Below are positions 1 through 64,000 of a stretch of 64,000 bases of DNA, one piece after another. The DNA is from Candidatus Methanomethylicota archaeon (GTDB lineage Archaea > Thermoproteota > Methanomethylicia > Methanomethylicales > Methanomethylicaceae): positions 1 to 64,000 of the forward strand of contig JARXPF010000003.1 of NCBI GenBank assembly GCA_029887765.1, given 5' to 3'. The notes under the pieces are model-generated. The model was not told the origin of the DNA. It searched no databases and saw only the letters and a list, made by a program, of their open reading frames with translations. How positions within the stretch are numbered: the stretch's first letter is position 1; the number at the start of each line of letters is the position of its first letter. A program made the position numbers and the translations under genes.

Positions 1-834
1 CTAGATGACTTCTTCGGAATCCTATACACTAAAGGGAAAATGATTACTATTGTCTCATATGGAGAGCATGAAGATACACTTCTATTAGTGAATCTGAAAG
101 TACTATACAACAGTGCAACATTATATAGTGAGCCAATTGGAGTTTTCCTCACGAGTGGAAGAATAATCAGAGGAGCGGATCTCTTGACTGAGATTTCAAC
201 AGCTCTTTCTAAGTGTATTGGAGCGTCCGAAGGAGACAACCTAAGCATACCGCTCAACCTAAAAGCTCTAATTACCTCCCGGATCAGAAGTTCTGTAAGC
301 AGCGTGCTTTCACCACTAACTAGCTATAGGGATGGACTTGTTAGGAGCGGCCTTAGAGACCAGGACAGTTGGGCTGATGAGTATAAATTCGCCTTCGAAA
401 TTACAGAGCCCTTTGGATGTATAAGATTCGTTAAGGAGCCTGTGATAGAAGCCTCTGAGCCTCCAGAGGAGGTTAAGCGCGAAGTAGAGGAGGAGGCTGT
501 TAAGTTCGCCTTGAAGATTGAGGCGGATGAGGGAAGGATAGCCGTAATAGTCCCAGAATCGGAACACTACGATATCAGGAGTATTAATCCTAAGACCGGC
601 GAGATTAGGAAAATTGAGGTTAAGGGTCACGCTGGTCCAGAAATATACGGTGAGCTTACAGATGATGAGGCTGAGCTCGCTAGAAGAGAGGGGGACAATT
701 ACTGGCTTTACATAGTATACAATGTGAAGAGCGACTCACCGAAACTCCTCAGGTTCAGGAATCCCTTAGTGACAATGAATTGGAAAGTCTTTGAAAGAGT
801 TGAGAAGAGATATAGACTCTGGCCTAAGGGGTAA
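1..834 (+). CDS. C-terminal part of a DUF3883-containing protein, probably a helicase
   Basis: The frame is open back to base 1 with no stop, so the gene starts outside the window; the first Met at 40 is probably internal. The last third (about residues 150-250 counted from that Met) resembles the DUF3883 / NO VEIN C-terminal domain, with the run 'EVKG' followed by a stretch ending 'NYWLYIVYNV'. In archaea and bacteria this domain usually ends large SNF2 or DEAD/DEAH helicases, many of them in defence or mobile islands. No helicase motif is visible in the part present. Base composition is clearly more GC-rich than in most of the window, which suggests acquisition. The MBL gene at 862 follows on the same strand after 27 bases and may be co-transcribed. 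The helicase assignment is inference from the family. Confidence 0.6.
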   Translation, partial: LDDFFGILYTKGKMITIVSYGEHEDTLLLVNLKVLYNSATLYSEPIGVFLTSGRIIRGADLLTEISTALSKCIGASEGDNLSIPLNLKALITSRIRSSVSSVLSPLTSYRDGLVRSGLRDQDSWADEYKFAFEITEPFGCIRFVKEPVIEASEPPEEVKREVEEEAVKFALKIEADEGRIAVIVPESEHYDIRSINPKTGEIRKIEVKGHAGPEIYGELTDDEAELARREGDNYWLYIVYNVKSDSPKLLRFRNPLVTMNWKVFERVEKRYRLWPKG

Positions 835-861
835 AATACACACATGTGGTGAAATGAGAGC

Positions 862-2070
862 ATGGTTGAAGTAAAAATCTTAAGTGGAGCGAGGAGTATA
901 GGTGGAAACTTCATTAGGATAGAGGATAAGGACCGAGTACTGATTTTCGATCAGGGTTTAAGATTTGATGTAATGGAGAAGTTCTATAGAGGATTCATAA
1001 CACCTAAAGGTTTGAAAGAGCTTAGGGAAATAGGTGCTGCACCTAAGGTTGAGTGGTATAGAGGGGTAAATGCTATTTACATATCACATATGCATTTAGA
1101 TCATCTAGGTCTTCTCTCGAACATTCCATTGAGAACCAATGTTTACTTGCCAAGCATAAGCATATATGAGGTTTTGGAGGAAAGGTGGCACAATTCACCA
1201 ACATGGCTTTCAATGATTCCAAGAAAATATTATGTTGAGCTTAAGGAGCTTAGACCTATGGAAATTGATGAGAATAACATAATGCCTTTACCTGTTTCAC
1301 ATAGTGCATATCCAGCTTATGCTCTATTATATTTTGGAAGTGATGAAAATATACTCTATACTGGAGATTTTAGGATTGAGGGTTTTCTGAAGGAGGAGGA
1401 ATTCATTAAAGTTCACAAGGGAAAAAGTATGCTTGAGTATCTAAGTGATAATAAAGATATTAAGATTGATAGGCTTATAATAGAGGGGACTAACTTAGGA
1501 TCAATTAGGGTTCCAATCTCACCAATTGAAGAAGAAGAAATGCTCAAAAGAATACTTAAGATGCATTCTCTAATAATTGCAACAATACACCAGCTCGATT
1601 TAGAATATATCTTTCTCCTAGATAAGCTAGCTTTTCAAACTGGAAGAAGCATATATATTGCTTCAGAAGGTGCCATCAATCTCATGAAGATTACTGCAAA
1701 CTTCTTAACAAAACCAAAAACAATTATTGACTATGTAAAGACATTAACACACTTTGAAACTACAGAGCTTACAGATATTGATAAAAACTCAATTTTAATA
1801 ACATCCTACTATGAAATGATTGATGTATTAAGAGATTTAAGGAATGTTGGTATTCTACCAAAGGACTCTGCTGTAATATTAAGCGAGTCAGAGCCAAGGG
1901 TTGAGGAGGCTCAAGAATATGAAGTTATGATGAATTGGCTTCTTAGACTTAGTGCTCAGACATATCTGATGAGGACATCTGGTCACTACTATCCACATGA
2001 GTTCAAAGCAATAATCAACATAATTAATCCAAAGAGAATAGATATAGTTCATACAAAGACAATTGATTAA
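862..2070 (+). CDS. MBL-fold metallo-hydrolase (possible nuclease)
   Basis: The protein of 402 residues has the metallo-beta-lactamase zinc signature HMHLDHLG near residue 75 and a later 'YTGDFR' motif, as in MBL and RNase J/beta-CASP-like hydrolases. Metal ligands for a di-zinc site are therefore present. The substrate cannot be read from sequence; RNA or DNA processing is the commonest role for proteins of this size and layout, but a small-molecule hydrolase is possible. The gene lies 27 bases downstream of the DUF3883 gene in the same orientation and in the same atypical segment, so a shared function, perhaps in defence, is inferred. Its composition lies between the first gene and the AT-rich core genes. 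The stop is followed by about 150 bases of AT-rich spacer. Confidence 0.65.
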   Translation: MVEVKILSGARSIGGNFIRIEDKDRVLIFDQGLRFDVMEKFYRGFITPKGLKELREIGAAPKVEWYRGVNAIYISHMHLDHLGLLSNIPLRTNVYLPSISIYEVLEERWHNSPTWLSMIPRKYYVELKELRPMEIDENNIMPLPVSHSAYPAYALLYFGSDENILYTGDFRIEGFLKEEEFIKVHKGKSMLEYLSDNKDIKIDRLIIEGTNLGSIRVPISPIEEEEMLKRILKMHSLIIATIHQLDLEYIFLLDKLAFQTGRSIYIASEGAINLMKITANFLTKPKTIIDYVKTLTHFETTELTDIDKNSILITSYYEMIDVLRDLRNVGILPKDSAVILSESEPRVEEAQEYEVMMNWLLRLSAQTYLMRTSGHYYPHEFKAIINIINPKRIDIVHTKTID

Positions 2071-2221
2071 GTATTACCAACATAAGGGAGATTTATCATA
2101 ATAAAACTTTATGAAATTATCTTAATGAAAAATTCACTAGACTAAATATTCAATCCAAAATTGTGTAGAGATATAATCTTAGTCAAAGTAAATGAAATAT
2201 AGACATTCAATGTATTAGAAA

Positions 2222-3394
2222 CTATATTGAGGAGTGTTCATTGCTAAATTTTCTATTCAATATTATTAACATTAGAATTGATAATACTTGAGTTAAAATT
2301 GTGTAACTTATTGCTATTGATGTTGATAATTGTAGTAAGAAAGTTAATATAAAACCTCCAATGCTCCATGAGATTCCATAAAGCATTCCAAATATACCAT
2401 AGGCTACTGCTAACTCATCTTTATTGACTATGTCTGCTATAGAAGCTCTCATGATTGTTTCCGAGATGCCCATGGTAATTCCCCAGAAAATTGCCATTAT
2501 ATATGCTAATACTGTAGCTCTTGTAGTTAATAACAATGTAATCATTAATGTTGTTATAGGTGCTATATATAGACTCTTAAGCTTTACTACATCATATAAA
2601 TAGCCTATTGGAAAGGCTATGAGAGCATCCACACCCATTGCAATCGCATATAATATTGCTATTTCAGCATCTCCTATGATTCCCCAATATTTCAGAAAGA
2701 AAGATGCTATAGCCCAGTGAATAAAACCTAAAGATTGTAAACTCATTGATAATGTATATAACCAAAATTTTTTACTTATACCTTTAAACGAAATTTTTTT
2801 GGATAAAACCTCAACACTCTTAATTTTTGGATAAAGAGACCATGTTGTGAATAAAAATATCATGGCTAATATACCTGGAATTAGAAGTATTAGAAATGCT
2901 TTGGAATAATCATATTTTATAAGCATATATGCAAAGAGAAGCGGTCCCGCTAGAGCACCAACTTGATCCATAACTTCATGGATACCAAAACCCTTTCCTC
3001 TACCAACTCCTTCTGTAACCTCGGCTAAAATCACATCTCTTACAGGAGTTCTTAAACCCTTCCCAATTCTCTCTAAAAGATATAGTAATGTTGCAATCCA
3101 CCAAAAACCTGCGAAAGCAAGGAAAGGTAAGACCATGACATTCATGGCATAACCTAATGTTAAAAAACTCCAAAATGCAATTGAAGACCCCAAATAAGAT
3201 GCTAATATACCACTTATAAATCTGAGAAAATATCCTATAAATTCACCTATAACAATAATGGATGAGGCAATAGGTGGAGCTTCTAAATGTTCTAAATAAG
3301 CTCCACTAATAGACCTAGCTCCTTCATAAACCATATCAGCAGTTAAAGAAATTAATCCAAGTAATAAAAATACAATTAAGATTCTTTTGTTCAT
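2222..3394 (-). CDS. Major facilitator superfamily transporter
   Basis: The 390-residue protein is almost wholly hydrophobic, with about 12 predicted membrane segments. The cytoplasmic loop between helices 2 and 3 has 'ERIGKGLRTPVRDV', close to the form seen in archaeal and bacterial MFS proteins related to multidrug and sugar-efflux permeases. Substrate is not predictable. It stands alone on the minus strand, convergent with the MBL gene, and lies 3' of tRNA-Ser at 3669. A single membrane protein of normal family length with no sign of truncation. Composition is less AT-biased than the core genes further on. Confidence 0.8.
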   Translation of the reverse strand: MNKRILIVFLLLGLISLTADMVYEGARSISGAYLEHLEAPPIASSIIVIGEFIGYFLRFISGILASYLGSSIAFWSFLTLGYAMNVMVLPFLAFAGFWWIATLLYLLERIGKGLRTPVRDVILAEVTEGVGRGKGFGIHEVMDQVGALAGPLLFAYMLIKYDYSKAFLILLIPGILAMIFLFTTWSLYPKIKSVEVLSKKISFKGISKKFWLYTLSMSLQSLGFIHWAIASFFLKYWGIIGDAEIAILYAIAMGVDALIAFPIGYLYDVVKLKSLYIAPITTLMITLLLTTRATVLAYIMAIFWGITMGISETIMRASIADIVNKDELAVAYGIFGMLYGISWSIGGFILTFLLQLSTSIAISYTILTQVLSILMLIILNRKFSNEHSSI

Positions 3395-3668
3395 TTCTTA
3401 ATCGCCATTATTTTAAATATTCTAAAAATTAATAGGAAATATTTAAGAATACTTGTTCAAGCAATCTAAATATATGAAAATGTGAAATGAATGAACATGA
3501 AGATTTAACCAATGAAGAAGATGCTTTTATCTAAATAAAGTTCATGAAAGAGAAAAAAATTCTCATGTCTTTAAAGACTAATGTAATATAGAATAGTTAA
3601 TACAATTTCTTTTGAGAAAATACGTAGACTTTGTTTAATAATTTTTAATTTATTCAAGAATGTCCTAG

Positions 3669-3752
3669 CGCCGGGGAAGGGATTCGAACCCTTGACCCCC
3701 AAAGGGGGACCGGCTCTCAAGGCCGGCGCCTTAACCACTCAGCCACCCCGGC
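3669..3752 (-). tRNA. tRNA-Ser (anticodon UGA)
   Basis: On the minus strand a complete class II cloverleaf can be drawn: acceptor GCCGGGG pairs with CCCCGGC, the anticodon stem CCGGC/GCCGG encloses the loop CTTGAGA with anticodon TGA, and there is a long variable arm before the T arm GGGTTCGAATCCC. Discriminator is G and no CCA is encoded. Length is 84 bases and no intron is present. The 3' end faces the atypical segment 1-3668, the arrangement seen where elements integrate into tRNA 3' ends. Confidence 0.95.
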
Positions 3753-4100
3753 TCATTTAAGATTTTAATAAATGCTACATAAATTTTTATTGGAAACAAT
3801 CCCTATATACATAAATTTGATAATTTATTACAATTCCTCTAAGCTTATAATCACTATAATATTTTTGAAATTTTTAATATTTTATTACTTCAATATATTA
3901 TGTTATCAATAATTAAATAATTAATTACTTAAAATTGGTGGGCAATTATAAATTAAAGCTTTATAAAATTTCAATAAATTAATAATAAACATTCTACTAC
4001 ATTTTAAAATATTTTATACTCTGTAGTCTACTTATCAAATATTATTTTTCTCATTTTGTTTATATATGAATGAATTTGATATTCAATGAACCATTTCGAG
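3753..4100. other. Intergenic, no gene seen
   Basis: About 350 bases of very AT-rich sequence between tRNA-Ser and speD. No ORF with protein-like composition, no RNA fold and no repeat stands out. It should hold the promoter of the minus-strand tRNA-Ser and the 3' end of the speD transcript. Confidence 0.6.
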
Positions 4101-4463
4101 CTAAACCTTATCCCCCATTAATAACCCCCTTTTTACTTCCATAATGCTCATTGTTCTTGGCCTCAACGCCTCTGTTATTATTTTAAAAGCTTTTGATGGA
4201 TCTACATTGTTACTACAAGTGAATATGTCTATGGCAGCATATCCTATTTCAGGCCAAGTATGAATGGAAAGGTGGGACTCAGCTATTATTACTACTCCAC
4301 TCACTCCTTGGGGACTGAATTTATGGAAAGTCTCTCCAACAATTTTTGCACCAGCTTCTTTTGCACTTTTTCTTAAAGTCTCTGTTATACTTTTTAAGTC
4401 ATCTAATGCTTTTGCATCACATCCAAATAGTTCAAGTATTACATGTCTCCCCAATTCTCTCAT
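4101..4463 (-). CDS. speD: S-adenosylmethionine decarboxylase proenzyme (or archaeal arginine decarboxylase paralogue)
   Basis: A small pyruvoyl enzyme of polyamine synthesis. The signature 'AESHLSIHTWPE' contains the Glu-Ser bond that is cleaved to form the pyruvoyl group and the active-site His; the later 'DIFTCSN' supplies the catalytic Cys. Length of about 120 residues is normal for the archaeal family. An upstream GTG at 4472 is in frame, but the ATG at 4463 has a G-rich ribosome-binding stretch (GGGGTGGG) just before it and is preferred. In some Crenarchaeota a close paralogue decarboxylates arginine instead, so substrate is not certain. The gene is more GC-rich than its neighbours. It stands alone. 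Confidence 0.85.
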   Translation of the reverse strand: MRELGRHVILELFGCDAKALDDLKSITETLRKSAKEAGAKIVGETFHKFSPQGVSGVVIIAESHLSIHTWPEIGYAAIDIFTCSNNVDPSKAFKIITEALRPRTMSIMEVKRGLLMGDKV

Positions 4464-4616
4464 TCTGCCCACCCCAAATCTAAAAAGGTTATTGAAAATC
4501 CAAATATATAAATATGTAACTATTTCTTTTTAAAGTAAATTTAGCAAAATTTTATTAACTTTTTAGCAAAATTCGCTAAATTTTTGCTCTAAAAATTGAA
4601 AAAAGAAATTTTTTAT

Positions 4617-5585
4617 TTAATATCCTACAAGTTCAGCTAAATCTATCCCGCATTCTCCTATATTATACATGTACATTGCCACTGTATTTAAAATAGTAGA
4701 AAATTTTTGCTGTTTATTAGATAATAATTCATTTACACTAATCATTTTATCTACAAGTTCTTTATTTTTCTCAATAACTTTATTTGCAATTTTAACATCT
4801 CTTTTAAATAAAGCATTAATAGCATCATAATGTAATAAATATGCTGTTTTACTAAGTTCTTTTAATCCATCCATTATTTCATAATTAATTTTTTCTCCAT
4901 AAATTTTTCTTACATTTTTAGCAATACCTTCTGAATAATCTGCAATACTTTCTATATATTTTGCAGCCATTCTTAAATCTAAACATTCTACAACTTTTAT
5001 TCCAAGTTTTTCTGCAAGTCTTTGATTTCTTACAGCAGATCTCAATTGTCTAACAATTAAGAAATAAAGCCTATCTACTTCTTCATCTCTTTTTATTACA
5101 ATTTCTGCTCTTTCTATATCATTATTTAATAAAGCTTCTTCAGCATCTTTATGCATACTAGCAGCAAGAGAATAAGCTCTTTTTAAAATATTTATTAAAG
5201 GCATAGAAGTTGGTTGAAGTAGACATTGAATTGTTATAGTATTAGTTCCTTCTTCTACAATTTCCAATCCTATTAATTTACTTATAGCTTCTTTTACTCT
5301 TTCTCTTATCATTGGTGTTATTTTTGTTTTAAGATCTATTACTATAATATCTGCTCCCATTAAATAATGAGTACGAATTTGTTTCTCAAGATTTTCTTCT
5401 TCTTTTATAAATGAAGTTTGACTTTCTAATTCTTCTCCTTCAACTGATATTATTAATGAACCTCCTTCACTTTCTACTATTTTAAGAATAGAACCAGAAT
5501 CAAGTTTATTTTTCATAACCCACTCTTTTGGTATGGAAATTAAGAAAGATCCTCCCTTACTTTTCTGTAATCTTCTATATTCCAA
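4617..5585 (-). CDS. PhoU-family phosphate uptake regulator with N-terminal AbrB-like domain
   Basis: The first 45 residues form a SpoVT/AbrB-like swapped-hairpin DNA-binding domain ('GGSFLISIPKEWV', then a 'GSILKIVESEGGSLIISV' strand pair). The remainder is helical with the repeated PhoU pattern, including 'DEEVDRLYFLIVRQLR' and 'ADYSEGIAKNVRK'. Archaeal proteins of this two-domain type are taken to control phosphate transport genes, though no pst genes are present here. It is transcribed away from the PolD small subunit gene, with an 80-base divergent AT-rich gap at 5586-5664 that must hold both promoters. Length 322 residues is typical. Confidence 0.85.
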   Translation of the reverse strand: MEYRRLQKSKGGSFLISIPKEWVMKNKLDSGSILKIVESEGGSLIISVEGEELESQTSFIKEEENLEKQIRTHYLMGADIIVIDLKTKITPMIRERVKEAISKLIGLEIVEEGTNTITIQCLLQPTSMPLINILKRAYSLAASMHKDAEEALLNNDIERAEIVIKRDEEVDRLYFLIVRQLRSAVRNQRLAEKLGIKVVECLDLRMAAKYIESIADYSEGIAKNVRKIYGEKINYEIMDGLKELSKTAYLLHYDAINALFKRDVKIANKVIEKNKELVDKMISVNELLSNKQQKFSTILNTVAMYMYNIGECGIDLAELVGY

Positions 5586-5664
5586 TAATCTCCCCTAAAA
5601 TAAAATACATTACATTTATTTAAAAGCAAATTGTTTTAAATCTAAATATTAAATAATAGCATTT

Positions 5665-7107
5665 GTGCAGAGTATGGAAAAATCATTAATATCAGCATAT
5701 AGTTTACTTTTAAGCTTAGGTTATCAATTATCTCCTGAAGCTTTTTCTTTAATAAAAGAGAGTGAAGATCCTGAAGCATTAGTAAATAAATTAATAAAAA
5801 ATCTTGAGTTAATGAAAGAAAAACCAATAATAATTGAACGTACTCATATTGAACCTCTTTTAACAAAATCAAAAGAATTACCAAAACCTAAGAAAAAAGA
5901 AGTATTACATAAAATAAAAGTAATTAAAGGAGAAGAAAATTATTTCATAGAAGGTAAATCAGAAGATTTTAGAAGATATTTTTTAAATAGATTTGAAAAA
6001 ATTAAAAGTTTTTTAATTTCAAGACCAGATGTAATGGGTGCAAATAGTCCTTCTAAATTGAATAATAAACAGAAGAAAGTTAAGGTTATTGGATTAGTAA
6101 CTTCAAAAAAAGAAACTAAGGATAGAATAGTAATAGAATTGGAAGATGAAGAGGGAATTGTTAAAATTATTTTTAAGAATGAATTTAAAAAGAAAGCGTC
6201 TAGAATTCTTATGGATGAAGTTATTTGTGTTTTTGGTCAATTATTAAATGAAGGCACTATACTAGGTGAAGAAATTATATGGCCTGATATTATTCCTAAG
6301 AAGAGGATTAATCTTGAAGGAGATGGATATATTGCTTTAACATCAGATATACACATAGGTAGTAAGTTATTTATGAAACAAGAATTTGAATCTTTCATAA
6401 AATGGATTAATGGAGAAAATGATGAAAAAGAAATTGCTTCTAAATTACATTATTTAATAATAGCTGGAGATATTGTTGATGGAGTAGGAGTATATCCTAA
6501 TCAAGAAGAAGAATTAATTATTAAAGATATATATAGACAATATGAAGAAGCTGCTCATTATTTATCTATGATAAGAGAAGATGTAAAAATTATAATAATT
6601 CCTGGTAATCATGATGCATGTAGACAAACTCTTCCTACACCACCAATTTATAAAGATATAGGTGCTCCTCTATATTCACTTAAAAATGTTATAATGCTTG
6701 GAGATCCTTCTTTTGTAGAAATTGAAGGTATTACTTTTTTAATAACTCATGGAAGAAGTTTAGATGATGTTATACCAGCACTTCCAGATTGTAATTTTAA
6801 AGAACCACAAAAAGCTATGGCTGAATTAATTAAATCAAGACATATTGCACCAATATATGGTGAAAAAACTCCTATTGCTCCTGAACCTATAGATAGATTA
6901 GTAATAGATATTGTTCCAGATGTATTTCATGCTGGTCATGTTCATGTATGGGGTATATCAGAATATAAAGGAGTAATATTAATAAATTCAGGAACTTGGC
7001 AAAAACAAACAAAATATCAAATGTCCATGGGTATAGAACCAGCACCAGGAGTTGTTCCAGTTATAGATCTTTCAAATTTAAAAATATCTACAATTAAGTT
7101 TTCATAA
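5665..7107 (+). CDS. DNA polymerase D small subunit (DP1), exonuclease
   Basis: Small subunit of the archaeal replicative family D polymerase, providing the 3'-5' proofreading nuclease and binding the DP2 catalytic subunit. An OB-fold lies near residues 140-210, followed by a calcineurin-like phosphoesterase domain with all metal motifs visible: 'SDIHIGS', 'IAGDIVDG', 'PGNHDA', 'THGR' and 'HAGHVHVWG'. The pattern 'PTPPIYKDIG' after GNHD is characteristic of DP1. The start is GTG at 5665 or ATG at 5674. Length of 480 residues is normal. PolD argues against a classical crenarchaeal host. It ends 14 bases inside the convergent DUF99 gene. The large subunit is not in the window. Confidence 0.93.
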   Translation: MQSMEKSLISAYSLLLSLGYQLSPEAFSLIKESEDPEALVNKLIKNLELMKEKPIIIERTHIEPLLTKSKELPKPKKKEVLHKIKVIKGEENYFIEGKSEDFRRYFLNRFEKIKSFLISRPDVMGANSPSKLNNKQKKVKVIGLVTSKKETKDRIVIELEDEEGIVKIIFKNEFKKKASRILMDEVICVFGQLLNEGTILGEEIIWPDIIPKKRINLEGDGYIALTSDIHIGSKLFMKQEFESFIKWINGENDEKEIASKLHYLIIAGDIVDGVGVYPNQEEELIIKDIYRQYEEAAHYLSMIREDVKIIIIPGNHDACRQTLPTPPIYKDIGAPLYSLKNVIMLGDPSFVEIEGITFLITHGRSLDDVIPALPDCNFKEPQKAMAELIKSRHIAPIYGEKTPIAPEPIDRLVIDIVPDVFHAGHVHVWGISEYKGVILINSGTWQKQTKYQMSMGIEPAPGVVPVIDLSNLKISTIKFS

Positions 7108-7636
7108 TTTTAGTAATAGATTTAGCTAAAATTTTTGCTAATCTTAAAGGTTCAGGAGTTTTTCCAAAAATTGTAGTTTCTTCTATAATTTTTATAGCTT
7201 CTTCTAATTTCATTCCCATAATTCCTAAAATAATCTCTCCTTTTAAAGTATGAACTTTATTTATTTTTACTTCTTCTAAAATAGCTAATCTTTCTTTCCA
7301 ATCTTTAAAATGTTTTATTAAAGCTTCTTTTACAGCATTAATATTTGGTTCTCTTTCTAAAATAAAAATTGAAGGAACTTCTTTTTTATTAAATATTTCT
7401 TTAGCATTTATTAAATTAAATCCTGCTAATGGTATACTTCCAGCAATTAATACTTCAACTTTTTCTTCTTCTATTCCTTCTAATATCTTATCAGTTGCAT
7501 CTAATCCATCAACTTCAATTGATTTAATAATAATTCTTTTTAAAATTATTCCTTCTGTTATTAAAAGTATAATTATTGTATTTTTATCAATATTTTTTCT
7601 AAATCCTCCTCCACATACTGCCATTATCTTTTTCAT
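7094..7636 (-). CDS. DUF99 (UPF0215) family protein, endonuclease V-like fold
   Basis: The motifs 'DGLDATDKI', 'PLAGFNLINAKEIF' and 'ALIKHFKDWKERL' match the archaeal DUF99 family, whose structure resembles endonuclease V; a function in nucleic acid repair has been suggested but not shown. At 180 residues it is near family length. The gene follows cdc6 on the minus strand after 6 bases, so the two are probably co-transcribed, and its 3' end overlaps the PolD small-subunit gene. The replication and repair surroundings fit a nucleic acid role, by inference only. Confidence 0.8.
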   Translation of the reverse strand: MKKIMAVCGGGFRKNIDKNTIIILLITEGIILKRIIIKSIEVDGLDATDKILEGIEEEKVEVLIAGSIPLAGFNLINAKEIFNKKEVPSIFILEREPNINAVKEALIKHFKDWKERLAILEEVKINKVHTLKGEIILGIMGMKLEEAIKIIEETTIFGKTPEPLRLAKILAKSITKIMKT

Positions 7637-7642
7637 TATAAT

Positions 7643-8845
7643 TCACTTTTCAAAGAAACTATAAGTCATAGGATCTTCTTTCATTGCTTCTTTTAAATTA
7701 CTAATAGGTATTACAAGATTAACAATTTTAGTTCTTCCATATCTTCCTTTACTTACTACTTTTGCATTAATTATTCCTAACATATCAAGTTCATTTATTA
7801 AATCACTTATTCTTCTTTGAGTAAGAGGTTCTAAACCAAAATTCTTTGAAATTTTTGAATATATATCATAAATTTCTCCTGTTGTACATCCTTTTCTTTT
7901 TTCTTTTTCAAGTAAATATAAACTAATTAGTAAAAGTTTAGAATGTAATGGCATTGTTCTAATTACTTCTACAACTCTATTTTTTTCTAATTCTCTTTGA
8001 GCACTTCTTACATGTGTTTCTAAAACTTTATTACTTCCTTCTCTTTCTGCAATTTCACCTGCAACTCTAAGTAAATCTAAAGCTCTTCTAGCATCTCCAT
8101 GTTCTTTTGCAGCTAATGCTGCACATAATTTTATTACTTCTGGTTCTATTACTCCTTTAAAAAAAGCTTTATCTACTCTTTGTTTAAGTATATCTTCAAG
8201 TTCTATAGCAGTATATGGAGGAAAAACTAATTCTTCTTCTCCAAGACTACTTCTAACTCTTGGATCTAAATAATCTGTAAAATTCAAATCATTTGTAATT
8301 CCAATTATACTTACTTTTGCTTTAGTTAATTGATTATTTATTCTAGTTAAATCATATAAAACTCTATCACCAGATTTTTTAACAAGAGAATCAACTTCAT
8401 CAAGAACTACAAACATATTTCTATCAGAAGAATCTAAAGCTTTTACAAATCTTCTAAATAATTCAGAAGTAGAAAGTCCAGTAAAAGGAACTTTTGCATT
8501 TATAGCTTCACACAAATCTGCTAATACTCTATAATTTGTATCATCATGTCTACAATTTATATATGCAATACAAAGAGGAATTCCTTTTTTCTTTCCTTCT
8601 ATAGAAAGTCTATTTAATACATATTTAGTAACTGCAGTTTTTCCAGTACCAGTCATTCCATAAATAAATACATTAGATGGTCTTGATCCTTTTAGTATTG
8701 GAGTTAATGTTTCAGCAAGTCTTAATATTTGTTTTTCTCTATGAGGTAATTCATCTGGTATATAATCTGGTCTAAGTAAATCTCTATTAATGAATATTTT
8801 TGCACTTAATACTCTTTTAAATAACTCATCTAATGAGTCACTCAT
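7643..8845 (-). CDS. cdc6: Orc1/Cdc6 replication initiator
   Basis: An AAA+ ATPase that recognises origins and helps load MCM. Walker A is 'GMTGTGKTAV', Walker B is 'VVLDEVDS', sensor 1 is 'GITND', and 'EHGDARRALDLLR' is sensor 2; a winged-helix domain follows to the C-terminus. An open frame runs on to 8998, but its first 51 residues have a different composition and do not look like the family; the ATG at 8845 gives 'MSDSLDELFKRVL', the usual N-terminus, and is chosen. The upstream region 8846-9411 may hold an origin or a mobile relic. Confidence 0.93.
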   Translation of the reverse strand: MSDSLDELFKRVLSAKIFINRDLLRPDYIPDELPHREKQILRLAETLTPILKGSRPSNVFIYGMTGTGKTAVTKYVLNRLSIEGKKKGIPLCIAYINCRHDDTNYRVLADLCEAINAKVPFTGLSTSELFRRFVKALDSSDRNMFVVLDEVDSLVKKSGDRVLYDLTRINNQLTKAKVSIIGITNDLNFTDYLDPRVRSSLGEEELVFPPYTAIELEDILKQRVDKAFFKGVIEPEVIKLCAALAAKEHGDARRALDLLRVAGEIAEREGSNKVLETHVRSAQRELEKNRVVEVIRTMPLHSKLLLISLYLLEKEKRKGCTTGEIYDIYSKISKNFGLEPLTQRRISDLINELDMLGIINAKVVSKGRYGRTKIVNLVIPISNLKEAMKEDPMTYSFFEK

Positions 8846-9411
8846 TTTGAATCCCGCACTAGATGCAATAGAAATAATGCTACTAAAGGATATATAGAGA
8901 TTCAGGTGGTTGTTCGTATCCATAAGTTTTTTTGAATTTCTAGACATGGATTCATCCTGACTATTCATCCCCGTTCTTACATGACTTTCAGATTTCATGA
9001 AGGTTTATAAGATTTGATGTAAGTTGCATTATCGTAGGTTGAACCTATTCACAATGTAAGTAAAGATTCAAGTGCGTAGAATATTTAACACCAATATGTG
9101 GGTTTTTCTCCACAGTAGTGAACTAAATGAAGGGGCTAGGATTACTCTGAACGGATGGAGACCAATAACATGGGCATTGATGAAAGGTGTCCGAGTTCTG
9201 TAAAACTAAGGGTTGGCATCAAACAACATGAAATCTAAATATCTATACATCCGTGATTGACAATTGCTCATCCGAGGAGTAGGATTGGAGAAATATATAG
9301 CATCTGTATATATACTCATAGCAATATATCTAGGACTAAAAATCCATAGAAATATCTCGAAAAACCAAAAACAATCTAAGACAGTATAATAATTTTTGAT
9401 ATAAATAATGG
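8846..9411. other. Unusual-composition segment between cdc6 and tRNA-Gln; candidate origin or element relic
   Basis: This 560-base stretch is visibly richer in G and C than the genes beside it and has no intact gene. It includes a short plus-strand frame ending with a stop near 9203, whose translation contains 'NGWRPITWALMKGVRVL' and looks protein-like, and a minus-strand frame fused in phase to the cdc6 frame. It lies directly 3' of tRNA-Gln, a common integration site. G-rich tracts 'GAAGGGG' near 9130 and 'CTAAGGG' near 9207, preceded by 'GTGAAC' and 'TGTAAAAC', loosely recall origin recognition boxes. Small inverted repeats (AGGTTGAACCT; TGTGG...CCACA) are also seen. None of these is decisive. 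Confidence 0.4.
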
Positions 9412-9484
9412 TAGCCCGGAGGAGATTCGAACTCCTGTCGGCGGGGCCAAAGCCCGCCATGCTTGGCCGCTACACCACCGGGCT
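9412..9484 (-). tRNA. tRNA-Gln (anticodon UUG)
   Basis: The minus strand folds as a cloverleaf with acceptor AGCCCGG/CCGGGCT, discriminator A, D arm 'TGGTGTAGCGGCCAAGCA', anticodon stem GCGGG/CCCGC and loop CTTTGGC with anticodon TTG, and T arm with TTCGAAT. It has 73 bases and no intron; CCA is not encoded. Confidence 0.95.
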
Positions 9485-9684
9485 AAATGATATTCACTAT
9501 TGACTGAATTTTAAATTTTTTCTCATAATTTTTAAATTTTCTAATAGAAAAATTATATAAACTAAAAATTTTAATAATTCATTTAAAAATTTAGTGAGAC
9601 TAATTTTTAGCCAAAATTTTTACTTCCACTCTCACCATAAAATTTTTAAATGATAATATTATAATATTATTATTAGTGATATTT

Positions 9685-9828
9685 ATGGCTAAATGTCCAA
9701 AATGTGGTAAAGAAGTAACTTCTCCAACAAAAACATGGCAATTAGCACCAAAAGGAAGAAAAGCCGTTACAATAGGATTATTTAAATGCCCATCATGTGG
9801 AGCCTTCTTTAGAGCAGGAATTAAATAA
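9685..9828 (+). CDS. Cren7-like chromatin protein with a zinc-ribbon, 47 residues
   Basis: A short ORF starting ATG at 9685 and ending TAA at 9828. Residues 18-40 carry '[17 protein letters not shown]', nearly the same as the core of Cren7, the small DNA-bending chromatin protein of Crenarchaeota ('W-x-LAPKGRK-x-V-x-IGLFK' and a following 'G-x-x-FR'). The Leu after the Trp corresponds to the residue that intercalates in Cren7. Unlike Cren7 it starts 'MAKCPKCGK' and has 'CPSCG' after the core, giving a four-cysteine zinc-binding pattern (C4, C7, C35, C38), and lacks the Cren7 C-terminal tail. A chromatin role is inferred from the core. Its end overlaps the convergent nitrilase by 8 bases. Confidence 0.8.
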
Positions 9829-10624
9829 ATTCATTTCTTTTTTTTATTTCAAATTTAATCATTTCTAATAATGGCATTTTCCTTCTAATATTTTCCACAA
9901 TTTCCATATTTATATCTACTAATAAAATTTCTTCTTTATTACTTGCTATTGCTAAACACCTCCCCCAAGGATCTATTACACAACTATGTCCATAGTATTT
10001 TCTTATTCCTCCATTTGGTTGATTTGCAGCTATTATGAAGACTTGATTTTCTATAGCTCTAGTTTTAAGTAATGGTAGCCAATGCATTCTACCAGTTTTT
10101 TCAAGAAATGCAGCAACATTAACTATAATTCTAGCTCCCATTAATGCTTCTATTCTAAATATTTCAGGAAATCTTAAATCAAAACAAATTGTTATACCTA
10201 TTTTAGTTCCTAAGCATTCTACTACGAGAGGTTCTTCTCCTGGTGTAAATATTTTACTTTCATCAATATCTTCATATTTAAATAAATGAATTTTTCTATA
10301 TTTACCTAATATACTACCTTTTGAAACAATATAAGAAGTATTATATAAATTATTGAAATATTTTTCAGTTATACTTCCAGTAATAAATGTAACATTATAT
10401 TTTTTTGAAAGACTTAGAAATTCTTTAATAGTTTGTCCTTCATCATCTTCAGCATTTTTTAAATAATTTTCTTTTTCACTCTTTATTGAATGAAAATTAA
10501 ATAATTCAGGAAGTACTAATAATTCTGCACCTTCATTTATTGCTTTTTCAGAATATTCAATTGCTTTTTTAATATTTTCTTCTTTATTTTCATTACTAAA
10601 TATTTGTATTATTCCTATTTTCAT
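9821..10624 (-). CDS. Carbon-nitrogen hydrolase (nitrilase superfamily)
   Basis: The catalytic Glu-Lys-Cys triad is visible as E40 in 'VLPELFNF', K111 in 'GKYRKIHLF' and C147 in '[13 protein letters not shown]'. The full family length (267 residues) is present. The branch resembles omega-amidase/Nit proteins and related amidases that act on small carboxamides; the substrate cannot be fixed. It overlaps the Trm112 gene upstream by 4 bases, so the two are translationally coupled. Confidence 0.88.
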
Positions 10625-10893
10625 TCTTCTAAATTAAATGGTTTTCCATTTTTTAAAATTTTTTCAGGAATATTGTTTTTCCATTTCTTAAGAAAATTAA
10701 GATCTTCTTCTTTATCTCTTAAATCATCTGGAAGCATGTGAGGTATGGCCTCAATTATTGGATACCATCTATTGCAATTATTACATATTAATAATCCTTC
10801 TTCTATTTCTTCTTTTTCATTAAAAATTAGTAATTCTAATGGATAGTATTTACATATTGGACAAGCAAGTATATCAAGGAGTTTCTTTTTCAT
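10621..10893 (-). CDS. Trm112-family methyltransferase activator / zinc-ribbon protein
   Basis: A 90-residue protein with a zinc site made by C11, C14, C37 and C40 ('LACPICKYYPLELL' and 'LLICNNCNRWYPI') and a 'IPHMLPDDLRD' ending, the Trm112 pattern. In eukaryotes and archaea Trm112 binds and stabilises several methyltransferases that modify tRNA, rRNA and release factor. No partner methyltransferase is adjacent. It is the first gene of a two-gene unit with the nitrilase. Confidence 0.85.
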   Translation of the reverse strand: MKKKLLDILACPICKYYPLELLIFNEKEEIEEGLLICNNCNRWYPIIEAIPHMLPDDLRDKEEDLNFLKKWKNNIPEKILKNGKPFNLEE

Positions 10894-10979
10894 AAAATCA
10901 CAGAAGTATAATTATAATAATTGTTATATTTAAATAATTCTACGTTATAATTAAATTTTTTAAAATAAAATTATAATAT

Positions 10980-11834
10980 ATGAATTTTGAAGAAATAAGG
11001 GAAATTCATAAAAAAAGAGTAGGAAAGGAATGTGAGCTTTTATCAATTTCTAAACAAGGAAGAGTAATATTAGCTGAATTTGGAGGAAATGTTCTTGAAA
11101 GTTGTTGTGCAGTAGACTATTTTGAAGATTTTGCTATATTATTAAGAGAATTGACTAATATTCCTCATACTGTTTTTTCAGTAAATAGATTAATAGATAG
11201 ATTTATTGTAAAAATTGCTATACTTGATTTTATTAATGAAATAAAAAATGTAATTAATGAATGTAAAGAAATAGTTAATACTAGAATAAAAGAATTTGAA
11301 GAAATAGGAAAAAATGAAGATTCTGTTTTTAAAGAATTATGTTTTTGTATTCTTACAGCAAATTATTCTGCAAAAAAAGGAATGATTATTCAATATTCAA
11401 TAGGAGATGGTTTTATTCATTTATCTAAAGAAGAACTTTATAAAAAATTAATTGAACTTGGTTATCGTTTTCCAAATAGAGTTAATTATATAATTGAAGC
11501 TAGAAAATATTATGGTAATTTATTAAAAATAATAAATGAATTTAAAAATTCATTTTTTGCAAGAGAATGGCTTATTAAAAATATAAAAGGTATTGGATAT
11601 AAAGAAGCAAGTCATTTTTTAAGAAATATAGGATTTAAAGATTTAGCAATAATAGATAGACATATATTGAAATATTTAATCAATAAAGAACTTACTAATT
11701 ATAAGAATTTAACTAAGAAAAGATATTTAGAACTTGAAATACTTTTATCTTCAATTGCTAATGAACTTAATATAACACTTGCTGAACTAGATCTTTACAT
11801 ATGGTACTTAAGTACAGGAGAAATTTTAAAATAA
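10980..11834 (+). CDS. ogg: 8-oxoguanine DNA glycosylase/AP lyase, Ogg2-like, with N-terminal extension
   Basis: The region from about residue 85 matches archaeal Ogg2: 'ELCFCILTANYSAKKG', then a helix-hairpin-helix 'IKGIGYKEASHFLRN' with the Schiff-base lysine K208, and 'LAIIDRHIL' with the catalytic Asp D226. It would excise 8-oxoguanine and cut the resulting abasic site. The family is usually a little over 200 residues; here about 80 residues precede the core and contain 'FGGNVLESCCAVDYFEDF', which I do not recognise. The ATG at 10980 is the first in frame after an AT-rich leader. It converges on argH with a 9-base overlap. Confidence 0.85.
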   Translation: MNFEEIREIHKKRVGKECELLSISKQGRVILAEFGGNVLESCCAVDYFEDFAILLRELTNIPHTVFSVNRLIDRFIVKIAILDFINEIKNVINECKEIVNTRIKEFEEIGKNEDSVFKELCFCILTANYSAKKGMIIQYSIGDGFIHLSKEELYKKLIELGYRFPNRVNYIIEARKYYGNLLKIINEFKNSFFAREWLIKNIKGIGYKEASHFLRNIGFKDLAIIDRHILKYLINKELTNYKNLTKKRYLELEILLSSIANELNITLAELDLYIWYLSTGEILK

Positions 11835-13280
11835 AGAATTAATTTCTTTTTTTAATAATTCTAATTTTTCATTTAATCTTTTTTCAATAGTTTCAATTAA
11901 AATTTTATTTAAATTAATTATTTCAATTCTTGAATTTATCATTTTATCAATTTCAGAAGGAGAAGGTCCTCCAATTACATTTCTAACATTAATATTATAG
12001 TATGGATCTATTGCTTTTTTAATAATTTCTACTTCTGGTCTTTTACCTATTTTTTTATAAATCATTTCTGAAATTTCTTCAGGATTCATTTTTGAAAGAG
12101 ATTGTGGATAAATTTCTTTTACAATTTCTCCAACTATTTTATGTGAAATTCTAAAAGGAATACCATAATATTTTACTAATGTATCTGCAAGTTCTGTAGC
12201 AACAGAAGAACTATTAATTATTGATTCTATCATACGATTTTCATTAAATTTAATTTTATCAATTAAATTTGAAATAATATAAATTGATTTATTAGTAATT
12301 TCACAAGCTTTCCATAAATGAGGCGTTAATTCTTGCATATCTAAATTATATGAAAGAGGAAGAGCTTTCATTATAGTAAGCATGGATATTAATTCTCCTA
12401 AAATTTCTCCACATTTTGCTCTTAAAATTTCTGCAGTAACTGGATTTTTCTTTTGAGGCATTATACTACTTGTAGAAGAATGTTCATCTGGCAACTCAAT
12501 ATAATTAAATTCACTAGTTGCCCAAATTATTATCTCTTCTGCTAATCTACTTATATCAATCATCATTATAGCTAAATTAGATACTACTTCAAGTGCAAAA
12601 TCCCTTGTTGATACAGCATCTAATGTATTTTCTACTAAACCATCAAATCCTAAATAATTTGCTAATTTTATTCTATCAATATTATATCCAGTTCCAGCTA
12701 GAGCAGCAGAACCCATTGGAGAAATATTTATTCTTTTATAACTTGAAATAAGTCTCTCAAAACTTCTATTAAACATATCAAAATATGCAATTAAATAATG
12801 TGGTATAGAAGTAGGTTGAGCATGTTGAAGATGAGTAAAACCAGGCATTAATGAATTTTTATAAAATTTTGCTTTTTTAATAAGAACTTCTTGAAGATTT
12901 ATAATATTTTTACAAATTTCAATTAAAAATCTTCTTAATCTCATTCTTATTGCTGTAGCTACTTGATCATTTCTACTTTTTCCAGTATGTAATTTACCAC
13001 CAATTTCTCCTAATTTTTCTATTAATTTACTCTCTATTAACATATGTATATCTTCCATTTCTGGTGGAATTTCTTCTATATGCATTTCCATAATTGTTTT
13101 TGCTATTGCTTTTCCTTCTTCTTTATTTATAATTCCTATATCTATAAGAGAGAGAAGATGTGCTAAATTTATTTCTAAAACTTCATTTATTATATAATTA
13201 TCATGTTTAAATGAAGAAATAAATTCTGCTATCTCTTTAGATAAATCACCTTCTAATCTTCCACCTCTAACAATTTTCAA
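11826..13280 (-). CDS. argH: Argininosuccinate lyase
   Basis: Last step of arginine synthesis: argininosuccinate to arginine and fumarate. The superfamily signature 'GSSIMPQKKNP' is present as 'SSIMPQKKNPV' in mid-protein, along with 'TGKSRNDQVATAIRM' and 'TTxLQHAQPT' type motif ('FTHLQHAQPTS'). The 484-residue length is normal. It lies 12 bases downstream of argG, forming an argGH pair; no other arginine genes are present, so precursors are made by enzymes coded elsewhere. Confidence 0.95.
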   Translation of the reverse strand: MKIVRGGRLEGDLSKEIAEFISSFKHDNYIINEVLEINLAHLLSLIDIGIINKEEGKAIAKTIMEMHIEEIPPEMEDIHMLIESKLIEKLGEIGGKLHTGKSRNDQVATAIRMRLRRFLIEICKNIINLQEVLIKKAKFYKNSLMPGFTHLQHAQPTSIPHYLIAYFDMFNRSFERLISSYKRINISPMGSAALAGTGYNIDRIKLANYLGFDGLVENTLDAVSTRDFALEVVSNLAIMMIDISRLAEEIIIWATSEFNYIELPDEHSSTSSIMPQKKNPVTAEILRAKCGEILGELISMLTIMKALPLSYNLDMQELTPHLWKACEITNKSIYIISNLIDKIKFNENRMIESIINSSSVATELADTLVKYYGIPFRISHKIVGEIVKEIYPQSLSKMNPEEISEMIYKKIGKRPEVEIIKKAIDPYYNINVRNVIGGPSPSEIDKMINSRIEIINLNKILIETIEKRLNEKLELLKKEINSLF

Positions 13281-13292
13281 TTCTATAACACC

Positions 13293-14489
13293 TTACTCTA
13301 TGAATTTTCTTGAAACTACTGTTTGCAATCCCCAAAGTGTTACAAATCCTTTAGATAGAGATTGATCAAAAGTAGAAGAAGAATCATATGTTGCAATTTT
13401 TATATCATATAAAGAATATGGTGATTCTCTTCCAACTACTATTAAAGAACCTTTATAGAGTTTTACTCTTACTTTTCCTTCAACTCTTTCATTTACTCTA
13501 TCTATAAAAGCTTCTAAATCATATCTTAATGGATCTTCCCAAAGTCCAGCATATACAAGAAAAGTCCATTCATTATCTACTATTTTCTTAAAAGTTAATT
13601 CTCTTCTATTCAATACCATTTTTTCTAAATCTTTATGAGCTTCTATAATTGTTAATGCTGCTGGACATTCATAAACTTCTCTAGATTTTATTCCTACAAT
13701 TCTATCTTCAATATGATCAATTCTTCCAATACCATTTACTCCAGCAATTTTATTTACTTTTTCTATAAGCTCTACAGGACTTATACTTTCTCCATCTATT
13801 TTAATTGGTACTCCATTTTTGAATTCAATTTCCATTATTGTAGGTTCATTTGGAGCTTTTTCAGGATTAATTGTCCATTCCCAAACATCATCTTCAGGAA
13901 TATTCCAAGGATTTTCTAAAGGCCCCCCTTCTATTGATCTTCCCCATAGATTTTGATCTACACTATATTTTTTAGCTATAGTTGAAATTGGAATATTATG
14001 CTTTTTTGCATATTCTATTTCTTGATCTCTACTCATTCCCCAATCTCTTGTAGGTGCTAATACTATCAAGCTTGGATCCAATGCTTTTGCAGAAATTTCT
14101 ATTCTAAGTTGATCATTTCCTTTTCCAGTACAACCGTGTGCAATAGCATCTGCTCCTTCTTTATGTGCTATTTCAACAAGTTTTTTTGCTATTAATGGTC
14201 TACTAAGAGCAGTTGAAACAGGATATTTATCTTCATACATAGCATTTGCTTTTATTGCTGGAAATATGTAATTTCTTACAAATTCTTCTTTTGCATCAAT
14301 TGTATAATGCTTAATAGCTCCTATTTTGTAAGCTTTTTCTTCTATAAGTTTAAAATCTTCTTTTTGTCCTACATCAAGTGTTAAAGTTATAATATCAGCA
14401 TTATACTTTTCTTTTAACCATTTTATTGCTACAGAAGTATCCAATCCTCCAGAATATGCAAGGACTATTTTACTTATCAAAATTTCCAC
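13293..14489 (-). CDS. argG: Argininosuccinate synthase
   Basis: ATP-dependent joining of citrulline and aspartate. The N-terminus has the PP-loop-type nucleotide motif 'LAYSGGLDTSVAIKWL', followed by 'GCTGKGNDQLRIE' and 'PTRDWGMSRDQEIEYA', all typical. The 398-residue length is normal. It follows the SPASM radical SAM gene by 20 bases and precedes argH by 12, so it may share the long minus-strand transcript that begins at coaBC. Confidence 0.95.
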   Translation of the reverse strand: MEILISKIVLAYSGGLDTSVAIKWLKEKYNADIITLTLDVGQKEDFKLIEEKAYKIGAIKHYTIDAKEEFVRNYIFPAIKANAMYEDKYPVSTALSRPLIAKKLVEIAHKEGADAIAHGCTGKGNDQLRIEISAKALDPSLIVLAPTRDWGMSRDQEIEYAKKHNIPISTIAKKYSVDQNLWGRSIEGGPLENPWNIPEDDVWEWTINPEKAPNEPTIMEIEFKNGVPIKIDGESISPVELIEKVNKIAGVNGIGRIDHIEDRIVGIKSREVYECPAALTIIEAHKDLEKMVLNRRELTFKKIVDNEWTFLVYAGLWEDPLRYDLEAFIDRVNERVEGKVRVKLYKGSLIVVGRESPYSLYDIKIATYDSSSTFDQSLSKGFVTLWGLQTVVSRKFIE

Positions 14490-14509
14490 CTTATGAGATT
14501 TTAATGAAG

Positions 14510-15925
14510 TTATCTAATAAATTTTTGCATTAGTTTATCATAAATATCTTTATTTAAAATACAACCAGGATCTGGAGCAAGATAATTTTCAAAATATCCA
14601 TAAGCTCTAGCTCTACAACCACCACACACAAATCTATATTTACATATACCACAGTGTGGTTCAAGTAAATTTCTATTTCTTAATTCTTTGAATTCCTTTA
14701 ATTCTATCCATAATTCTTCAAGATTTGAATTTAAAAGATTTCCTACAACTAATGGAAAATAAACACATGGAGTTATATCACCATTTGGATTTATTGCTAT
14801 GTAAAATCTACCAGCACCACATCCACCTATGAAATTTGATAAAGATTTTAATTCACCATGAAGTTCAGGATTATAAAAGTGAGTAGGTATGATATCAGGA
14901 TTTTCAGTTTGTAAAGCAACTCTAGCAAATTGAGGTGCAGTTGAAAGTACACTTACTTTACTATTTTTAAGTTTATTCCAAAGTTTTTTTAATAATTCTT
15001 CTCTTTCTTCAGGTTTTAAATCTGTTTCTACTATGCATTTTCCTCTTCCAGTAGGTACAAAATTATACATCATAAACCAATTTACTCCTAAAGTTTCACA
15101 GAGATCTATTATTTCTGGTATTTCTAAGAAATTATGATTTGTAACTGTAGTTGCAATATTTACAAAAAATCCTTCATTAACTGCATTTTTTATTCCTTCA
15201 ATAGTTTTATCAAAAATTCCTGATACTCCTCTAAATGTATCATGAGTTAAAGCTTTTGCTCCATCTAAGCTTATTTGAAGATATTCTACTCCTGCATTTT
15301 TTAATTCCTTACATTTCTCTTTTGTAAGTAGTATTCCATTAGTGGCTATTGCAACATATAGATTATTATCTTTTGCAAATTTTACTAATTCAAGTATATC
15401 TTTTCTTATTAATGGTTCTCCACCTGAAAATGCTAATATTACAACTCCCCAATCTGCAAGTTTTTTAATACCTTTTTTTGCTTCTTCTGTTCCTAATTCA
15501 TAATAATCTGAAGTTCCTGCTTCAGCATAACAATGTTTGCATTTTAAATTACATCTATATGTTATATTCCATACTACTTGAAATGGAGCTCCAGGAACAA
15601 AGGGTTTTGTAGTTCCAAAATATGCTAAACCTTTTATAACATTAATAAGTCCTCTACGCCAATATACATCCATAAATCTTTCTTTTATAGTATCTTCATT
15701 AACTCCAAAAGCATTTCCTCCTAATTTAATTAATTTAGCTATTGTTTTTTCAGCTAATTTACATTCTAAACAAGCTTCTTTTCTAATTCCTAAATATAAT
15801 TCTAAAGCAACTTCAATTCTATTCTTTCCATCTTTTTCACAATAATTTACAAATCTTTTAATAATACTCCTTGTAGTAGGAAAATTTATAAATTGTTCAA
15901 AAATTTGAAGCATTGAAGTCTTCAT
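14510..15925 (-). CDS. SPASM-domain radical SAM protein
   Basis: The radical SAM cluster motif is C125-x3-C129-x2-C132 ('YRCNLKCKHCYAE'), with 'FSGGEPLIRKD' as the SAM-binding GGE motif. The C-terminal third has many cysteines, including 'HCGICKYRFVCGGCRARAYG', the SPASM domain that binds auxiliary Fe-S clusters. An N-terminal domain of about 110 residues has 'ACLECKLAE'. Families of this build include heme-pathway (Ahb-type) enzymes, cofactor-modifying proteins of tungsten oxidoreductases and peptide-modifying maturases; which one cannot be told. It sits 41 bases after the ECF S gene and 20 before argG. No small peptide substrate gene was seen nearby. Confidence 0.85.
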   Translation of the reverse strand: MKTSMLQIFEQFINFPTTRSIIKRFVNYCEKDGKNRIEVALELYLGIRKEACLECKLAEKTIAKLIKLGGNAFGVNEDTIKERFMDVYWRRGLINVIKGLAYFGTTKPFVPGAPFQVVWNITYRCNLKCKHCYAEAGTSDYYELGTEEAKKGIKKLADWGVVILAFSGGEPLIRKDILELVKFAKDNNLYVAIATNGILLTKEKCKELKNAGVEYLQISLDGAKALTHDTFRGVSGIFDKTIEGIKNAVNEGFFVNIATTVTNHNFLEIPEIIDLCETLGVNWFMMYNFVPTGRGKCIVETDLKPEEREELLKKLWNKLKNSKVSVLSTAPQFARVALQTENPDIIPTHFYNPELHGELKSLSNFIGGCGAGRFYIAINPNGDITPCVYFPLVVGNLLNSNLEELWIELKEFKELRNRNLLEPHCGICKYRFVCGGCRARAYGYFENYLAPDPGCILNKDIYDKLMQKFIR

Positions 15926-15966
15926 GAATCAATACACCAAAAATTATATAGAATAAATGGATGGAT

Positions 15967-16527
15967 TTAAACATTAACATTTTTATAGAATTTCTCAATA
16001 GCAAAACCAATTATAACTGATAATATTGAATTTACAATTATTGAAGTAGTTATAGCTGGAATCATTGCAAACCATATTGCTAATATATTTGAAAATAAAT
16101 TAGTTTGAAGATTATTAGGTATTACCTTGCCTACTAAGGGCATTACTATATTTGGTGATAATGAAAGTAATAATCCTAAAGTTAATGCTATCATTCCTGA
16201 AGTAAATATATATCGAGAAATTTGTCCTAAAATTATTGCATAAGATATTCTAATTCTTTTACATAAAAAATGTGTAAATAAGCCCATAATTCCATCTCCT
16301 ATTCCAGCTGGTAATTCTAATAATGCTTGACCAGTCCAAATAGATACTCCTATTCCTTTTATTACTCCTACCATGAAAACTCCATAACTATTTAAAAATA
16401 TAGCTGATATAGAAATAGGTGTAGAACCTAAATTTGGATTTCCTAATGGAAAGGAAACTCTTATTGAACTCATTATTATTGAAAATGCTCCAAATATTGC
16501 TATATATGGTATAATATTTTTCTTCAA
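15967..16527 (-). CDS. ECF transporter S component, predicted for a pantothenate-related compound
   Basis: A 186-residue integral membrane protein with about six hydrophobic helices and the S-component-like 'ELPAGIGDGIMGLFTHF' segment. S components bind the substrate and work with shared energising units (EcfT and EcfA), which are not in the window. The gene begins immediately after phosphopantothenate synthetase, at the end of a coaBC-PoK-PPS cluster, so uptake of pantothenate, pantoate or beta-alanine is the simplest inference. Specificity is not visible in the sequence itself. Confidence 0.65.
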   Translation of the reverse strand: MKKNIIPYIAIFGAFSIIMSSIRVSFPLGNPNLGSTPISISAIFLNSYGVFMVGVIKGIGVSIWTGQALLELPAGIGDGIMGLFTHFLCKRIRISYAIILGQISRYIFTSGMIALTLGLLLSLSPNIVMPLVGKVIPNNLQTNLFSNILAIWFAMIPAITTSIIVNSILSVIIGFAIEKFYKNVNV

Positions 16528-17304
16528 TTATATAACCTCCATACTAAGTCTTGTTAATCTATCTCTTATGTAAATTATAGTCTCTGATAGATTCTTTTTA
16601 TTATTAAATTTAGAAACAATATTTTCAAGTTCTTTCATTGACATTTTCTTCATTTCTTTTACTAATTTTAACATATTTGGAATTACTCTTACTATATTAT
16701 CTACTATTGTTATATCTGCTGTTTGAGCAGTTCTAGAAAGTGGATTCAAATCAATGGCAATTACAAATTTTCCCATTTTCTTTAATGCTAGTGTTCTATC
16801 ACCATCTTCAAGTGGTACAAGTACTACATCTGCTACATAAATACCTCTTGGATCTACTTTTCTTCTTTCACTAAAAAGTTCAGGTATTACAGCACTTGCA
16901 TTTTTTCCAATTCCTAATACTAATTCAGCACCATGAGCTAATAAGTGCTTTTTTATAGCTTCTTCTCTTCTTCTTGTTCTAAAGAAAAGATTAACTTCTA
17001 ATGGAGCATTAAGTTCTTTAGAAAGCATTACTAATTCTTTTGGTACAAGAGCTGCAGCATTTCCATTTACTGAAATTACTGGTTTTTTTGCTAATAACAT
17101 AGCTGCTACTGCAGCTTTAGTTGCAAAAAAAGCAGGAGTTATTGTGGTTTCACCTATTAAATAATCAAAAGCTTCTCCTCTTCCATGAGCTATTAATCCT
17201 GCTTTTGCTACTATTCCTTTTTCTTCACCTTCTATAATCTTCATTCTTTCTTTTAATGATTTTGCTCTTGGATGATTTTCTGGTATTCTTAATTTCATTC
17301 CCAT
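16528..17304 (-). CDS. 4-phosphopantoate--beta-alanine ligase (archaeal phosphopantothenate synthetase)
   Basis: Makes 4'-phosphopantothenate from 4-phosphopantoate, beta-alanine and ATP in the archaeal coenzyme A route. The family (DUF137) is recognised by 'IPENHPRAKSLKERMKI' at the N-terminus, 'GLIAHGRGEAFDYLIGE', and 'VISVNGNAAALVPKE'; 'DGDRTLALKKMGK' and 'LNPLSRTAQTADI' follow. The 258-residue length is normal. It overlaps the pantoate kinase gene by one base, and the next gene starts at once after its stop. Confidence 0.93.
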   Translation of the reverse strand: MGMKLRIPENHPRAKSLKERMKIIEGEEKGIVAKAGLIAHGRGEAFDYLIGETTITPAFFATKAAVAAMLLAKKPVISVNGNAAALVPKELVMLSKELNAPLEVNLFFRTRRREEAIKKHLLAHGAELVLGIGKNASAVIPELFSERRKVDPRGIYVADVVLVPLEDGDRTLALKKMGKFVIAIDLNPLSRTAQTADITIVDNIVRVIPNMLKLVKEMKKMSMKELENIVSKFNNKKNLSETIIYIRDRLTRLSMEVI

Positions 17305-18170
17305 TAAAATGCACCTCTATTAGAAATTCTTGAAATTATTAACATAATCCCATTTTTTTCAATAATAGTCCAATTATTATTTAATTGAAAATCTTCTTCA
17401 TGAATAATACCATAAACTATTCCTTTTTTAAATGAAAAATATTTAATACCTAAATTTTCATAAATTTTCATAATTTTTATTAAATCTTCATCAATTAATC
17501 CAATATTTTTCCAAAAAATATTAGAAATATTAACAAAATTCTCTATTATTGGATTTTTTAAAAATTCTTTAAAGCATTCTTCACCAATTTCATTAATTCT
17601 TGGATTTTTTAAAATTTCACTAGTATTAATTTTTTTAACTGGAGTAGTGATAACGAGCCATTCTTTTGGATAAGGAAGATTTTTAACTTCTCCAATATTT
17701 GGAGCTCCTGGCTTAGTTCTAATTACAAATCCTCCTACTGTTTGAGCTAGTATATCTCCAAGTCCAGTTTTTCTTTCAACTTCTATTATATGTGCAATTT
17801 TTCCAACTTCATCTTTTTTAAGAGGTTCTCCTAATGCTTTATTAATTGCTAAAGTTAATCCAAATAAAGAAGCTCCACTCATTCCATAACCATATCCAAT
17901 TGGTAGTGGAGAATATTGCTTAGCTATTATTGAAATATTTTCATTAATTCCTATTTTATTTAATATAGTATTTAAGATTTCAGAATCAATTTCAATATCA
18001 TTAAAAAATAATTTTTTCTCTTTTCCTTCTTTTATTTTAACAAATGTTTTTAATCCAGCACTTAAACATATGCCTACTCCTGTTGAACCAGTTAATATTG
18101 GATTATCAGAAATATGTATTTTAAAAAAACCAGTTATATGAGAAGGTACGTATGATTCTGCTTCATTCAT
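17304..18170 (-). CDS. Pantoate kinase (GHMP superfamily)
   Basis: Phosphorylates pantoate, the step before phosphopantothenate synthetase in archaea. The GHMP glycine-rich motif is 'PLPIGYGYGMSGASLFGL' near residues 90-110; 'GLGDILAQTVGGFVIRTKPG' and the start 'AESYVPSHITGFFKI' are typical of the archaeal enzyme. The 288-residue length is normal. It overlaps both the upstream coaBC gene (4 bases) and the downstream synthetase gene (1 base), so translation is coupled through the three pathway steps. Confidence 0.93.
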   Translation of the reverse strand: MNEAESYVPSHITGFFKIHISDNPILTGSTGVGICLSAGLKTFVKIKEGKEKKLFFNDIEIDSEILNTILNKIGINENISIIAKQYSPLPIGYGYGMSGASLFGLTLAINKALGEPLKKDEVGKIAHIIEVERKTGLGDILAQTVGGFVIRTKPGAPNIGEVKNLPYPKEWLVITTPVKKINTSEILKNPRINEIGEECFKEFLKNPIIENFVNISNIFWKNIGLIDEDLIKIMKIYENLGIKYFSFKKGIVYGIIHEEDFQLNNNWTIIEKNGIMLIISRISNRGAF

Positions 18171-19408
18171 AATGAACCCCTCACATAAATATCTAAAATT
18201 TTACTTGCAATGTCTCGCTTTGATGAAAGTGGTAAATGAATTATTGAACCAAATTTATCAATAACATAAACTTCATTAGTATCAGAGCCAAATCCTGTAA
18301 TTGGTGTAGATAAATCATTAGCTACAATTAAGTCTATTCCATATTCAATTAATTTTTCTTTAGCTTTAGTAATAAGTTCTTCTTTAGTTAAACCATATTC
18401 AGCTTTAAATCCAATTATAAAAGAATCTTTTGATTTTTTCTTAGCTAAATCTATTATTTTTGGAAATGGTTTTAATTTAATATTTATAGAAGAATTACTT
18501 GAAATTTTTCCTTCATATTTATTTTCTATTGAAAAATCAAGTGGAGCAGCAGCCATTATTATAATATCATATTTTTTCTCTGATAGACATTTATCTACAG
18601 CATTAAGCATTTCTTCAGTTGTTTCAATATTTATAATTCTTATTCCTTTAGGTGGAGGAATATTTGTTGGTCCTGATATAAGAGTTACTTGAGCTCCTCT
18701 TGAATAAGCTTCTTTTGCAAATGCATAACCCATTTTACCTGAACTTGAATTTGTTATAAATCTTATAGAGTCTATGTAAGATCTCGTAGGTCCAGCAGTT
18801 ATTAAAACTGATTTTCCCAATAAATCTTTTTTATGAAGTATTGCTATAACTTCTTCAACAATATCTTCAATATTAGGAAATTTAGCTTTATCTTCAATAA
18901 ATTCAGGTTGAAAAACTTTTATTCCTATAGAATTAAGTTTTTTTAAATTTTCTAATACTATTGGATTATTATACATAGAATCATGCATAGTTGGAATTAT
19001 TAAAATTGGTATTTTCAATCCTAATGCAGAAAGTACTAGTAAAGTTACTGGAGTATCTCCAATTCCTGCTACTATTTTTCCTATTGTATTTGCACTAGCT
19101 GGTGCTATTATAACTAAATCTATATTCTTACTTAATAATACATGTTCAATTTTTCCAGTAATTTCTGTTACTACAGGATTTCCTGTAGCCCATTCAAATA
19201 ATTTTGGAGAAATAAGTTCTTGAGAAGAATATGACATTACTACAAAAACTTCTGCACCATTTCTCATTAATTCACGTGATAATTCTATTGATTTTATTAT
19301 ACTTACACTTCCACAAGTACATAAAGCAATTCTTTTTCCTTCTAATATTCTACTTTTCTTGAACATTATATCTTTTGATGGATGCACATTTTTTGAATTA
19401 TAAAACAT
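18167..19408 (-). CDS. coaBC: Bifunctional phosphopantothenoylcysteine decarboxylase/synthetase
   Basis: Adds cysteine to phosphopantothenate and then decarboxylates it to phosphopantetheine. The N-terminal flavoprotein CoaC half has 'KRIALCTCGSVSIIKSIEL' and 'IAPASANTIGKIVAGIGDTP', and the C-terminal CoaB half has 'VLITAGPTRSYIDSIRFITN' and 'AAAPLDFSIENK'. The full 413-residue fusion is present. It is the promoter-proximal gene of the CoA cluster; the 120 bases up to 19528 form a divergent spacer with the small membrane protein gene. Confidence 0.95.
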   Translation of the reverse strand: MFYNSKNVHPSKDIMFKKSRILEGKRIALCTCGSVSIIKSIELSRELMRNGAEVFVVMSYSSQELISPKLFEWATGNPVVTEITGKIEHVLLSKNIDLVIIAPASANTIGKIVAGIGDTPVTLLVLSALGLKIPILIIPTMHDSMYNNPIVLENLKKLNSIGIKVFQPEFIEDKAKFPNIEDIVEEVIAILHKKDLLGKSVLITAGPTRSYIDSIRFITNSSSGKMGYAFAKEAYSRGAQVTLISGPTNIPPPKGIRIINIETTEEMLNAVDKCLSEKKYDIIIMAAAPLDFSIENKYEGKISSNSSINIKLKPFPKIIDLAKKKSKDSFIIGFKAEYGLTKEELITKAKEKLIEYGIDLIVANDLSTPITGFGSDTNEVYVIDKFGSIIHLPLSSKRDIASKILDIYVRGSL

Positions 19409-19528
19409 ATTTATGTTTTTTATGTAAGTAAAAATTATAAAATGTATTTTTTAAAAAGTCTACATATTCTATGTAGAAATAAATTAATTAAGTACTAAAT
19501 AAATTCATAATTAAAGGAGAGTTCTATA

Positions 19529-19870
19529 ATGAAAGAATCACTAAGTAAATTATTATCAATAATAAATAGATTATTACCAATAATTGGAATTTTAATTATT
19601 GCATTTATTATAAGTGGAGGAATTTATTTAATAATAATGGGTCCTTCAACTGGAATAATAGTAAAATCAATTACTTCACAAACAATTATGGAATTTTTTG
19701 TCTCTTTTTTACTTATATGCTTAGGTGGTATAGGATTTATTTTATTTGAAAGTGCTATGAAAAAAACTTTTGATATAAGTAGTGCAAAAATAAAATTCTT
19801 AATAGCTGCTTTAATTTTAATAACTTCTTTAATATTAATGGAAGTTCTTTTATGGTTGAAAATTCATTAA
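19529..19870 (+). CDS. Small membrane protein of unknown function
   Basis: The 113-residue protein has three hydrophobic segments (about residues 12-35, 48-70 and 87-110) with short polar loops. A strong ribosome-binding site 'AAAGGAGAG' lies before the ATG. I do not recognise the family. Its stop at 19870 abuts the stop of the convergent carS gene. Expression as a single gene is likely. Confidence 0.6.
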   Translation: MKESLSKLLSIINRLLPIIGILIIAFIISGGIYLIIMGPSTGIIVKSITSQTIMEFFVSFLLICLGGIGFILFESAMKKTFDISSAKIKFLIAALILITSLILMEVLLWLKIH

Positions 19871-20350
19871 TTACCATGGATTTGGCTTAAGTTTTAGTAA
19901 ATATGCAAAAAAATTTGAAATTAAATGAATTGGAGGAGTTATTAAAATTATAAAAAGTACTTGTTCAATTATAATTTGATGAAATAAAGAAAATAATAAT
20001 AATGCTCCAAAAACAAAATCAAGTTGATCTAAAAGTGGAAAAGGGTGACCTCTTGGTAATCCAAGTCTTCTTTTTATAAATGCACCAAAAAGATCTCCTA
20101 ATAATGCTCCTAAAGAAAGAATAAATCCATAAAATATATTATAAACTATAGCTCCAGCTATTGTACCAAAAATTAATCCAGATAAAAACCCTTCAATAGT
20201 TTTACCATCTCCAAAAATTCTCTTTCCATCAATAAATAATTTTTTAAAATCTATAGGTCTTTTACCTTTAACTAATACTGGTACAGAATTTGCAATATAT
20301 ATTGGAACAATTATTAATAATGATGAATTAATTATTTCATATATTGTCAA
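19871..20350 (-). CDS. carS: CDP-archaeol synthase
   Basis: Activates unsaturated archaetidic acid with CTP in membrane lipid synthesis. The 159-residue integral membrane protein has the family motifs 'KRIFGDGKTIEGF', 'GALLGDLFGAFIKRRLG' and 'FPLLDQLDFVFGALL', which carry the acidic residues of the active site. The start overlaps the radB stop by 14 bases, so it is probably co-transcribed with radB. With the UbiA-type gene at 55000 it covers two steps of ether-lipid formation. Confidence 0.92.
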   Translation of the reverse strand: MTIYEIINSSLLIIVPIYIANSVPVLVKGKRPIDFKKLFIDGKRIFGDGKTIEGFLSGLIFGTIAGAIVYNIFYGFILSLGALLGDLFGAFIKRRLGLPRGHPFPLLDQLDFVFGALLLFSLFHQIIIEQVLFIILITPPIHLISNFFAYLLKLKPNPW

Positions 20351-21017
20351 TTATACCTTCCTCTTCTATTCTTACTATACAACTTAAATTAGAATATGGT
20401 TTTTCTAAATAAATTATTCTTTTATTACCAAGAAGTTTTTCTATTTTTAAAATTTTATCACACCAATATGTTAAAATTTTAGCAGCTATTGGTTGATATT
20501 GTAATTTTCCTGGTGGAGAAGTTATATCACTAGTAAGTATAGTAAATAAATTCCTCTTCATTGTTAAGTACTTTATCAAAGCTAATTCTCTATTTAATTT
20601 TTTATTTAAAATTATATTTTCATTACTTCTTTCTTTTAAAGCTAAACGATAATATGAAGTTATAGAATCAAAAGCAAAAATTTTAATATCTTCCATTATT
20701 AATTCAAGATTATCTATTAATAATTCTTGATCTTGAAAACTCTTAATTGTAGATATTAAAATTCTTTCATTTATCTCCATCCATTTTTCCTTTGCTATTT
20801 CTTCAAGTCTTTTTAAAGCTACATATGGCTCAGTAAATATTAATAATGACTTATTTCCATTAATTGCAGCTTTTATAATTGTTTGAAATACTAAAGTTGT
20901 TTTTCCACTTCCTCTTTCTCCAAATATTAAACATACTTCACCTGCAGAAAAACCTCCATTAATAATATTATCTAATTCTTTACATCCAGTGCTTAATTTT
21001 TTATTATTGAAATACAA
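20337..21017 (-). CDS. radB: RadB recombinase paralogue
   Basis: A short RecA/RadA-type ATPase of 226 residues without the N-terminal HhH domain of RadA. Walker A is 'FGERGSGKTT' (residues 33-41) and Walker B is 'IFAFDSITSYY'. It begins 'KLSTGCKELDNIINGGF' as in RadB. RadB assists RadA in homologous recombination and is known chiefly from Euryarchaeota. It is transcribed divergently from the RuvC-like gene at 21055, sharing a gap of under 40 bases. Confidence 0.88.
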   Translation of the reverse strand: MYFNNKKLSTGCKELDNIINGGFSAGEVCLIFGERGSGKTTLVFQTIIKAAINGNKSLLIFTEPYVALKRLEEIAKEKWMEINERILISTIKSFQDQELLIDNLELIMEDIKIFAFDSITSYYRLALKERSNENIILNKKLNRELALIKYLTMKRNLFTILTSDITSPPGKLQYQPIAAKILTYWCDKILKIEKLLGNKRIIYLEKPYSNLSCIVRIEEEGIIDNI

Positions 21018-21054
21018 TATTATCCCCGAGGAAGCCTTGTTAATAGGTATTATT

Positions 21055-21606
21055 ATGGATGATATAAAGACTTCCTATGAAATAGTAAAAGTACTTAAAA
21101 TGCTAAATATTCCCTTTATTTTTCTTAAAAAGAATGAAAATATACCAAACAATATTTGTGCAATCATATCTTCAGAGAAATTAAATAATAAAAGATTTAT
21201 TCTTTATGAAGGAAATGCAAAGAAAACAGTATTAAAAGCCATAAGTATTTGTAAAGGAAGAGAAAATTTTGAAGAAGTTATAGTAGGTATAGATCCTGGA
21301 AATAAAGTAGGAGTAGTAGTTCTTGCAGATGGTGATTTAATTGAAGCAAAAATTATATTAAATCATAGACTTGAAGAATTTATAAAAAGTATATTAATAG
21401 ATTATCCTACTAATTCTTTTATATTTAAAATAGGTAAAGGAGAAATTCCTAAAGAAGTTCTATCTATTATTAATAATGATATTAGAGTTAAAGTAGAATT
21501 TGTAGAAGAAGTAAAACTTCCTATTCCACCTAAGTATAGAATAAAAGGATTGAAAAAAGATTTAAAATCTGCATTAATCATAGCCTTAAGCAAAAGTTTT
21601 AGATAA
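21055..21606 (+). CDS. RuvC/RNase H-fold-like protein, unknown family
   Basis: I do not recognise the family by name. From the ATG at 21055 the protein has 183 residues. The first 70 form an alpha/beta domain. From residue 74, 'VIVGIDPGNKVGVVVLADGD' looks like the first strand pair of an RNase H-fold nuclease with D80 as the first acidic residue; 'VEFVEEVKL' (E151, E152) and 'KKDLKSALIIAL' (D169) could provide the others, as in RuvC. A junction- or nucleic-acid-cleaving role is inferred. An in-frame GTG at 20989 would overlap radB and is less likely than 21055. Divergent from radB. Confidence 0.55.
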   Translation: MDDIKTSYEIVKVLKMLNIPFIFLKKNENIPNNICAIISSEKLNNKRFILYEGNAKKTVLKAISICKGRENFEEVIVGIDPGNKVGVVVLADGDLIEAKIILNHRLEEFIKSILIDYPTNSFIFKIGKGEIPKEVLSIINNDIRVKVEFVEEVKLPIPPKYRIKGLKKDLKSALIIALSKSFR

Positions 21607-21637
21607 AGGATTTTTATTAATTAATGGAGGATTGACA

Positions 21638-22909
21638 TTGAGTTTAAGAGAATTTCTAAAAGAAGAAAATGATATAATAATATTTGAAGAAGAATTATCT
21701 CCTAAACATGAAATTTCATCAATTATGAGTAAATATGATGGTGGTCCTATATTATTTTTTAAAAAAATTAAAGGAAGTTCCATTCCTATAGTTTCTGGTA
21801 TATGTGGAAATAGAGAAAGAATCCTCAAAAGTATAAATGCAAATAAGTACAATTATTATGATAAAATAATAAATGCAATTAATAATCCATTAAAACCAAA
21901 AGTAGTAAATACAGATTTTGAAATAGAAGAAGATGATATTTCTTCTCTTCCAATACTTACTCATTATGAAAAAGATGCAGGTCCTTATATAACTTCAGGA
22001 ATTGTTATTGCTAAAAGTAAAAATGGTTTTCAAAATGCTTCTATACATAGATTATTAGTATTAGATAAAAAACATATGGCAATAAGAATTGTTCCTAGAC
22101 ACTTATATGCTATATATCAAGAAGCAAGAGAAAGAGGAGAAGATCTTAAAGTAGCTATTGTAATTGGAGTTCATCCAGCAATTCTAATTGGTGTAAATAC
22201 TAGTCCAAAATTTGGTGTAGATGAACTTTGGGTTGCAAATAGTTTATTGAAAGGAGAATTAAAATTAACAGAATGTAAGAATTCAGATTTATTAGTTCCA
22301 GCAGATGCAGAAATAATAATAGAAGGTGTAATAAAAAAAGATGAATTTGTAGACGAAGGTCCTTTTGTTGATATTACTGGAACATATGATATTATTAGAA
22401 AACAACCTGTAATTGAAGTTTCAAAAGTATTAAGAAGAAGAGATTCTATATATCATGCCATACTTCCAGGAGGAAGTGAACATAAATTATTAATGGGAAT
22501 GCCAAAAGAAGCAAAAATGTATGAAGCTATATCAAAAATAATACCAGAAGTTAAAGGAGTAAGATTAACAATTGGTGGTTGTTGTTGGTTCCATGCTATC
22601 ATATCTATAAAGAAACAATCTGAAGGAGATGGAAAAAATGCTATAATGGCTGCTTTTGGCTCAAATCCTAGTTTAAAACTTGCAATTGTTGTTGATGAAG
22701 ATATAGATATTGATAATATTCATGAAGTTGAATGGGCAATTGCTACAAGATTTCAAGCTGATGAAGATTTAATAATTATAAAAAATGCAAGAGGTTCAAG
22801 TTTAGATCCATCTTCAGATCAAGAAAAATTAATTACATGTAAAATGGGAATAGATGCTACAATACCTTGGAATAAACCTAGGGAAAAATTTGAAAAAGCT
22901 AGGTGTTAA
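21638..22909 (+). CDS. UbiD-family anhydromevalonate phosphate decarboxylase
   Basis: A prenylated-FMN-dependent decarboxylase. The UbiD pattern is present: 'ITSGIVIAKSKNGFQNASIHRL', split here as 'TSGIVIAKS' and 'ASIHRLLV', then 'RIVPRHLYAIYQEARERGE', 'EGPFVDITGTYD' and 'HAILPGGSEHKLLMGMP'. Followed directly by the AcnX large and small genes, it fits the archaeal mevalonate pathway, in which phosphomevalonate is dehydrated and then decarboxylated to isopentenyl phosphate. A GGAGG at 21626-21630 suits the TTG at 21638 rather than the in-frame TTG at 21632. Function assigned from the gene trio. Confidence 0.88.
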   Translation: MSLREFLKEENDIIIFEEELSPKHEISSIMSKYDGGPILFFKKIKGSSIPIVSGICGNRERILKSINANKYNYYDKIINAINNPLKPKVVNTDFEIEEDDISSLPILTHYEKDAGPYITSGIVIAKSKNGFQNASIHRLLVLDKKHMAIRIVPRHLYAIYQEARERGEDLKVAIVIGVHPAILIGVNTSPKFGVDELWVANSLLKGELKLTECKNSDLLVPADAEIIIEGVIKKDEFVDEGPFVDITGTYDIIRKQPVIEVSKVLRRRDSIYHAILPGGSEHKLLMGMPKEAKMYEAISKIIPEVKGVRLTIGGCCWFHAIISIKKQSEGDGKNAIMAAFGSNPSLKLAIVVDEDIDIDNIHEVEWAIATRFQADEDLIIIKNARGSSLDPSSDQEKLITCKMGIDATIPWNKPREKFEKARC

Positions 22910-22911
22910 GA

Positions 22912-24084
22912 ATGTATTTAACTAAAGAAGAAGAAAAAATGTTAAATGGAGAATATGGAGAAGCAATAAAAAAAGCCATGGAACTTTTAGTTGGTCTTGG
23001 AGAAGTATTTGGAGCAGAAAAAATGATACCTATAGAAAGTGCACAAATTTCAGGTGTATCATATAATAATATTGGAGATGCTGGATTAGAATTTCTTGAA
23101 GAATTTGCTAAATTAGGAGCAAAAGTTAGAGTTAAATCTACATTAAATCCTTGTGGAATGGATATTGAAAAATGGAGAGAAATGGGAATAGATGAAAATT
23201 ATTATGAAAAACAAATGAGAATTATTAGAGCATTTGAAAAAATGAATGTGGAAATAACATGTACATGTACTCCATATTTAGTTGGTAATTTACCAAAAGA
23301 AGGTTCTAATATTGCTTGGTCTGAATCTTCTGCTGTAGTCTTTGCTAATTCTGTATTAGGTGCTAAGACTAATAGAGAAGGAGGCCCCTCAGCTTTAGCT
23401 TCTGCTATAGTTGGAAGAACTCCTCTATATGGATTACATTTAGATGAAAATAGAATTCCAAATGTAATTGTTAAATTAGAATTTAAGCCAATGACTTCTT
23501 ATGAATTTAGTTTATTAGGATATACTATTGGAAAAATTATACCATCTGAAATACCCTATTTTATAAATATTGGAGAGCCAGATTTAGATAGATTAAAAAT
23601 CATGGGAGCAGCTTTAGCAGCATCAGGTGGAATAGCAATTTTTCATTTTAAAAAAAGAATTAAAAAATTAAATAAAATTGAGAAAATTACTATAGATAAA
23701 AAAGAATTAAAAAGAATAGAAGAAGAGATTTCATATAATGGAGAGCCAGATTTATTTTGCATAGGTTGTCCTCATTGTAGTCCTAATGAATTAAAAGAAT
23801 TAGCTAAAGCCATTAAAGGAAAAAAAGTTAAAAAGAATTATGGTTTTTGGATATGGACATCAAAGAAAGTTTATGAAAAATGTTTAAAATATGTAAAAAT
23901 TTTAGAAAATGCAGGTTGTAAAGTATTTAGAGATACTTGTATGGTAGTTTATCCACTTCAATTATCTGGTTATAATCACATGGCATGTAATTCATTTAAA
24001 GCTATTCATTATGTACCTTCTACATCTGGAGTTAAAGCTTCTCCAATGGAACTTCATTTAATGCTAGAGAGGGGAATTGAATAA
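22912..24084 (+). CDS. Phosphomevalonate dehydratase large subunit (AcnX type)
   Basis: Aconitase-X (DUF521) large subunit, carrying a [4Fe-4S] cluster and dehydrating 5-phosphomevalonate to trans-anhydromevalonate 5-phosphate. Family motifs include 'VSYNNIGDAGLEFLEEFA', 'TCTCTPYLVGNLPKEGSN', 'AWSESSAVVFANSVLGAKT' and 'FCIGCPHCS', with several cysteines suited to cluster binding. The ATG at 22912 has AGGTG six bases upstream; a GTG at 22903 inside the ubiD gene is possible. It overlaps the small subunit start by one base. Confidence 0.88.
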   Translation: MYLTKEEEKMLNGEYGEAIKKAMELLVGLGEVFGAEKMIPIESAQISGVSYNNIGDAGLEFLEEFAKLGAKVRVKSTLNPCGMDIEKWREMGIDENYYEKQMRIIRAFEKMNVEITCTCTPYLVGNLPKEGSNIAWSESSAVVFANSVLGAKTNREGGPSALASAIVGRTPLYGLHLDENRIPNVIVKLEFKPMTSYEFSLLGYTIGKIIPSEIPYFINIGEPDLDRLKIMGAALAASGGIAIFHFKKRIKKLNKIEKITIDKKELKRIEEEISYNGEPDLFCIGCPHCSPNELKELAKAIKGKKVKKNYGFWIWTSKKVYEKCLKYVKILENAGCKVFRDTCMVVYPLQLSGYNHMACNSFKAIHYVPSTSGVKASPMELHLMLERGIE

Positions 24085-24488
24085 TGGAAATTATATTAAA
24101 AGGTAGGGCAATATCAAAGTTTTATGGAGAAGGTTTTGCTTTAGTTTCTAATAAACCAATATCTTTTTTTGGAGGTATTGATAAGAATGGAATAATTAAG
24201 GAAAGAAATCATGATTTATATGGCATGGATATAACTGGAAAAATCTTAGTATTTCCAAGAGGAAAAGGAAGTACTGTTGGATCTTATATAATTTATCAAC
24301 TTAAGAAAAATGGTCATGCTCCAGCTGGAATAATAAATATAGAAACAGAGCCTATAATTGCTATTGGATGTATAATAGCTGAAATTCCTCTTATAGATAA
24401 ACTTGAAGTCAATCCTATAACTAACATAAAAACAGGAGATTATGTAATAATAGATGGAAAAAATGGATTTGTTAAAATAAGGAGGTAA
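24084..24488 (+). CDS. Phosphomevalonate dehydratase small subunit (AcnX type)
   Basis: Small DUF126-type subunit of 134 residues that forms the swivelling domain of the AcnX enzyme. 'FPRGKGSTVGSYIIYQL' and 'NGHAPAGIINIETEPIIAIG' are the family signatures. It overlaps the large subunit stop by one base (ATGA-type junction), which favours equal synthesis. With the UbiD gene it makes a complete three-gene module of the archaeal mevalonate pathway. Confidence 0.88.
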   Translation: MEIILKGRAISKFYGEGFALVSNKPISFFGGIDKNGIIKERNHDLYGMDITGKILVFPRGKGSTVGSYIIYQLKKNGHAPAGIINIETEPIIAIGCIIAEIPLIDKLEVNPITNIKTGDYVIIDGKNGFVKIRR

Positions 24489-24492
24489 TTAT

Positions 24493-25758
24493 GTGAATAA
24501 AGCATGGGGAATGATTAAAGATCCTGTACATGGTTTTGTTCATATATACAAAATTGAAAAAGATGTTATTGATACATTACCTCTTCAAAGATTAAGAAGA
24601 ATTAAACAATTAGTTTTTGTAGATTTAGTATATCCTGGAGCAAATCATACTAGATTTGAACATTCTATTGGAGTGATGCACTTAGCTGGAATGGTTTGTA
24701 AAGCTCTTCCAATAGATATTAATAATGAAGAAATTCAAATGATAAGACTTTCTGCTCTTTTTCATGATTTAGGTCATGGTCCTTTTTCACATACTTTTGA
24801 AAGTATATTAATTAAAAAATTAAATAAAACTCATGAAGATTTAACTCCTTGGATTATTAAAGGTACGGAATTGAAAGATATTTTAGAAAGTTATGGATTT
24901 TCAGTAGAAGATATTGCTGAATTATCAATTGGAAAATGGAAAAAAGGAAGGAAATTCTTTAATCAAATTATAAGTAGTGCTATAGATGTAGATAAAATGG
25001 ATTTCTTAGTTAGAGATACTCACCATACTGGTGCAGAATATGGAAAAGTAGATATTCATAGACTCATATATACAATGAATGTAATTGATGATAATTTACT
25101 TATTGATAGTTCAGCAATTCCTACACTTGAGGCATTTTTAATAGCAAGACTAGAATCTTTTAAAGCAATATATTTCCATAAAACAGCTAGAGCTGCTCAA
25201 ATCCTTCTTGTAAAAGCTTTAGAAGCAGCTGATGAAGAATTAGGAATATGTAGTTTTAAATCTCCAGAAGAATATGTAAAAATGGATGATTATAGTATAT
25301 GGTATTTATTAAAACAATGTAATAAATCAAGTAAAATTATGGAAGCTATTGAAAAAAGACAATTATTAAAATGTTCTTATGAAAGAGAATTAAAAGTAGA
25401 AGATAAAACATTAGCTAGTTTAATAAATTTAGAAAGTATTAGAAAAAGATTAGAAGAAGAAATAGCAAATATTGCAGGCATAAGTAATGAAGAAGTATTT
25501 ATAGATACGCCTACTCTTCCATCAATTCCTTATAAACATGCTCTTGATTTTGATCCTATGGAAATTCCAATTCTTGATATTGAAGAAAATAAAAAAAGAG
25601 TATTAAAAGCTACGGAAATTTCTAAAACTATAGAAGTTTTAAGAGGTTTTTTAAATATTGTAAGAGTTTATACCTATCCTCAATATAGAGAAAAAGTAAG
25701 AGAAGCTGCAGAAAAAGTTCTTGGAGGAATTCCAAATTCAGCTAGAGTTTCTTATTAA
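24493..25758 (+). CDS. HD-domain phosphohydrolase (SamHD1/dGTPase-like)
   Basis: The metal-binding HD pattern is visible as 'RFEHSIGVMHLAG' (His), 'FHDLGHGPFSHTF' (His-Asp) and a later Asp in 'DVDKMDFLVRDTHH'. The N-terminus 'IKDPVHGFVHIYKIE' is typical of archaeal HD proteins related to deoxynucleotide triphosphohydrolases. Substrate is uncertain. It starts GTG at 24493 preceded by GGAGGT at 24481-24486; the ATG at 24491 is out of frame and stops at once. It is only 4 bases after the AcnX small gene, so is likely in that transcript, and its stop overlaps the convergent tmk by 17 bases. Confidence 0.85.
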   Translation: MNKAWGMIKDPVHGFVHIYKIEKDVIDTLPLQRLRRIKQLVFVDLVYPGANHTRFEHSIGVMHLAGMVCKALPIDINNEEIQMIRLSALFHDLGHGPFSHTFESILIKKLNKTHEDLTPWIIKGTELKDILESYGFSVEDIAELSIGKWKKGRKFFNQIISSAIDVDKMDFLVRDTHHTGAEYGKVDIHRLIYTMNVIDDNLLIDSSAIPTLEAFLIARLESFKAIYFHKTARAAQILLVKALEAADEELGICSFKSPEEYVKMDDYSIWYLLKQCNKSSKIMEAIEKRQLLKCSYERELKVEDKTLASLINLESIRKRLEEEIANIAGISNEEVFIDTPTLPSIPYKHALDFDPMEIPILDIEENKKRVLKATEISKTIEVLRGFLNIVRVYTYPQYREKVREAAEKVLGGIPNSARVSY

Positions 25759-26332
25759 GAGCTTCAATTACTATTTTAAGAATTTCTTCATGAACTTCTA
25801 AAATAGATTTTTCAGCATTAACTATTTTATAACCCATTTTATGAGCTCTCTCAAGAAATTTTCTTCTTACTTTATTAAGAAATTCTACATTTTCATATCT
25901 ATCTTTTATTATTTTTCTTTTAAGTGAGATTTCAGGATTAATATCTAAAATTATTGATAAATCAGGTTTAATTACCCCTCTATTTATTAATAATATCCAA
26001 TCTTCTTCAAGACCTTGACTAGTTTGATATGCTATAGAAGATTCTAAATATCTATCACTAACTATAATTTTCCCCTCCATTAACCAAGGTTTTATAAATT
26101 TTTCTACATGATAAATTCTATCTGCAGCAAAAAGCAAAGCCTCAAGCTCAGGAGATAATAAAGGTTCTTTTATTAATTCTCTAATTATTGGTTCTATTGG
26201 CCCTTCTGGATTTGGCTCTTTTGTTTCTATTGCTGAATAACCTAATTCATTAAGCTTATTAACTAACATTTTTACTTGAGTAGATCCTCCAGCTCCATCT
26301 ATTCCATCTATTGTAATGAAAAATCCTTTCAT
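25742..26332 (-). CDS. tmk: Thymidylate kinase
   Basis: Phosphorylates dTMP to dTDP. The P-loop is 'FFITIDGIDGAGGSTQVKML', with 'TKEPNPEGPIEPIIREL' and 'IIVSDRYLESSIAYQTSQG' as the DR(Y/H) and substrate-binding motifs. An open frame extends to 26398, but the ATG at 26332 puts the usual 'MKGFFITIDG' at the N-terminus and gives a normal length of 196 residues. The divergent XPF gene begins at 26368. Confidence 0.92.
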   Translation of the reverse strand: MKGFFITIDGIDGAGGSTQVKMLVNKLNELGYSAIETKEPNPEGPIEPIIRELIKEPLLSPELEALLFAADRIYHVEKFIKPWLMEGKIIVSDRYLESSIAYQTSQGLEEDWILLINRGVIKPDLSIILDINPEISLKRKIIKDRYENVEFLNKVRRKFLERAHKMGYKIVNAEKSILEVHEEILKIVIEALNKKL

Positions 26333-26367
26333 AATATTGATTAAATTGTAGATGAATATATTTTTAA

Positions 26368-27114
26368 TTGGGATGGAATTTGCAAAGTATTTTACCAAAT
26401 TTTATTAATAAAAAAGAAAGAGAAGAAGAAATTTTAATTATAGTAGATTATAGAGAACAAAATTCTATAGTTGTAAAAGAATTGATTAATTTAGGTGCTA
26501 AAATAGAATATGCAAATCTTCCAGTGGGAGATTATCTTATATCTGAAGAAATTATAATAGAAAGAAAGACTTTTAATGATTTTATTAATTCTATAATAGA
26601 TAAACGTTTATTTGAACAAGCTAAATTACTTTCACAATATTATAATAAACCAATTATAATTATTGAAGGAAGAAATCAAATATTTCGTAATATAAGTGAA
26701 GAAGCTATAAGAGGGGCAATGATATCAATAATTATAGATTTTAATTTACCAATTTTATGGTCAAGGGATTCTCTTGAAACTGCAAAATTTATAATTACAT
26801 TAGCTAAAAGAGAGAAAAAAGATGATTTAAGAACAATATTTTTAAAAGATAGAAGAAGAGCAAGAACTCCAGATGAAGAAAGAGAATATATAGTTGCAAG
26901 TCTTCCTATGGTTGAATTAGCTACTGCAAAAAGACTTTTATCTTATTTTGGAAGTGTTGAAAAAGTATTTACAGCTAGTGAAAGTGAATTAATGAAAGTT
27001 AAAGGAATAGGTCCAAAAAAAGCTAAACGTATTAGAAGTATTATTGCAGGACCTTATGGAGCTAAATCTTCTTCTGACGTAACTTCTCCTTTAAATCAAT
27101 TAAAGAAGAAATAG
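26368..27114 (+). CDS. xpf: XPF/Mus81-type structure-specific endonuclease, short form
   Basis: An ERCC4 nuclease domain comes first, with 'IIVDYREQNS', 'LPVGDYLISEE' and 'IIERKTFNDFINSIIDKR', which carry the conserved D and ERK catalytic residues. A helix-hairpin-helix pair ends the protein ('LMKVKGIGPKKAKRIRSII'). There is no helicase part, so this is the short form seen in TACK archaea and not the Hef helicase-nuclease of Euryarchaeota. PCNA-dependent action on branched DNA is expected from the family. The TTG at 26368 is used as start. It overlaps the convergent UPF0148 gene by 53 bases. Confidence 0.9.
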   Translation: MGWNLQSILPNFINKKEREEEILIIVDYREQNSIVVKELINLGAKIEYANLPVGDYLISEEIIIERKTFNDFINSIIDKRLFEQAKLLSQYYNKPIIIIEGRNQIFRNISEEAIRGAMISIIIDFNLPILWSRDSLETAKFIITLAKREKKDDLRTIFLKDRRRARTPDEEREYIVASLPMVELATAKRLLSYFGSVEKVFTASESELMKVKGIGPKKAKRIRSIIAGPYGAKSSSDVTSPLNQLKKK

Positions 27115-27409
27115 TTCTAGCAATTTTGTCCATTTCTTCAGGATCTTTTGCATTTAACATTTTTTCTTTTAATTCTTCTATTTTTTTAGAAATTCCTTCT
27201 TCCAATTCAGAAATTTTAAACATTTCTAATAATGCTTTTTCTTCTTCATCTGTTTTAACAAATATTACTTTTCTATTACAACTAGGGCATATTACTTCTC
27301 CACCTTTTAATTTAAATAATGGTATTTTACACTCTGGACATACTTCATTTAACATAGTTGCTCCAGCTCTAAGTAATTCTGCACTTTTTTTAATAACTTC
27401 ATTACGCAT
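27062..27409 (-). CDS. UPF0148 / Sjogren autoantigen-1-like zinc protein
   Basis: A protein of about 115 residues with a zinc ribbon C24, C27, C41, C44 ('VCPECKIPLF' and 'ICPSCNRKV') after the helix 'MRNEVIKKSAELLRAGATML', matching archaeal UPF0148. The C-terminal half is a charged coiled coil. Function is unknown. The frame is open to 27511 but the family begins at the ATG at 27409. Its last 53 bases are antisense to the end of the XPF gene. Confidence 0.82.
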   Translation of the reverse strand: MRNEVIKKSAELLRAGATMLNEVCPECKIPLFKLKGGEVICPSCNRKVIFVKTDEEEKALLEMFKISELEEGISKKIEELKEKMLNAKDPEEMDKIARTISSLIDLKEKLRQKKI

Positions 27410-27483
27410 TTTTTTCACAAAAATATAAAAATAGGTTAAAAATAATATAAGTTCTTTGATAGAAAATTTTTGGAAGTGATTAT

Positions 27484-27738
27484 ATGAGTTCTCAAAAATT
27501 AGCTCAAGCAATTGCCATACTCCAAAGAATTGTAGAAGATACAGGAGTGCCTAGGAATATAAGAAGAGCAGCTTCTGAAGCTATAAAAATTCTTCAAAGT
27601 AGTACTTATAGTAATGCTGTTAGAGCTTCAAATGCAATAAGTATACTTGAAGAATGTAGTCAAGATCCTAATATGCCTTTATTTGCAAGAACAGCAATTT
27701 GGCAAGCAATTAGTATATTAGAACAAGTTACAGATTAA
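27484..27738 (+). CDS. UPF0147 family protein
   Basis: The 84-residue helical protein with '[16 protein letters not shown]' and '[19 protein letters not shown]' belongs to UPF0147, a small all-alpha archaeal family of unknown function. It begins with ATG at 27484 preceded by 'GGAAGTGATT'. It ends overlapping the convergent pyrF by 11 bases. Confidence 0.88.
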
Positions 27739-28450
27739 TTATTTTTGAATATTCAATCAAGACTTTTCTAATATCTTTTGCATCATATATACTTCTTCCT
27801 ATAATTGCATGCCAATTTTTTACCATTATTTTAGAACAAATACTTAAATCTCCACCTTGTACTCCAATTCCAGGAAGATAATAAATTGGATTTTTAATCA
27901 TTGAATCTATAATTTTTTTATAATTAATTAAGACATTTAGATTATTTCCAGGAAGAATAAAATCTTTTACGCCCATTTCTATAGCTATTTTATATATTTC
28001 TAAAGGAGCATCATCTTTTAAAAATCCTCCATTACTAGCTAGTAAATCAGGAATAGTCATAATTCCTCCTACAATTGGGATAATACCATGAGAATTTAAT
28101 TCTTCTATCCAAATTCTTTCTACAGAAGGTCCACTAAAAGGAAAAATTATAGCATAATCTATATTAGAATCTTTTAAAATTTTAGAAAAAATCTTAGCAG
28201 TATGTAAAACATCTGTACCTCCTTTTTGATGATCATATATTATTGGTTTTTCTGAAATATTTCTTATTTCTGAAACTATTTTTGAAAGTCCATATTTTAA
28301 TGCTAAACTAAATCCTATCTTATATCCACCAATAAATTCTAAATCATAAGAATTAGAAACTATTTCTATTAATCTTTCAATATTATCAACATCACATGCA
28401 ATTATTATACTTTTTTCATTTTTTATTCTTTTAATTTTCCTCTCCTCCAT
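27728..28450 (-). CDS. pyrF: Orotidine 5'-phosphate decarboxylase
   Basis: Last step of UMP synthesis. '[12 protein letters not shown]' near the start and '[11 protein letters not shown]' (the D-x-K-x-x-D-type catalytic array, in variant form) mid-protein, plus '[14 protein letters not shown]' and '[11 protein letters not shown]' at the phosphate-binding end, fit archaeal OMP decarboxylases. At 240 residues its length is normal. It overlaps pyrE by 20 bases and is the last gene of the pyrimidine operon. Confidence 0.88.
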
Positions 28451-29081
28451 ATTCTTTTAAATAATTGAGAATATTCTCCATTTCTTTTTCTGTAATAATT
28501 TTATTTTTTAATGCAAAATTAGCTATATCTTTTATATTTACTATGGATTTTACAGGAATTCCATATTTCAATTCAAATTCTTTTGTAGCTTTATATTTTC
28601 CATTACTTTTTTCCATTCTATCTACTGCAATTAGAATGAATAATATTTTCACATTATTTATTGAATGAAGTAATTGAATAATATCTTCTTTTGTTTTTCC
28701 AGTTGTTATTACATCATCTAAAATTATTACTCTATCTCCACTTTTTACTTCACCTATTATTACTCCTCCTTCTCCATAATTTTTTATTTCTTTTCTGTTA
28801 AAAGCAATTCTTTTCGAAATTCCAAATATATTACTTAAAGCTATGGCTGTGGAAATAGCTATGGGAATTCCTTTATAAGATGGTCCAAAAATTACATCAA
28901 AATCTATTTTTAATTCCATTATACTTTTAGCATAAAATTCTCCAAGTTTTGCTAAATCTTTTCCTTCTTTTATAGCTCCAATATCTATAAAATAAGGAGA
29001 AATTCTACCACTTTTTAATTTAAAATTTCCAAATTTTACAGCTCCTACATCTAAAAGAAATTTAGAAAATTCATTCTTCAA
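28431..29081 (-). CDS. pyrE: Orotate phosphoribosyltransferase
   Basis: Transfers phosphoribose to orotate. 'FKLKSGRISPYFIDIGAI' and the PRPP motif 'RVIILDDVITTGKTKEDII' are clear. Length is 216 residues. The start overlaps the pyrDK stop by 4 bases and the end overlaps pyrF by 20, so the three steps are tightly coupled. A second PRTase-like gene at 57898 is a regulator and not a duplicate of this enzyme. Confidence 0.92.
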   Translation of the reverse strand: MKNEFSKFLLDVGAVKFGNFKLKSGRISPYFIDIGAIKEGKDLAKLGEFYAKSIMELKIDFDVIFGPSYKGIPIAISTAIALSNIFGISKRIAFNRKEIKNYGEGGVIIGEVKSGDRVIILDDVITTGKTKEDIIQLLHSINNVKILFILIAVDRMEKSNGKYKATKEFELKYGIPVKSIVNIKDIANFALKNKIITEKEMENILNYLKEYGGEEN

Positions 29082-30688
29082 ATTAATATCCTCCTCCCAC
29101 TTGGTGCTCTTTTATATTTACCAAAATCTTTTCCACTTTTTAATATTGAATATTGAAATACAGGTCCATCTACACAAATTCTTAATCCATCCATAGCACA
29201 ACTTCCACATATACCAACTCCACATTTAGTATATCTTTCAATAGAACAAAATATTTTATTTTCATTAATACTTTTAGCTTCTATTTCACATGCTTTTACA
29301 AGCATAATTTCAGGTCCACAATTAAAGAATTCTTTTACATTATTAATTTCTATAATGTCTGTAACCATTCCCTTTACTCCAATACTTCCATCTTCAGTTG
29401 CTACTTTAACTTCAACTATTTCTTTTAAATTATCATATAGAGGAAGGTCTGATTCAGTTTTTCCTCCTATATATACTGTATTAACTCTATCTTTAAACAT
29501 TTTAGCTATAAAATAAATTGGAGCTACTCCAGATCCTCCTCCAACTAAATTTGTTTCTTCATTTGGAATGTATGAATTTCCATATGGTCCTCTTAATAAA
29601 ATAGAATCTCCTTCTTTTAATTCAACAATTTTTGAAGAAACAGGTCCTACTTTTTTTATAAGTAATGTTATTGGATTATTAAAAGCTAAGGAGAAAGGTT
29701 TTTCACCTATTCCTGGTATCCATACAAATACAAATTGACCTGGTAATGCTTCTATACTTCCATCTAAAATTAAAACCCTTGTATCTGATCCCCAAGCTTC
29801 TTTAATTCTAAATTCTTTATATTCTAAATTCACTTTAGGTCTTTCTTCATTAATACCCATAGATAAATTCTTTAAAAATTTCTTAATTTTATCAGTACTC
29901 ATTCCAAGTAAAGCAGTTCCAATTCCAAATAAATCTGCACCTGCTTTTTTAAATTCTTCAATATCTTGAGGAGTAGTAATTCCACCCATTCCTATTATTG
30001 GAACTTTTACATTTTCTCTTATTTCTCTTATACACATAAGTGAAATTTCTTTTATTGCTGGACCAGATAATCCACCATATATATTTGATAATATAGGTTT
30101 ATTTGTTATAGGATCAAAAAATATTAATGGTCCTAAACTATTTACTGCAGTAATTCCATCTGCTCCTGCATCTACAGCAATTTTTGCAATTTTTCCAATA
30201 ATTCCAGGAGATGGTATGAGTTTAACAAATATTGGAATATCAGTAGATTTTCTAATTAAAGAAACAATTTCTTTTACTAATTTAGGAGATATTCCTATAG
30301 CAGCTCCATAACCTTTTACATTTGGACATGATAAATTAAGCTCAATCCAATCAGTATATTTTTCAATTTTTAAAACAAGTTCATAAAATTCTTCAGCTGA
30401 AGATCCAAATATTGAAGTCATTAATATTTTCTTTATTGGATAAATTTCTTTTAATTCATTTATAAATTCATTTATACCAGGATTTGGAAGTCCTACAGCA
30501 TTAATTAAAGATCCTAGTACTCCTGCAATTATTGGTTCTTTAAAACCATCTCTTTCTATTAATCCAATACTTTTTGTTGTTATTACTCCTAATCCTTCTA
30601 CATCTTCCATAGTTTTAATTATATCTGGTGTTGTAGCTACTATTCCTGAAGGTAATACTAATTTTTCTTTTGGTAATTCAATTTTCAT
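29078..30688 (-). CDS. Fused dihydroorotate dehydrogenase PyrD and electron-transfer subunit PyrK
   Basis: Residues 1 to about 295 are a class 1B dihydroorotate dehydrogenase ('WIELNLSCPNVKGYGAAIG', 'GITAVNSLGP', 'VPIIGMGGITTPQDIEEFKKAGA'). From about residue 310 a ferredoxin-reductase-like PyrK domain follows, with 'GQFVFVWIPGIGEKPFSLAF', 'NLVGGGSGVAPIYFIAKMF' and the [2Fe-2S] cysteines of 'YTKCGVGICGSCAMDG'. PyrD and PyrK are normally separate proteins that form a heterotetramer using NAD; here they are one 536-residue chain with no internal stop. It overlaps pyrC by 11 bases and pyrE by 4. Confidence 0.92.
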   Translation of the reverse strand: MKIELPKEKLVLPSGIVATTPDIIKTMEDVEGLGVITTKSIGLIERDGFKEPIIAGVLGSLINAVGLPNPGINEFINELKEIYPIKKILMTSIFGSSAEEFYELVLKIEKYTDWIELNLSCPNVKGYGAAIGISPKLVKEIVSLIRKSTDIPIFVKLIPSPGIIGKIAKIAVDAGADGITAVNSLGPLIFFDPITNKPILSNIYGGLSGPAIKEISLMCIREIRENVKVPIIGMGGITTPQDIEEFKKAGADLFGIGTALLGMSTDKIKKFLKNLSMGINEERPKVNLEYKEFRIKEAWGSDTRVLILDGSIEALPGQFVFVWIPGIGEKPFSLAFNNPITLLIKKVGPVSSKIVELKEGDSILLRGPYGNSYIPNEETNLVGGGSGVAPIYFIAKMFKDRVNTVYIGGKTESDLPLYDNLKEIVEVKVATEDGSIGVKGMVTDIIEINNVKEFFNCGPEIMLVKACEIEAKSINENKIFCSIERYTKCGVGICGSCAMDGLRICVDGPVFQYSILKSGKDFGKYKRAPSGRRILI

Positions 30689-31946
30689 AAATTACCTCCT
30701 TTCCTTTTATTGGAAAGAATTCTCCTTCTTTATATGCAATCTCTCCTTCAATTATTGTTATAATTGGCCATCCTTTAAGTAACATACCTTCATATGGAGT
30801 CCATTTACATTTATAATGTAAATCATCAGCAGTTACTTTCTTTTCTAAATTTTTATCTACAATTATAATATCTCCATCAGCTCCAACTTCTATTACTCCT
30901 TTTCCCTTTATTCCAAAAATTTTTGCAGGATTATAACACATTAATTCTACAACTTTTTCTAAACTTATTTCTTTTTTTAATGCTGCATTCATCATAAGTG
31001 GAAGAGAAGTCTCTACACCTGGCATACCTGATGGAGCATTTTCTTTTTCCTTCTCTTCTTTTAAATGTGGTGCATGATCTGAGCCAATACAATCTATAAG
31101 ACCTTTTTTTAATGCAATCCAAAGTGATTTTCTATCTTCTTCACTTCTTAAAGGTGGATTTACTTTTGCATAATTTCCGATTTTATTTAATAATTCTTCA
31201 TTTAAAAATAAATGATGTGGAGTAGCTTCTTTATAAAATGGAGAAGCAGCTTCAGCTTCTTCAATTGATGTAATATGTAAAATGTAAATTTTTCCTTTAT
31301 TTATAAATTGAATTAATTTATTTATAGCAGAAATAGCAGCAATTTTAGGTCTTTTTAAATTATGAGTTGGCATATCTGAAAATTTTTCAATAATTTCTTC
31401 ATCTTCAGCATGAATACTTACAATTCTTGCTTTTTCTATTACTTTACCTATTATTTTAATATCTTTAATTAATAATCCTAATGTTGAAGATGCCATAAAT
31501 ATTTTAGCAGAAGCTGCAAGTGGATTTCTCTTTCCAACAACTTTTTCAATTTCTTCTAAATTATTCTCTGTTACTCCAAAATGAAGTCCATAATTTACTA
31601 AAGGAGGTTTTGTATTATTTATTAAAGCTTTTTTCTCTAATAATCTTTCTAATGTTGTTGTTGGAGGATTATTATTTGGCATATCAAGCACTGTAGTTAC
31701 TCCTCCTGCAATAGCTGATTTAGAACCACTTTCCCAATTTTCTGAAGATAGTCCAGGTTGTCTAAAATGAACATGAGGATCTACAATACCTGGTAAAACA
31801 AGTTTTCCTTCTGCATTAATTATAATATCAGCTTTAGGTTCTTCTTTTGTTATTTTTAAAATTTTACCTTTATTTATTAATATATTTGCATTAAAAATCT
31901 CTTTATGTGTTACAATTATACCATTTTTTATTAACAACATTTTCAC
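30678..31946 (-). CDS. pyrC: Dihydroorotase
   Basis: Cyclises carbamoyl aspartate. The metal motif 'GIVDPHVHFRQPGLS' near residue 55 and 'CIGSDHAPHLKEEKE' near residue 300 are characteristic of class I dihydroorotases, with 'SIHAEDE' between. Length is 422 residues. It overlaps pyrI by 4 bases upstream and pyrDK by 11 downstream. Confidence 0.94.
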   Translation of the reverse strand: MKMLLIKNGIIVTHKEIFNANILINKGKILKITKEEPKADIIINAEGKLVLPGIVDPHVHFRQPGLSSENWESGSKSAIAGGVTTVLDMPNNNPPTTTLERLLEKKALINNTKPPLVNYGLHFGVTENNLEEIEKVVGKRNPLAASAKIFMASSTLGLLIKDIKIIGKVIEKARIVSIHAEDEEIIEKFSDMPTHNLKRPKIAAISAINKLIQFINKGKIYILHITSIEEAEAASPFYKEATPHHLFLNEELLNKIGNYAKVNPPLRSEEDRKSLWIALKKGLIDCIGSDHAPHLKEEKEKENAPSGMPGVETSLPLMMNAALKKEISLEKVVELMCYNPAKIFGIKGKGVIEVGADGDIIIVDKNLEKKVTADDLHYKCKWTPYEGMLLKGWPIITIIEGEIAYKEGEFFPIKGKEVIYEN

Positions 31947-32404
31947 ATCTTTAATTTTATATTTTTTTCATTACATTCATAACCACAATAATGACATACT
32001 AATGTTAAAGGATTTTTATCAATTACATAAAGACGAGAAGGTACAGGTTCTTTATTTGATATACAATTAGCATTAATACAAAGTGCTATATCTTCTATTA
32101 CATCTGGTATTACTACTTTTCTCTTTTCTTTTACTTCATAATTTTCTATTATATTTATAGTTGCATTTGGTGCGATAAGTGCTATTTTATTATATTCATC
32201 ACTTTTTAAAAATCTATTTTCAACTTTTATAATATCTTTTTTTCCATATTTAGTACTTTCTAAATTTTGACCTATTATAACAACAGAATCTTGATTGAAT
32301 AAATTCAATATTTCAGCTATAATTATTCCTTTACCTGGTGGTATATGATCAATAACAGTTCCATTTTCTATTAATCTTACTATTAATCCTTTTTTTGTAT
32401 TCAT
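31943..32404 (-). CDS. pyrI: Aspartate carbamoyltransferase regulatory subunit
   Basis: The 153-residue subunit has an N-terminal nucleotide-binding domain ('NGTVIDHIPPGKGIIIAEIL') and a C-terminal zinc domain with cysteines in 'NANCIS' and 'LVCHYCGYEC'. It lets CTP and ATP control the catalytic subunit PyrB. It is coded directly after pyrB with a 4-base overlap, as in other archaea. Confidence 0.95.
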   Translation of the reverse strand: MNTKKGLIVRLIENGTVIDHIPPGKGIIIAEILNLFNQDSVVIIGQNLESTKYGKKDIIKVENRFLKSDEYNKIALIAPNATINIIENYEVKEKRKVVIPDVIEDIALCINANCISNKEPVPSRLYVIDKNPLTLVCHYCGYECNEKNIKLKM

Positions 32405-33381
32405 TTTATCCCTCCTAATATTAATGACATTATTGTTGCTCTAACTGGTATTCCATTTTTTACTTGTTCAAAATAACAAGCTCTTTCATCATAATCTACA
32501 TCTATGGAAATTTCATCAACTCTTGGAAGAGGATGCATTATACAAGTATTTGATTTTGCTTTTAATAATAATTCTTTATTTAATTTAAAAATTCCTTTAA
32601 CTTTATTATATTCATTTTCATCAGGAAATCTTTCTTTTTGTATTCTTGTCATATATATTACATCAGCAATTGATATTACTTCTTCAAGTTTTAAAATTTT
32701 TTCATATTTTACATTATTTCTTTTTAAAAATTTTTCAATATGTTCTGGTATTTGAAGAGATTCAGGAGCTACTAAGAAAATTTCACAATCATACATAGAT
32801 AAAGCATAAATTAATGAGTGTACAGTTCTACCATATTTTAAATCTCCTACAATTGCTATACAATTTCCATCAATTTTTCCTTTTTTTTCTTTTATTGTAA
32901 ATAAATCAAGAATTGTTTGTGTTGGATGTTCATTTTTTCCATCACCAGCATTTATTATTGGAACTTTTTTATAACCTCTTTTTACTCTATTTGTTGTTAT
33001 ATCAGCCGCCCATCTAGCAGCACCATCATAAGGATGTCTTAATACTATTAAGTCTACATAATTTGCTACTGTTTCAATTGTATCCTTTAAAGTTTCACCT
33101 TTCATTACTGAAGTTCCTTCTATACCAGCAAACCATATAGTTTCAGCACCAATTAAATGAGCTGCAGTATCAAAACTTAATCTTGTTCTTGTACTTGGTT
33201 CATAAAATAATAATCCTATAATTTTTCCTTTAAGAAGATTTTTATCATAACCTTCTTTTTTCATTTTTTCTGCTATTTTTAATATATATTCAATTTCTTC
33301 TTTTGTAAAATCTCTTATAGAAACTAAATCTCTTCCTTCAAATTTTCCTTCTACGATAGAGAAAACCCACCTATAAATCAA
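32401..33381 (-). CDS. pyrB: Aspartate carbamoyltransferase catalytic subunit
   Basis: First committed step of pyrimidine synthesis. The carbamoyl phosphate site 'FYEPSTRTRLSFDTAAHLIG' and 'VLRHPYDGAARWA', 'NAGDGKNEHPTQTILDLFTI' and 'CIMHPLPRVDEI' are all present. The family usually begins close to 'GRDLVSIRDFTKEE', so the first 15 or so residues from the start at 33381 may be an over-extension. It follows the inositol-phosphatase-like gene by 6 bases and overlaps pyrI by 4. Confidence 0.94.
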   Translation of the reverse strand: MIYRWVFSIVEGKFEGRDLVSIRDFTKEEIEYILKIAEKMKKEGYDKNLLKGKIIGLLFYEPSTRTRLSFDTAAHLIGAETIWFAGIEGTSVMKGETLKDTIETVANYVDLIVLRHPYDGAARWAADITTNRVKRGYKKVPIINAGDGKNEHPTQTILDLFTIKEKKGKIDGNCIAIVGDLKYGRTVHSLIYALSMYDCEIFLVAPESLQIPEHIEKFLKRNNVKYEKILKLEEVISIADVIYMTRIQKERFPDENEYNKVKGIFKLNKELLLKAKSNTCIMHPLPRVDEISIDVDYDERACYFEQVKNGIPVRATIMSLILGGIK

Positions 33382-33387
33382 GAAAAT

Positions 33388-34185
33388 TTAATATTTAAAA
33401 TTTCTTCTAATTAATGAAATAGCTTCTTCACATAATTTTTTATTTCCAGTAATGATTGAAATTCTTTTACTTAAGTCTATTAAACTATTAAGTTCAATTC
33501 CATTAGAATCTAAGATAGTCGCTCCAGCTTCTTTTAATATTATATAAGCAGCAGCAATGTCTGTTATTCTTAAAAGTTCTCTCATATCTATGTAAAGATC
33601 TAAAGCCCCACTAGCAACATAACAAAGTTCTAATGCAGCTGAACCTATTATTCTTATTAATTTTGCTTCAAAAATTATTGGAAATATATTTTTATTAATT
33701 TTACCTTTTGCTTTTATATCAATTCCTATTATTGCTTTTTTTATTGATTCAATATTATTTACATAGATTCTTTTATTATTTAAATATGCCCCTTTTCCTT
33801 TCTCAGCTTTAAATAATCTTTCACTTGGAATTTCCATAACAACTCCAGCATAAATATCTGAAAGATTTGGACCATTTGAAATAGCTATGGAAATTGAATA
33901 TGGTATTATTCCTCTAATAGCATTAGTTGTACCATCTATTGGATCTAAAATTATTAATGGATATTCTTCATTACCAAATTTTTTCTCTCCTATTTCTTCA
34001 CTAATTAATCTTCCTTTAAATTCTATTGATTCTAAATAAGAAATTATTGCTTTTTCTACAATAAAATCAATTAATTTTGTTTTCTCTCCTCCTGCCCCCC
34101 TTCCTACTATTTTAGAAAATTCATTTTGAGGTATTTCAGATAGGGCTTTTACACCTATTTTACATAATTTTTCTAATAATTCCAT
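33388..34185 (-). CDS. Inositol monophosphatase / fructose-1,6-bisphosphatase family protein
   Basis: The Mg-dependent phosphatase motifs are 'LILDPIDGTTNAIRGI' (D-P-x-D-G-T) and 'LRITDIAAAYIILKEAGA' with 'GSAALELCYVASGALDLYI'; the metal-ligand Glu lies in 'ISEEIGEKKF'. Archaeal members often act on both inositol phosphate and fructose bisphosphate. At 265 residues its length is typical. It is the first gene of the minus-strand run that continues into pyrB after 6 bases; a metabolic link to pyrimidines is not obvious. Confidence 0.88.
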   Translation of the reverse strand: MELLEKLCKIGVKALSEIPQNEFSKIVGRGAGGEKTKLIDFIVEKAIISYLESIEFKGRLISEEIGEKKFGNEEYPLIILDPIDGTTNAIRGIIPYSISIAISNGPNLSDIYAGVVMEIPSERLFKAEKGKGAYLNNKRIYVNNIESIKKAIIGIDIKAKGKINKNIFPIIFEAKLIRIIGSAALELCYVASGALDLYIDMRELLRITDIAAAYIILKEAGATILDSNGIELNSLIDLSKRISIITGNKKLCEEAISLIRRNFKY

Positions 34186-34229
34186 AATTTAATAAGGATA
34201 TATTTGAGAATTTATTATTTTATATTAAA

Positions 34230-34314
34230 GCGGGGGTTGCCAAGTCAGGTCAAAGGCGCAAGGCTCAGAACCTTGTGGCGTAGGCCTTCGTGGGTTCAAA
34301 TCCCACCCCCCGCA
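34230..34314 (+). tRNA. tRNA-Leu (anticodon CAG)
   Basis: A class II cloverleaf: acceptor GCGGGGG/CCCCCGC, anticodon stem CAAGG/CCTTG around loop CTCAGAA, long variable arm, and T arm GTGGG-TTCAAAT-CCCAC. Discriminator A, no encoded CCA, no intron. It is divergent from the IMPase-pyr operon, and its 3' end faces the atypical segment with the ClC gene. Confidence 0.95.
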
Positions 34315-34335
34315 TTATAGACGAATCTTTACACC

Positions 34336-34476
34336 TTAACATTTTAGAGTTATTTCAGCTTTCTGAATAGTTTTATGCCCTTCAGTAAAACCTAATTCTT
34401 CAGTCGTTAGCTTCCAATAATTAGATTTATTTCTATAAAATTTGACAATATGAAAAAAAGATAGGGGTCTTTTCAA
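34336..34476 (-). pseudogene. Possible gene remnant, 46 codons
   Basis: A minus-strand frame with a TTG at its head encodes a protein-like stretch containing 'KFYRNKSNYWKLTTEELGF' and 'EGHKTIQKAEITLKC' before the stop. I cannot name the family. Length, the absence of an ATG and the setting beside a tRNA 3' end suggest the tail of a decayed or foreign gene, but it could also be chance. Confidence 0.25.
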
Positions 34477-34589
34477 TGAATGTTCATTATAATGAGTGTT
34501 GGACTCGAAGCATTATTTTACGGTGGATTAATAAAGTTATTCGTGATTTTGAGATTGGTTTAGTTAGAGCTATCAGGAGATTCATATGA
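34476..34589 (+). CDS. Small ORF of 37 residues overlapping the ClC start
   Basis: An ATG at 34476, with 'AGGGGT' upstream, opens a 37-residue frame (ending 'EIGLVRAIRRFI') whose TGA overlaps the ATG of the ClC gene in an ATGA junction. The product is basic and amphipathic and is not recognised. It could be a leader that couples translation to the channel gene, a remnant, or chance. Confidence 0.3.
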   Translation: MNVHYNECWTRSIILRWINKVIRDFEIGLVRAIRRFI

Positions 34590-35875
34590 GAAGTAGACAA
34601 AATTTGAGTAGTAAAAGATTCTTTGAAGTAGCAAAGTATTGGATGCTGCCCTTAATTTTAGGCTCAATAATTGGCTTAGCCATATTCTTCCTTGTATATA
34701 TTTACGAACTGTTAAATTATATTTCATCTATTATTATAAACTGGAATTCTTCATTTCTTTTAGTTTCAACAATTATTGCGCTCCTTGGAGGATATTTAAC
34801 AATAAGACTTTTGGCGGAAAATAAAGAGTGTGGTTGTGGAACAGAACTTGTAATTGAAAGATACCATTTCAAAAATGGCTTTGTTAGCTTAAGAGATACC
34901 ATAAGCAGAACTTTGGCTTCTGCAATAACCATAGGTTTTGGTGGAAGCGCTGGATTAGAGGGACCAAGTCTTTTGTTAGGTGGAGGAATCTCTTCTTTTA
35001 TTGCTAGAAGACTAAAGTTGGATCAAAAAGATATAAAAACATTGTTTCTATGTGGAGCAGCAGCGGGATTTTCAGCAATCTTTAAGGCTCCATTGACGGG
35101 AATATTATTTGCCCTTGAAATACCTTACAAGAGAGATTTTGAAACTGAGGTTTTTATTCCAGCATCTATCGCTTCTATTACTGCCTATTTTACGTCTGCC
35201 ATAATCCTTGGAACAGAAACCATTTTTCCAACTCCAACATTTATTATGCCAACTCTTTCCACTTTTATACATGCAATTTTTCTAGGAATTCTAGCAGCGT
35301 TAGTTGCATTGACATTCATGGAAGTTCTTGAAAGAACAAAAATCATAAGCAAACGTCTTGTTAGTAGACTTCCAATGTTACTTATGACAATATTTGCTGG
35401 ATTAATTCTTGGTTTTATGGGTTTGTTTTACCCTGAAGCACTTGGACTAGGTTATGATTTCATTCATAAAATCACAATAGCCAAATTAGGAGAATTAACT
35501 TTGACAAATTTGACTGCACTTTTAATTTTAAAAATTGTAACCACGAGCATAACACTGAATTTCGGTGGAAACGGGGGGTTATTCATTCCGTCGCTTTATG
35601 TTGGCGGCACACTTGGGCTTATTTATGCACAAACTTTGAACCTTGAGACGCCTGTTTTATATGTCATATTATCAATGGCTGCAGTGCTGGCTGCGACGAG
35701 CAAAAGCCTTTTGACAAGTATAACTCTGGTTGCTGAAACTATGGGTCCAAGCTTTATAATTCCTACCATTGTTTCCGCCACTCTCAGCTATTTCCTTACA
35801 GGAAGCAGATCATTCTATAGAAGTCAACTTATGAATAAATTACAAGGCATATGCAATGCTAAATATTCAATTTAA
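34586..35875 (+). CDS. ClC-family chloride channel/transporter
   Basis: A 429-residue membrane protein with the ClC pattern: 'GFGGSAGLEGPSLLLGGGI' (the G(K/R)EGP-type anion motif, with Leu before Glu), 'LCGAAAGFSAIFKAPLTGILFALEI' in the form 'AAAGFSAIFKAPLTG', and 'NFGGNGGLFIPSLYVGG' (G-x-F-x-P). There is no C-terminal CBS pair. Whether it is a channel or a proton exchanger is not clear; a Glu occurs at the gating position. Composition is less AT-rich than the neighbours, and the gene lies alone between tRNA-Leu and tRNA-Thr, so acquisition is likely. Confidence 0.9.
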   Translation: MRSRQNLSSKRFFEVAKYWMLPLILGSIIGLAIFFLVYIYELLNYISSIIINWNSSFLLVSTIIALLGGYLTIRLLAENKECGCGTELVIERYHFKNGFVSLRDTISRTLASAITIGFGGSAGLEGPSLLLGGGISSFIARRLKLDQKDIKTLFLCGAAAGFSAIFKAPLTGILFALEIPYKRDFETEVFIPASIASITAYFTSAIILGTETIFPTPTFIMPTLSTFIHAIFLGILAALVALTFMEVLERTKIISKRLVSRLPMLLMTIFAGLILGFMGLFYPEALGLGYDFIHKITIAKLGELTLTNLTALLILKIVTTSITLNFGGNGGLFIPSLYVGGTLGLIYAQTLNLETPVLYVILSMAAVLAATSKSLLTSITLVAETMGPSFIIPTIVSATLSYFLTGSRSFYRSQLMNKLQGICNAKYSI

Positions 35876-36273
35876 GAAATTTCAAATCATAAAATAGAAA
35901 TAAAGAGGGGATTTGCAGGAGAAGTCGCCGATATGTGACAGGTTCAAATCTCATTTACATCATTTTACATTAAAGTAAATTTAAAAGAAATCATTATAAT
36001 TAATCAATGAATATCTGGCCTCCATTATAACTCTTAAAAATTCTATCTGTTTTTTAGACATTATTTTAAACATTTTTATACTATCTATTTTAAATATTAT
36101 CAAATTTTACTTCTTTTTCATTTCTAAGATTTTAACAAAATAAGAAAACAATAAAATGTATAGGTAATTAGACTTGAGTGTATATAAGTTATGCTTTCTA
36201 ATATTTCATAATCTATCTTGATGCAATTAGATACTACTTTAAAAAGAGATTATGTAGAGAGAACTAAAAATAG
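35876..36273. other. Intergenic with a T-arm-like fragment
   Basis: No gene is seen. At about 35938-35953 the sequence 'ACAGGTTCAAATCTCA' resembles the T arm and 3' end of a tRNA and shares GGTTCAAATC plus a following CA with tRNA-Leu at 34230-34314; no acceptor or anticodon arm can be drawn. The rest is AT-rich up to tRNA-Thr. Confidence 0.35.
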
Positions 36274-36347
36274 AGCCCCAGGCGGGCTTTGAACCCGCGA
36301 CCCCCGCCTTACCAAGGCGATGCTCCACCAGGCTGAGCTACTGGGGC
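36274..36347 (-). tRNA. tRNA-Thr (anticodon GGU)
   Basis: Minus-strand cloverleaf: acceptor GCCCCAG with CTGGGGC, D arm 'TAGCTCAGCCTGGTGGAGCA', anticodon stem TCGCC/GGCGG (one U-G pair), loop TTGGTAA, T arm GCGGG-TTCAAAG-CCCGC. Discriminator U, no intron and no encoded CCA. Length 74. Confidence 0.94.
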
Positions 36348-36551
36348 TTGAATACTCATTTACTTAAGAATTTAATTAATTTTTCTAATTAAATTTTTTA
36401 ATAAAACATCATGAGGTTTCATCATGAATGTATTTTTAATTATTGAATATTTTTATTGATTAATATTTATTTTTAATTTATTTTTTATATTTATTCAATT
36501 AATATTTAAAAATTTATAATTTAAAAAATATAAATAAAAATTTTATAAAAA

Positions 36552-37156
36552 TTAACTTTCTTTAGTTTTTAAGTAAATTTTTCCTCCTAAGATAGAAGAA
36601 TTAGGTATTAGTACTTTAACTCCATCAGGTTTAACTATTTTTGTAAAAAGTGTGGAAACATCTTCAATAGTTCCATCCTCACCAGCAATTATAACTTTAT
36701 CACTTATCTTAAACGGTCTTACTAAAAGTATAAAGAGTCCTGAAATTGCTTGACCTAGAACTTGTTGTGAAGCAAAGCCTACTACCATACCTAAAAAACC
36801 ACCAAGAGCAACACCAGCCGCTCCTCCTGCTACCCCTCCTGCTATTCCTGCTGCTAAACCTCCTATTCCTACTATTTTTATAACATTCCTAATGGCAATT
36901 GCTGTTGAATTATTATATTTACTCAAAGTAATTAAATAAGCAATATTAGAAATTCCATTAATTATAAGATATCCAAATCCCAAAGCTAATAGTATTTGAG
37001 CATATACTGAGCTATATCTATGTTAATTGAAGGTAGAAGATTTGTAAAAATATATTGGACAATTCCAGATGTAATTACATAAAGAATAACGTATATTACG
37101 AATTTTATAATAGAATTAGATATTTTCTTAGCAATGTTTTCTTTATTCAATTTCAA
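36552..37156 (-). pseudogene. Mechanosensitive channel MscS family, reading frame broken
   Basis: The longer frame (36552-36983 and upstream) has the MscS core: a glycine/alanine-rich pore helix 'GGFLGMVVGFASQQVLGQ' and 'RPFKISDKVIIAGEDGTIEDVS'. The N-terminal membrane part is in a different frame, from a TTG near 37150-37156, with 'SIIKFVIYVILYVITSGIV', and runs to a stop at 36986. The two frames overlap only between 36989 and 37022, so a one-base shift there splits the gene. Joined, it would be about 200 residues, short for MscS, as the C-terminal cytoplasmic domain is also small. Either a decayed gene or a sequencing/assembly error. Confidence 0.75.
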
Positions 37157-37420
37157 TCACAAATTGAAAATAAAATTATTTAAAAATATTAAGCTTTACT
37201 TCTTAATGAAATTTTTCAATTATTTTTATAAAGTGTAAAATATTATAATTGTATTCTTAGGTGTGTAGAGCTACTTCAAATAATAATCAATATTTATAGA
37301 ATATAATGATTTCATTTTTATATTTTCTAATTATTCATGAAATTATCTTTCTCTTTATTAACTTCTATATTCTATATAAGTAAAAATTATAAGGTAATTT
37401 ATTATCAATTCTTTATAGGT

Positions 37421-37578
37421 GGGGCTGTGGTCTAGCAAGGTATGACGGCAAGACGGGGGACTGCCTCCGTCTCGTTAAGGGCTCCAGAGGTTTGCTTTAA
37501 TTATGACCTATTGGGATGATATACTTCTGGAGCTGCGGGGAAACCCGCATGTCGGGGGTTCAAGTCCCTCCAGCCCCA
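37421..37578 (+). tRNA. tRNA-Trp (anticodon CCA) with two introns
   Basis: Exon 1 is 37421-37449, exon 2 is 37479-37487 and exon 3 is 37543-37578; joined they give a 74-base tRNA. Acceptor GGGGCTG/CAGCCCC, D arm 'GGTCTAGCAAGGTATGAC', anticodon stem GCGGG/CCCGC, loop CTCCAGA with CCA at 37484-37486, T arm with TTCAAGT; CCA is encoded at 37579-37581. Intron 1 (29 nt) splits the anticodon stem between positions 28 and 29, a non-canonical site, and folds as a hairpin. Intron 2 (55 nt) is at 37/38 and contains ACTTCTGGAGC (37523-37533), complementary to 37481-37491 around the anticodon, and a box C-like GATGAT at 37515, as in tRNA-Trp introns that guide methylation in Haloferax and Pyrococcus. Intron edges may shift by one base. 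Confidence 0.88.
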
Positions 37579-37616
37579 CCATTTAAATAATTGATTTTCG
37601 TAAAATTATATGGTGG

Positions 37617-37856
37617 ATGAAAGTGCCTTTAGCTTTTGTATTAATTAATGTAGAAGCTGGTGCAGATAAAGAAGTATTAGAAAATGTTAAAAAAATACCT
37701 GAAGTTAAACAAGCATACATGGTTTATGGTGTTTATGATCTTATAGCAATACTTGAAGCAGATACTTTAGAGAAATTAAGAGAATGTGTTACTAAAAAAA
37801 TAAGGCAATTAGACAAAGTTCGTTCTACAATGACAATGATTGTTATGGAGCAGTAA
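37617..37856 (+). CDS. Stand-alone Lrp/AsnC ligand-binding (RAM) domain protein
   Basis: The 79-residue protein is a single RAM/ACT-like domain ('AFVLINVEAGADKEVLENV', 'YMVYGVYDLIAILEA') without the helix-turn-helix of full Lrp proteins. Such short proteins bind amino acids or partner regulators in archaea. GGTGG just upstream of the ATG is the ribosome-binding site. It lies between tRNA-Trp and 5S rRNA. Confidence 0.88.
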   Translation: MKVPLAFVLINVEAGADKEVLENVKKIPEVKQAYMVYGVYDLIAILEADTLEKLRECVTKKIRQLDKVRSTMTMIVMEQ

Positions 37857-37890
37857 ACTTTAAAAAATACGTTTTTTTCTAATATTTTGG

Positions 37891-38012
37891 CACGCCGGCC
37901 ATAGTTGGCGGGTTCCACCCGTTCCCATACCGAACACGGAAGTTAAACCGCCAAACGTCTGCGGTTGTACTAGGCTCCGAGAGGGCCTGGGAAGCCGCAG
38001 AAGCTGGCGGCC
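37891..38012 (+). rRNA. 5S ribosomal RNA
   Basis: The stretch has the conserved archaeal 5S pattern 'CCCGTTCCCATACCGAACAC' followed by 'GGAAGTTAAACCGCC' and 'GCGGTTGTACTAGG', and its ends pair (GCCGGC at 37894 with GCTGGC at 38003). Length is about 120. It is a separate gene, as no 16S or 23S is in the window. Exact ends are approximate. Confidence 0.94.
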
Positions 38013-38030
38013 ATAAAAATAAATATATAA

Positions 38031-38040
38031 CTTTTTTTTA
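38031..38040 (+). terminator. Oligo-T terminator after 5S rRNA
   Basis: A run of eight T residues at 38032-38039, about 20 bases after the 5S end, is a typical archaeal intrinsic stop signal. No hairpin is needed or seen. Confidence 0.5.
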
Positions 38041-38053
38041 AAAAAGGATTAAT

Positions 38054-39169
38054 ATGCAAGCAAGTTTCTTACCATTTAGTAATGATATAACATCTACTCT
38101 CATAAATATAATTTGGTTAGTTATATTCTTCTCAATTATTCTTCTCTTTAATCAAAGAATTCAAATATGGAATTATCAAAGAAATGCAGAAAGAGCTACT
38201 TTAAAACTTCAAATGTTGGCTGAAAAAAGTAAAGAAGAAGCCATGATCAATATTCAAAAATTTGCAATTGAAGGTACTGATGTTAAATCAAAAGTAACTT
38301 CTTTTCTAGACTTTTTTGCAATAGAACCAGTTGATAAAGATCCTTTTGGAGTTTTAATGAGATTAGAACATATTCTAAATATTAGAAGAGATAGAATAAA
38401 GGCTTTTGTATCAGAAGTAGCTTCAAAAGCTGGAAAAATTGAAGCAGCTAATATAGAAGATGTATTAGAAGCAGCTATTGCTTTAAACTTTATATTTAAA
38501 GTTGTAAGACATTATTTATTACTTGGAAAGAAAACTAAAAGTTTAATGATATTTGTTCAACTTGATATGCAACTTCCATTAATTTTAAAAATTGCTGATG
38601 CATATTATAAAGCACAAAAAACCTTTTCCTCTGGAAAACCAATTGGAGATGGTTTTGGCCCATTAGTTGCTTCTAAATTAATGTTTGGTTTACCAAAAAG
38701 AACAATAGCTGAAGATATTGTTTGTTCTGAACTTAATATAGAAAATAGAAAAGTTTATGTTTTAAAAGCAGAGGGTCCTGGAGGACTTGTAGGTAAGCCA
38801 GGAGAAGCGATAAAGAATCTTGTTGAAGAATTGGGAGGAAAAGTTGCTAGAATATTTATGATAGATGCGGCTTCAAAATTAGAAGGTGAAACTACAGGAG
38901 AAATAGTAGAAGGAGTGGGTGCAGCTATAGGCGATCCTGGTCCAGAGAAATATAAAATTGAAGAAATAGCTACAAAATATAAAATACCATTAGATGCAAT
39001 TGTATGTAAAATGGATTTAGAAGAAGCTCTTACAACAATGAAAAAAGAAATTTTTGATGCTGCTAATAATTTAGTAGAAAAATTGAAAAAAATCATAATT
39101 GAAAGAACAAAAGAAGGAGATGTAGTAATAATTGCTGGAATTGGTAATACTATTGGAATTGCTCAATGA
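38054..39169 (+). CDS. DUF1512 family protein
   Basis: An archaea-specific family of unknown function. One membrane segment lies at about residues 15-35 ('IIWLVIFFSIILLFNQRI'), followed by a soluble part with 'DPFGVLMRLEHILNIRRDRI', 'GPGGLVGKPGEAIKNLVEELGG' and 'VIIAGIGNTIGIAQ' at the end. The length of 371 residues is usual. The zinc-ribbon membrane gene at 39179 follows after 9 bases, so they are probably one operon that continues into coaD and pheST. Confidence 0.88.
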   Translation: MQASFLPFSNDITSTLINIIWLVIFFSIILLFNQRIQIWNYQRNAERATLKLQMLAEKSKEEAMINIQKFAIEGTDVKSKVTSFLDFFAIEPVDKDPFGVLMRLEHILNIRRDRIKAFVSEVASKAGKIEAANIEDVLEAAIALNFIFKVVRHYLLLGKKTKSLMIFVQLDMQLPLILKIADAYYKAQKTFSSGKPIGDGFGPLVASKLMFGLPKRTIAEDIVCSELNIENRKVYVLKAEGPGGLVGKPGEAIKNLVEELGGKVARIFMIDAASKLEGETTGEIVEGVGAAIGDPGPEKYKIEEIATKYKIPLDAIVCKMDLEEALTTMKKEIFDAANNLVEKLKKIIIERTKEGDVVIIAGIGNTIGIAQ

Positions 39170-39178
39170 GGTGATTAT

Positions 39179-39532
39179 ATGAGTATGGATAAGAAATCTA
39201 AAATTTCTATAGTATCGATGATCTTAACAATGGGTGCATTTATTTTATTTTTAATATCTACTATTTTTAATGAATCTTATAATCAAGTATTAATGTTTAT
39301 TGGAATTGCATTACTTATGTCATCTTGGGCAATTTTCTTTTTTGGATATAAACAACCTCAAATTCCATCAGAAAAAATTTTAACAATAATAGGTTGTAGA
39401 AATTGTGATTATAGAGAAGAAAGACAATTCATGGAAGGAGATTATGTATTTAAAGAATTAGGTCCATGTAAAAAATGTTCAGGCTCATCCTATATAATGG
39501 GCATATATTTAGTAACTATTAAAAAGGAATGA
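39179..39532 (+). CDS. Membrane protein with C-terminal zinc ribbon, unknown function
   Basis: Two hydrophobic segments (about residues 10-30 and 37-56) precede a zinc-ribbon-like end with C73, C76, C97 and C100 ('IGCRNCDYREERQF' and 'LGPCKKCSGSS'). I do not recognise a named family. It is coupled to coaD by a 4-base overlap and follows DUF1512, which is also membrane-anchored; a joint role at the membrane is inference. Confidence 0.6.
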   Translation: MSMDKKSKISIVSMILTMGAFILFLISTIFNESYNQVLMFIGIALLMSSWAIFFFGYKQPQIPSEKILTIIGCRNCDYREERQFMEGDYVFKELGPCKKCSGSSYIMGIYLVTIKKE

Positions 39533-39996
39533 ATATGCATAAGATTATTGCTGTAGGAGGTACATTTGATTATTTACATAAAGGTCATAAGAAGCTTATT
39601 TTAACTGCTTTTGAAAAAGGAGAATTTGTAATTATTGGAATAACTTCAGATGATTTTTTAAAAAAAATAAATAAACCTCATGATAAAGATTTAATTCAAA
39701 GAATTTCACAAATTAAGAATTTTCTTATTGAAAATGGATTATTAGAAAGAGCTAGAATAATTATTTTAGAAGATTATTATGGTCCTATAATAAAAGATCC
39801 TTCTATTGAAGCTTTAGTTGTATCAAAGGAAACTCTTCCTAGAGCTGAAGAAGCTAATATTATTAGAAAAAAACTTGGTATGAATGAAATGAAAATATAT
39901 GTAGTAGATTATGTATTAGCTAATAATGGTTTACCAATTTCCTCAACTAGAATTAGAAATAAAGAAATAGATGAAGAAGGTAATTTAATCAAGTGA
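39529..39996 (+). CDS. coaD: Archaeal phosphopantetheine adenylyltransferase
   Basis: Fourth step of the CoA pathway: adds AMP to phosphopantetheine. The nucleotidyltransferase motif is 'AVGGTFDYLHKGHKKLI' (T/HxGH), with 'ALVVSKETLPRAEEANIIR' and the final 'NGLPISSTRIRNKEI' (ISSTRIR). It complements the coaBC-PoK-PPS cluster 20 kb away, leaving only dephospho-CoA kinase unseen. It overlaps pheS by 4 bases. Confidence 0.92.
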   Translation: MNMHKIIAVGGTFDYLHKGHKKLILTAFEKGEFVIIGITSDDFLKKINKPHDKDLIQRISQIKNFLIENGLLERARIIILEDYYGPIIKDPSIEALVVSKETLPRAEEANIIRKKLGMNEMKIYVVDYVLANNGLPISSTRIRNKEIDEEGNLIK

Positions 39997-41471
39997 TGGC
40001 TATGGCATTGAGTCAATCTGAACTTAAACTTATAAATTCTTTAAAAAAATTAGGTGGAAGAGCAGATGCAGAATCTTTAGCTAAAGAAATGAATGAACCA
40101 ATATATTCAATATTTTCACTATCTCAACTTTTAAAAGAGAAAAATTATGTTTCAATAAAAGAAATAATAAAAGAATGGTATGAACTTACAGATGAAGGAA
40201 GAAAATGTCTTGAAAATGGCTTACCAGAGACAAGAATTTATAAACTTTTAGAAAATTCTGGAGGAGAATTATCAATTGATGAAATTAAAAAATTTTTAAA
40301 TGAAAAAGAAATTTCAGCAGCAATTGGTTGGGGTAAACAAACTGGCGTATTTTCAATAGAAAAAAAGAAAATTATACTTAAAATAAAAAATCCTCCATTT
40401 TCTGATATTGTATTAAAGAAAATTGCTGAAGGATTAAATTTAACAATAGAGGATTTAAAAATAATTAAAGATTTTGAAAAAAGAGGTTTAGTTCAAAAAA
40501 AGATTAGTAAGAGCATTGTATTAGAATTAATAAAAGATGTCTCTCCATTAGAATTAGGAATTAGAGCACTTACTACTGATATTATAAAAAGTGGAAAATG
40601 GAAAGAAGTAATTTTAACTCCTTATGATGTTACTGCCTCTCCTCCAGAGATTTTTATTGGAAAAAAACATCCATATTTAGAATTTTTAGAAGAAGTTAAA
40701 GAACTTCTTTTTGCTATGGGTTTTGAAGAAATGTCTGGTCCTTATGTAGAAAGTGAATTTTGGAATTTTGATGTACTTTTTCAAGCTCAAGATCATCCAG
40801 CTAGAACAATACATGATAATTTTCAAGTAAAAGGAGTAATTCCTCATATAGATGCTCCTGAAGAATTAATATTAAGAATTAAAGAAGTTCATGAAAATGG
40901 TGGATTAACTGGTTCAAGAGGATGGGGTTATAAATGGAGTAAAGAAATTGCTAGTCGTCCAATATTAAGAAGTCAAACAACAGCAGTTTCAGTAAGATAT
41001 CTTCATGAACACAAAAATCCACCAATTAAAGCTTTTTGTTTATCAAAAGTATTTAGACCAGATGTAATAGATTCAAAACATATGGTTGAATTTTGTCAAC
41101 TTGATGGAATAATTGGTGATTATGGAATAAATATTAGACATTTACTTGGAATATTAAAAGAATTTGCTAATCAACTTGGTTTTGAAGAAATAAAATTTAA
41201 GCCAAGTTATTTTCCATTTACTGAACCTAGTATTGAAGCTTATGTTAAACATCCAAAACTTGGTTGGATTGAATGTTTAGGAGCTGGTTTATTTAGACCA
41301 GAAGTTACTAAACCATTAGATATTGATTTTCCAGTAATTGCTTGGGCTTTTGGAATAGATAGATTAGCAATGATAAAATTAGGAATTGATGATATTAGAG
41401 AACTTCATACATATGATTTAGGAAAATTAAGAGAATGGGGGTGGATAGGATTTGCCAAAAATAAATATTGA
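39993..41471 (+). CDS. pheS: Phenylalanyl-tRNA synthetase alpha subunit
   Basis: Class II synthetase catalytic subunit. The N-terminus has winged-helix DNA-binding-like domains for tRNA contact; the catalytic core includes 'HPARTIHDNFQV', 'LRSQTTAVSVRYLHE', 'KVFRPDVIDSKHMVEFCQLDG' and the motif 3 'VIAWAFGIDRLAMIKLGI'. Length 492 residues is normal. It overlaps both coaD and pheT (20 bases), so alpha and beta are made together. Start is GTG at 39993 or ATG at 39996. Confidence 0.95.
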   Translation: MMAMALSQSELKLINSLKKLGGRADAESLAKEMNEPIYSIFSLSQLLKEKNYVSIKEIIKEWYELTDEGRKCLENGLPETRIYKLLENSGGELSIDEIKKFLNEKEISAAIGWGKQTGVFSIEKKKIILKIKNPPFSDIVLKKIAEGLNLTIEDLKIIKDFEKRGLVQKKISKSIVLELIKDVSPLELGIRALTTDIIKSGKWKEVILTPYDVTASPPEIFIGKKHPYLEFLEEVKELLFAMGFEEMSGPYVESEFWNFDVLFQAQDHPARTIHDNFQVKGVIPHIDAPEELILRIKEVHENGGLTGSRGWGYKWSKEIASRPILRSQTTAVSVRYLHEHKNPPIKAFCLSKVFRPDVIDSKHMVEFCQLDGIIGDYGINIRHLLGILKEFANQLGFEEIKFKPSYFPFTEPSIEAYVKHPKLGWIECLGAGLFRPEVTKPLDIDFPVIAWAFGIDRLAMIKLGIDDIRELHTYDLGKLREWGWIGFAKNKY

Positions 41472-43068
41472 TATAAATGATTTAAAAAATCTTCTTAAAA
41501 TGGAAATTAAAGAAAATGAATTATTTGAAATATTATCTCTTTTAAAATGTGAAGTAGAAACAATAATAAATAATAAGATTACTATTGAAGTTACTTCAGA
41601 TAGGCCAGATTTATTTAGTTGTGAAGGAATAGCAAGAGCTATTAAAATTTATCTTAAAGGATATGAGTGGGAGCCTAAGATTTTAAATTCAGAACCTATA
41701 AAACTTTTTGTTGATAAAAGTGTAGAAAATATTAGACCATATATTGTTGCAGTTGCAATTAAAGGAGTGGAACTTAATGAAGAAGCTATAATACAAATCA
41801 TGCAACTTCAAGAAAAATTACATTCAACTTATTGTTCAAATAGAAAAAAAGGCTCTATAGGTATATATGATTTAGATAAAGTATCTCCACCTTTATATTA
41901 TAAAGCATTAAATCCAAAAGAAATAAACTTTATACCTTTAGGTTATTCTAAAGTAATGAATGGTTTTGATATATTAAAATATACTTCAAAAGGTATGGAA
42001 TATTCATGGATACTTGAAGGAAAGGATAAATTCCCACTTCTTTATGATTCTAAAGGAATAGTATTATCAATGCCACCAATAATAAATAGTGAAGATACAA
42101 AAGTAACAGAAAATACTAAAAATATTATAATTGATGTAACTGGAATTGATGAAAATATTATAAATTCATGCTTAAATATAATGAGTACTTCTATATTGGA
42201 AAGAGGAGGAAGTATTCAATTTTTTGAAATAGTATATGAAAATAGAAAAATTAAAACACCAAATCTTAATTCAATAAAGACAAAATTAAATATAAATACA
42301 GTTAATAAAGTATTAGGGTTAAATCTTAATTCAGAAGAAATAATAAAACTTTTAAGTAAAATGGGCCATAAAGTTTCTAATAATTTTGAAATAATTTCAC
42401 CACCTTATAGAATTGATATACTCCATGAAATTGATCTTATTGAAGATATTGCTATAGCATTAGGATTAAATAATATTCCTCCTGAAATTCCAAAAATTGC
42501 TACAATAGGAAAACCATTAAAAAATAGTAGAATAAGAGCAAGAATTAGAGATTTAATGATAGGAATGGGATTTCAAGAAGTTATAACCTATATTTTAAGT
42601 AGTAGAAATATACTTGAAGAAAAATCTCTTATGAAAAAAAGAGAATTTGTAGAAATTATAAATCCAATATCTTCAGAATATGCTGTGTTGAGAGATTGTT
42701 TAATTCCAAAATTATTATATTTCTTAAGTAGAAATCTTCACCAACCTTATCCACAACGTATATTTGAATATGGAGATGTTGTTTATATAGAGGAAGGTAA
42801 AGCTAAAATATCTACTCATTTAGCTGCAGTTATAGCTGATTATAAAGTAAGTTATGAAGATATACAAGCAATTGTTGTTTCTTTATTTAAAAATCTTTCA
42901 AAAAATATTAGTTTTAAACCTTATAATGATATGCCTTTTATAGAAGGACGTGCTGCTAAAATAATTTTAGAAGGAATGGAAATAGGTGTTGTAGGAGAAA
43001 TTTCTCCCAAAGTAATTATTAATTTTGGATTAGAAACTCCAGTTGGAGCTTTTGAATGTGAAATATAA
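41452..43068 (+). CDS. pheT: Phenylalanyl-tRNA synthetase beta subunit
   Basis: Beta chain with the B3/4 editing and B5 domains ('EVTSDRPDLFSCEGIARAIKIYL', given here only as the start 'EVTSDRPDLFSCEGIARA'), 'YRIDILHEIDLIEDIAIALG' and 'PFIEGRAAKIILEGMEIGVVG' near the end. The archaeal form of 538 residues lacks the bacterial extra C-terminal domains. Starts with TTG at 41452 inside pheS. Two structured RNAs follow before tyrS. Confidence 0.94.
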   Translation: MPKINIDINDLKNLLKMEIKENELFEILSLLKCEVETIINNKITIEVTSDRPDLFSCEGIARAIKIYLKGYEWEPKILNSEPIKLFVDKSVENIRPYIVAVAIKGVELNEEAIIQIMQLQEKLHSTYCSNRKKGSIGIYDLDKVSPPLYYKALNPKEINFIPLGYSKVMNGFDILKYTSKGMEYSWILEGKDKFPLLYDSKGIVLSMPPIINSEDTKVTENTKNIIIDVTGIDENIINSCLNIMSTSILERGGSIQFFEIVYENRKIKTPNLNSIKTKLNINTVNKVLGLNLNSEEIIKLLSKMGHKVSNNFEIISPPYRIDILHEIDLIEDIAIALGLNNIPPEIPKIATIGKPLKNSRIRARIRDLMIGMGFQEVITYILSSRNILEEKSLMKKREFVEIINPISSEYAVLRDCLIPKLLYFLSRNLHQPYPQRIFEYGDVVYIEEGKAKISTHLAAVIADYKVSYEDIQAIVVSLFKNLSKNISFKPYNDMPFIEGRAAKIILEGMEIGVVGEISPKVIINFGLETPVGAFECEI

Positions 43069-43094
43069 AAATATGTGAATAATATATATTATTA

Positions 43095-43190
43095 GCTGTA
43101 GGGCGATAGCGCGGGTTAAAGGGGCCAAGCAAGTAGAGCGTGGCTCAACGATGAGCGCGGCTTAACCCACACCCGCAACAGCCCTACAGC
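43095..43190 (+). ncRNA. Structured RNA 1 between pheT and tyrS, unknown class
   Basis: A GC-rich island in AT-rich surroundings. Its ends pair over ten bases (GCTGTAGGGC with GCCCTACAGC). Inside, GGGTTAA pairs with TTAACCC, which is followed at once by ACA; further in, GCCA/TGGC and GCTC...GAGC hairpins can form. The ACA after an inner stem recalls H/ACA guides, but the upper part does not give a clear kink-turn at the right distance. No protein frame is plausible. The sequence does not fit a tRNA, RNase P or SRP RNA. Strand is chosen from the neighbouring genes and the ACA position. Confidence 0.55.
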
Positions 43191-43198
43191 TTAAATAA
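43191..43198 (+). promoter_or_regulatory. Possible TATA box for structured RNA 2
   Basis: TTAAATAA lies about 25 bases before the first G of the second structured RNA, the usual distance of an archaeal TATA element. No BRE is obvious, and the whole spacer is AT-rich, so this is weak. Confidence 0.3.
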
Positions 43199-43219
43199 TA
43201 GCTATTTTTTAAAAACAAT

Positions 43220-43324
43220 GGGCGGACTGTCGGATAGATCCCGGTGAGAGAGAGCCCAATGAGTAGGATGAAACATCCTTCAATGAAATTGGGTGTTAGC
43301 ATCGGGAGACACGACAGTCCGCTC
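43220..43324 (+). ncRNA. Structured RNA 2, candidate H/ACA guide RNA
   Basis: A ten-base terminal stem (GCGGACTGTC at 43222 with GACAGTCCGC at 43313) encloses an irregular long hairpin: TCCCG/CGGGA, an internal loop, CCCAAT/ATTGGG (6 bp), a GA/GA kink-turn-like loop (GAGT opposite TCAATGAA) and a tip AGGATG-AAA-CATCCT. An ACA follows the inner stem ('GGGAGACAC'), and 15 bases separate the top of the internal loop from it, as in archaeal H/ACA pseudouridylation guides. The outer stem is unusual for that class. The target was not searched. Confidence 0.6.
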
Positions 43325-43337
43325 GTAGGTGATAAAT

Positions 43338-44393
43338 ATGGATGTTAAATCTAAATTAGATTTAATAATTAGAAATACTGAAGAAGTCATTACAAAAGAA
43401 GATTTAGAAAGATTATTAGAATGTAATTCTTCTCCAAAAGGATACATAGGTGTAGAGCCTTCAGGATTATTTCATATAGGATGGGTAATATGGGTGAATA
43501 AACTCAAGGATTTGATAAATACTGGTATAAAAATGATTTTTTTAGAAGCTACATGGCATGCATGGATAAATGATAAATTTGGAGGAAATATTTCTTTAAT
43601 AAATACTTGTGCTAATTATATTGAACATTGTCTTAAAGCATTAGGTGTAGATACTTCAAAATTAATTTTTATAAAAGCTGATGAATTAATTGATAAAAAA
43701 GATTATTGGGAAGGAGTTTTAAAAATTGCTAAAACTCTTTCTCTCTCTAGAGTTAAAAGAGCAGTTACAATAATGGGAAGGAAAGAAGATGAAACTATTA
43801 TGGATTTTTCTAAACTTATTTATCCATGTATGCAAGTTGAAGATATTTTCTTTTTAGATTTAGATATATGCTTAGGAGGAATGGATCAAAGAAGAGCACA
43901 TGTATTAGCAAGAGAAGTAGCAGAAAAATATGGATATAAAAAACCAATAGCAATTCATACTCCACTTTTATCTAGTTTACAAGGAGGAGGTAGAATGAAT
44001 TCTGAAGAAAAAATAATAGAATGTAAAATGAGTAAATCAAAGCCAGAAACTTGTATATTCATACATGATTCACCTGAATTAATAAGAGAAAAAATATCAA
44101 AAGCTTATTGTCCTCCTAAGGAAATTGAAGGAAATCCAGTAATAGATATTGTTAAATGGATTATTTTATATGATAAAAAAGAAGTAGTTATAAATCGTCC
44201 AAGTAAATATGGTGGAGATTTAATTATTGAATCAATAGAAGATTTATTATTTAAATATTCAAAAGGTGAAATTCATCCATTAGATCTTAAAAATTTTGTA
44301 GCTGAAGAATTGATAAGAATATTAACTCCAGTTAGAGAATATTTTGAAAATGTAAAAGAAGCAAAAATTTTATTACAACAATTAAATAGGTAA
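43338..44393 (+). CDS. tyrS: Tyrosyl-tRNA synthetase
   Basis: Class I synthetase of the archaeal/eukaryal type. The HIGH-like motif is 'GVEPSGLFHIGWVIW', and the KMSKS loop is 'IECKMSKSKPETCIF'. 'CMQVEDIFFLDLDICLGGMD' contributes to the tyrosine site. The ATG at 43338, after a TAGGTGAT ribosome-binding stretch, is preferred over the in-frame GTG at 43329. At 352 residues its length is normal. The structured RNA 2 ends just upstream. Confidence 0.93.
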   Translation: MDVKSKLDLIIRNTEEVITKEDLERLLECNSSPKGYIGVEPSGLFHIGWVIWVNKLKDLINTGIKMIFLEATWHAWINDKFGGNISLINTCANYIEHCLKALGVDTSKLIFIKADELIDKKDYWEGVLKIAKTLSLSRVKRAVTIMGRKEDETIMDFSKLIYPCMQVEDIFFLDLDICLGGMDQRRAHVLAREVAEKYGYKKPIAIHTPLLSSLQGGGRMNSEEKIIECKMSKSKPETCIFIHDSPELIREKISKAYCPPKEIEGNPVIDIVKWIILYDKKEVVINRPSKYGGDLIIESIEDLLFKYSKGEIHPLDLKNFVAEELIRILTPVREYFENVKEAKILLQQLNR

Positions 44394-44457
44394 GTTTTTT
44401 TATTAAAAATTTGAACATAATAATAATACTATTTAAATTTACTTATGGTGATAATAC

Positions 44458-45660
44458 ATGGGTGGTACTCCAACTACTGCAAAATATGTAATATATGCAG
44501 GTATTGAGATTGATGGTGTAGTGGATAAACCAGATGTTATTGGAGCTATATTTGGTCAAACTGAAGGTTTATTAGGAGAAGAATTAGATTTAAGAGAACT
44601 TCAAAAAAGTGGGAGAATTGGTAGAATTCAAGTAGAATTAGAGTCAAAATCAGGAAAATCATATGGAGAGATAATAATACCTTCTAGTATGGATAGAGTG
44701 GAAACAGCTATAATTGCAGCTGCTATAGAAACTATAGATAAAGTTGGTCCTTGTTCTGCTAAAGTTTATGTAAAAAAAATTGAAGATATAAGAGAAGAAA
44801 AGAGAAAAAGAATTATTGAAAGAGCTAAAGAAATATTATTACATTGGGAAACTGAGAGTGCTTTTGAAATAAAAGAACTTTCAGAAGAAATTTTGAAATC
44901 TGTAAGAGTTCATGAAATAACTAAATATGGTCCAGAAGGACTTCCAGCAGGGCCTGATATTGATAAATCTGATACTATTATTGTAACTGAAGGACGTGCT
45001 GATGTTGTAAATCTATTAAGACATGGTTATAAAAATGTAATAGGAATGGAAGGAACTTCTGTTCCTGAAACAATTAAAGAATTAAGTAAAAAGAAAACAG
45101 TAATTGCTTTTGTAGATGGTGATAGAGGAGGAGAACTTATATTAAGAGAATTACTTCAAGTTGCTGATATAGATTATATTGCTAGAGCTCCTCCAGGAAA
45201 AGAAGTAGAAGAATTAACAGCAAAGGAAATTGCAAAATCACTTCATAATAAAGTTCCTGTTGAACAATATCAATTTGTATCATTACCTGAAAAACAAATT
45301 GTAAAAGAACGTATTGAAACTAAAATTGAATCAAAGTCTCTTCCAAGTGGTATAAATTATGATAAAGTTAAATCAATAATAGAAAATCTTCAAGGAAGTT
45401 TAGAAGCTGAATTGTTTGATGAAAATTGGGAAGTAAAGCAAAGAATAGCAGTTAGGGATTTAGCAGATTTTCTTCAAAATACTAATGAAAAAATATATGG
45501 AATTATATTTGATGGTGTTATAACACAAAGATTACTTGATGTTTCTTATAATAAAGGTGTATCTATTTTAATAGGTGCTAGAATTGGAAATATTACTAAA
45601 AAACCTCAATCTATTTCTATTCTAACTTTTGAAGATATTTTACCACATCAAGAAACATAA
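44458..45660 (+). CDS. dnaG: Archaeal DnaG primase
   Basis: An archaeal DnaG-like protein of 400 residues. The TOPRIM domain is clear: 'DTIIVTEGRADVVNLLRHG' with the catalytic Glu, and 'IAFVDGDRGGELILREL' with the D-x-D. The start 'AKYVIYAGIEIDGVVDKPDV' is typical. In archaea this protein can prime DNA and is also linked with the RNA exosome. It is a single gene preceded by GGTGAT; its last 44 bases are antisense to rimI. Confidence 0.93.
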   Translation: MGGTPTTAKYVIYAGIEIDGVVDKPDVIGAIFGQTEGLLGEELDLRELQKSGRIGRIQVELESKSGKSYGEIIIPSSMDRVETAIIAAAIETIDKVGPCSAKVYVKKIEDIREEKRKRIIERAKEILLHWETESAFEIKELSEEILKSVRVHEITKYGPEGLPAGPDIDKSDTIIVTEGRADVVNLLRHGYKNVIGMEGTSVPETIKELSKKKTVIAFVDGDRGGELILRELLQVADIDYIARAPPGKEVEELTAKEIAKSLHNKVPVEQYQFVSLPEKQIVKERIETKIESKSLPSGINYDKVKSIIENLQGSLEAELFDENWEVKQRIAVRDLADFLQNTNEKIYGIIFDGVITQRLLDVSYNKGVSILIGARIGNITKKPQSISILTFEDILPHQET

Positions 45661-46072
45661 CTATTGCACTTTCACCATTAGGATAATATTCTTTAATTTT
45701 TTCTTTTTCTATAAAACCAAATTTTTTGTATAAATTTATTGCAATTTCATTACTCTCTCTTACTTCTATTCTTATTTTTTTAACTCCCATTTTTATTAAA
45801 TTATCTATGGTTTCTTTAAGTAATTTTTTTCCAAATCCTTTTCCTCTATAATCTTTATCTATGGCTATGGAAATAATATGTCCTAAATCTTTGAATCTTA
45901 TAATTCCAATAGAATATCCTATAATTTTTTCATCTTCTACAATTACTAAATAAACTCCTGGATGATATAAAAAAGCCTTAAGAAGTCCATATGGATATGG
46001 ATCTTTAAAAGAATTTACTTCTATTCTATATATTTCTTTTAAATCCTTTTCTTCTGCTCTTCTAATTATCAT
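45617..46072 (-). CDS. rimI: Ribosomal-protein-alanine/N-terminal acetyltransferase, RimI type
   Basis: A 151-residue GNAT protein with the acetyl-CoA motif 'IDKDYRGKGFGKKLLKETI' and 'NEIAINLYKKFGFIEKEKIKEYYPNGE', the layout of archaeal Ard1/RimI enzymes that acetylate protein N-termini. It converges on dnaG with an overlap of 44 bases, and is divergent from pelota after 61 bases. Confidence 0.88.
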   Translation of the reverse strand: MIIRRAEEKDLKEIYRIEVNSFKDPYPYGLLKAFLYHPGVYLVIVEDEKIIGYSIGIIRFKDLGHIISIAIDKDYRGKGFGKKLLKETIDNLIKMGVKKIRIEVRESNEIAINLYKKFGFIEKEKIKEYYPNGESAIVMFLDVVKYLQKLE

Positions 46073-46133
46073 AATTTTAAATTTATTTTTTAATGAATAA
46101 AATTTTTCAGTAGCTTAGTATAAGTTAAAAACA

Positions 46134-47198
46134 ATGCGTATTATAGAAAAAGATTTGAAAAATAAATCAATAGAAATTGAAATAGAGGATATTGAAGATC
46201 TTTGGCATTTGTATAACTTAATAGATATTGGAGATAAAGTTTGTGGTTATACAATGAGAGAAATAAGAATTCTTAAAAAAGATGGAAGTGAAGAAAGATG
46301 TGGAAAACATAGAGTTTATATGTGTATAGAAGTTGAAGATTTACAATTTCAACGTTTTACTGAAAATTTGAGAATAAGAGGAAAAATAATATCTTGTCCT
46401 GAAGAAGTTCATGCAAAAGGGCAATATCATACTTTTTCAATAAAAGTAGGAGATTGTATAAAAATTATTAAAAAACTATGGCTTTCATTTCATGAAGAAA
46501 GACTTTCACTTGCAGAGAAAAAAGAAAAACAAAATGCTTTAATTGTAACAATAGATGAAGAAGAGGCAGAAATATTCTTAATAAGAGGAGATGCTATATC
46601 ACATTTAATTAGTATAAACTCAAATCTTCCTGGAAAATATTTAGAAAATAATAGATCTTCTGAAAGACGTAATTTTCTTTTAAGTATTACAAAAGAAATA
46701 ATTAGAATAGCTGAAAGAGAGAAGGCTCATATCATAATAGGAGGACCAGGTTTTACTAAAAATGATCTTTTCTCTATATTAAAAGAAAAAAATGTTAATG
46801 CTATATTAGAAGATGCTTCTTCTATAGGATTTTCTGGTGTTAGAGAAATCATTAAAAGAGGAGCTCTTTCAAAAATTTTTAAAAATTCACTTATTGTTAG
46901 AGATTTAAAATTAATAGATGAATTATTATTTCGTTTAGCAAAAAAACCATCTATGGTTGCTTATGGATTAAATGAAGTGAAAAAAGTTGCTGAACAAGGA
47001 GCTGTAGATTCACTTTTAATTTCAGAAAAAATTTTTAAAACTGCTAGTTTTGAAGAAAGAATTCTTTTAGAAGAAATATGTAAAAATGTTGAAAAATATG
47101 GTGGAAAAGTATATTTCATAAGTTTAGATAATGAGAAAGGAATTCAATTATTTAATCTTGGTGGAATTGCTGCTCTTCTTCGTTTTTCTGTATATTAA
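46134..47198 (+). CDS. pelA: Pelota (mRNA surveillance / ribosome rescue factor)
   Basis: An eRF1-like three-domain protein of 354 residues that works with an EF-1alpha-like GTPase to release stalled ribosomes. The N-terminal Sm-like domain has 'EDLWHLYNLIDIGDKVCGYT', the central domain 'IIIGGPGFTKNDLFSIL' and the C-terminal domain 'VAYGLNEVKKVAEQGAVDSLLISEK'. The GGQ of release factors is absent, as expected. Its end overlaps the convergent radical SAM gene by 47 bases. Confidence 0.93.
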   Translation: MRIIEKDLKNKSIEIEIEDIEDLWHLYNLIDIGDKVCGYTMREIRILKKDGSEERCGKHRVYMCIEVEDLQFQRFTENLRIRGKIISCPEEVHAKGQYHTFSIKVGDCIKIIKKLWLSFHEERLSLAEKKEKQNALIVTIDEEEAEIFLIRGDAISHLISINSNLPGKYLENNRSSERRNFLLSITKEIIRIAEREKAHIIIGGPGFTKNDLFSILKEKNVNAILEDASSIGFSGVREIIKRGALSKIFKNSLIVRDLKLIDELLFRLAKKPSMVAYGLNEVKKVAEQGAVDSLLISEKIFKTASFEERILLEEICKNVEKYGGKVYFISLDNEKGIQLFNLGGIAALLRFSVY

Positions 47199-48234
47199 TT
47201 TCTTCAATTTTTTCTCTTATTGCTGTTGGAAGTTCTTTTATATATTTAATTTTTACATTTGGTATTAATTTCTTAACTTCATTAATTAAATTCCTAGATA
47301 TTTCAATATTTTTTCCATCTCTAGAAATTCCTATCATATTTGGTTTAATTTTTAATTCTTTAATTAATTTTTTTCTTATATAATGAGGATTTTCTTTTGT
47401 TTCTAATACAAATTTCCCTATTAATCCATCTTCTAAAGCTTCTTCATAAAGTCTAATAACATTATTTCTTCTTCTAACTATTCTCATTTTATATTGAACT
47501 CCATCTTTTTTAGAAATAGAACAATAATGGATTTTTAATTCTAATCCTTCATCTTCAGCCCATTTAATAATCTTAATTGCTAAATCTTCACTTCCTTTTA
47601 CTGCATTATTTCCTTCAATTTCAAATCCTCTTTCTTTTAATTGAAGAAAATTAGTTGAAGAAAATTCTAATTGATTTATGTTAAGAAATTCTACACCTAT
47701 TTTATTTAAATAAAGTGCTAATTTTTTTATTCTATCTTCTTCATTAGGAATAGCTGGAATTTCTACACCTACACTCAATCCAATATCTTTTGCTAATTCT
47801 ATGGATTTAATTTCATTCATTGTATGAAATCTTATTTCATCTAAACCTACTTTTTTAAGATTTAAAATTACTTCACTATTTGCATACATTCCATTAGTAT
47901 ATAAATGAATATGATGATTTTTTCCAAAAAAATCTTTTAACATTTTTATATATTTTAAAGTTCTATTTAATCTTAATAATGGATCTCCACCAGTTATTCC
48001 TGTTCCTTCAGCATTAATTGCCTTTCCTTCAAGTAAAATTTCTAAATCATTTCTTATTAATAATTCATTAGCATAAATTACATCTTTTCCTCTCTTTTCT
48101 TCACTTAATGGACAATAATAACAATTCTTTTTACAAAGTCCAGTTATGAAAAGTACTAATTTTGCACCTTTAAGGCATATTTCACATCCTTTAGGAATTC
48201 CTTTATAAAAATCAATATACAAATACAATCCCAC
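47152..48234 (-). CDS. Radical SAM protein, unknown function
   Basis: The cluster motif is C34-x3-C38-x2-C41 ('FITGLCKKNCYYCPLSEEKRG'), preceded by another cysteine pair at C17 and C20 ('GCEIC'). The SAM-binding region has 'GITGGDPLLRLNRTL'. Related archaeal proteins are annotated as pyruvate-formate-lyase-activase-like, but no target is visible. It overlaps the nucleotidyltransferase gene upstream by 23 bases, so the two are coupled. Confidence 0.82.
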   Translation of the reverse strand: MGLYLYIDFYKGIPKGCEICLKGAKLVLFITGLCKKNCYYCPLSEEKRGKDVIYANELLIRNDLEILLEGKAINAEGTGITGGDPLLRLNRTLKYIKMLKDFFGKNHHIHLYTNGMYANSEVILNLKKVGLDEIRFHTMNEIKSIELAKDIGLSVGVEIPAIPNEEDRIKKLALYLNKIGVEFLNINQLEFSSTNFLQLKERGFEIEGNNAVKGSEDLAIKIIKWAEDEGLELKIHYCSISKKDGVQYKMRIVRRRNNVIRLYEEALEDGLIGKFVLETKENPHYIRKKLIKELKIKPNMIGISRDGKNIEISRNLINEVKKLIPNVKIKYIKELPTAIREKIEEINIQKNEEEQQFHQD

Positions 48235-48943
48235 GTTTAATTAAAAGTCTTCTTAAATTTGGATCCTTTTCTAATCTTTCTTTAAATTTAGCTTCAAAAC
48301 TTTCATTATCATTAACATCAGCTTTAAAATATACTCCTGTTCTTCCAATTTCATCTCTTCTTGTTAAAACTCTTATTCTTTCCATTATTAATTCTAAACT
48401 AACACCAACTATTTTAGCTGCTTCTATAGTATTATAAAGAATAGATATCTCATGATGGCCATAATTTGTAGGTATTATTAACATTAATCTTTTATCTACT
48501 CCTGGTACTCTTTTTCCTTTTTCAAGTTCTTTTAATTCAATTTCTCCTCCAAATTTGTAAAATTCTCTTTCTCTTTCTCTTAAAGGAATCAATGGAAAAG
48601 TCACTTTTGTTTTTTCATCTAAATAAATTATTGCTTTAATTACATGATTTGGTGTTGCTTGAGTAATTTCTTTTTTATAAAATTTAAATCCATTTTCTAA
48701 TAAAGCATTTTCTATTATATATGAAGGAATTACTTGTGGTATGAATATATCAATATCACTTTTTTCATTTACATCACCTCGAGCTATACTTCCATGAATT
48801 ATTGATTCTATAGAATTTTTAGCTAATACTTTCATCACTTCCATTGCTTTTTCTCTAAGTTCTTTTAAAAGTTCCCATCTTTTATTATCATAAATTACAT
48901 CTTTTTCTTCATAAATTGGTGAAATTTTTTTTGCCATTTTCAC
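48212..48943 (-). CDS. Nucleotidyltransferase-domain protein (archaeal minimal type)
   Basis: The polymerase beta-type nucleotidyltransferase motif is present: 'IIHGSIARGDVNEKSDIDIF' with G51-S52 and the two aspartates D64 and D66. A C-terminal domain of about 130 residues follows, with 'IIPTNYGHHEISILYNTIEA'. Substrate is unknown. It is coded between cutA (2-base gap upstream) and the radical SAM gene (23-base overlap downstream), suggesting a three-gene unit. Confidence 0.83.
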   Translation of the reverse strand: MKMAKKISPIYEEKDVIYDNKRWELLKELREKAMEVMKVLAKNSIESIIHGSIARGDVNEKSDIDIFIPQVIPSYIIENALLENGFKFYKKEITQATPNHVIKAIIYLDEKTKVTFPLIPLREREREFYKFGGEIELKELEKGKRVPGVDKRLMLIIPTNYGHHEISILYNTIEAAKIVGVSLELIMERIRVLTRRDEIGRTGVYFKADVNDNESFEAKFKERLEKDPNLRRLLIKRGIVFVY

Positions 48944-48945
48944 AC

Positions 48946-49266
48946 CTATTTAAGACTTTCTTCAATCCAATTCAAATAACTTTCAAGTCCACCTTTTAAT
49001 TCAAACCATATAATCTCTGGAATTTCATAACTATGTAATTCTCTTACTCTTTTTATTAAATTTTCAATTTTATCAATTTTTGTTTTTATTATTAAGAGTA
49101 CTTCTTTTGCTTCTTCTATTTTTCCTTTCCATAAAAATATAGATTCTACATTATCTATTATATTAATACAAGCAGCTAATTTTTCTTCTATAAGTTTATT
49201 AGCAATTTTTCTTGCTTCATCTTTATTTCCGACAGTTATAAAAGTAACAATAAACATTTTAACCAC
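48946..49266 (-). CDS. cutA: CutA divalent-ion tolerance protein
   Basis: A 106-residue trimer-forming protein of ferredoxin-like fold, with 'EEKLAACINIIDNVESIFLWKG' (here only its core 'KLAACINIIDNVESIF'), 'LIIKTKIDKIENLIKRV' and 'HSYEIPEIIWFELKGG', all typical. It binds copper and other divalent ions; its true role is unsettled. First gene of the unit with the nucleotidyltransferase and radical SAM genes. Confidence 0.93.
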   Translation of the reverse strand: MVKMFIVTFITVGNKDEARKIANKLIEEKLAACINIIDNVESIFLWKGKIEEAKEVLLIIKTKIDKIENLIKRVRELHSYEIPEIIWFELKGGLESYLNWIEESLK

Positions 49267-49312
49267 AAAAATATTATCTTAAAAACTAATAATTATGGTT
49301 TAGGGGGATAAT

Positions 49313-50476
49313 TTGAAAGAGTGGATTCAATTCCTATTAATAATATTGGCATTTTGGTCATTTATGATTATAGCTAAGCCTTTTCTTCCAAAAAGCATAG
49401 AAGTTCGTCCTTTTTATTTAATGTGGAGGACAACAAGATTTAATAAATTTATAGAAAAAAGTGGTGATAAATTAAAATCTTTTTGGAAAATTATTTGGAA
49501 TATAGGTATTGCTATTTGTTTAGGTGGATCTATTTATATAACATATATTTTAAGTAAAAATCTTTATTCACTTTTATTTAATATTGAAGAAGCTTCTCCA
49601 GTTTCATTATTAATACCAGGAATAACAATAACACCTACATTTAATACTCTATTCTTTTTCTCTCTATCTATAGTCATAATATTAATTTCTCATGAATTTT
49701 CTCATGGAGTTGCTGCTAGAGCTGAAGGTATAAAAATAAAAAGTACTGGTTTAATATTATTAGCAATAATTCCTGGTGCTTTTGTTGAACCAGATGAAGA
49801 AAGTCTTAATAATTCAAGAAAAATTTCTCAAGCTAGGGTTTATGCTGCAGGTTCTACAGCAAATATAATTATAGCCTTAATAGCATTAATTTTATTATTA
49901 AATGGAGATTTATTAATTTCTCCATTTTATGAAACTTCTTCTTCAGGAATATTAATAACAGGTATAGTTCCTGGTTCTCCTGCTGATGGAATTTTGAATA
50001 ATTGGGATGTTATTATTGGAATAAATGAATATAAAATATTAGAGGTTAGAGATCTTGAAAAAATTCTTAAATCTATTAATCCAGGAAGTTTAGTAGAACT
50101 TCATATTTTAAGAGGAGGAAAAATTGAATCTTTAAATATGATTTTAGGAAAATCTCCAACTACTAATTATTCATACATTGGAGTTTATATATATCCATAT
50201 TATGCACCTAAATATGCTTTATTACCTTCTTTCTTACCTTTTTACTTATTCAATTCTTTAAATTGGATATATATGCTATCACTTAGTGTTGGATTAATAA
50301 ATATAATGCCAATACCTGCATTAGATGGAGATAAATTAATTAATGTTATATTAAAATATTTATTTAAAAATAGAAGTAGCATAATTTATAATGTTATAAG
50401 ATGGTATTGTCTTATGATATTAATACTTAATATATCTTTTAGTTTTATTGCTTTTCCATCTTTTAAATTAAGTTGA
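49313..50476 (+). CDS. Site-2 protease family (M50) membrane metalloprotease with PDZ domain
   Basis: An intramembrane zinc protease of 387 residues. The HExxH motif is HEFSH at residues 127-131 inside a hydrophobic helix, and the third ligand is in 'INIMPIPALDGDKL' near residue 340. A PDZ-like domain lies between (about 210-275, 'ITGIVPGSPADGILNNWDVI'). Four or more other membrane helices are predicted. It starts with TTG at 49313 after a GGGGGA site. Such proteases release membrane-bound regulators. The TtuA-like gene follows after 10 bases. Confidence 0.9.
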   Translation: MKEWIQFLLIILAFWSFMIIAKPFLPKSIEVRPFYLMWRTTRFNKFIEKSGDKLKSFWKIIWNIGIAICLGGSIYITYILSKNLYSLLFNIEEASPVSLLIPGITITPTFNTLFFFSLSIVIILISHEFSHGVAARAEGIKIKSTGLILLAIIPGAFVEPDEESLNNSRKISQARVYAAGSTANIIIALIALILLLNGDLLISPFYETSSSGILITGIVPGSPADGILNNWDVIIGINEYKILEVRDLEKILKSINPGSLVELHILRGGKIESLNMILGKSPTTNYSYIGVYIYPYYAPKYALLPSFLPFYLFNSLNWIYMLSLSVGLINIMPIPALDGDKLINVILKYLFKNRSSIIYNVIRWYCLMILILNISFSFIAFPSFKLS

Positions 50477-50486
50477 GGTGAAATAA

Positions 50487-51404
50487 TTGTATTGTAAATG
50501 TGGAAAAGAAGGTTTTTATTTAAGAAGACATTCTGGAGAAATTCTTTGTAAAAAATGCTTTATAAGAAGTATAGAAAAAACTATTCATAAGACTATAAAA
50601 AGAGAAAAACTTTTTGAACCAAATGATAAAATAATGATTGCTCTCTCAGGTGGAAAAGATAGTCTTACTTTACTTTATGTATTATCTAAAAGAAAATATG
50701 GTAGTGAAATTTTTGCAGTAACAATTGATGAAGGTGTAAGTGGATATAGAGAAGAAGGAATATCTATAGCTAAGAAAATGGTTGAGAAACTTGGAATAAA
50801 GCATTATATTTTTACTTTTAAAGAATTCTATGGTTATTCTCTTGAAGAACTTTATGAATTGGCTTTTTCAAAAAAAATAGGATTATTAGGTTGTACTTTT
50901 TGTGGAATATTAAGAAGAAGATTGCTTAATGAAGCTGCACTTAAATTAGGAGCTACTAAAGTAGCTACTGGACATAATTTAGATGATGAAGCTCAAACAG
51001 TATTTATAAATTTAATACGTGGTGATGTTTCAAGATTAATAAGACTTGGTATTAAGCCTTTAAAATATAGAGAAGGTTTTATTCCTAGAGTAAAACCTCT
51101 TAGATATATTCCAGAAAAAGAAATTGCTATATATGCATATTTAATGGGATTTCCTTTATATGAAAGAGAATGTCCTTATGTTAGAGCTTCTCTTAGAGAT
51201 GAAATTAGAGATATTTTAAATCAAATAGAAAATAGACATCCTGGAACTAAATTTGCTATGATTAGAACAGTAGATAAATTAACTCAATTATTGAAAGATA
51301 AAATAGGTGAAATAAAATATTGTATTAAATGCGGCTCTCCTTCAGGTAAGGATATATGTAGAACTTGTCAAATATTATCAATGCTTGGAATATGTAAAAA
51401 TTAA
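50487..51404 (+). CDS. tRNA 2-thiolation protein, TtuA/Ncs6 family
   Basis: An ATP-dependent tRNA sulfurtransferase of 305 residues. The N-terminal zinc finger uses C3, C5, C21 and C24, the PP-loop is 'IALSGGKDSLTLL' (54-59), the catalytic cysteine region is 'GCTFCGILRRRLLNEAA' with 'ATGHNLDDEAQTVFINLIRG', and a C-terminal zinc finger has 'CIKCGSPSGKDICRTC'. It would thiolate U54 (TtuA, thermostability) or the wobble U34 (Ncs6); U54 fits a thermophile, but this is not decisive. Start is TTG at 50487 after GAGGTG. SRP RNA follows. Confidence 0.88.
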   Translation: MYCKCGKEGFYLRRHSGEILCKKCFIRSIEKTIHKTIKREKLFEPNDKIMIALSGGKDSLTLLYVLSKRKYGSEIFAVTIDEGVSGYREEGISIAKKMVEKLGIKHYIFTFKEFYGYSLEELYELAFSKKIGLLGCTFCGILRRRLLNEAALKLGATKVATGHNLDDEAQTVFINLIRGDVSRLIRLGIKPLKYREGFIPRVKPLRYIPEKEIAIYAYLMGFPLYERECPYVRASLRDEIRDILNQIENRHPGTKFAMIRTVDKLTQLLKDKIGEIKYCIKCGSPSGKDICRTCQILSMLGICKN

Positions 51405-51437
51405 ATTTTTATTAACTACTAATTAATATTTTAATTT

Positions 51438-51760
51438 GGTGCGGCAGGGAGGGTCGGAGGGCTCGGCCTCCTCTGTAACTACAAATGGTCGTCATGGTAG
51501 GACCAGTAACTCCTAGGGGCGGTGGTTCCGTCCTTTGAAGCCTAGGACAATCAACGTAGAAGTCTCGCCCCACGGGGACGTCGGAGTAGGTAAGGGCCAT
51601 CTGAAAGGATGGCCCTCCTACATACTGGATGAACCGGGTTAGGCCCGGAAGGGAGCGGCCCTAAGTCCAGACGGCGTCGTTCGTGGGATAACGGGATGGA
51701 GTTGATTGTCCTAGGTCTTCAAAGGAGATGGGCCATCCACCCTAGGAGGGCTGCCGCACC
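51438..51760 (+). ncRNA. Signal recognition particle 7S RNA
   Basis: A GC-rich 323-base gene in AT-rich surroundings. The ends pair over ten bases (GGTGCGGCAG with CTGCCGCACC), as in archaeal SRP RNA with helix 1. The conserved S-domain element 'GAACCGGGTTAGGCCCGGAA' with 'GGGAGCGGCC' is seen near 51630-51660, and long complementary arms such as CTAGGACAATCAAC/GTTGATTGTCCTAG form helix 5. Probably expressed alone. Confidence 0.93.
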
Positions 51761-51798
51761 GTTAAGTTCAAATAAAATTCAAATTAATAATGAATTTA

Positions 51799-51883
51799 GC
51801 CGGGATACCCTAGTCTGGTAGGGGGCAGGCTTGCTAAGCCTGTGCCCATAATGGGCTCGGGGGTTCAAATCCCCCTCCCGGCG
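51799..51883 (+). tRNA. tRNA-Ser (anticodon GCU)
   Basis: Class II cloverleaf: acceptor GCCGGGA/TCCCGGC, anticodon stem CAGGC/GCCTG, loop TTGCTAA, variable arm 'TGCCCATAATGGGCT', T arm GGGGG-TTCAAAT-CCCCC. Discriminator G; CCA is not encoded. No intron. Confidence 0.94.
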
Positions 51884-51923
51884 CTTAAAAATATTTAAAA
51901 AGCTAGATATGATTCATAAATGA

Positions 51924-51998
51924 GGGGCTGTAGGCTAGCTTGGTCTAGACTGCGAGGCTTGGGCCCTCGTGACCCCGGTTCAAATCCGGGCAGCCCCA
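51924..51998 (+). tRNA. tRNA-Pro (anticodon UGG)
   Basis: Acceptor GGGGCTG/CAGCCCC, D arm with 'GGCTAGCTTGGTCTAG', anticodon stem CGAGG/CCTCG around CTTGGGC, T arm CCCGG-TTCAAAT-CCGGG and discriminator A. The gene is 75 bases long without an intron, 40 bases after tRNA-Ser, and the two may be one transcript. Confidence 0.94.
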
Positions 51999-52226
51999 TC
52001 ATATTTAAATCATTTTTCTTTATTAATACTTAAAGAAAATTATATACTTTAGGCTTTTATTTAATTAAATTTAAAATTTTTATAATTTTTTATTATTAAA
52101 AATTTAATATATTTTCTATAGTATTAACTTTAAAACATTTTAATAAAGTTTTACTTATTTATTAAAATATTGAAATTCATAACTACTTTTATAAATTACT
52201 ATAATTATGAAAAATTTTATTGAAAT

Positions 52227-53399
52227 TTATAATCCTTTAATTTCATTAGCAATATTTTTACCAAAGTTAAAACAATCTTGAATTTCCTTAATTGTTGGTA
52301 CATATTTGATTTCTAAACTTCCATAAATCTTAAAATTATTTTTCTTAACCATTTCCATCATTTGATTTACTGCTCCCCCTCCCCATCCATAAGAACCAAA
52401 GAATGCCCAAATTTTTCCCTTAGGTTTTAATCCAATTATATAATTCATGAAACTACTTACTGAAGGGAACATGGAATTGTTAATGGTAGGAGATCCTACT
52501 ATTATTGCTTTTGTATCTAATATTTCAGTGACAATATCTGTTACATCTGAATCTCTTAATTTAAATAATTTTACTTCAACTTCTTGATTAATAATTCCTT
52601 CTGCTATAGTTCTGGCCATTATTTCAGTACTTCCCCACATAGTGTCGTATACTATAACAGCCTTATTTTTTGAAAATCCTTCACTCCATTTTCTATAAGC
52701 ACTTATTATTTTCATAGGATTACTTCGCCATATAATACCATGACTAGGTGCAATAATCTTTATTTTAATATTTGATAATTCTTGAATTTTTCTTAATATT
52801 AAATCAGAAAAAGGCATTAAAATATTTGCATAATATTTTGCAGCTTCTTCCATTAAAATACTTTCATTAACTTCATCATCAAATCTTTCTGAAGTAGCTA
52901 AATGTTGTCCAAAAGCATCATTTGGCATTAAAATTTCATCTTCAATAATATAAGTAAACATACTATCTGGCCAATGTAGCATTGGAACTTCTATAAAAGT
53001 TAAAGTTTTTCTTCCAATATTTAATTGATCTCCTGTTTTAACAACTTCAATATTTAGATTTTCACCATAATGTTTTATTAATCCTTCTTCTCCTTTCTTT
53101 GAAGTTATGATTTTAGCTTTTTTTGCTTTTTCAATTATATAAGGAAGTGAGCTTGAATGATCTTTTTCTACATGATTTATTATAATGTAGTCTATTTGTT
53201 CTATATTAGAAATTTCATTAATTTTTTTAATAAGTTCTTCTTTAAAATTATATTTCACTGTATCTATAAGTACAGTTTTTTCATCTTTTATTAAATAAGC
53301 ATTATATGTAGTCCCCCTTCTTGTTAAATAACCATGAAAATCTCTAATATTCCAATCAATTACTCCTATCCAAAATATTCCTTCAGTTAATTTAATCAT
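52227..53399 (-). CDS. A-type flavoprotein (flavodiiron protein, FprA-like)
   Basis: A 390-residue protein with an MBL-like di-iron domain followed by a flavodoxin domain. Iron ligands are in 'IINHVEKDHSSSLP' (H-x-E-x-D-H), 'PMLHWPDSMFTY', 'FGQHLATSERFDDE' and 'APSHGIIWR'. The flavodoxin part starts with 'KAVIVYDTMWGSTEIMARTI'. These enzymes reduce oxygen or nitric oxide in anaerobes, which fits an anaerobic host. The aldehyde dehydrogenase gene upstream is 35 bases away on the same strand. Confidence 0.92.
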   Translation of the reverse strand: MIKLTEGIFWIGVIDWNIRDFHGYLTRRGTTYNAYLIKDEKTVLIDTVKYNFKEELIKKINEISNIEQIDYIIINHVEKDHSSSLPYIIEKAKKAKIITSKKGEEGLIKHYGENLNIEVVKTGDQLNIGRKTLTFIEVPMLHWPDSMFTYIIEDEILMPNDAFGQHLATSERFDDEVNESILMEEAAKYYANILMPFSDLILRKIQELSNIKIKIIAPSHGIIWRSNPMKIISAYRKWSEGFSKNKAVIVYDTMWGSTEIMARTIAEGIINQEVEVKLFKLRDSDVTDIVTEILDTKAIIVGSPTINNSMFPSVSSFMNYIIGLKPKGKIWAFFGSYGWGGGAVNQMMEMVKKNNFKIYGSLEIKYVPTIKEIQDCFNFGKNIANEIKGL

Positions 53400-53434
53400 A
53401 ATCTACCCTCTAATATAAAAAATAAAAAAAAGAG

Positions 53435-54919
53435 TTACCACCATCTTTGCATTATTACTTTCATATCTGTTAAAAAGTCTACAATAGCTACTTGTCCTGT
53501 AAGAGTTCCATAATGGCTCTTCTTTCTTGCTGGGAATGGGAAGTATTGTTGAGGTTGAGCAACTGCCATATTTGCAGCAATATTTCCTGCTTTAACTCTT
53601 TTTGCAAATTCTCTAAACCATTTCCCACTACAAGTATATATTGTTCCAGTATTGCCATATTGACGATTATTTGCTATTTCAATAGCTTCTTCAAAACTTG
53701 AAACTCTTACTATTGGCATAACTGGTCCAAATATTTCTTCTTGTTCTATTTCCATTCCTGGTTTAACATCATCTAATATTGTTGGACCAAGATAAAATCC
53801 TTCTTTATATTTTTCATCAACTTTTATATTTCTACCATCTATTATTACTTTAGCTCCTTCATCTATAGCTCTTTGAATCATTCCAGCTACTCTATCACGT
53901 TCTTTTGCTGCTACCATAGGCCCCATATTAGTATCATCAAGTAATTGATATCCTACTTTTATTTTCTTTACTCTTTCAATAATTGGATTAATGAATTTTT
54001 CATAAGCTTCTCCAACAGTTATAAGTACTCCTGGAGCAAGACAACGTTGACCACACATATCAAAGAATCCACTAACTACATTTTCAACAGTAGGTTCAAG
54101 AGCTGCATCTGGCATTATTACTACTGGATTTTTAGCACCACATTGACATATAGCTCTCTTTCCATGAGAACATGCTACTGAATATATTCTCTCTCCAACA
54201 GGTGTTGAACCTACGAAATATACTCCTTGAATTTCTGGATGTTTTAATAATTCTTCAGAAGCTGGGCCTGTTCCATTTATTAAGTTTATTACACCAGGAG
54301 GATATCCTGCTTCAGCAAATAAATTCATGAAAAGTGTTATTGGTATAGGATCTAGAGAACTTGGCTTAATTACTACAGTGTCTCCAAGTGTTAGAGCCCA
54401 AGGAATTACCCACATAGCAATCATTATTGGAAAATTAAATGGTGATATGATTGCAAAAACTCCTAAGGGCTCTCTTACCATTTCCATATCAATTTCTGGT
54501 TCAACTTTTGCTAAATTCATAATTTTTCTAACATTCATGAATAAATGTGGTGCTCCTAATGCTGCATCAACAGCTTCTAATGCTCTTCTTACTTCAGCAC
54601 GCCCTTCTTTTATTGTTTTTCCAACATTTTGAGAAAGTATTTTAGCAAGTTCTTCTTGTTTTTCTTCAATTAAGATTTTTAATCTAACAAGATATTGTAG
54701 TCTATCAAAAATTGGAATATTTGACCATTTTTCAAAAGCATTTGCAGCTGAAGCTATTGCTTTATTAACATCATTTACTGAAAGTGCTGGAACTTTTGCT
54801 ATTTCTTTTCCAAGACCTGGATCGTATACTGGATACCATTTTTCAGTTTCTGGTTCTATGAATTTATTATCTATAAAATGCATCATTCGGCCATATTCTT
54901 CTGAAAAACGTATTTGCAT
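53435..54919 (-). CDS. mmsA: CoA-acylating aldehyde dehydrogenase, methylmalonate-semialdehyde dehydrogenase type
   Basis: A 494-residue ALDH. The catalytic Cys is in 'DMCGQRCLAPGVLI', the NAD-binding Lys in 'TVVIKPSSLDPIPIT' and 'FVGSTPVGERIY' marks the cofactor site; 'REPLGVFAIISPFNFP' is also present. The start 'MHFIDNKFIEPETEKWYPVYDPGLGKEI' (only its first part 'MHFIDNKFIEPE' used here as a marker) and the GQRC motif match MmsA, which makes propionyl- or acetyl-CoA from semialdehydes in valine, thymine or inositol breakdown. No other genes of such a pathway are near, so substrate is open. Codons look well-adapted. Confidence 0.82.
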   Translation of the reverse strand: MQIRFSEEYGRMMHFIDNKFIEPETEKWYPVYDPGLGKEIAKVPALSVNDVNKAIASAANAFEKWSNIPIFDRLQYLVRLKILIEEKQEELAKILSQNVGKTIKEGRAEVRRALEAVDAALGAPHLFMNVRKIMNLAKVEPEIDMEMVREPLGVFAIISPFNFPIMIAMWVIPWALTLGDTVVIKPSSLDPIPITLFMNLFAEAGYPPGVINLINGTGPASEELLKHPEIQGVYFVGSTPVGERIYSVACSHGKRAICQCGAKNPVVIMPDAALEPTVENVVSGFFDMCGQRCLAPGVLITVGEAYEKFINPIIERVKKIKVGYQLLDDTNMGPMVAAKERDRVAGMIQRAIDEGAKVIIDGRNIKVDEKYKEGFYLGPTILDDVKPGMEIEQEEIFGPVMPIVRVSSFEEAIEIANNRQYGNTGTIYTCSGKWFREFAKRVKAGNIAANMAVAQPQQYFPFPARKKSHYGTLTGQVAIVDFLTDMKVIMQRWW

Positions 54920-54999
54920 TCTATCACCACTTTTTTCTTGTTTTTTACAAATAATTAATATAAGTCTTTCGTTATAGAATAATTTTAAATATTATAAAA

Positions 55000-55869
55000 T
55001 TAAAAATTAAAAACTTTTAAAATTCCATCAATTAAAAAAGCAAGAAGAGCAATTAACATCCAAAATAAACTTTCCTTCTTAACTTCTAAAGCAGTTTCTT
55101 TATTTTGCTTTTTCATAATTTTTATAGAAGAATAGATAAATCCAAAATCTACAATAATTATTAATAATATATACCAAAATCCTACAATGTTTTTTATAAT
55201 TGGAATAGGTGTTATTGCTACTGCTATTAAGTAAAAAATTATAGCTATTATAGCTGCTTTTCTTTCTCCATATTTCAAAGCTAATGTTTTTATTCCTTTT
55301 ATTTTATCTCCTTCTACATCAGCAATTCCTTTTATTATTTCTCTTCCTGTTGTAGTTAATAATGCTAAAATAAAAAATATCAAAATTTTTTCATTTATTG
55401 TATTTGATACAACAATTCCTCCAAATAAAAATGGTATGGCTACACAATATGCTACCATTAAATTTCCAATAAATCCAGTTTTCTTACCTTTAAAATTATA
55501 TATTATTGATATTGAAAAAGCACTTATTGCTAATAATAAAGCATTAATTGATATAATATAAGAAAAAAATATTCCAAGTATTATTAAAATAATAGCATAA
55601 TTTTTAGCAGATTCTATGGATATTCTTCCTGAAGGCAATGGACGATTTGGAGCATTTATTTTATCTATTTCAATATCAACAATATCATTTAAGACCATAG
55701 ATTTAGCTGTTAGAAAAAATCCTACTAAAAATCCAAATATTAAATCATTTATTTTTGGAATATTATTAATAGTAGTAATTTCTCCAACTATTACTGCTAA
55801 TCCCATCATTATTGAATTTATTGGTCTTATTAATATAATATAATCATGGATTGATTTCCAAAGCTTCAT
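55000..55869 (-). CDS. UbiA-family prenyltransferase, digeranylgeranylglyceryl phosphate synthase
   Basis: Attaches the second geranylgeranyl chain in archaeal ether-lipid synthesis. The membrane protein of 289 residues has the first Asp-rich motif 'NDIVDIEIDKINAPNRPLPSG' (in shortened form 'NDIVDIEIDKINAPNRPL') and the second, 'IKGIADVEGDKIKGIKTLA'. This order and spacing fits archaeal DGGGP synthase. It overlaps endA by 26 bases. Confidence 0.88.
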   Translation of the reverse strand: MKLWKSIHDYIILIRPINSIMMGLAVIVGEITTINNIPKINDLIFGFLVGFFLTAKSMVLNDIVDIEIDKINAPNRPLPSGRISIESAKNYAIILIILGIFFSYIISINALLLAISAFSISIIYNFKGKKTGFIGNLMVAYCVAIPFLFGGIVVSNTINEKILIFFILALLTTTGREIIKGIADVEGDKIKGIKTLALKYGERKAAIIAIIFYLIAVAITPIPIIKNIVGFWYILLIIIVDFGFIYSSIKIMKKQNKETALEVKKESLFWMLIALLAFLIDGILKVFNF

Positions 55870-56374
55870 AATATGTAATCTCTCCTTGTCTATCTATAAC
55901 TGCAATTATAAGCTCTTTATTTGATAATTTTGCTTTATTTGAAATATTCCTAAGTTCAGAAATCTTTATTGTTTTTCCTTCTATTAATCCATATACAAGA
56001 TATTTTGCAGGTTCTTTTCCTATAATTGCTCCTTTTCTATAAACTCTAAATTCTAAATCTTTTCCATATCCTTCTTTTACAATATAACCTCTTCTTCTTA
56101 AATCAGAATAAAGTAAATATTTTAACCAAATATTTTCATCTTTTTTTGAAAATATATGTACTAAATCTTTGAAATTCAAAATTCTTCCTTCTTCATTTAC
56201 TATAATAATTTTCTCTTTATCAATTAAGAAAAGCGCTTCTACTTCTGAAAGTATGAGTTTATTATCTTCAATTTCTCCAAAATATCCTTGTTTATAAATT
56301 TCTTCAATTTTTGGACCAGTCATTACTATTTTTTCTCCATTGAAAATAGCTTTTGGTAATTCAGACAAATTCAA
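55844..56374 (-). CDS. endA: tRNA-splicing endonuclease subunit, catalytic His replaced
   Basis: A 176-residue EndA-type protein. The C-terminal domain has 'KYLLYSDLRRRGYIVKEGYG', 'LEFRVYRKGA' and 'AKYLVYGLIEGK'. The known triad in Methanocaldococcus is Tyr115, His125 and Lys156; here Y112 and K153 sit at the matching spacing, but the position of the His is P122 ('GKEPAKYLV'). It could therefore be a structural partner of an unseen catalytic subunit, as in heterotetrameric archaeal enzymes, or a divergent active enzyme. It should process the introns of tRNA-Trp and tRNA-Lys in this window. It is coupled to the UbiA gene. Confidence 0.85.
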   Translation of the reverse strand: MNLSELPKAIFNGEKIVMTGPKIEEIYKQGYFGEIEDNKLILSEVEALFLIDKEKIIIVNEEGRILNFKDLVHIFSKKDENIWLKYLLYSDLRRRGYIVKEGYGKDLEFRVYRKGAIIGKEPAKYLVYGLIEGKTIKISELRNISNKAKLSNKELIIAVIDRQGEITYYEALEINP

Positions 56375-56422
56375 ACACCTTTATAGTAATTATTAAAAAT
56401 AATTTTTAATATTATAAATTAT

Positions 56423-56905
56423 ATGTCATTTGAAGAAGATTTATTAACATTTCTGAAGGATTCTAAAAAATTACTATTTATTGGAATTGGAAATAATCTT
56501 AGGAAAGATGATGGAGCTGGTATAAGAATAGTAAATATTTTAAAGAGAAAGGGTATAAAAAATGTTTTAAATTGTGGTCCATCTCCTGAAAATTGTATTG
56601 GAATAATTAAGAAAATCTCTCCTACACATATTATATTTTTTGATGCTGTAGAAATGGGAAAAGAACCAGGTCATTTTGAAATTATAAAAGAATGTGATTT
56701 TTATGAACAAATTTTATCTACTCATAAAATTCCAATGAATTTATTATTTCAAATTTTAAAAAATGAAATTCCAAATTTAAAAATATTATTCATAGGAATA
56801 CAACCAAAAAATATTGATTTTGGAAAAGGAATAAGTTATCCAGTAGCTAAAGGAATAAATTCTTTAGTAAATAAAATAATTAAAGCATTAATGGTGAGAA
56901 ATTGA
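56423..56905 (+). CDS. Hydrogenase maturation protease (HycI/HyaD family)
   Basis: A 160-residue endopeptidase that trims the C-terminus of the NiFe-hydrogenase large subunit. 'FIGIGNNLRKDDGAGIRIV' near the start and 'IIFFDAVEMGKEPGHFEII' carry the acidic nickel-sensing residues. 'LSTHKIPMNLLFQIL' holds the third ligand, a His. The presence of this gene implies a NiFe hydrogenase elsewhere in the genome; none is in the window. It overlaps mtnA by 4 bases. Confidence 0.88.
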   Translation: MSFEEDLLTFLKDSKKLLFIGIGNNLRKDDGAGIRIVNILKRKGIKNVLNCGPSPENCIGIIKKISPTHIIFFDAVEMGKEPGHFEIIKECDFYEQILSTHKIPMNLLFQILKNEIPNLKILFIGIQPKNIDFGKGISYPVAKGINSLVNKIIKALMVRN

Positions 56906-57921
56906 GAACTATAGAATGGAAGGATGATGGAGTATACATAATAGATCAAACAAAATTACCCCATGAATTATCTATAATTAAATGTACAGATTATGAAAGA
57001 ATTGCTAAAGCAATTGAAAATATGGAAATAAGAGGAGCTCCTGCTATTGGTGTAGCTGCTGCTATGGGAATTGCTTTAGCTGCTAAGGCTTCATCAAATA
57101 AATCTATAGAAGAATTAAGAAAGGATTTAGAAAAAGCAGCATTAAGATTAATTAAAACAAGACCTACTGCAAAAAATCTTTTTTGGGCTATAGAAAGACT
57201 GAGAAAAATATGGATTAATGAAAAAGAAGGAATTGTAGAAAAAATTATAAAAGAAGCAATTTCTATAGCAGAAGAAGATATTGCTTCTTGTAAAAAAATA
57301 AGTGAATATGGTGCTCAACTTATAGAAGATGGAGATGGAATATTAACATATTGTAATGCAGGAGGATTAGCATGTGTAGAACTTGGAACAGCTTTAGGAA
57401 TTATAAAAACTGCTTTTAAATTGGGTAAAAAAATAAAAGTCTTTGTTCCTGAGACTAGACCTTTACTTCAAGGTGCAAGATTAACAGCATTTGAATTAAA
57501 ATTAGAAGGAATTCCATTTAAATTAATAACTGATAATATGGTAGGTTATATAATGCAAAAAAGAATGGTTAATAAAGTAATAGTAGGAGCAGATAGAATT
57601 ACAAGATATGGTGATGTTTTTAATAAAATAGGAACATATTTACTTGCTTTAGCTGCTAAAGCTCATAATATTCCCTTTTATGTAGCAGCTCCAATTTCTA
57701 CAATAGATTTTGAAACTTTAAGTGAAAATGTAATAATAGAAGAGCGCAATCCAAATGAAATTCTCTATATAAAAGGAATACCTATTGCTCCAGAAAATAT
57801 AGAAGTTATTAATCCTGCATTTGATATGACTCCAGCAAATCTCGTAAGTGCTATAATTACTGATAAAGGAATATTTAAACCACCCTATGATTTTACATTA
57901 TTCAGAGAGTTCTACAAGTGA
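56902..57921 (+). CDS. mtnA: S-methyl-5-thioribose-1-phosphate isomerase family (MtnA)
   Basis: A 339-residue aldose-ketose isomerase. 'NMEIRGAPAIGVAAAMGIAL', 'ILTYCNAGGLACVELGTALG' with the catalytic Cys and 'IVGADRITRYGDVFNKIGTY' with the catalytic Asp fit MtnA of the methionine salvage route. Archaeal relatives include ribose-1,5-bisphosphate isomerase of the AMP pathway, but the N-terminus and motifs here favour MtnA. Start is TTG at 56902. It overlaps the convergent gfcR gene by 24 bases. Confidence 0.85.
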   Translation: MRTIEWKDDGVYIIDQTKLPHELSIIKCTDYERIAKAIENMEIRGAPAIGVAAAMGIALAAKASSNKSIEELRKDLEKAALRLIKTRPTAKNLFWAIERLRKIWINEKEGIVEKIIKEAISIAEEDIASCKKISEYGAQLIEDGDGILTYCNAGGLACVELGTALGIIKTAFKLGKKIKVFVPETRPLLQGARLTAFELKLEGIPFKLITDNMVGYIMQKRMVNKVIVGADRITRYGDVFNKIGTYLLALAAKAHNIPFYVAAPISTIDFETLSENVIIEERNPNEILYIKGIPIAPENIEVINPAFDMTPANLVSAIITDKGIFKPPYDFTLFREFYK

Positions 57922-58626
57922 ATATACTGGATATTCTTCTACTTCTTTTTTCCATCTCTCTCCTATTGTTATTAATATAAAAATAGCTGCTATTTCAGCT
58001 CCTATTTTTTTAACCATATTTATTAATGCTCTTATTTGCTCTCCAGATCTAATTACATCATCTGTTATTAAAACACTATCTTTTTTCTCTATAAGTCCTT
58101 TTGGAAGATAAAGTGAAACTTGCATACCAAATCCTTGAAGAGTATAACTTTCTTCAATAAAACTTGAAACACCAACTTCTTTTTCTTTTTTAGCATAAAC
58201 AAATGGAACATCAAAAGCATTTGCTATATGAGCTGCTAATGGAATTCCATCTACAGCAACAGTTAATACTTTACTTATTCTTTTTCCTGCTAATGTTTTT
58301 ACAATATAATTAGATACGTGTCTTAATAATAATGTATCTCCAATAATTCTTGTATGATCTAAAAATCCTCCTTTATCAAAAATAATTTTTTCTTTTATAT
58401 ATTTTGATAAATCAAATTTTTTCTCTATAGTAGATAATATAAAAGCAGCTCTATCAGGACTTGGTAATATATGGCCTTTTATATATCTATTGAGTACAGT
58501 TATTGGTATTCCTGTAATTTTCATGAGATCTTGATAACTATATTCTTCTTTAACTAAACGAAGTAATTCTACTGCTTTTATTTGAAGTTTTATTAAATCA
58601 AATTTATTTTTTGATTGCAATTTCAT
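57898..58626 (-). CDS. GfcR-type regulator: HTH plus phosphoribosyltransferase domain
   Basis: A helix-turn-helix ('SYQDLMKITGIPITVLNRYI') is followed by an orotate-phosphoribosyltransferase-like domain with the PRPP motif 'SVLITDDVIRSGEQIRAL'. Archaeal proteins of this layout (GfcR/PyrE-like) act as transcription regulators, in haloarchaea of sugar metabolism. The true pyrE is at 28431. Length 242 residues is normal. Confidence 0.85.
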   Translation of the reverse strand: MKLQSKNKFDLIKLQIKAVELLRLVKEEYSYQDLMKITGIPITVLNRYIKGHILPSPDRAAFILSTIEKKFDLSKYIKEKIIFDKGGFLDHTRIIGDTLLLRHVSNYIVKTLAGKRISKVLTVAVDGIPLAAHIANAFDVPFVYAKKEKEVGVSSFIEESYTLQGFGMQVSLYLPKGLIEKKDSVLITDDVIRSGEQIRALINMVKKIGAEIAAIFILITIGERWKKEVEEYPVYSLVELSE

Positions 58627-58678
58627 ACGCCCTAAATTTTAATAATTATATTGATTATTTAAAAATACTGTAGAAAAT

Positions 58679-59953
58679 TTATGAAATATAAGATTTTATT
58701 TCTTCAATGCTTATACTATATTCTTTTTTATTCATCATATCTTTTAATTTAAAAATACCAGTTCTCAATTCTTCAGGACCTACTATAAGTACAAATGGTA
58801 TTCCTTTAATATTAGCATATTCTAATTGTCTAGTAAGTTTTCTTTTCATTAAATCTATTTCAGCTGGAATGCCTAATTCAATTAATTTTCTACATATTCT
58901 TATACAATCTCCTAATACACTTTCATCTACATTTGCTACAAATACTTTTACATTTGATTTATTAATTGAAATTTTTTTACTTAATATTTCATATAATCTC
59001 TCTATTCCTAATGATATTCCAGTTGCATAAGTTGATATTCCACCAAATTTTTCTATTAAATTATCATAACGTCCTCCACCTGCAATACTTCCAATTTGCA
59101 TATCTTCAACTTTAACTTCAAAAACTGGTCCTGTATAATAATCCAATCCTCTAACAAGACTAAAATCAATGCTTATGTAATCTTTTAAATTATAAAATTC
59201 AGAGAGTTCTAAAATTCTTCTGAGTTCTTTTACTCCTTCTTGAATTAAATTAAAATCAAAATTTTTTTCTACATAATCTAAAGCTTCTTTATCTTTATTC
59301 TTTATAAAATTCATTATTTTTAATATAATATCTTCTTCAAGATTTAATTCTCTTAATTCTTTTATAACATTATCTTCTCCTATTTTTTCTAATTTATCAA
59401 GAATCCTAAGTACTTTAAAGAATTTTTCTCCAGAAATTCCCATTAATGACATTAATCCTTCTAAGATTTTTCTATTATTAATTCTTACTTTAAATTTTTC
59501 AAGTCCAAGAGATTTTAAAGCATCTACAGCAGTAGAAATACATTCCATATCTGCTTCCATATAAGGAGATCCTATTATATCTATATCAGCTTGAAGAAAT
59601 TCTCTAAATCTTCCACTTTGTGGTTCTTCATATCTCCAAACTTTAGCTATACAATATCTTTTAAAAGGTTTTACTAAATTAGGATTATTAGCAACAACTC
59701 TTGCAAGTGGAACTGTTAAATCAAATCTAAGACCAAGCCATCTTCCTCCTTTATCTTGAAATTTATATATTTGATTTTCTACTTCTTCTCCACCTTTTGC
59801 TGAAAGAGTTTCCCAAAGTTCTATTGCTGGAGTATCCATTTCTTCAAATCCATGAATTTCAAATACTTTTCTTATTTTTTCTATAATATAACTTCTTATT
59901 TTCATTTCATTAGGGAGGAAATCTCTTGTTCCTCTAGGTCTGCCAAATTTCAT
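58679..59953 (-). CDS. hisS: Histidyl-tRNA synthetase
   Basis: Class II synthetase of 424 residues. It begins 'GRPRGTRDFLPNEM', and has 'LRFDLTVPLARVVANN', 'KVWRYEEPQSGRFREFLQAD' (motif 2), 'SLVRGLDYYTGPVFEV' and 'SIAGGGRYDNLIEKFGG' (histidine-specific motifs) and a C-terminal anticodon-binding domain. It stands alone, with a 52-base gap to gfcR downstream. Confidence 0.95.
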   Translation of the reverse strand: MKFGRPRGTRDFLPNEMKIRSYIIEKIRKVFEIHGFEEMDTPAIELWETLSAKGGEEVENQIYKFQDKGGRWLGLRFDLTVPLARVVANNPNLVKPFKRYCIAKVWRYEEPQSGRFREFLQADIDIIGSPYMEADMECISTAVDALKSLGLEKFKVRINNRKILEGLMSLMGISGEKFFKVLRILDKLEKIGEDNVIKELRELNLEEDIILKIMNFIKNKDKEALDYVEKNFDFNLIQEGVKELRRILELSEFYNLKDYISIDFSLVRGLDYYTGPVFEVKVEDMQIGSIAGGGRYDNLIEKFGGISTYATGISLGIERLYEILSKKISINKSNVKVFVANVDESVLGDCIRICRKLIELGIPAEIDLMKRKLTRQLEYANIKGIPFVLIVGPEELRTGIFKLKDMMNKKEYSISIEEIKSYIS

Positions 59954-60028
59954 AAGATCACCAAAAATATTCTTAAGATTTATAATTAGAGTTTATATTT
60001 ATTAGTATAGTGATATATTAAAGAGTGG

Positions 60029-60114
60029 CGGGCCCGCCGGGATTTGAACCCGGGACCAACGGGTTTCTTCTTTATTTAAAAGCCCGCTGCTCTACCTTGC
60101 TGAGCTACGGGCCC
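60029..60114 (-). tRNA. tRNA-Lys (anticodon UUU) with a 12-nt intron
   Basis: Minus-strand cloverleaf: acceptor GGGCCCG/CGGGCCC, discriminator G and encoded CCA (60026-60028). The D arm is 'TAGCTCAGCAAGGTAGAGCA', anticodon stem GCGGG/CCCGT, T arm CCGGG-TTCAAAT-CCCGG. The loop CTTTTA...A is interrupted at position 37/38 by about 12 bases (60065-60076, rich in A and G on this strand). Spliced length is 74. The intron is near the lower size limit for archaea. Confidence 0.92.
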
Positions 60115-60146
60115 CAATGCCTCTATGTATTTCTCCTTTTTTTATT

Positions 60147-63100
60147 TTATGCTTCAAGTGCTATTTCTCTTATTTTTAAAATTTCATTGTATAAATCTTT
60201 TAATACAATTTGATAATCTATTTTTCCTTCAGCTATTGCATCCATCATTTCTTCTAATTTTCTTGTAGTTTCTTCTGAAATATAAGATGCAAATTTTTGA
60301 TATAAATAATTATAAACTTTAAAACCTAATGGAGTACTTATTAATTTATTCTTTACTTCAAATACATATCCTCTTTCTAATAATGTAGATATTATTTTTG
60401 AATATGTACTAGGTCTACCAATACCTTTTTCTTTCATTAATGCTACTACTTCTCCTTGTGTAAATAATCTTGCTGCAGGAATTCGCATAAGTTTTTTAAA
60501 TACAATTTGATATTCTCCTTCTTTAACTTCTTCATTAATTTTTACTGGCATAATTTTATTAAAACCATCTTTTAAAATTTTTATAGGTTGTTCCATGAAA
60601 ACTTCATTTCCATTTAATATTACTCTAAATTTTTGATAAAGTAATTTTACTTCCTTCATTTGACTTGCAATAAATCTTCTAAAAATTAAATCATATAATT
60701 TTATATGATCCTCAGTTAATTTTATTGGAAATCTCAATAATCCTGTTTGTATTAAATATTTAAGACGTTCTGCATCAATGGGCTTTGTTGGACGAATACA
60801 TTCATGTGCTCCTTCTCTTTGATATTTATTAGGAGAATATAGTGAAGGATAATTTTCTTGTAAATATTCCTTTGCTATTCCTAAACCAACAGATGAAACT
60901 GTAGTAGAATCAGTTCTATGATATGTACATAAACCAACTTCAAATAAATCTTGTGCAATTTTCATAGTTTTATCAGTAGAAAATTTAAGTTCTAATGAAG
61001 CTTCTTTAAGTAATGTATCTGTAGTAAAAGGAGGTTGTGGTTTAATTATTCTTTCTTCATGAGTAATATTATCAATTTTTGCAATATTTGATTGTAATTC
61101 AAATTTTGGATTTTCTATTGTTAATTTTAAATTATTTGAAAGAATTATTGAAAGAATTGTTTTTCTTTTTCTTGCTTCATTTACTCTTTCTATAATCCAA
61201 CCTAATACTGGTGTTTGAACTCTTCCAGCAGATAATCTTTTATTTTTAAATATATTCCAAAGTACTTGACTAAGTTCAAATCCAATCCATCTATCTTCTA
61301 TTCTTCTAACAATTTGTGCTTCTACAAGTTTTAAATCAATACTTCTTCTATTTTCAAGAGCTTTAATAAAAGCACTTTTTGTAATTTCATGAAATTCTAA
61401 TCTCTCTATTTTATTATTAAATGGATTTATTGAACATAAAAGATCATAACTTATTTTTTCTCCTTCTGCATCAGGATCAGTGGCAAGAAATACATGTTTT
61501 GCTTCTAAAGCTATTTCTCTTATTACTTTTATTATTTCTTCTTTAGAATAATAATCTTCTGCTCCACATTTTGGACAAAATTCACCAGTAAATTGATTTC
61601 CACATTTTTTACATTTTTTAATAAAATCATATATTGGTAAGAATTTATCATTTACTTTAATTCCATGAAATCCTTCTTCAGTTACTAAATCAAATACATG
61701 TCCAAGACTTGCAATTATATTAAGTACATATTCTCCAGTACTTATTTCAAAAATAGTAACATTTCCTATTCTTCTTTTATATGGTCTTCCAAAGAATTTA
61801 GAAATAGTTTTAGCTTTTGTAGGTGATTCAACAATTAATAATGCTGGTTTAATATAATCTTTAAATCTTCCTATTCTTTTTCCTTCTTTTATTTCTTTTA
61901 CTATTAATCTATCTCTATCTATTTTTTCAAACCATTTTTTAACAAATTCTTCTTTAAATTTATACCAAGAAAAAGATTCCATTATTACATTTAGTTTTTG
62001 ATTAAGAGAATAAAATGCTTTTTCATCATCTATAATTAAAAAACTAGCTCCTTTTGTAACACCTCCAGCAAACATTCTAGAACATCTTCCTGAAGCTTGA
62101 ATATATGCTATTGGATCTGAAATTATTAAGTAAAATTCTTCACCTTTTTTTTCTAAAGCTATTTCCTTCATTTTTGAAATTTTTTCTATAATTTTTGGAG
62201 TTATGACTTTACTTAAAAAAATTCTTGCTTCTAATATTACATTTTTTGCAAATTCTTCAAATCCTTCTAATTTAATTCCTTTTTCTATAGCTTCTTTAAT
62301 TTTTTCTCTTGTTTCAATATTTAATGGAACTATTTTACTTAAATTTAATATATGTTTATTTACACTTACTTCATCTTCTAATAATGGTCCAATATTTTTT
62401 AAAATAGTTAAAATTTTTGTTGGATCATATTCTTCCCAACTAAGCTTTATTTCCATTCTAGGTATTCCAGCAAATATTACATAACGAACTCTTTCTGGAA
62501 GATCTATTCCTCTAACTAAAGGACTTCTAAAACTTGCTATTCCTACTAATACATCATATTTTCCATTTACAAAATCATTTAGTATATTCTCTTCTGGTTT
62601 TTTATATAAATAAGATTTAATTCCATTATTAATTAATAATTCATTTATTTTATTTGCATATTCTTTTCCTAAAATTTGTGGTATAAAGACTAAAGCTCCT
62701 CCTCCAAATTTCTTTATAATTTCAATTACATGTTCTTCAATACTTTTTTCCTTCTTTATACAAATATCTTTTACATTTCTAACAAATTCAGGTTTAAAAC
62801 CAATTTGAAATCCTAATAATTCTTCAAAAAGTCTAAGTCTTTTTGTTCTTTTAGCTTTTATTGTAGCTCCTGAAACAATAAGAAGTCCTATTTTATTTTC
62901 TTCTTTATATTTTAATATTTTTAATTGAATTTCTTCTATTTTCTTTATAATTTCATCAGGTTTCAAACCCATTTTTAACATTCTTTTTAATTCTATTCTT
63001 AATTCAAAAAGTTTCATAACTGAGTTTATTATATCAATATCAAAACCAAGTAGCATTAAAACTTTGTCAATATTTTTTGGAGATTTTAAAAAAGAATCAA

Positions 63101-63719
63101 CATCATCAACAAATACAAAATCAAATCCAATATCTTTTAGTTCTTCAGATTTAGATATTATAAATCTATCTGTTGTTATTAATATATCTAAATCTTTTTC
63201 AATAATTTTATTAATTACATTATTTTTTTCTTTATTTTTCATAGCTCCATGATAATATAATATTCTTAATTTTAATCCAAGTTTATTTGAAAATAAGTTT
63301 ATTTTTTCAACTACTTGTTGTACTAATAAAGTAGTTGGAACTATTATGTAGGCTTTTTTACCAATACTTGCAAAATAAAGTGCTGATACTATTCCAAAAA
63401 CTGTTTTTCCTACTCCAGTAGGAGCAATTATAGAAAAATTCCTACCAAGTAAAATACGCTTAGCCCACATTTCTTGAAGAGACCACATTTTATGACCTAA
63501 AGCTTTTTTAAAAAAATTAGAAAAATCTTCAAATTTATTATGAAATTCTAAAATTTCTTTTGAAAAAAGTAATTTACCATTTTCACTTAAAATTTTAAAA
63601 GCTTCTTTTCTATCTTTTACTTCTTTTAAACAATTTTCACAAATTCCAATATTCAATAGTCTCTCGTCTGATATTTCACCATGACAATTTATACACAATC
63701 CTTTGTAAATTGCTCTCAT
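60147..63719 (-). CDS. rgy: Reverse gyrase
   Basis: The hallmark enzyme of hyperthermophiles, introducing positive supercoils. The 1190-residue chain has an N-terminal zinc finger (C9, C12, C27, C30), a helicase-like half with Walker A 'IIAPTGVGKTVFG' (residues 97-109) and 'FVFVDDVDSFL' as the DEAD equivalent, and a type IA topoisomerase half beginning 'LLIVESPTKAKTISKFFG' near residue 625. The second zinc finger is 'CKKCGNQFTGEFCPKCG', and the active Tyr is in 'LCTYHRTDSTTVSS'. Both halves are in one chain with no intein. It is a single gene; 29 bases separate its start from the next stop. Confidence 0.97.
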   Translation of the reverse strand: MRAIYKGLCINCHGEISDERLLNIGICENCLKEVKDRKEAFKILSENGKLLFSKEILEFHNKFEDFSNFFKKALGHKMWSLQEMWAKRILLGRNFSIIAPTGVGKTVFGIVSALYFASIGKKAYIIVPTTLLVQQVVEKINLFSNKLGLKLRILYYHGAMKNKEKNNVINKIIEKDLDILITTDRFIISKSEELKDIGFDFVFVDDVDSFLKSPKNIDKVLMLLGFDIDIINSVMKLFELRIELKRMLKMGLKPDEIIKKIEEIQLKILKYKEENKIGLLIVSGATIKAKRTKRLRLFEELLGFQIGFKPEFVRNVKDICIKKEKSIEEHVIEIIKKFGGGALVFIPQILGKEYANKINELLINNGIKSYLYKKPEENILNDFVNGKYDVLVGIASFRSPLVRGIDLPERVRYVIFAGIPRMEIKLSWEEYDPTKILTILKNIGPLLEDEVSVNKHILNLSKIVPLNIETREKIKEAIEKGIKLEGFEEFAKNVILEARIFLSKVITPKIIEKISKMKEIALEKKGEEFYLIISDPIAYIQASGRCSRMFAGGVTKGASFLIIDDEKAFYSLNQKLNVIMESFSWYKFKEEFVKKWFEKIDRDRLIVKEIKEGKRIGRFKDYIKPALLIVESPTKAKTISKFFGRPYKRRIGNVTIFEISTGEYVLNIIASLGHVFDLVTEEGFHGIKVNDKFLPIYDFIKKCKKCGNQFTGEFCPKCGAEDYYSKEEIIKVIREIALEAKHVFLATDPDAEGEKISYDLLCSINPFNNKIERLEFHEITKSAFIKALENRRSIDLKLVEAQIVRRIEDRWIGFELSQVLWNIFKNKRLSAGRVQTPVLGWIIERVNEARKRKTILSIILSNNLKLTIENPKFELQSNIAKIDNITHEERIIKPQPPFTTDTLLKEASLELKFSTDKTMKIAQDLFEVGLCTYHRTDSTTVSSVGLGIAKEYLQENYPSLYSPNKYQREGAHECIRPTKPIDAERLKYLIQTGLLRFPIKLTEDHIKLYDLIFRRFIASQMKEVKLLYQKFRVILNGNEVFMEQPIKILKDGFNKIMPVKINEEVKEGEYQIVFKKLMRIPAARLFTQGEVVALMKEKGIGRPSTYSKIISTLLERGYVFEVKNKLISTPLGFKVYNYLYQKFASYISEETTRKLEEMMDAIAEGKIDYQIVLKDLYNEILKIREIALEA

Positions 63720-63747
63720 AATCTATTAATTTCATTAAAAGATAGAT

Positions 63748-64000
63748 TTATAATGTTTTCTTTAAAACATATTCTCTATCTTTAAAAGTTATTAAAATTC
63801 CAAATTCTCCTTCTTTCATTCCTTTTTGAATATTATTAATTGGGATTTCAAAATCTTTTCCTTCTTTAATATCTAAAAGTTTTACAATACCATTATTTAT
63901 AGACTTTATAATAACTTCTCTCATATCTTCTATTATAAGTGATTTTTCAACATCATTTCTATTTAAATTTACAATTTTTTCATTTTCTAAATCTTCTGCA
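63748..64000 (-). CDS. C-terminal part of an unknown protein, cut by the window end
   Basis: An open minus-strand frame of 83 codons runs from the window edge to a TAA at 63748-63750. The translation has protein-like features ('IIEDMREVIIKSINNGIV', 'LDIKEGKDFEIPINNI', ending 'FKDREYVLKKTL'). I do not recognise it. It lies upstream of reverse gyrase on the same strand and may be in its transcript. Confidence 0.55.
   Translation of the reverse strand, partial: AEDLENEKIVNLNRNDVEKSLIIEDMREVIIKSINNGIVKLLDIKEGKDFEIPINNIQKGMKEGEFGILITFKDREYVLKKTL

Follow-up and report, generated by a model that had tools for sequence, protein, structure and literature searches.

The intron of the tRNA-Trp precursor in Haloferax serves as a guide for modification of C34 and position 39 of the tRNA that carries it (PMC2584109, PMC4090602, PMC7994747), and because the guide duplexes for C34 and U39 include bases of the intron itself, methylation comes before splicing (PMC2584109). 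A 2024 review (PMC11408192) assigns this guide intron to Haloferax and further Euryarchaeota; some Thermoproteota may already stand among the 29 archaea listed in Additional file 4 of PMC2584109. Cm34 has also been found by mass spectrometry in tRNA-Trp of Sulfolobus acidocaldarius (PMC7668247).

An earlier note on a stretch of 64,000 nucleotides (the 'window', positions 1 to 64,000 of contig JARXPF010000003.1, assembly GCA_029887765.1) from a Candidatus Methanomethylicota archaeon (class Methanomethylicia, Thermoproteota) proposed that the tRNA-Trp gene at 37421-37578 contains two introns, the second a reduced form of the Haloferax/Pyrococcus guide intron in a different lineage. The computational analysis reported here finds that the element is real, conserved and functional-looking, and what it adds of most use is how widely the element is spread outside the Euryarchaeota.

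Structure of the tRNA-Trp gene

The gene divides into three exons and two introns, with exon borders computed from base pairing:

37421-37449, + strand: exon 1 of tRNA-Trp, positions 1-28 (29 nt owing to one extra D-loop base)
37450-37478, + strand: intron 1, 29 nt, at the non-canonical site 28/29
37479-37487, + strand: exon 2, comprising G29-G31, C32, U33, the anticodon C34 C35 A36 (37484-37486) and G37
37488-37542, + strand: intron 2, 55 nt, at the canonical 37/38 site
37543-37581, + strand: exon 3, from A38 to the discriminator A73 at 37578, then an encoded CCA (37579-37581)

Joining of 37421-37449, 37479-37487 and 37543-37578 gives, by computed base pairing, a tRNA-Trp(CCA) with the anticodon stem GCGGG/CCCGC and the loop CUCCAGA; folding that takes bulge-helix-bulge (BHB) motifs into account thus agrees with the original proposal that removal of two segments restores a proper anticodon stem and a CCA anticodon. 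The proposed non-canonical position of intron 1, at 28/29, is likewise upheld by a BHB core with a 4-bp central helix GACG/CGUU (37444-37447 with 37473-37476) and 3-nt bulges GC^A and AA^G, and the intron encloses a 9-bp hairpin of its own (arms 37451-37459 and 37464-37472). The corresponding BHB of intron 2 has the central helix CUCC (37482-37485)/GGGG (37537-37540) and the bulges AG^A and AA^A. The predicted fold of the 162-nt transcript lies at z = -4.46 relative to dinucleotide shuffles, none of 200 of which was as stable. Neither ARAGORN nor the Rfam tRNA model detects the tRNA-Trp gene at 37421-37578.

Two genes of the EndA family, with open frames of 190 and 178 aa and candidates for the subunits of a heteromeric splicing endonuclease, are present in the genome, one of them within the window:

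55871-56131, - strand: EndA-family splicing endonuclease gene (one of two), in the same window as tRNA-Trp

The same genome contains a fibrillarin gene that adjoins a Nop5-family gene, and two L7Ae-family genes; these C/D and EndA protein genes are necessary for the model developed below and are not specific to it. Elsewhere in the window, 43037-43316 (+ strand) gives a sub-threshold match to HgcG, an archaeal H/ACA-type RNA (25.9 bits against a gathering score of 77, E 7e-4), and at 60026-60114 (- strand) ARAGORN reports a tRNA-Arg with its anticodon at position 28, which may be a misread or interrupted gene.

Related genes and their distribution

Relatives were placed by a search of 61 genomes, from which 30 tRNA-Trp genes were obtained by homology, and 97 further contig stretches came from a pattern scan of named genomes that in part imposes GGGATGA, the spacing and YTCTGGAGC on that second set and not on the first 30. 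One pattern match, in Clostridiales (L083), was dropped as chance. In all, 101 distinct genes were parsed, of which 56 were aligned and 99 entered the tests of boxes, BHB motifs and hairpins. The gene's own family is represented by 17 sequences, with Methanomethylicus and Methanosuratincola as its other members, and a relative of the same genus (G001) has an identical gene region. The parsed genes include representatives of Bathyarchaeota, Methanomethylicota, Nezhaarchaeota, Culexarchaeum and Nitrososphaeria/Thaumarchaeota, and also of Hermod-, Baldr-, Odin- and Njordarchaeota.

A motif test finds intron 1 throughout the own family (17/17 sequences) and in 40/99 parsed genes, and the central helix of the intron 2 BHB retains 3 or 4 of its 4 pairs in every one of the 99. 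A covariance model (R1) recovers the element from 21/21 good genomes of Methanomethylicia, in 253/364 genomes of the phylum Thermoproteota (under strict filters, by which weak matches may be lost) and in 34/146 genomes of the Asgard phylum. A likely counterpart over most of the sampled Thermoproteota and part of the Asgard phylum suggests an old origin.

Several tRNA-Trp genes in this collection show other interruptions. Five from Bathyarchaeota (L031, L038, L047, L048, L070), together with others of that group, have an apparent extra variable-loop intron downstream of exon 3, bringing them to two or three introns; two from Hermodarchaeota (L045, L109) have an apparent T-loop intron after GGTTCAA; and in Culexarchaeum and relatives (L024, L025, L029, L049) the 28/29 intron is absent and the 5' exon is apparently interrupted before the D arm.

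A conserved helix across the 5' splice site of intron 2

The feature first noticed in intron 2 was an 11-base complement to 37481-37491, within the same precursor:

37523-37533, + strand: antisense ACUUCUGGAGC, pairing with 37481-37491 (G31-G37 and the first four intron bases)

The 11-nt helix (37481-37491/37523-37533) contains 10 Watson-Crick pairs and one G-U pair, and the alignment of relatives' tRNA-Trp genes that the earlier note had called for shows that the antisense recurs, with compensatory changes. Among the 56 aligned genes CUCCAGA and UCUGGAG are invariant, and the variation lies in the bases of the intron: i2 is paired to the antisense in every sequence (56/56: AU 28, GC 15, GU 13), and i3 in 37/56, by way of G-C, C-G, A-U, U-A and U-G pairs that include flips from G-C to C-G. 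The covariation score of the helix was reached by none of 500 shuffles, and in some distant sequences (L169, L170) an A37 stands opposite U in place of the G-C pair. Because intron bases beyond the splice site covary with the antisense, there is strong evidence, of a comparative kind, that a helix across the 5' splice site forms and is under selection; since the antisense also pairs with i1-i4, it should act on the unspliced precursor. The antisense and a GATGA at fixed spacing occur in every parsed tRNA-Trp gene, those 30 found by homology and not by pattern included, and the distance between GATGA and antisense is 6 nt in 101/101 genes, 30 of which were not selected by pattern.

Box elements and the guide for position 39

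Upstream of the antisense, intron 2 contains a putative C'/D'-like hairpin:

37503-37506, + strand: D'-like AUGA (CUGA or CGGA in most relatives, with GA nearly invariant)
37513-37519, + strand: C'-like GGGAUGA (G in place of U when compared with the box C consensus RUGAUGA)

The 'box C-like' motif reported earlier corresponds to this GGGAUGA, the C' of a C'/D'-like pair and not a terminal box C. The apical stem of the hairpin consists of CC (37507-37508) paired with GG (37513-37514), and the AUGA/GGGAUGA pair has the potential for G.A pairing, with the stem abutting the G.A pairs directly and without a 3-nt bulge. The standard K-turn of C/D RNAs has a 3-nt bulge next to the G.A pairs and a U preceding GAUGA. 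Intron 2 has neither this bulge nor, in GGGAUGA, the U of the consensus RUGAUGA, and shows no evident L7Ae K-turn of the standard type. A K-turn formed by re-registering the CC/GG stem was rejected: the stems of relatives, both extended ones (L041, L064, L045) and those with GNRA loops (L167, L186), run without a break into the G.A pairs.

The remaining boxes were sought in all 99 introns. A CUGA box D was found in 0/99, whether at the place that would direct C34 or anywhere 3' of the antisense, so that the lack of a clear D box remarked upon in the original gene proves to be general. At 37421-37578 the place of box D for C34 (37535-37538) reads GCGG, and with no box D the N+5 rule does not apply to C34 in this gene. 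A box C (RUGAUGA, at most one mismatch) on the 5' side of the D' guide occurs in 2/99 introns, the present gene not among them, and a search of Rfam, with hits up to E = 1 considered, matched no C/D family. Two substitutes were considered and rejected: a shifted box D, CUGC, directly 3' of the antisense, which would direct A36 instead of C34 and is not conserved, and a terminal box C in the 5' part of intron 2, which is absent. With boxes D and C and the K-turn bulge missing, intron 2 falls outside the canonical box C/D RNAs by their defining tests; the boxes are degenerate in Halobacteria, too (PMC2584109). Since the element keeps the antisense and C' and dispenses with these parts, it raises the question of the minimal requirements of a C/D guide.

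A second guide is present in many relatives. Under the N+5 rule, applied to the 101 genes, the base to be modified is the partner of the fifth base 5' of D'; in many relatives the bases that precede D' (which reads CUGA, CGGA or a variant) have a match in exon 3. The best register falls on C39 in 53/101 genes, mostly with runs of 8-11 pairs; automatic assignment put D' in the wrong place in some genes (L031, L041, L074 and L105 among them), so counts at 39 are slightly low, and a register-free count was made beside it. Runs of at least 7 pairs at 39 are found in about half of the genes and in 0.05% of shuffled guides. In the gene's own family the run at 39 has a length of 0 or 1 in 17/17 sequences, and a D' guide for some other tRNA position in that family was rejected, the best runs being short and scattered. 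An order neighbour (L018) and a Nezhaarchaeota-like family do carry the 39 guide, from which comparison it was probably lost in the own family. One family with Sulfolobus-like features (f27, tRNA-Trp starting GGGCCC) keeps both guides; the element is a candidate source of the Cm34 seen in Sulfolobus tRNA-Trp. A single Bathyarchaeota genome (G283) has two tRNA-Trp genes with guide introns (L038 and L060), the 39 guide of L060 containing a mismatch.

Two exclusive folds and competing explanations

The antisense helix and the BHB helix share C32-C35 and, since they use the same exon bases, the antisense and the BHB central helix are mutually exclusive. The guide fold also contains a hairpin at the other end of the intron:

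37535-37548, + strand: hairpin GCGGG-GAA^A-CCCGC, in which exon 3 is paired to a copy, within the intron, of the 5' anticodon strand

In that fold the 3' splice site sits in the GNRA loop (GAAA) of the hairpin. With intron 1 removed, the predicted energies are -56.2 kcal/mol for the guide fold and -43.3 kcal/mol for the BHB fold, a difference of about 13 kcal/mol. A 3' hairpin of at least 4 bp is present in 28/42 genes without the 39 guide against 4/57 with it (p = 3e-10), and in 12/25 against 4/57 when the own family is excluded (p = 5e-5); because the 4-bp threshold was set post hoc and the sequences are related, not independent, this association is a lead and not proof.

We consider it probable that intron 2 is a reduced, non-canonical box C/D-type guide that directs 2'-O-methylation to C34 of the pre-tRNA-Trp containing it, and that it acts before splicing; very probably it works like the known tRNA-Trp guide, and descends from it or parallels it. 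The inferred course, with its protein binding and methylation, would be as follows. Before splicing, the antisense would pair with the anticodon loop and with the bases that open the intron, and the C'/D'-like hairpin would recruit L7Ae-Nop5-fibrillarin; C34 would be methylated in cis or on a second precursor molecule. Refolding to the BHB form would follow, the splicing endonuclease would remove both introns, and the exons would be joined. Where the C39 guide of relatives has been lost, as in the own family, the local hairpin may now hold exon 3.

The same two folds could serve splicing control without any methylation, the antisense helix and the 3' hairpin keeping both splice sites hidden until the BHB form is favoured by tRNA folding, by a protein or by temperature, and the likeness to C/D RNA being an ancestral relic. 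The exclusive helices, the greater predicted stability of the guide form once intron 1 is out, the 3' splice site within a GNRA loop and the accompaniment of 39-guide loss by the hairpin would all suit such an arrangement; we nevertheless think it unlikely, because on its own it leaves unexplained the GATGA at fixed spacing, the exact register of D' on C39 and the precedent in Haloferax for both sites. A stand-alone methyltransferase that makes Cm34 after recognising the shape of the intron-containing precursor through the intron helix would account for the missing canonical boxes, and eukaryotes do have intron-dependent protein enzymes (review: PMC11408192); a guide that places C39 by the N+5 rule, as seen in relatives, is, however, specific to the C/D mechanism, and this analysis identified no candidate enzyme, so that an explanation of this type appears quite improbable. 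That the complementarity is due to chance, or the exon borders wrong, in an otherwise ordinary two-intron tRNA gene, draws on the fact that those borders rest on computation, but it is contradicted by covariation and by conservation, with compensatory changes, across two phyla, and can hardly be credited.

An extension of the guide reading, possible but rather doubtful, is that a guide without box D doubles as a conformational 'checkpoint', that the straight C'/D' hairpin is ancestral to Thermoproteota and Asgard archaea, and that the 39 guide has repeatedly been replaced by the 3' splice-site hairpin. One fold would then sequester the anticodon and both splice sites while permitting methylation of C34 and, as splicing would need refolding into the BHB form, only a methylated precursor would be spliced.

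Relationship to described introns

The closest described system is the box C/D intron of pre-tRNA-Trp in Haloferax volcanii, Pyrococcus and further archaea (sR50; Cm34, Um39), which lies in the same gene and at the same canonical site; as in that intron, the antisense of intron 2 to the C34 region spans the exon-intron border, and the D' of relatives guides position 39 by the N+5 rule. Unlike the Haloferax intron (103 nt), intron 2 has 55 nt and neither a CUGA box D nor a box C, and it further differs from the Haloferax/Pyrococcus intron in a C'/D' hairpin without K-turn bulge, in the loss of the 39 guide from its own family and in the presence of an extra intron at 28/29. The tRNA-Met intron of Nanoarchaeum equitans (PMC3491384) also has C/D-like elements and a proposed guide role, but belongs to a different tRNA. 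Intron 1 resembles the non-canonical and multiple BHB introns of Thermoproteota (in its 28/29 position, its BHB core and the two EndA-family proteins of the genome), and is unusual among them only in sharing a gene with a guide intron. The Haloferax/Pyrococcus intron guides the same pair of sites, C34 and 39, so intron 2 is likely to be homologous or equivalent to it, and the exact N+5 register on C39 in relatives lends support to the original suggestion of a reduced form in a different lineage.
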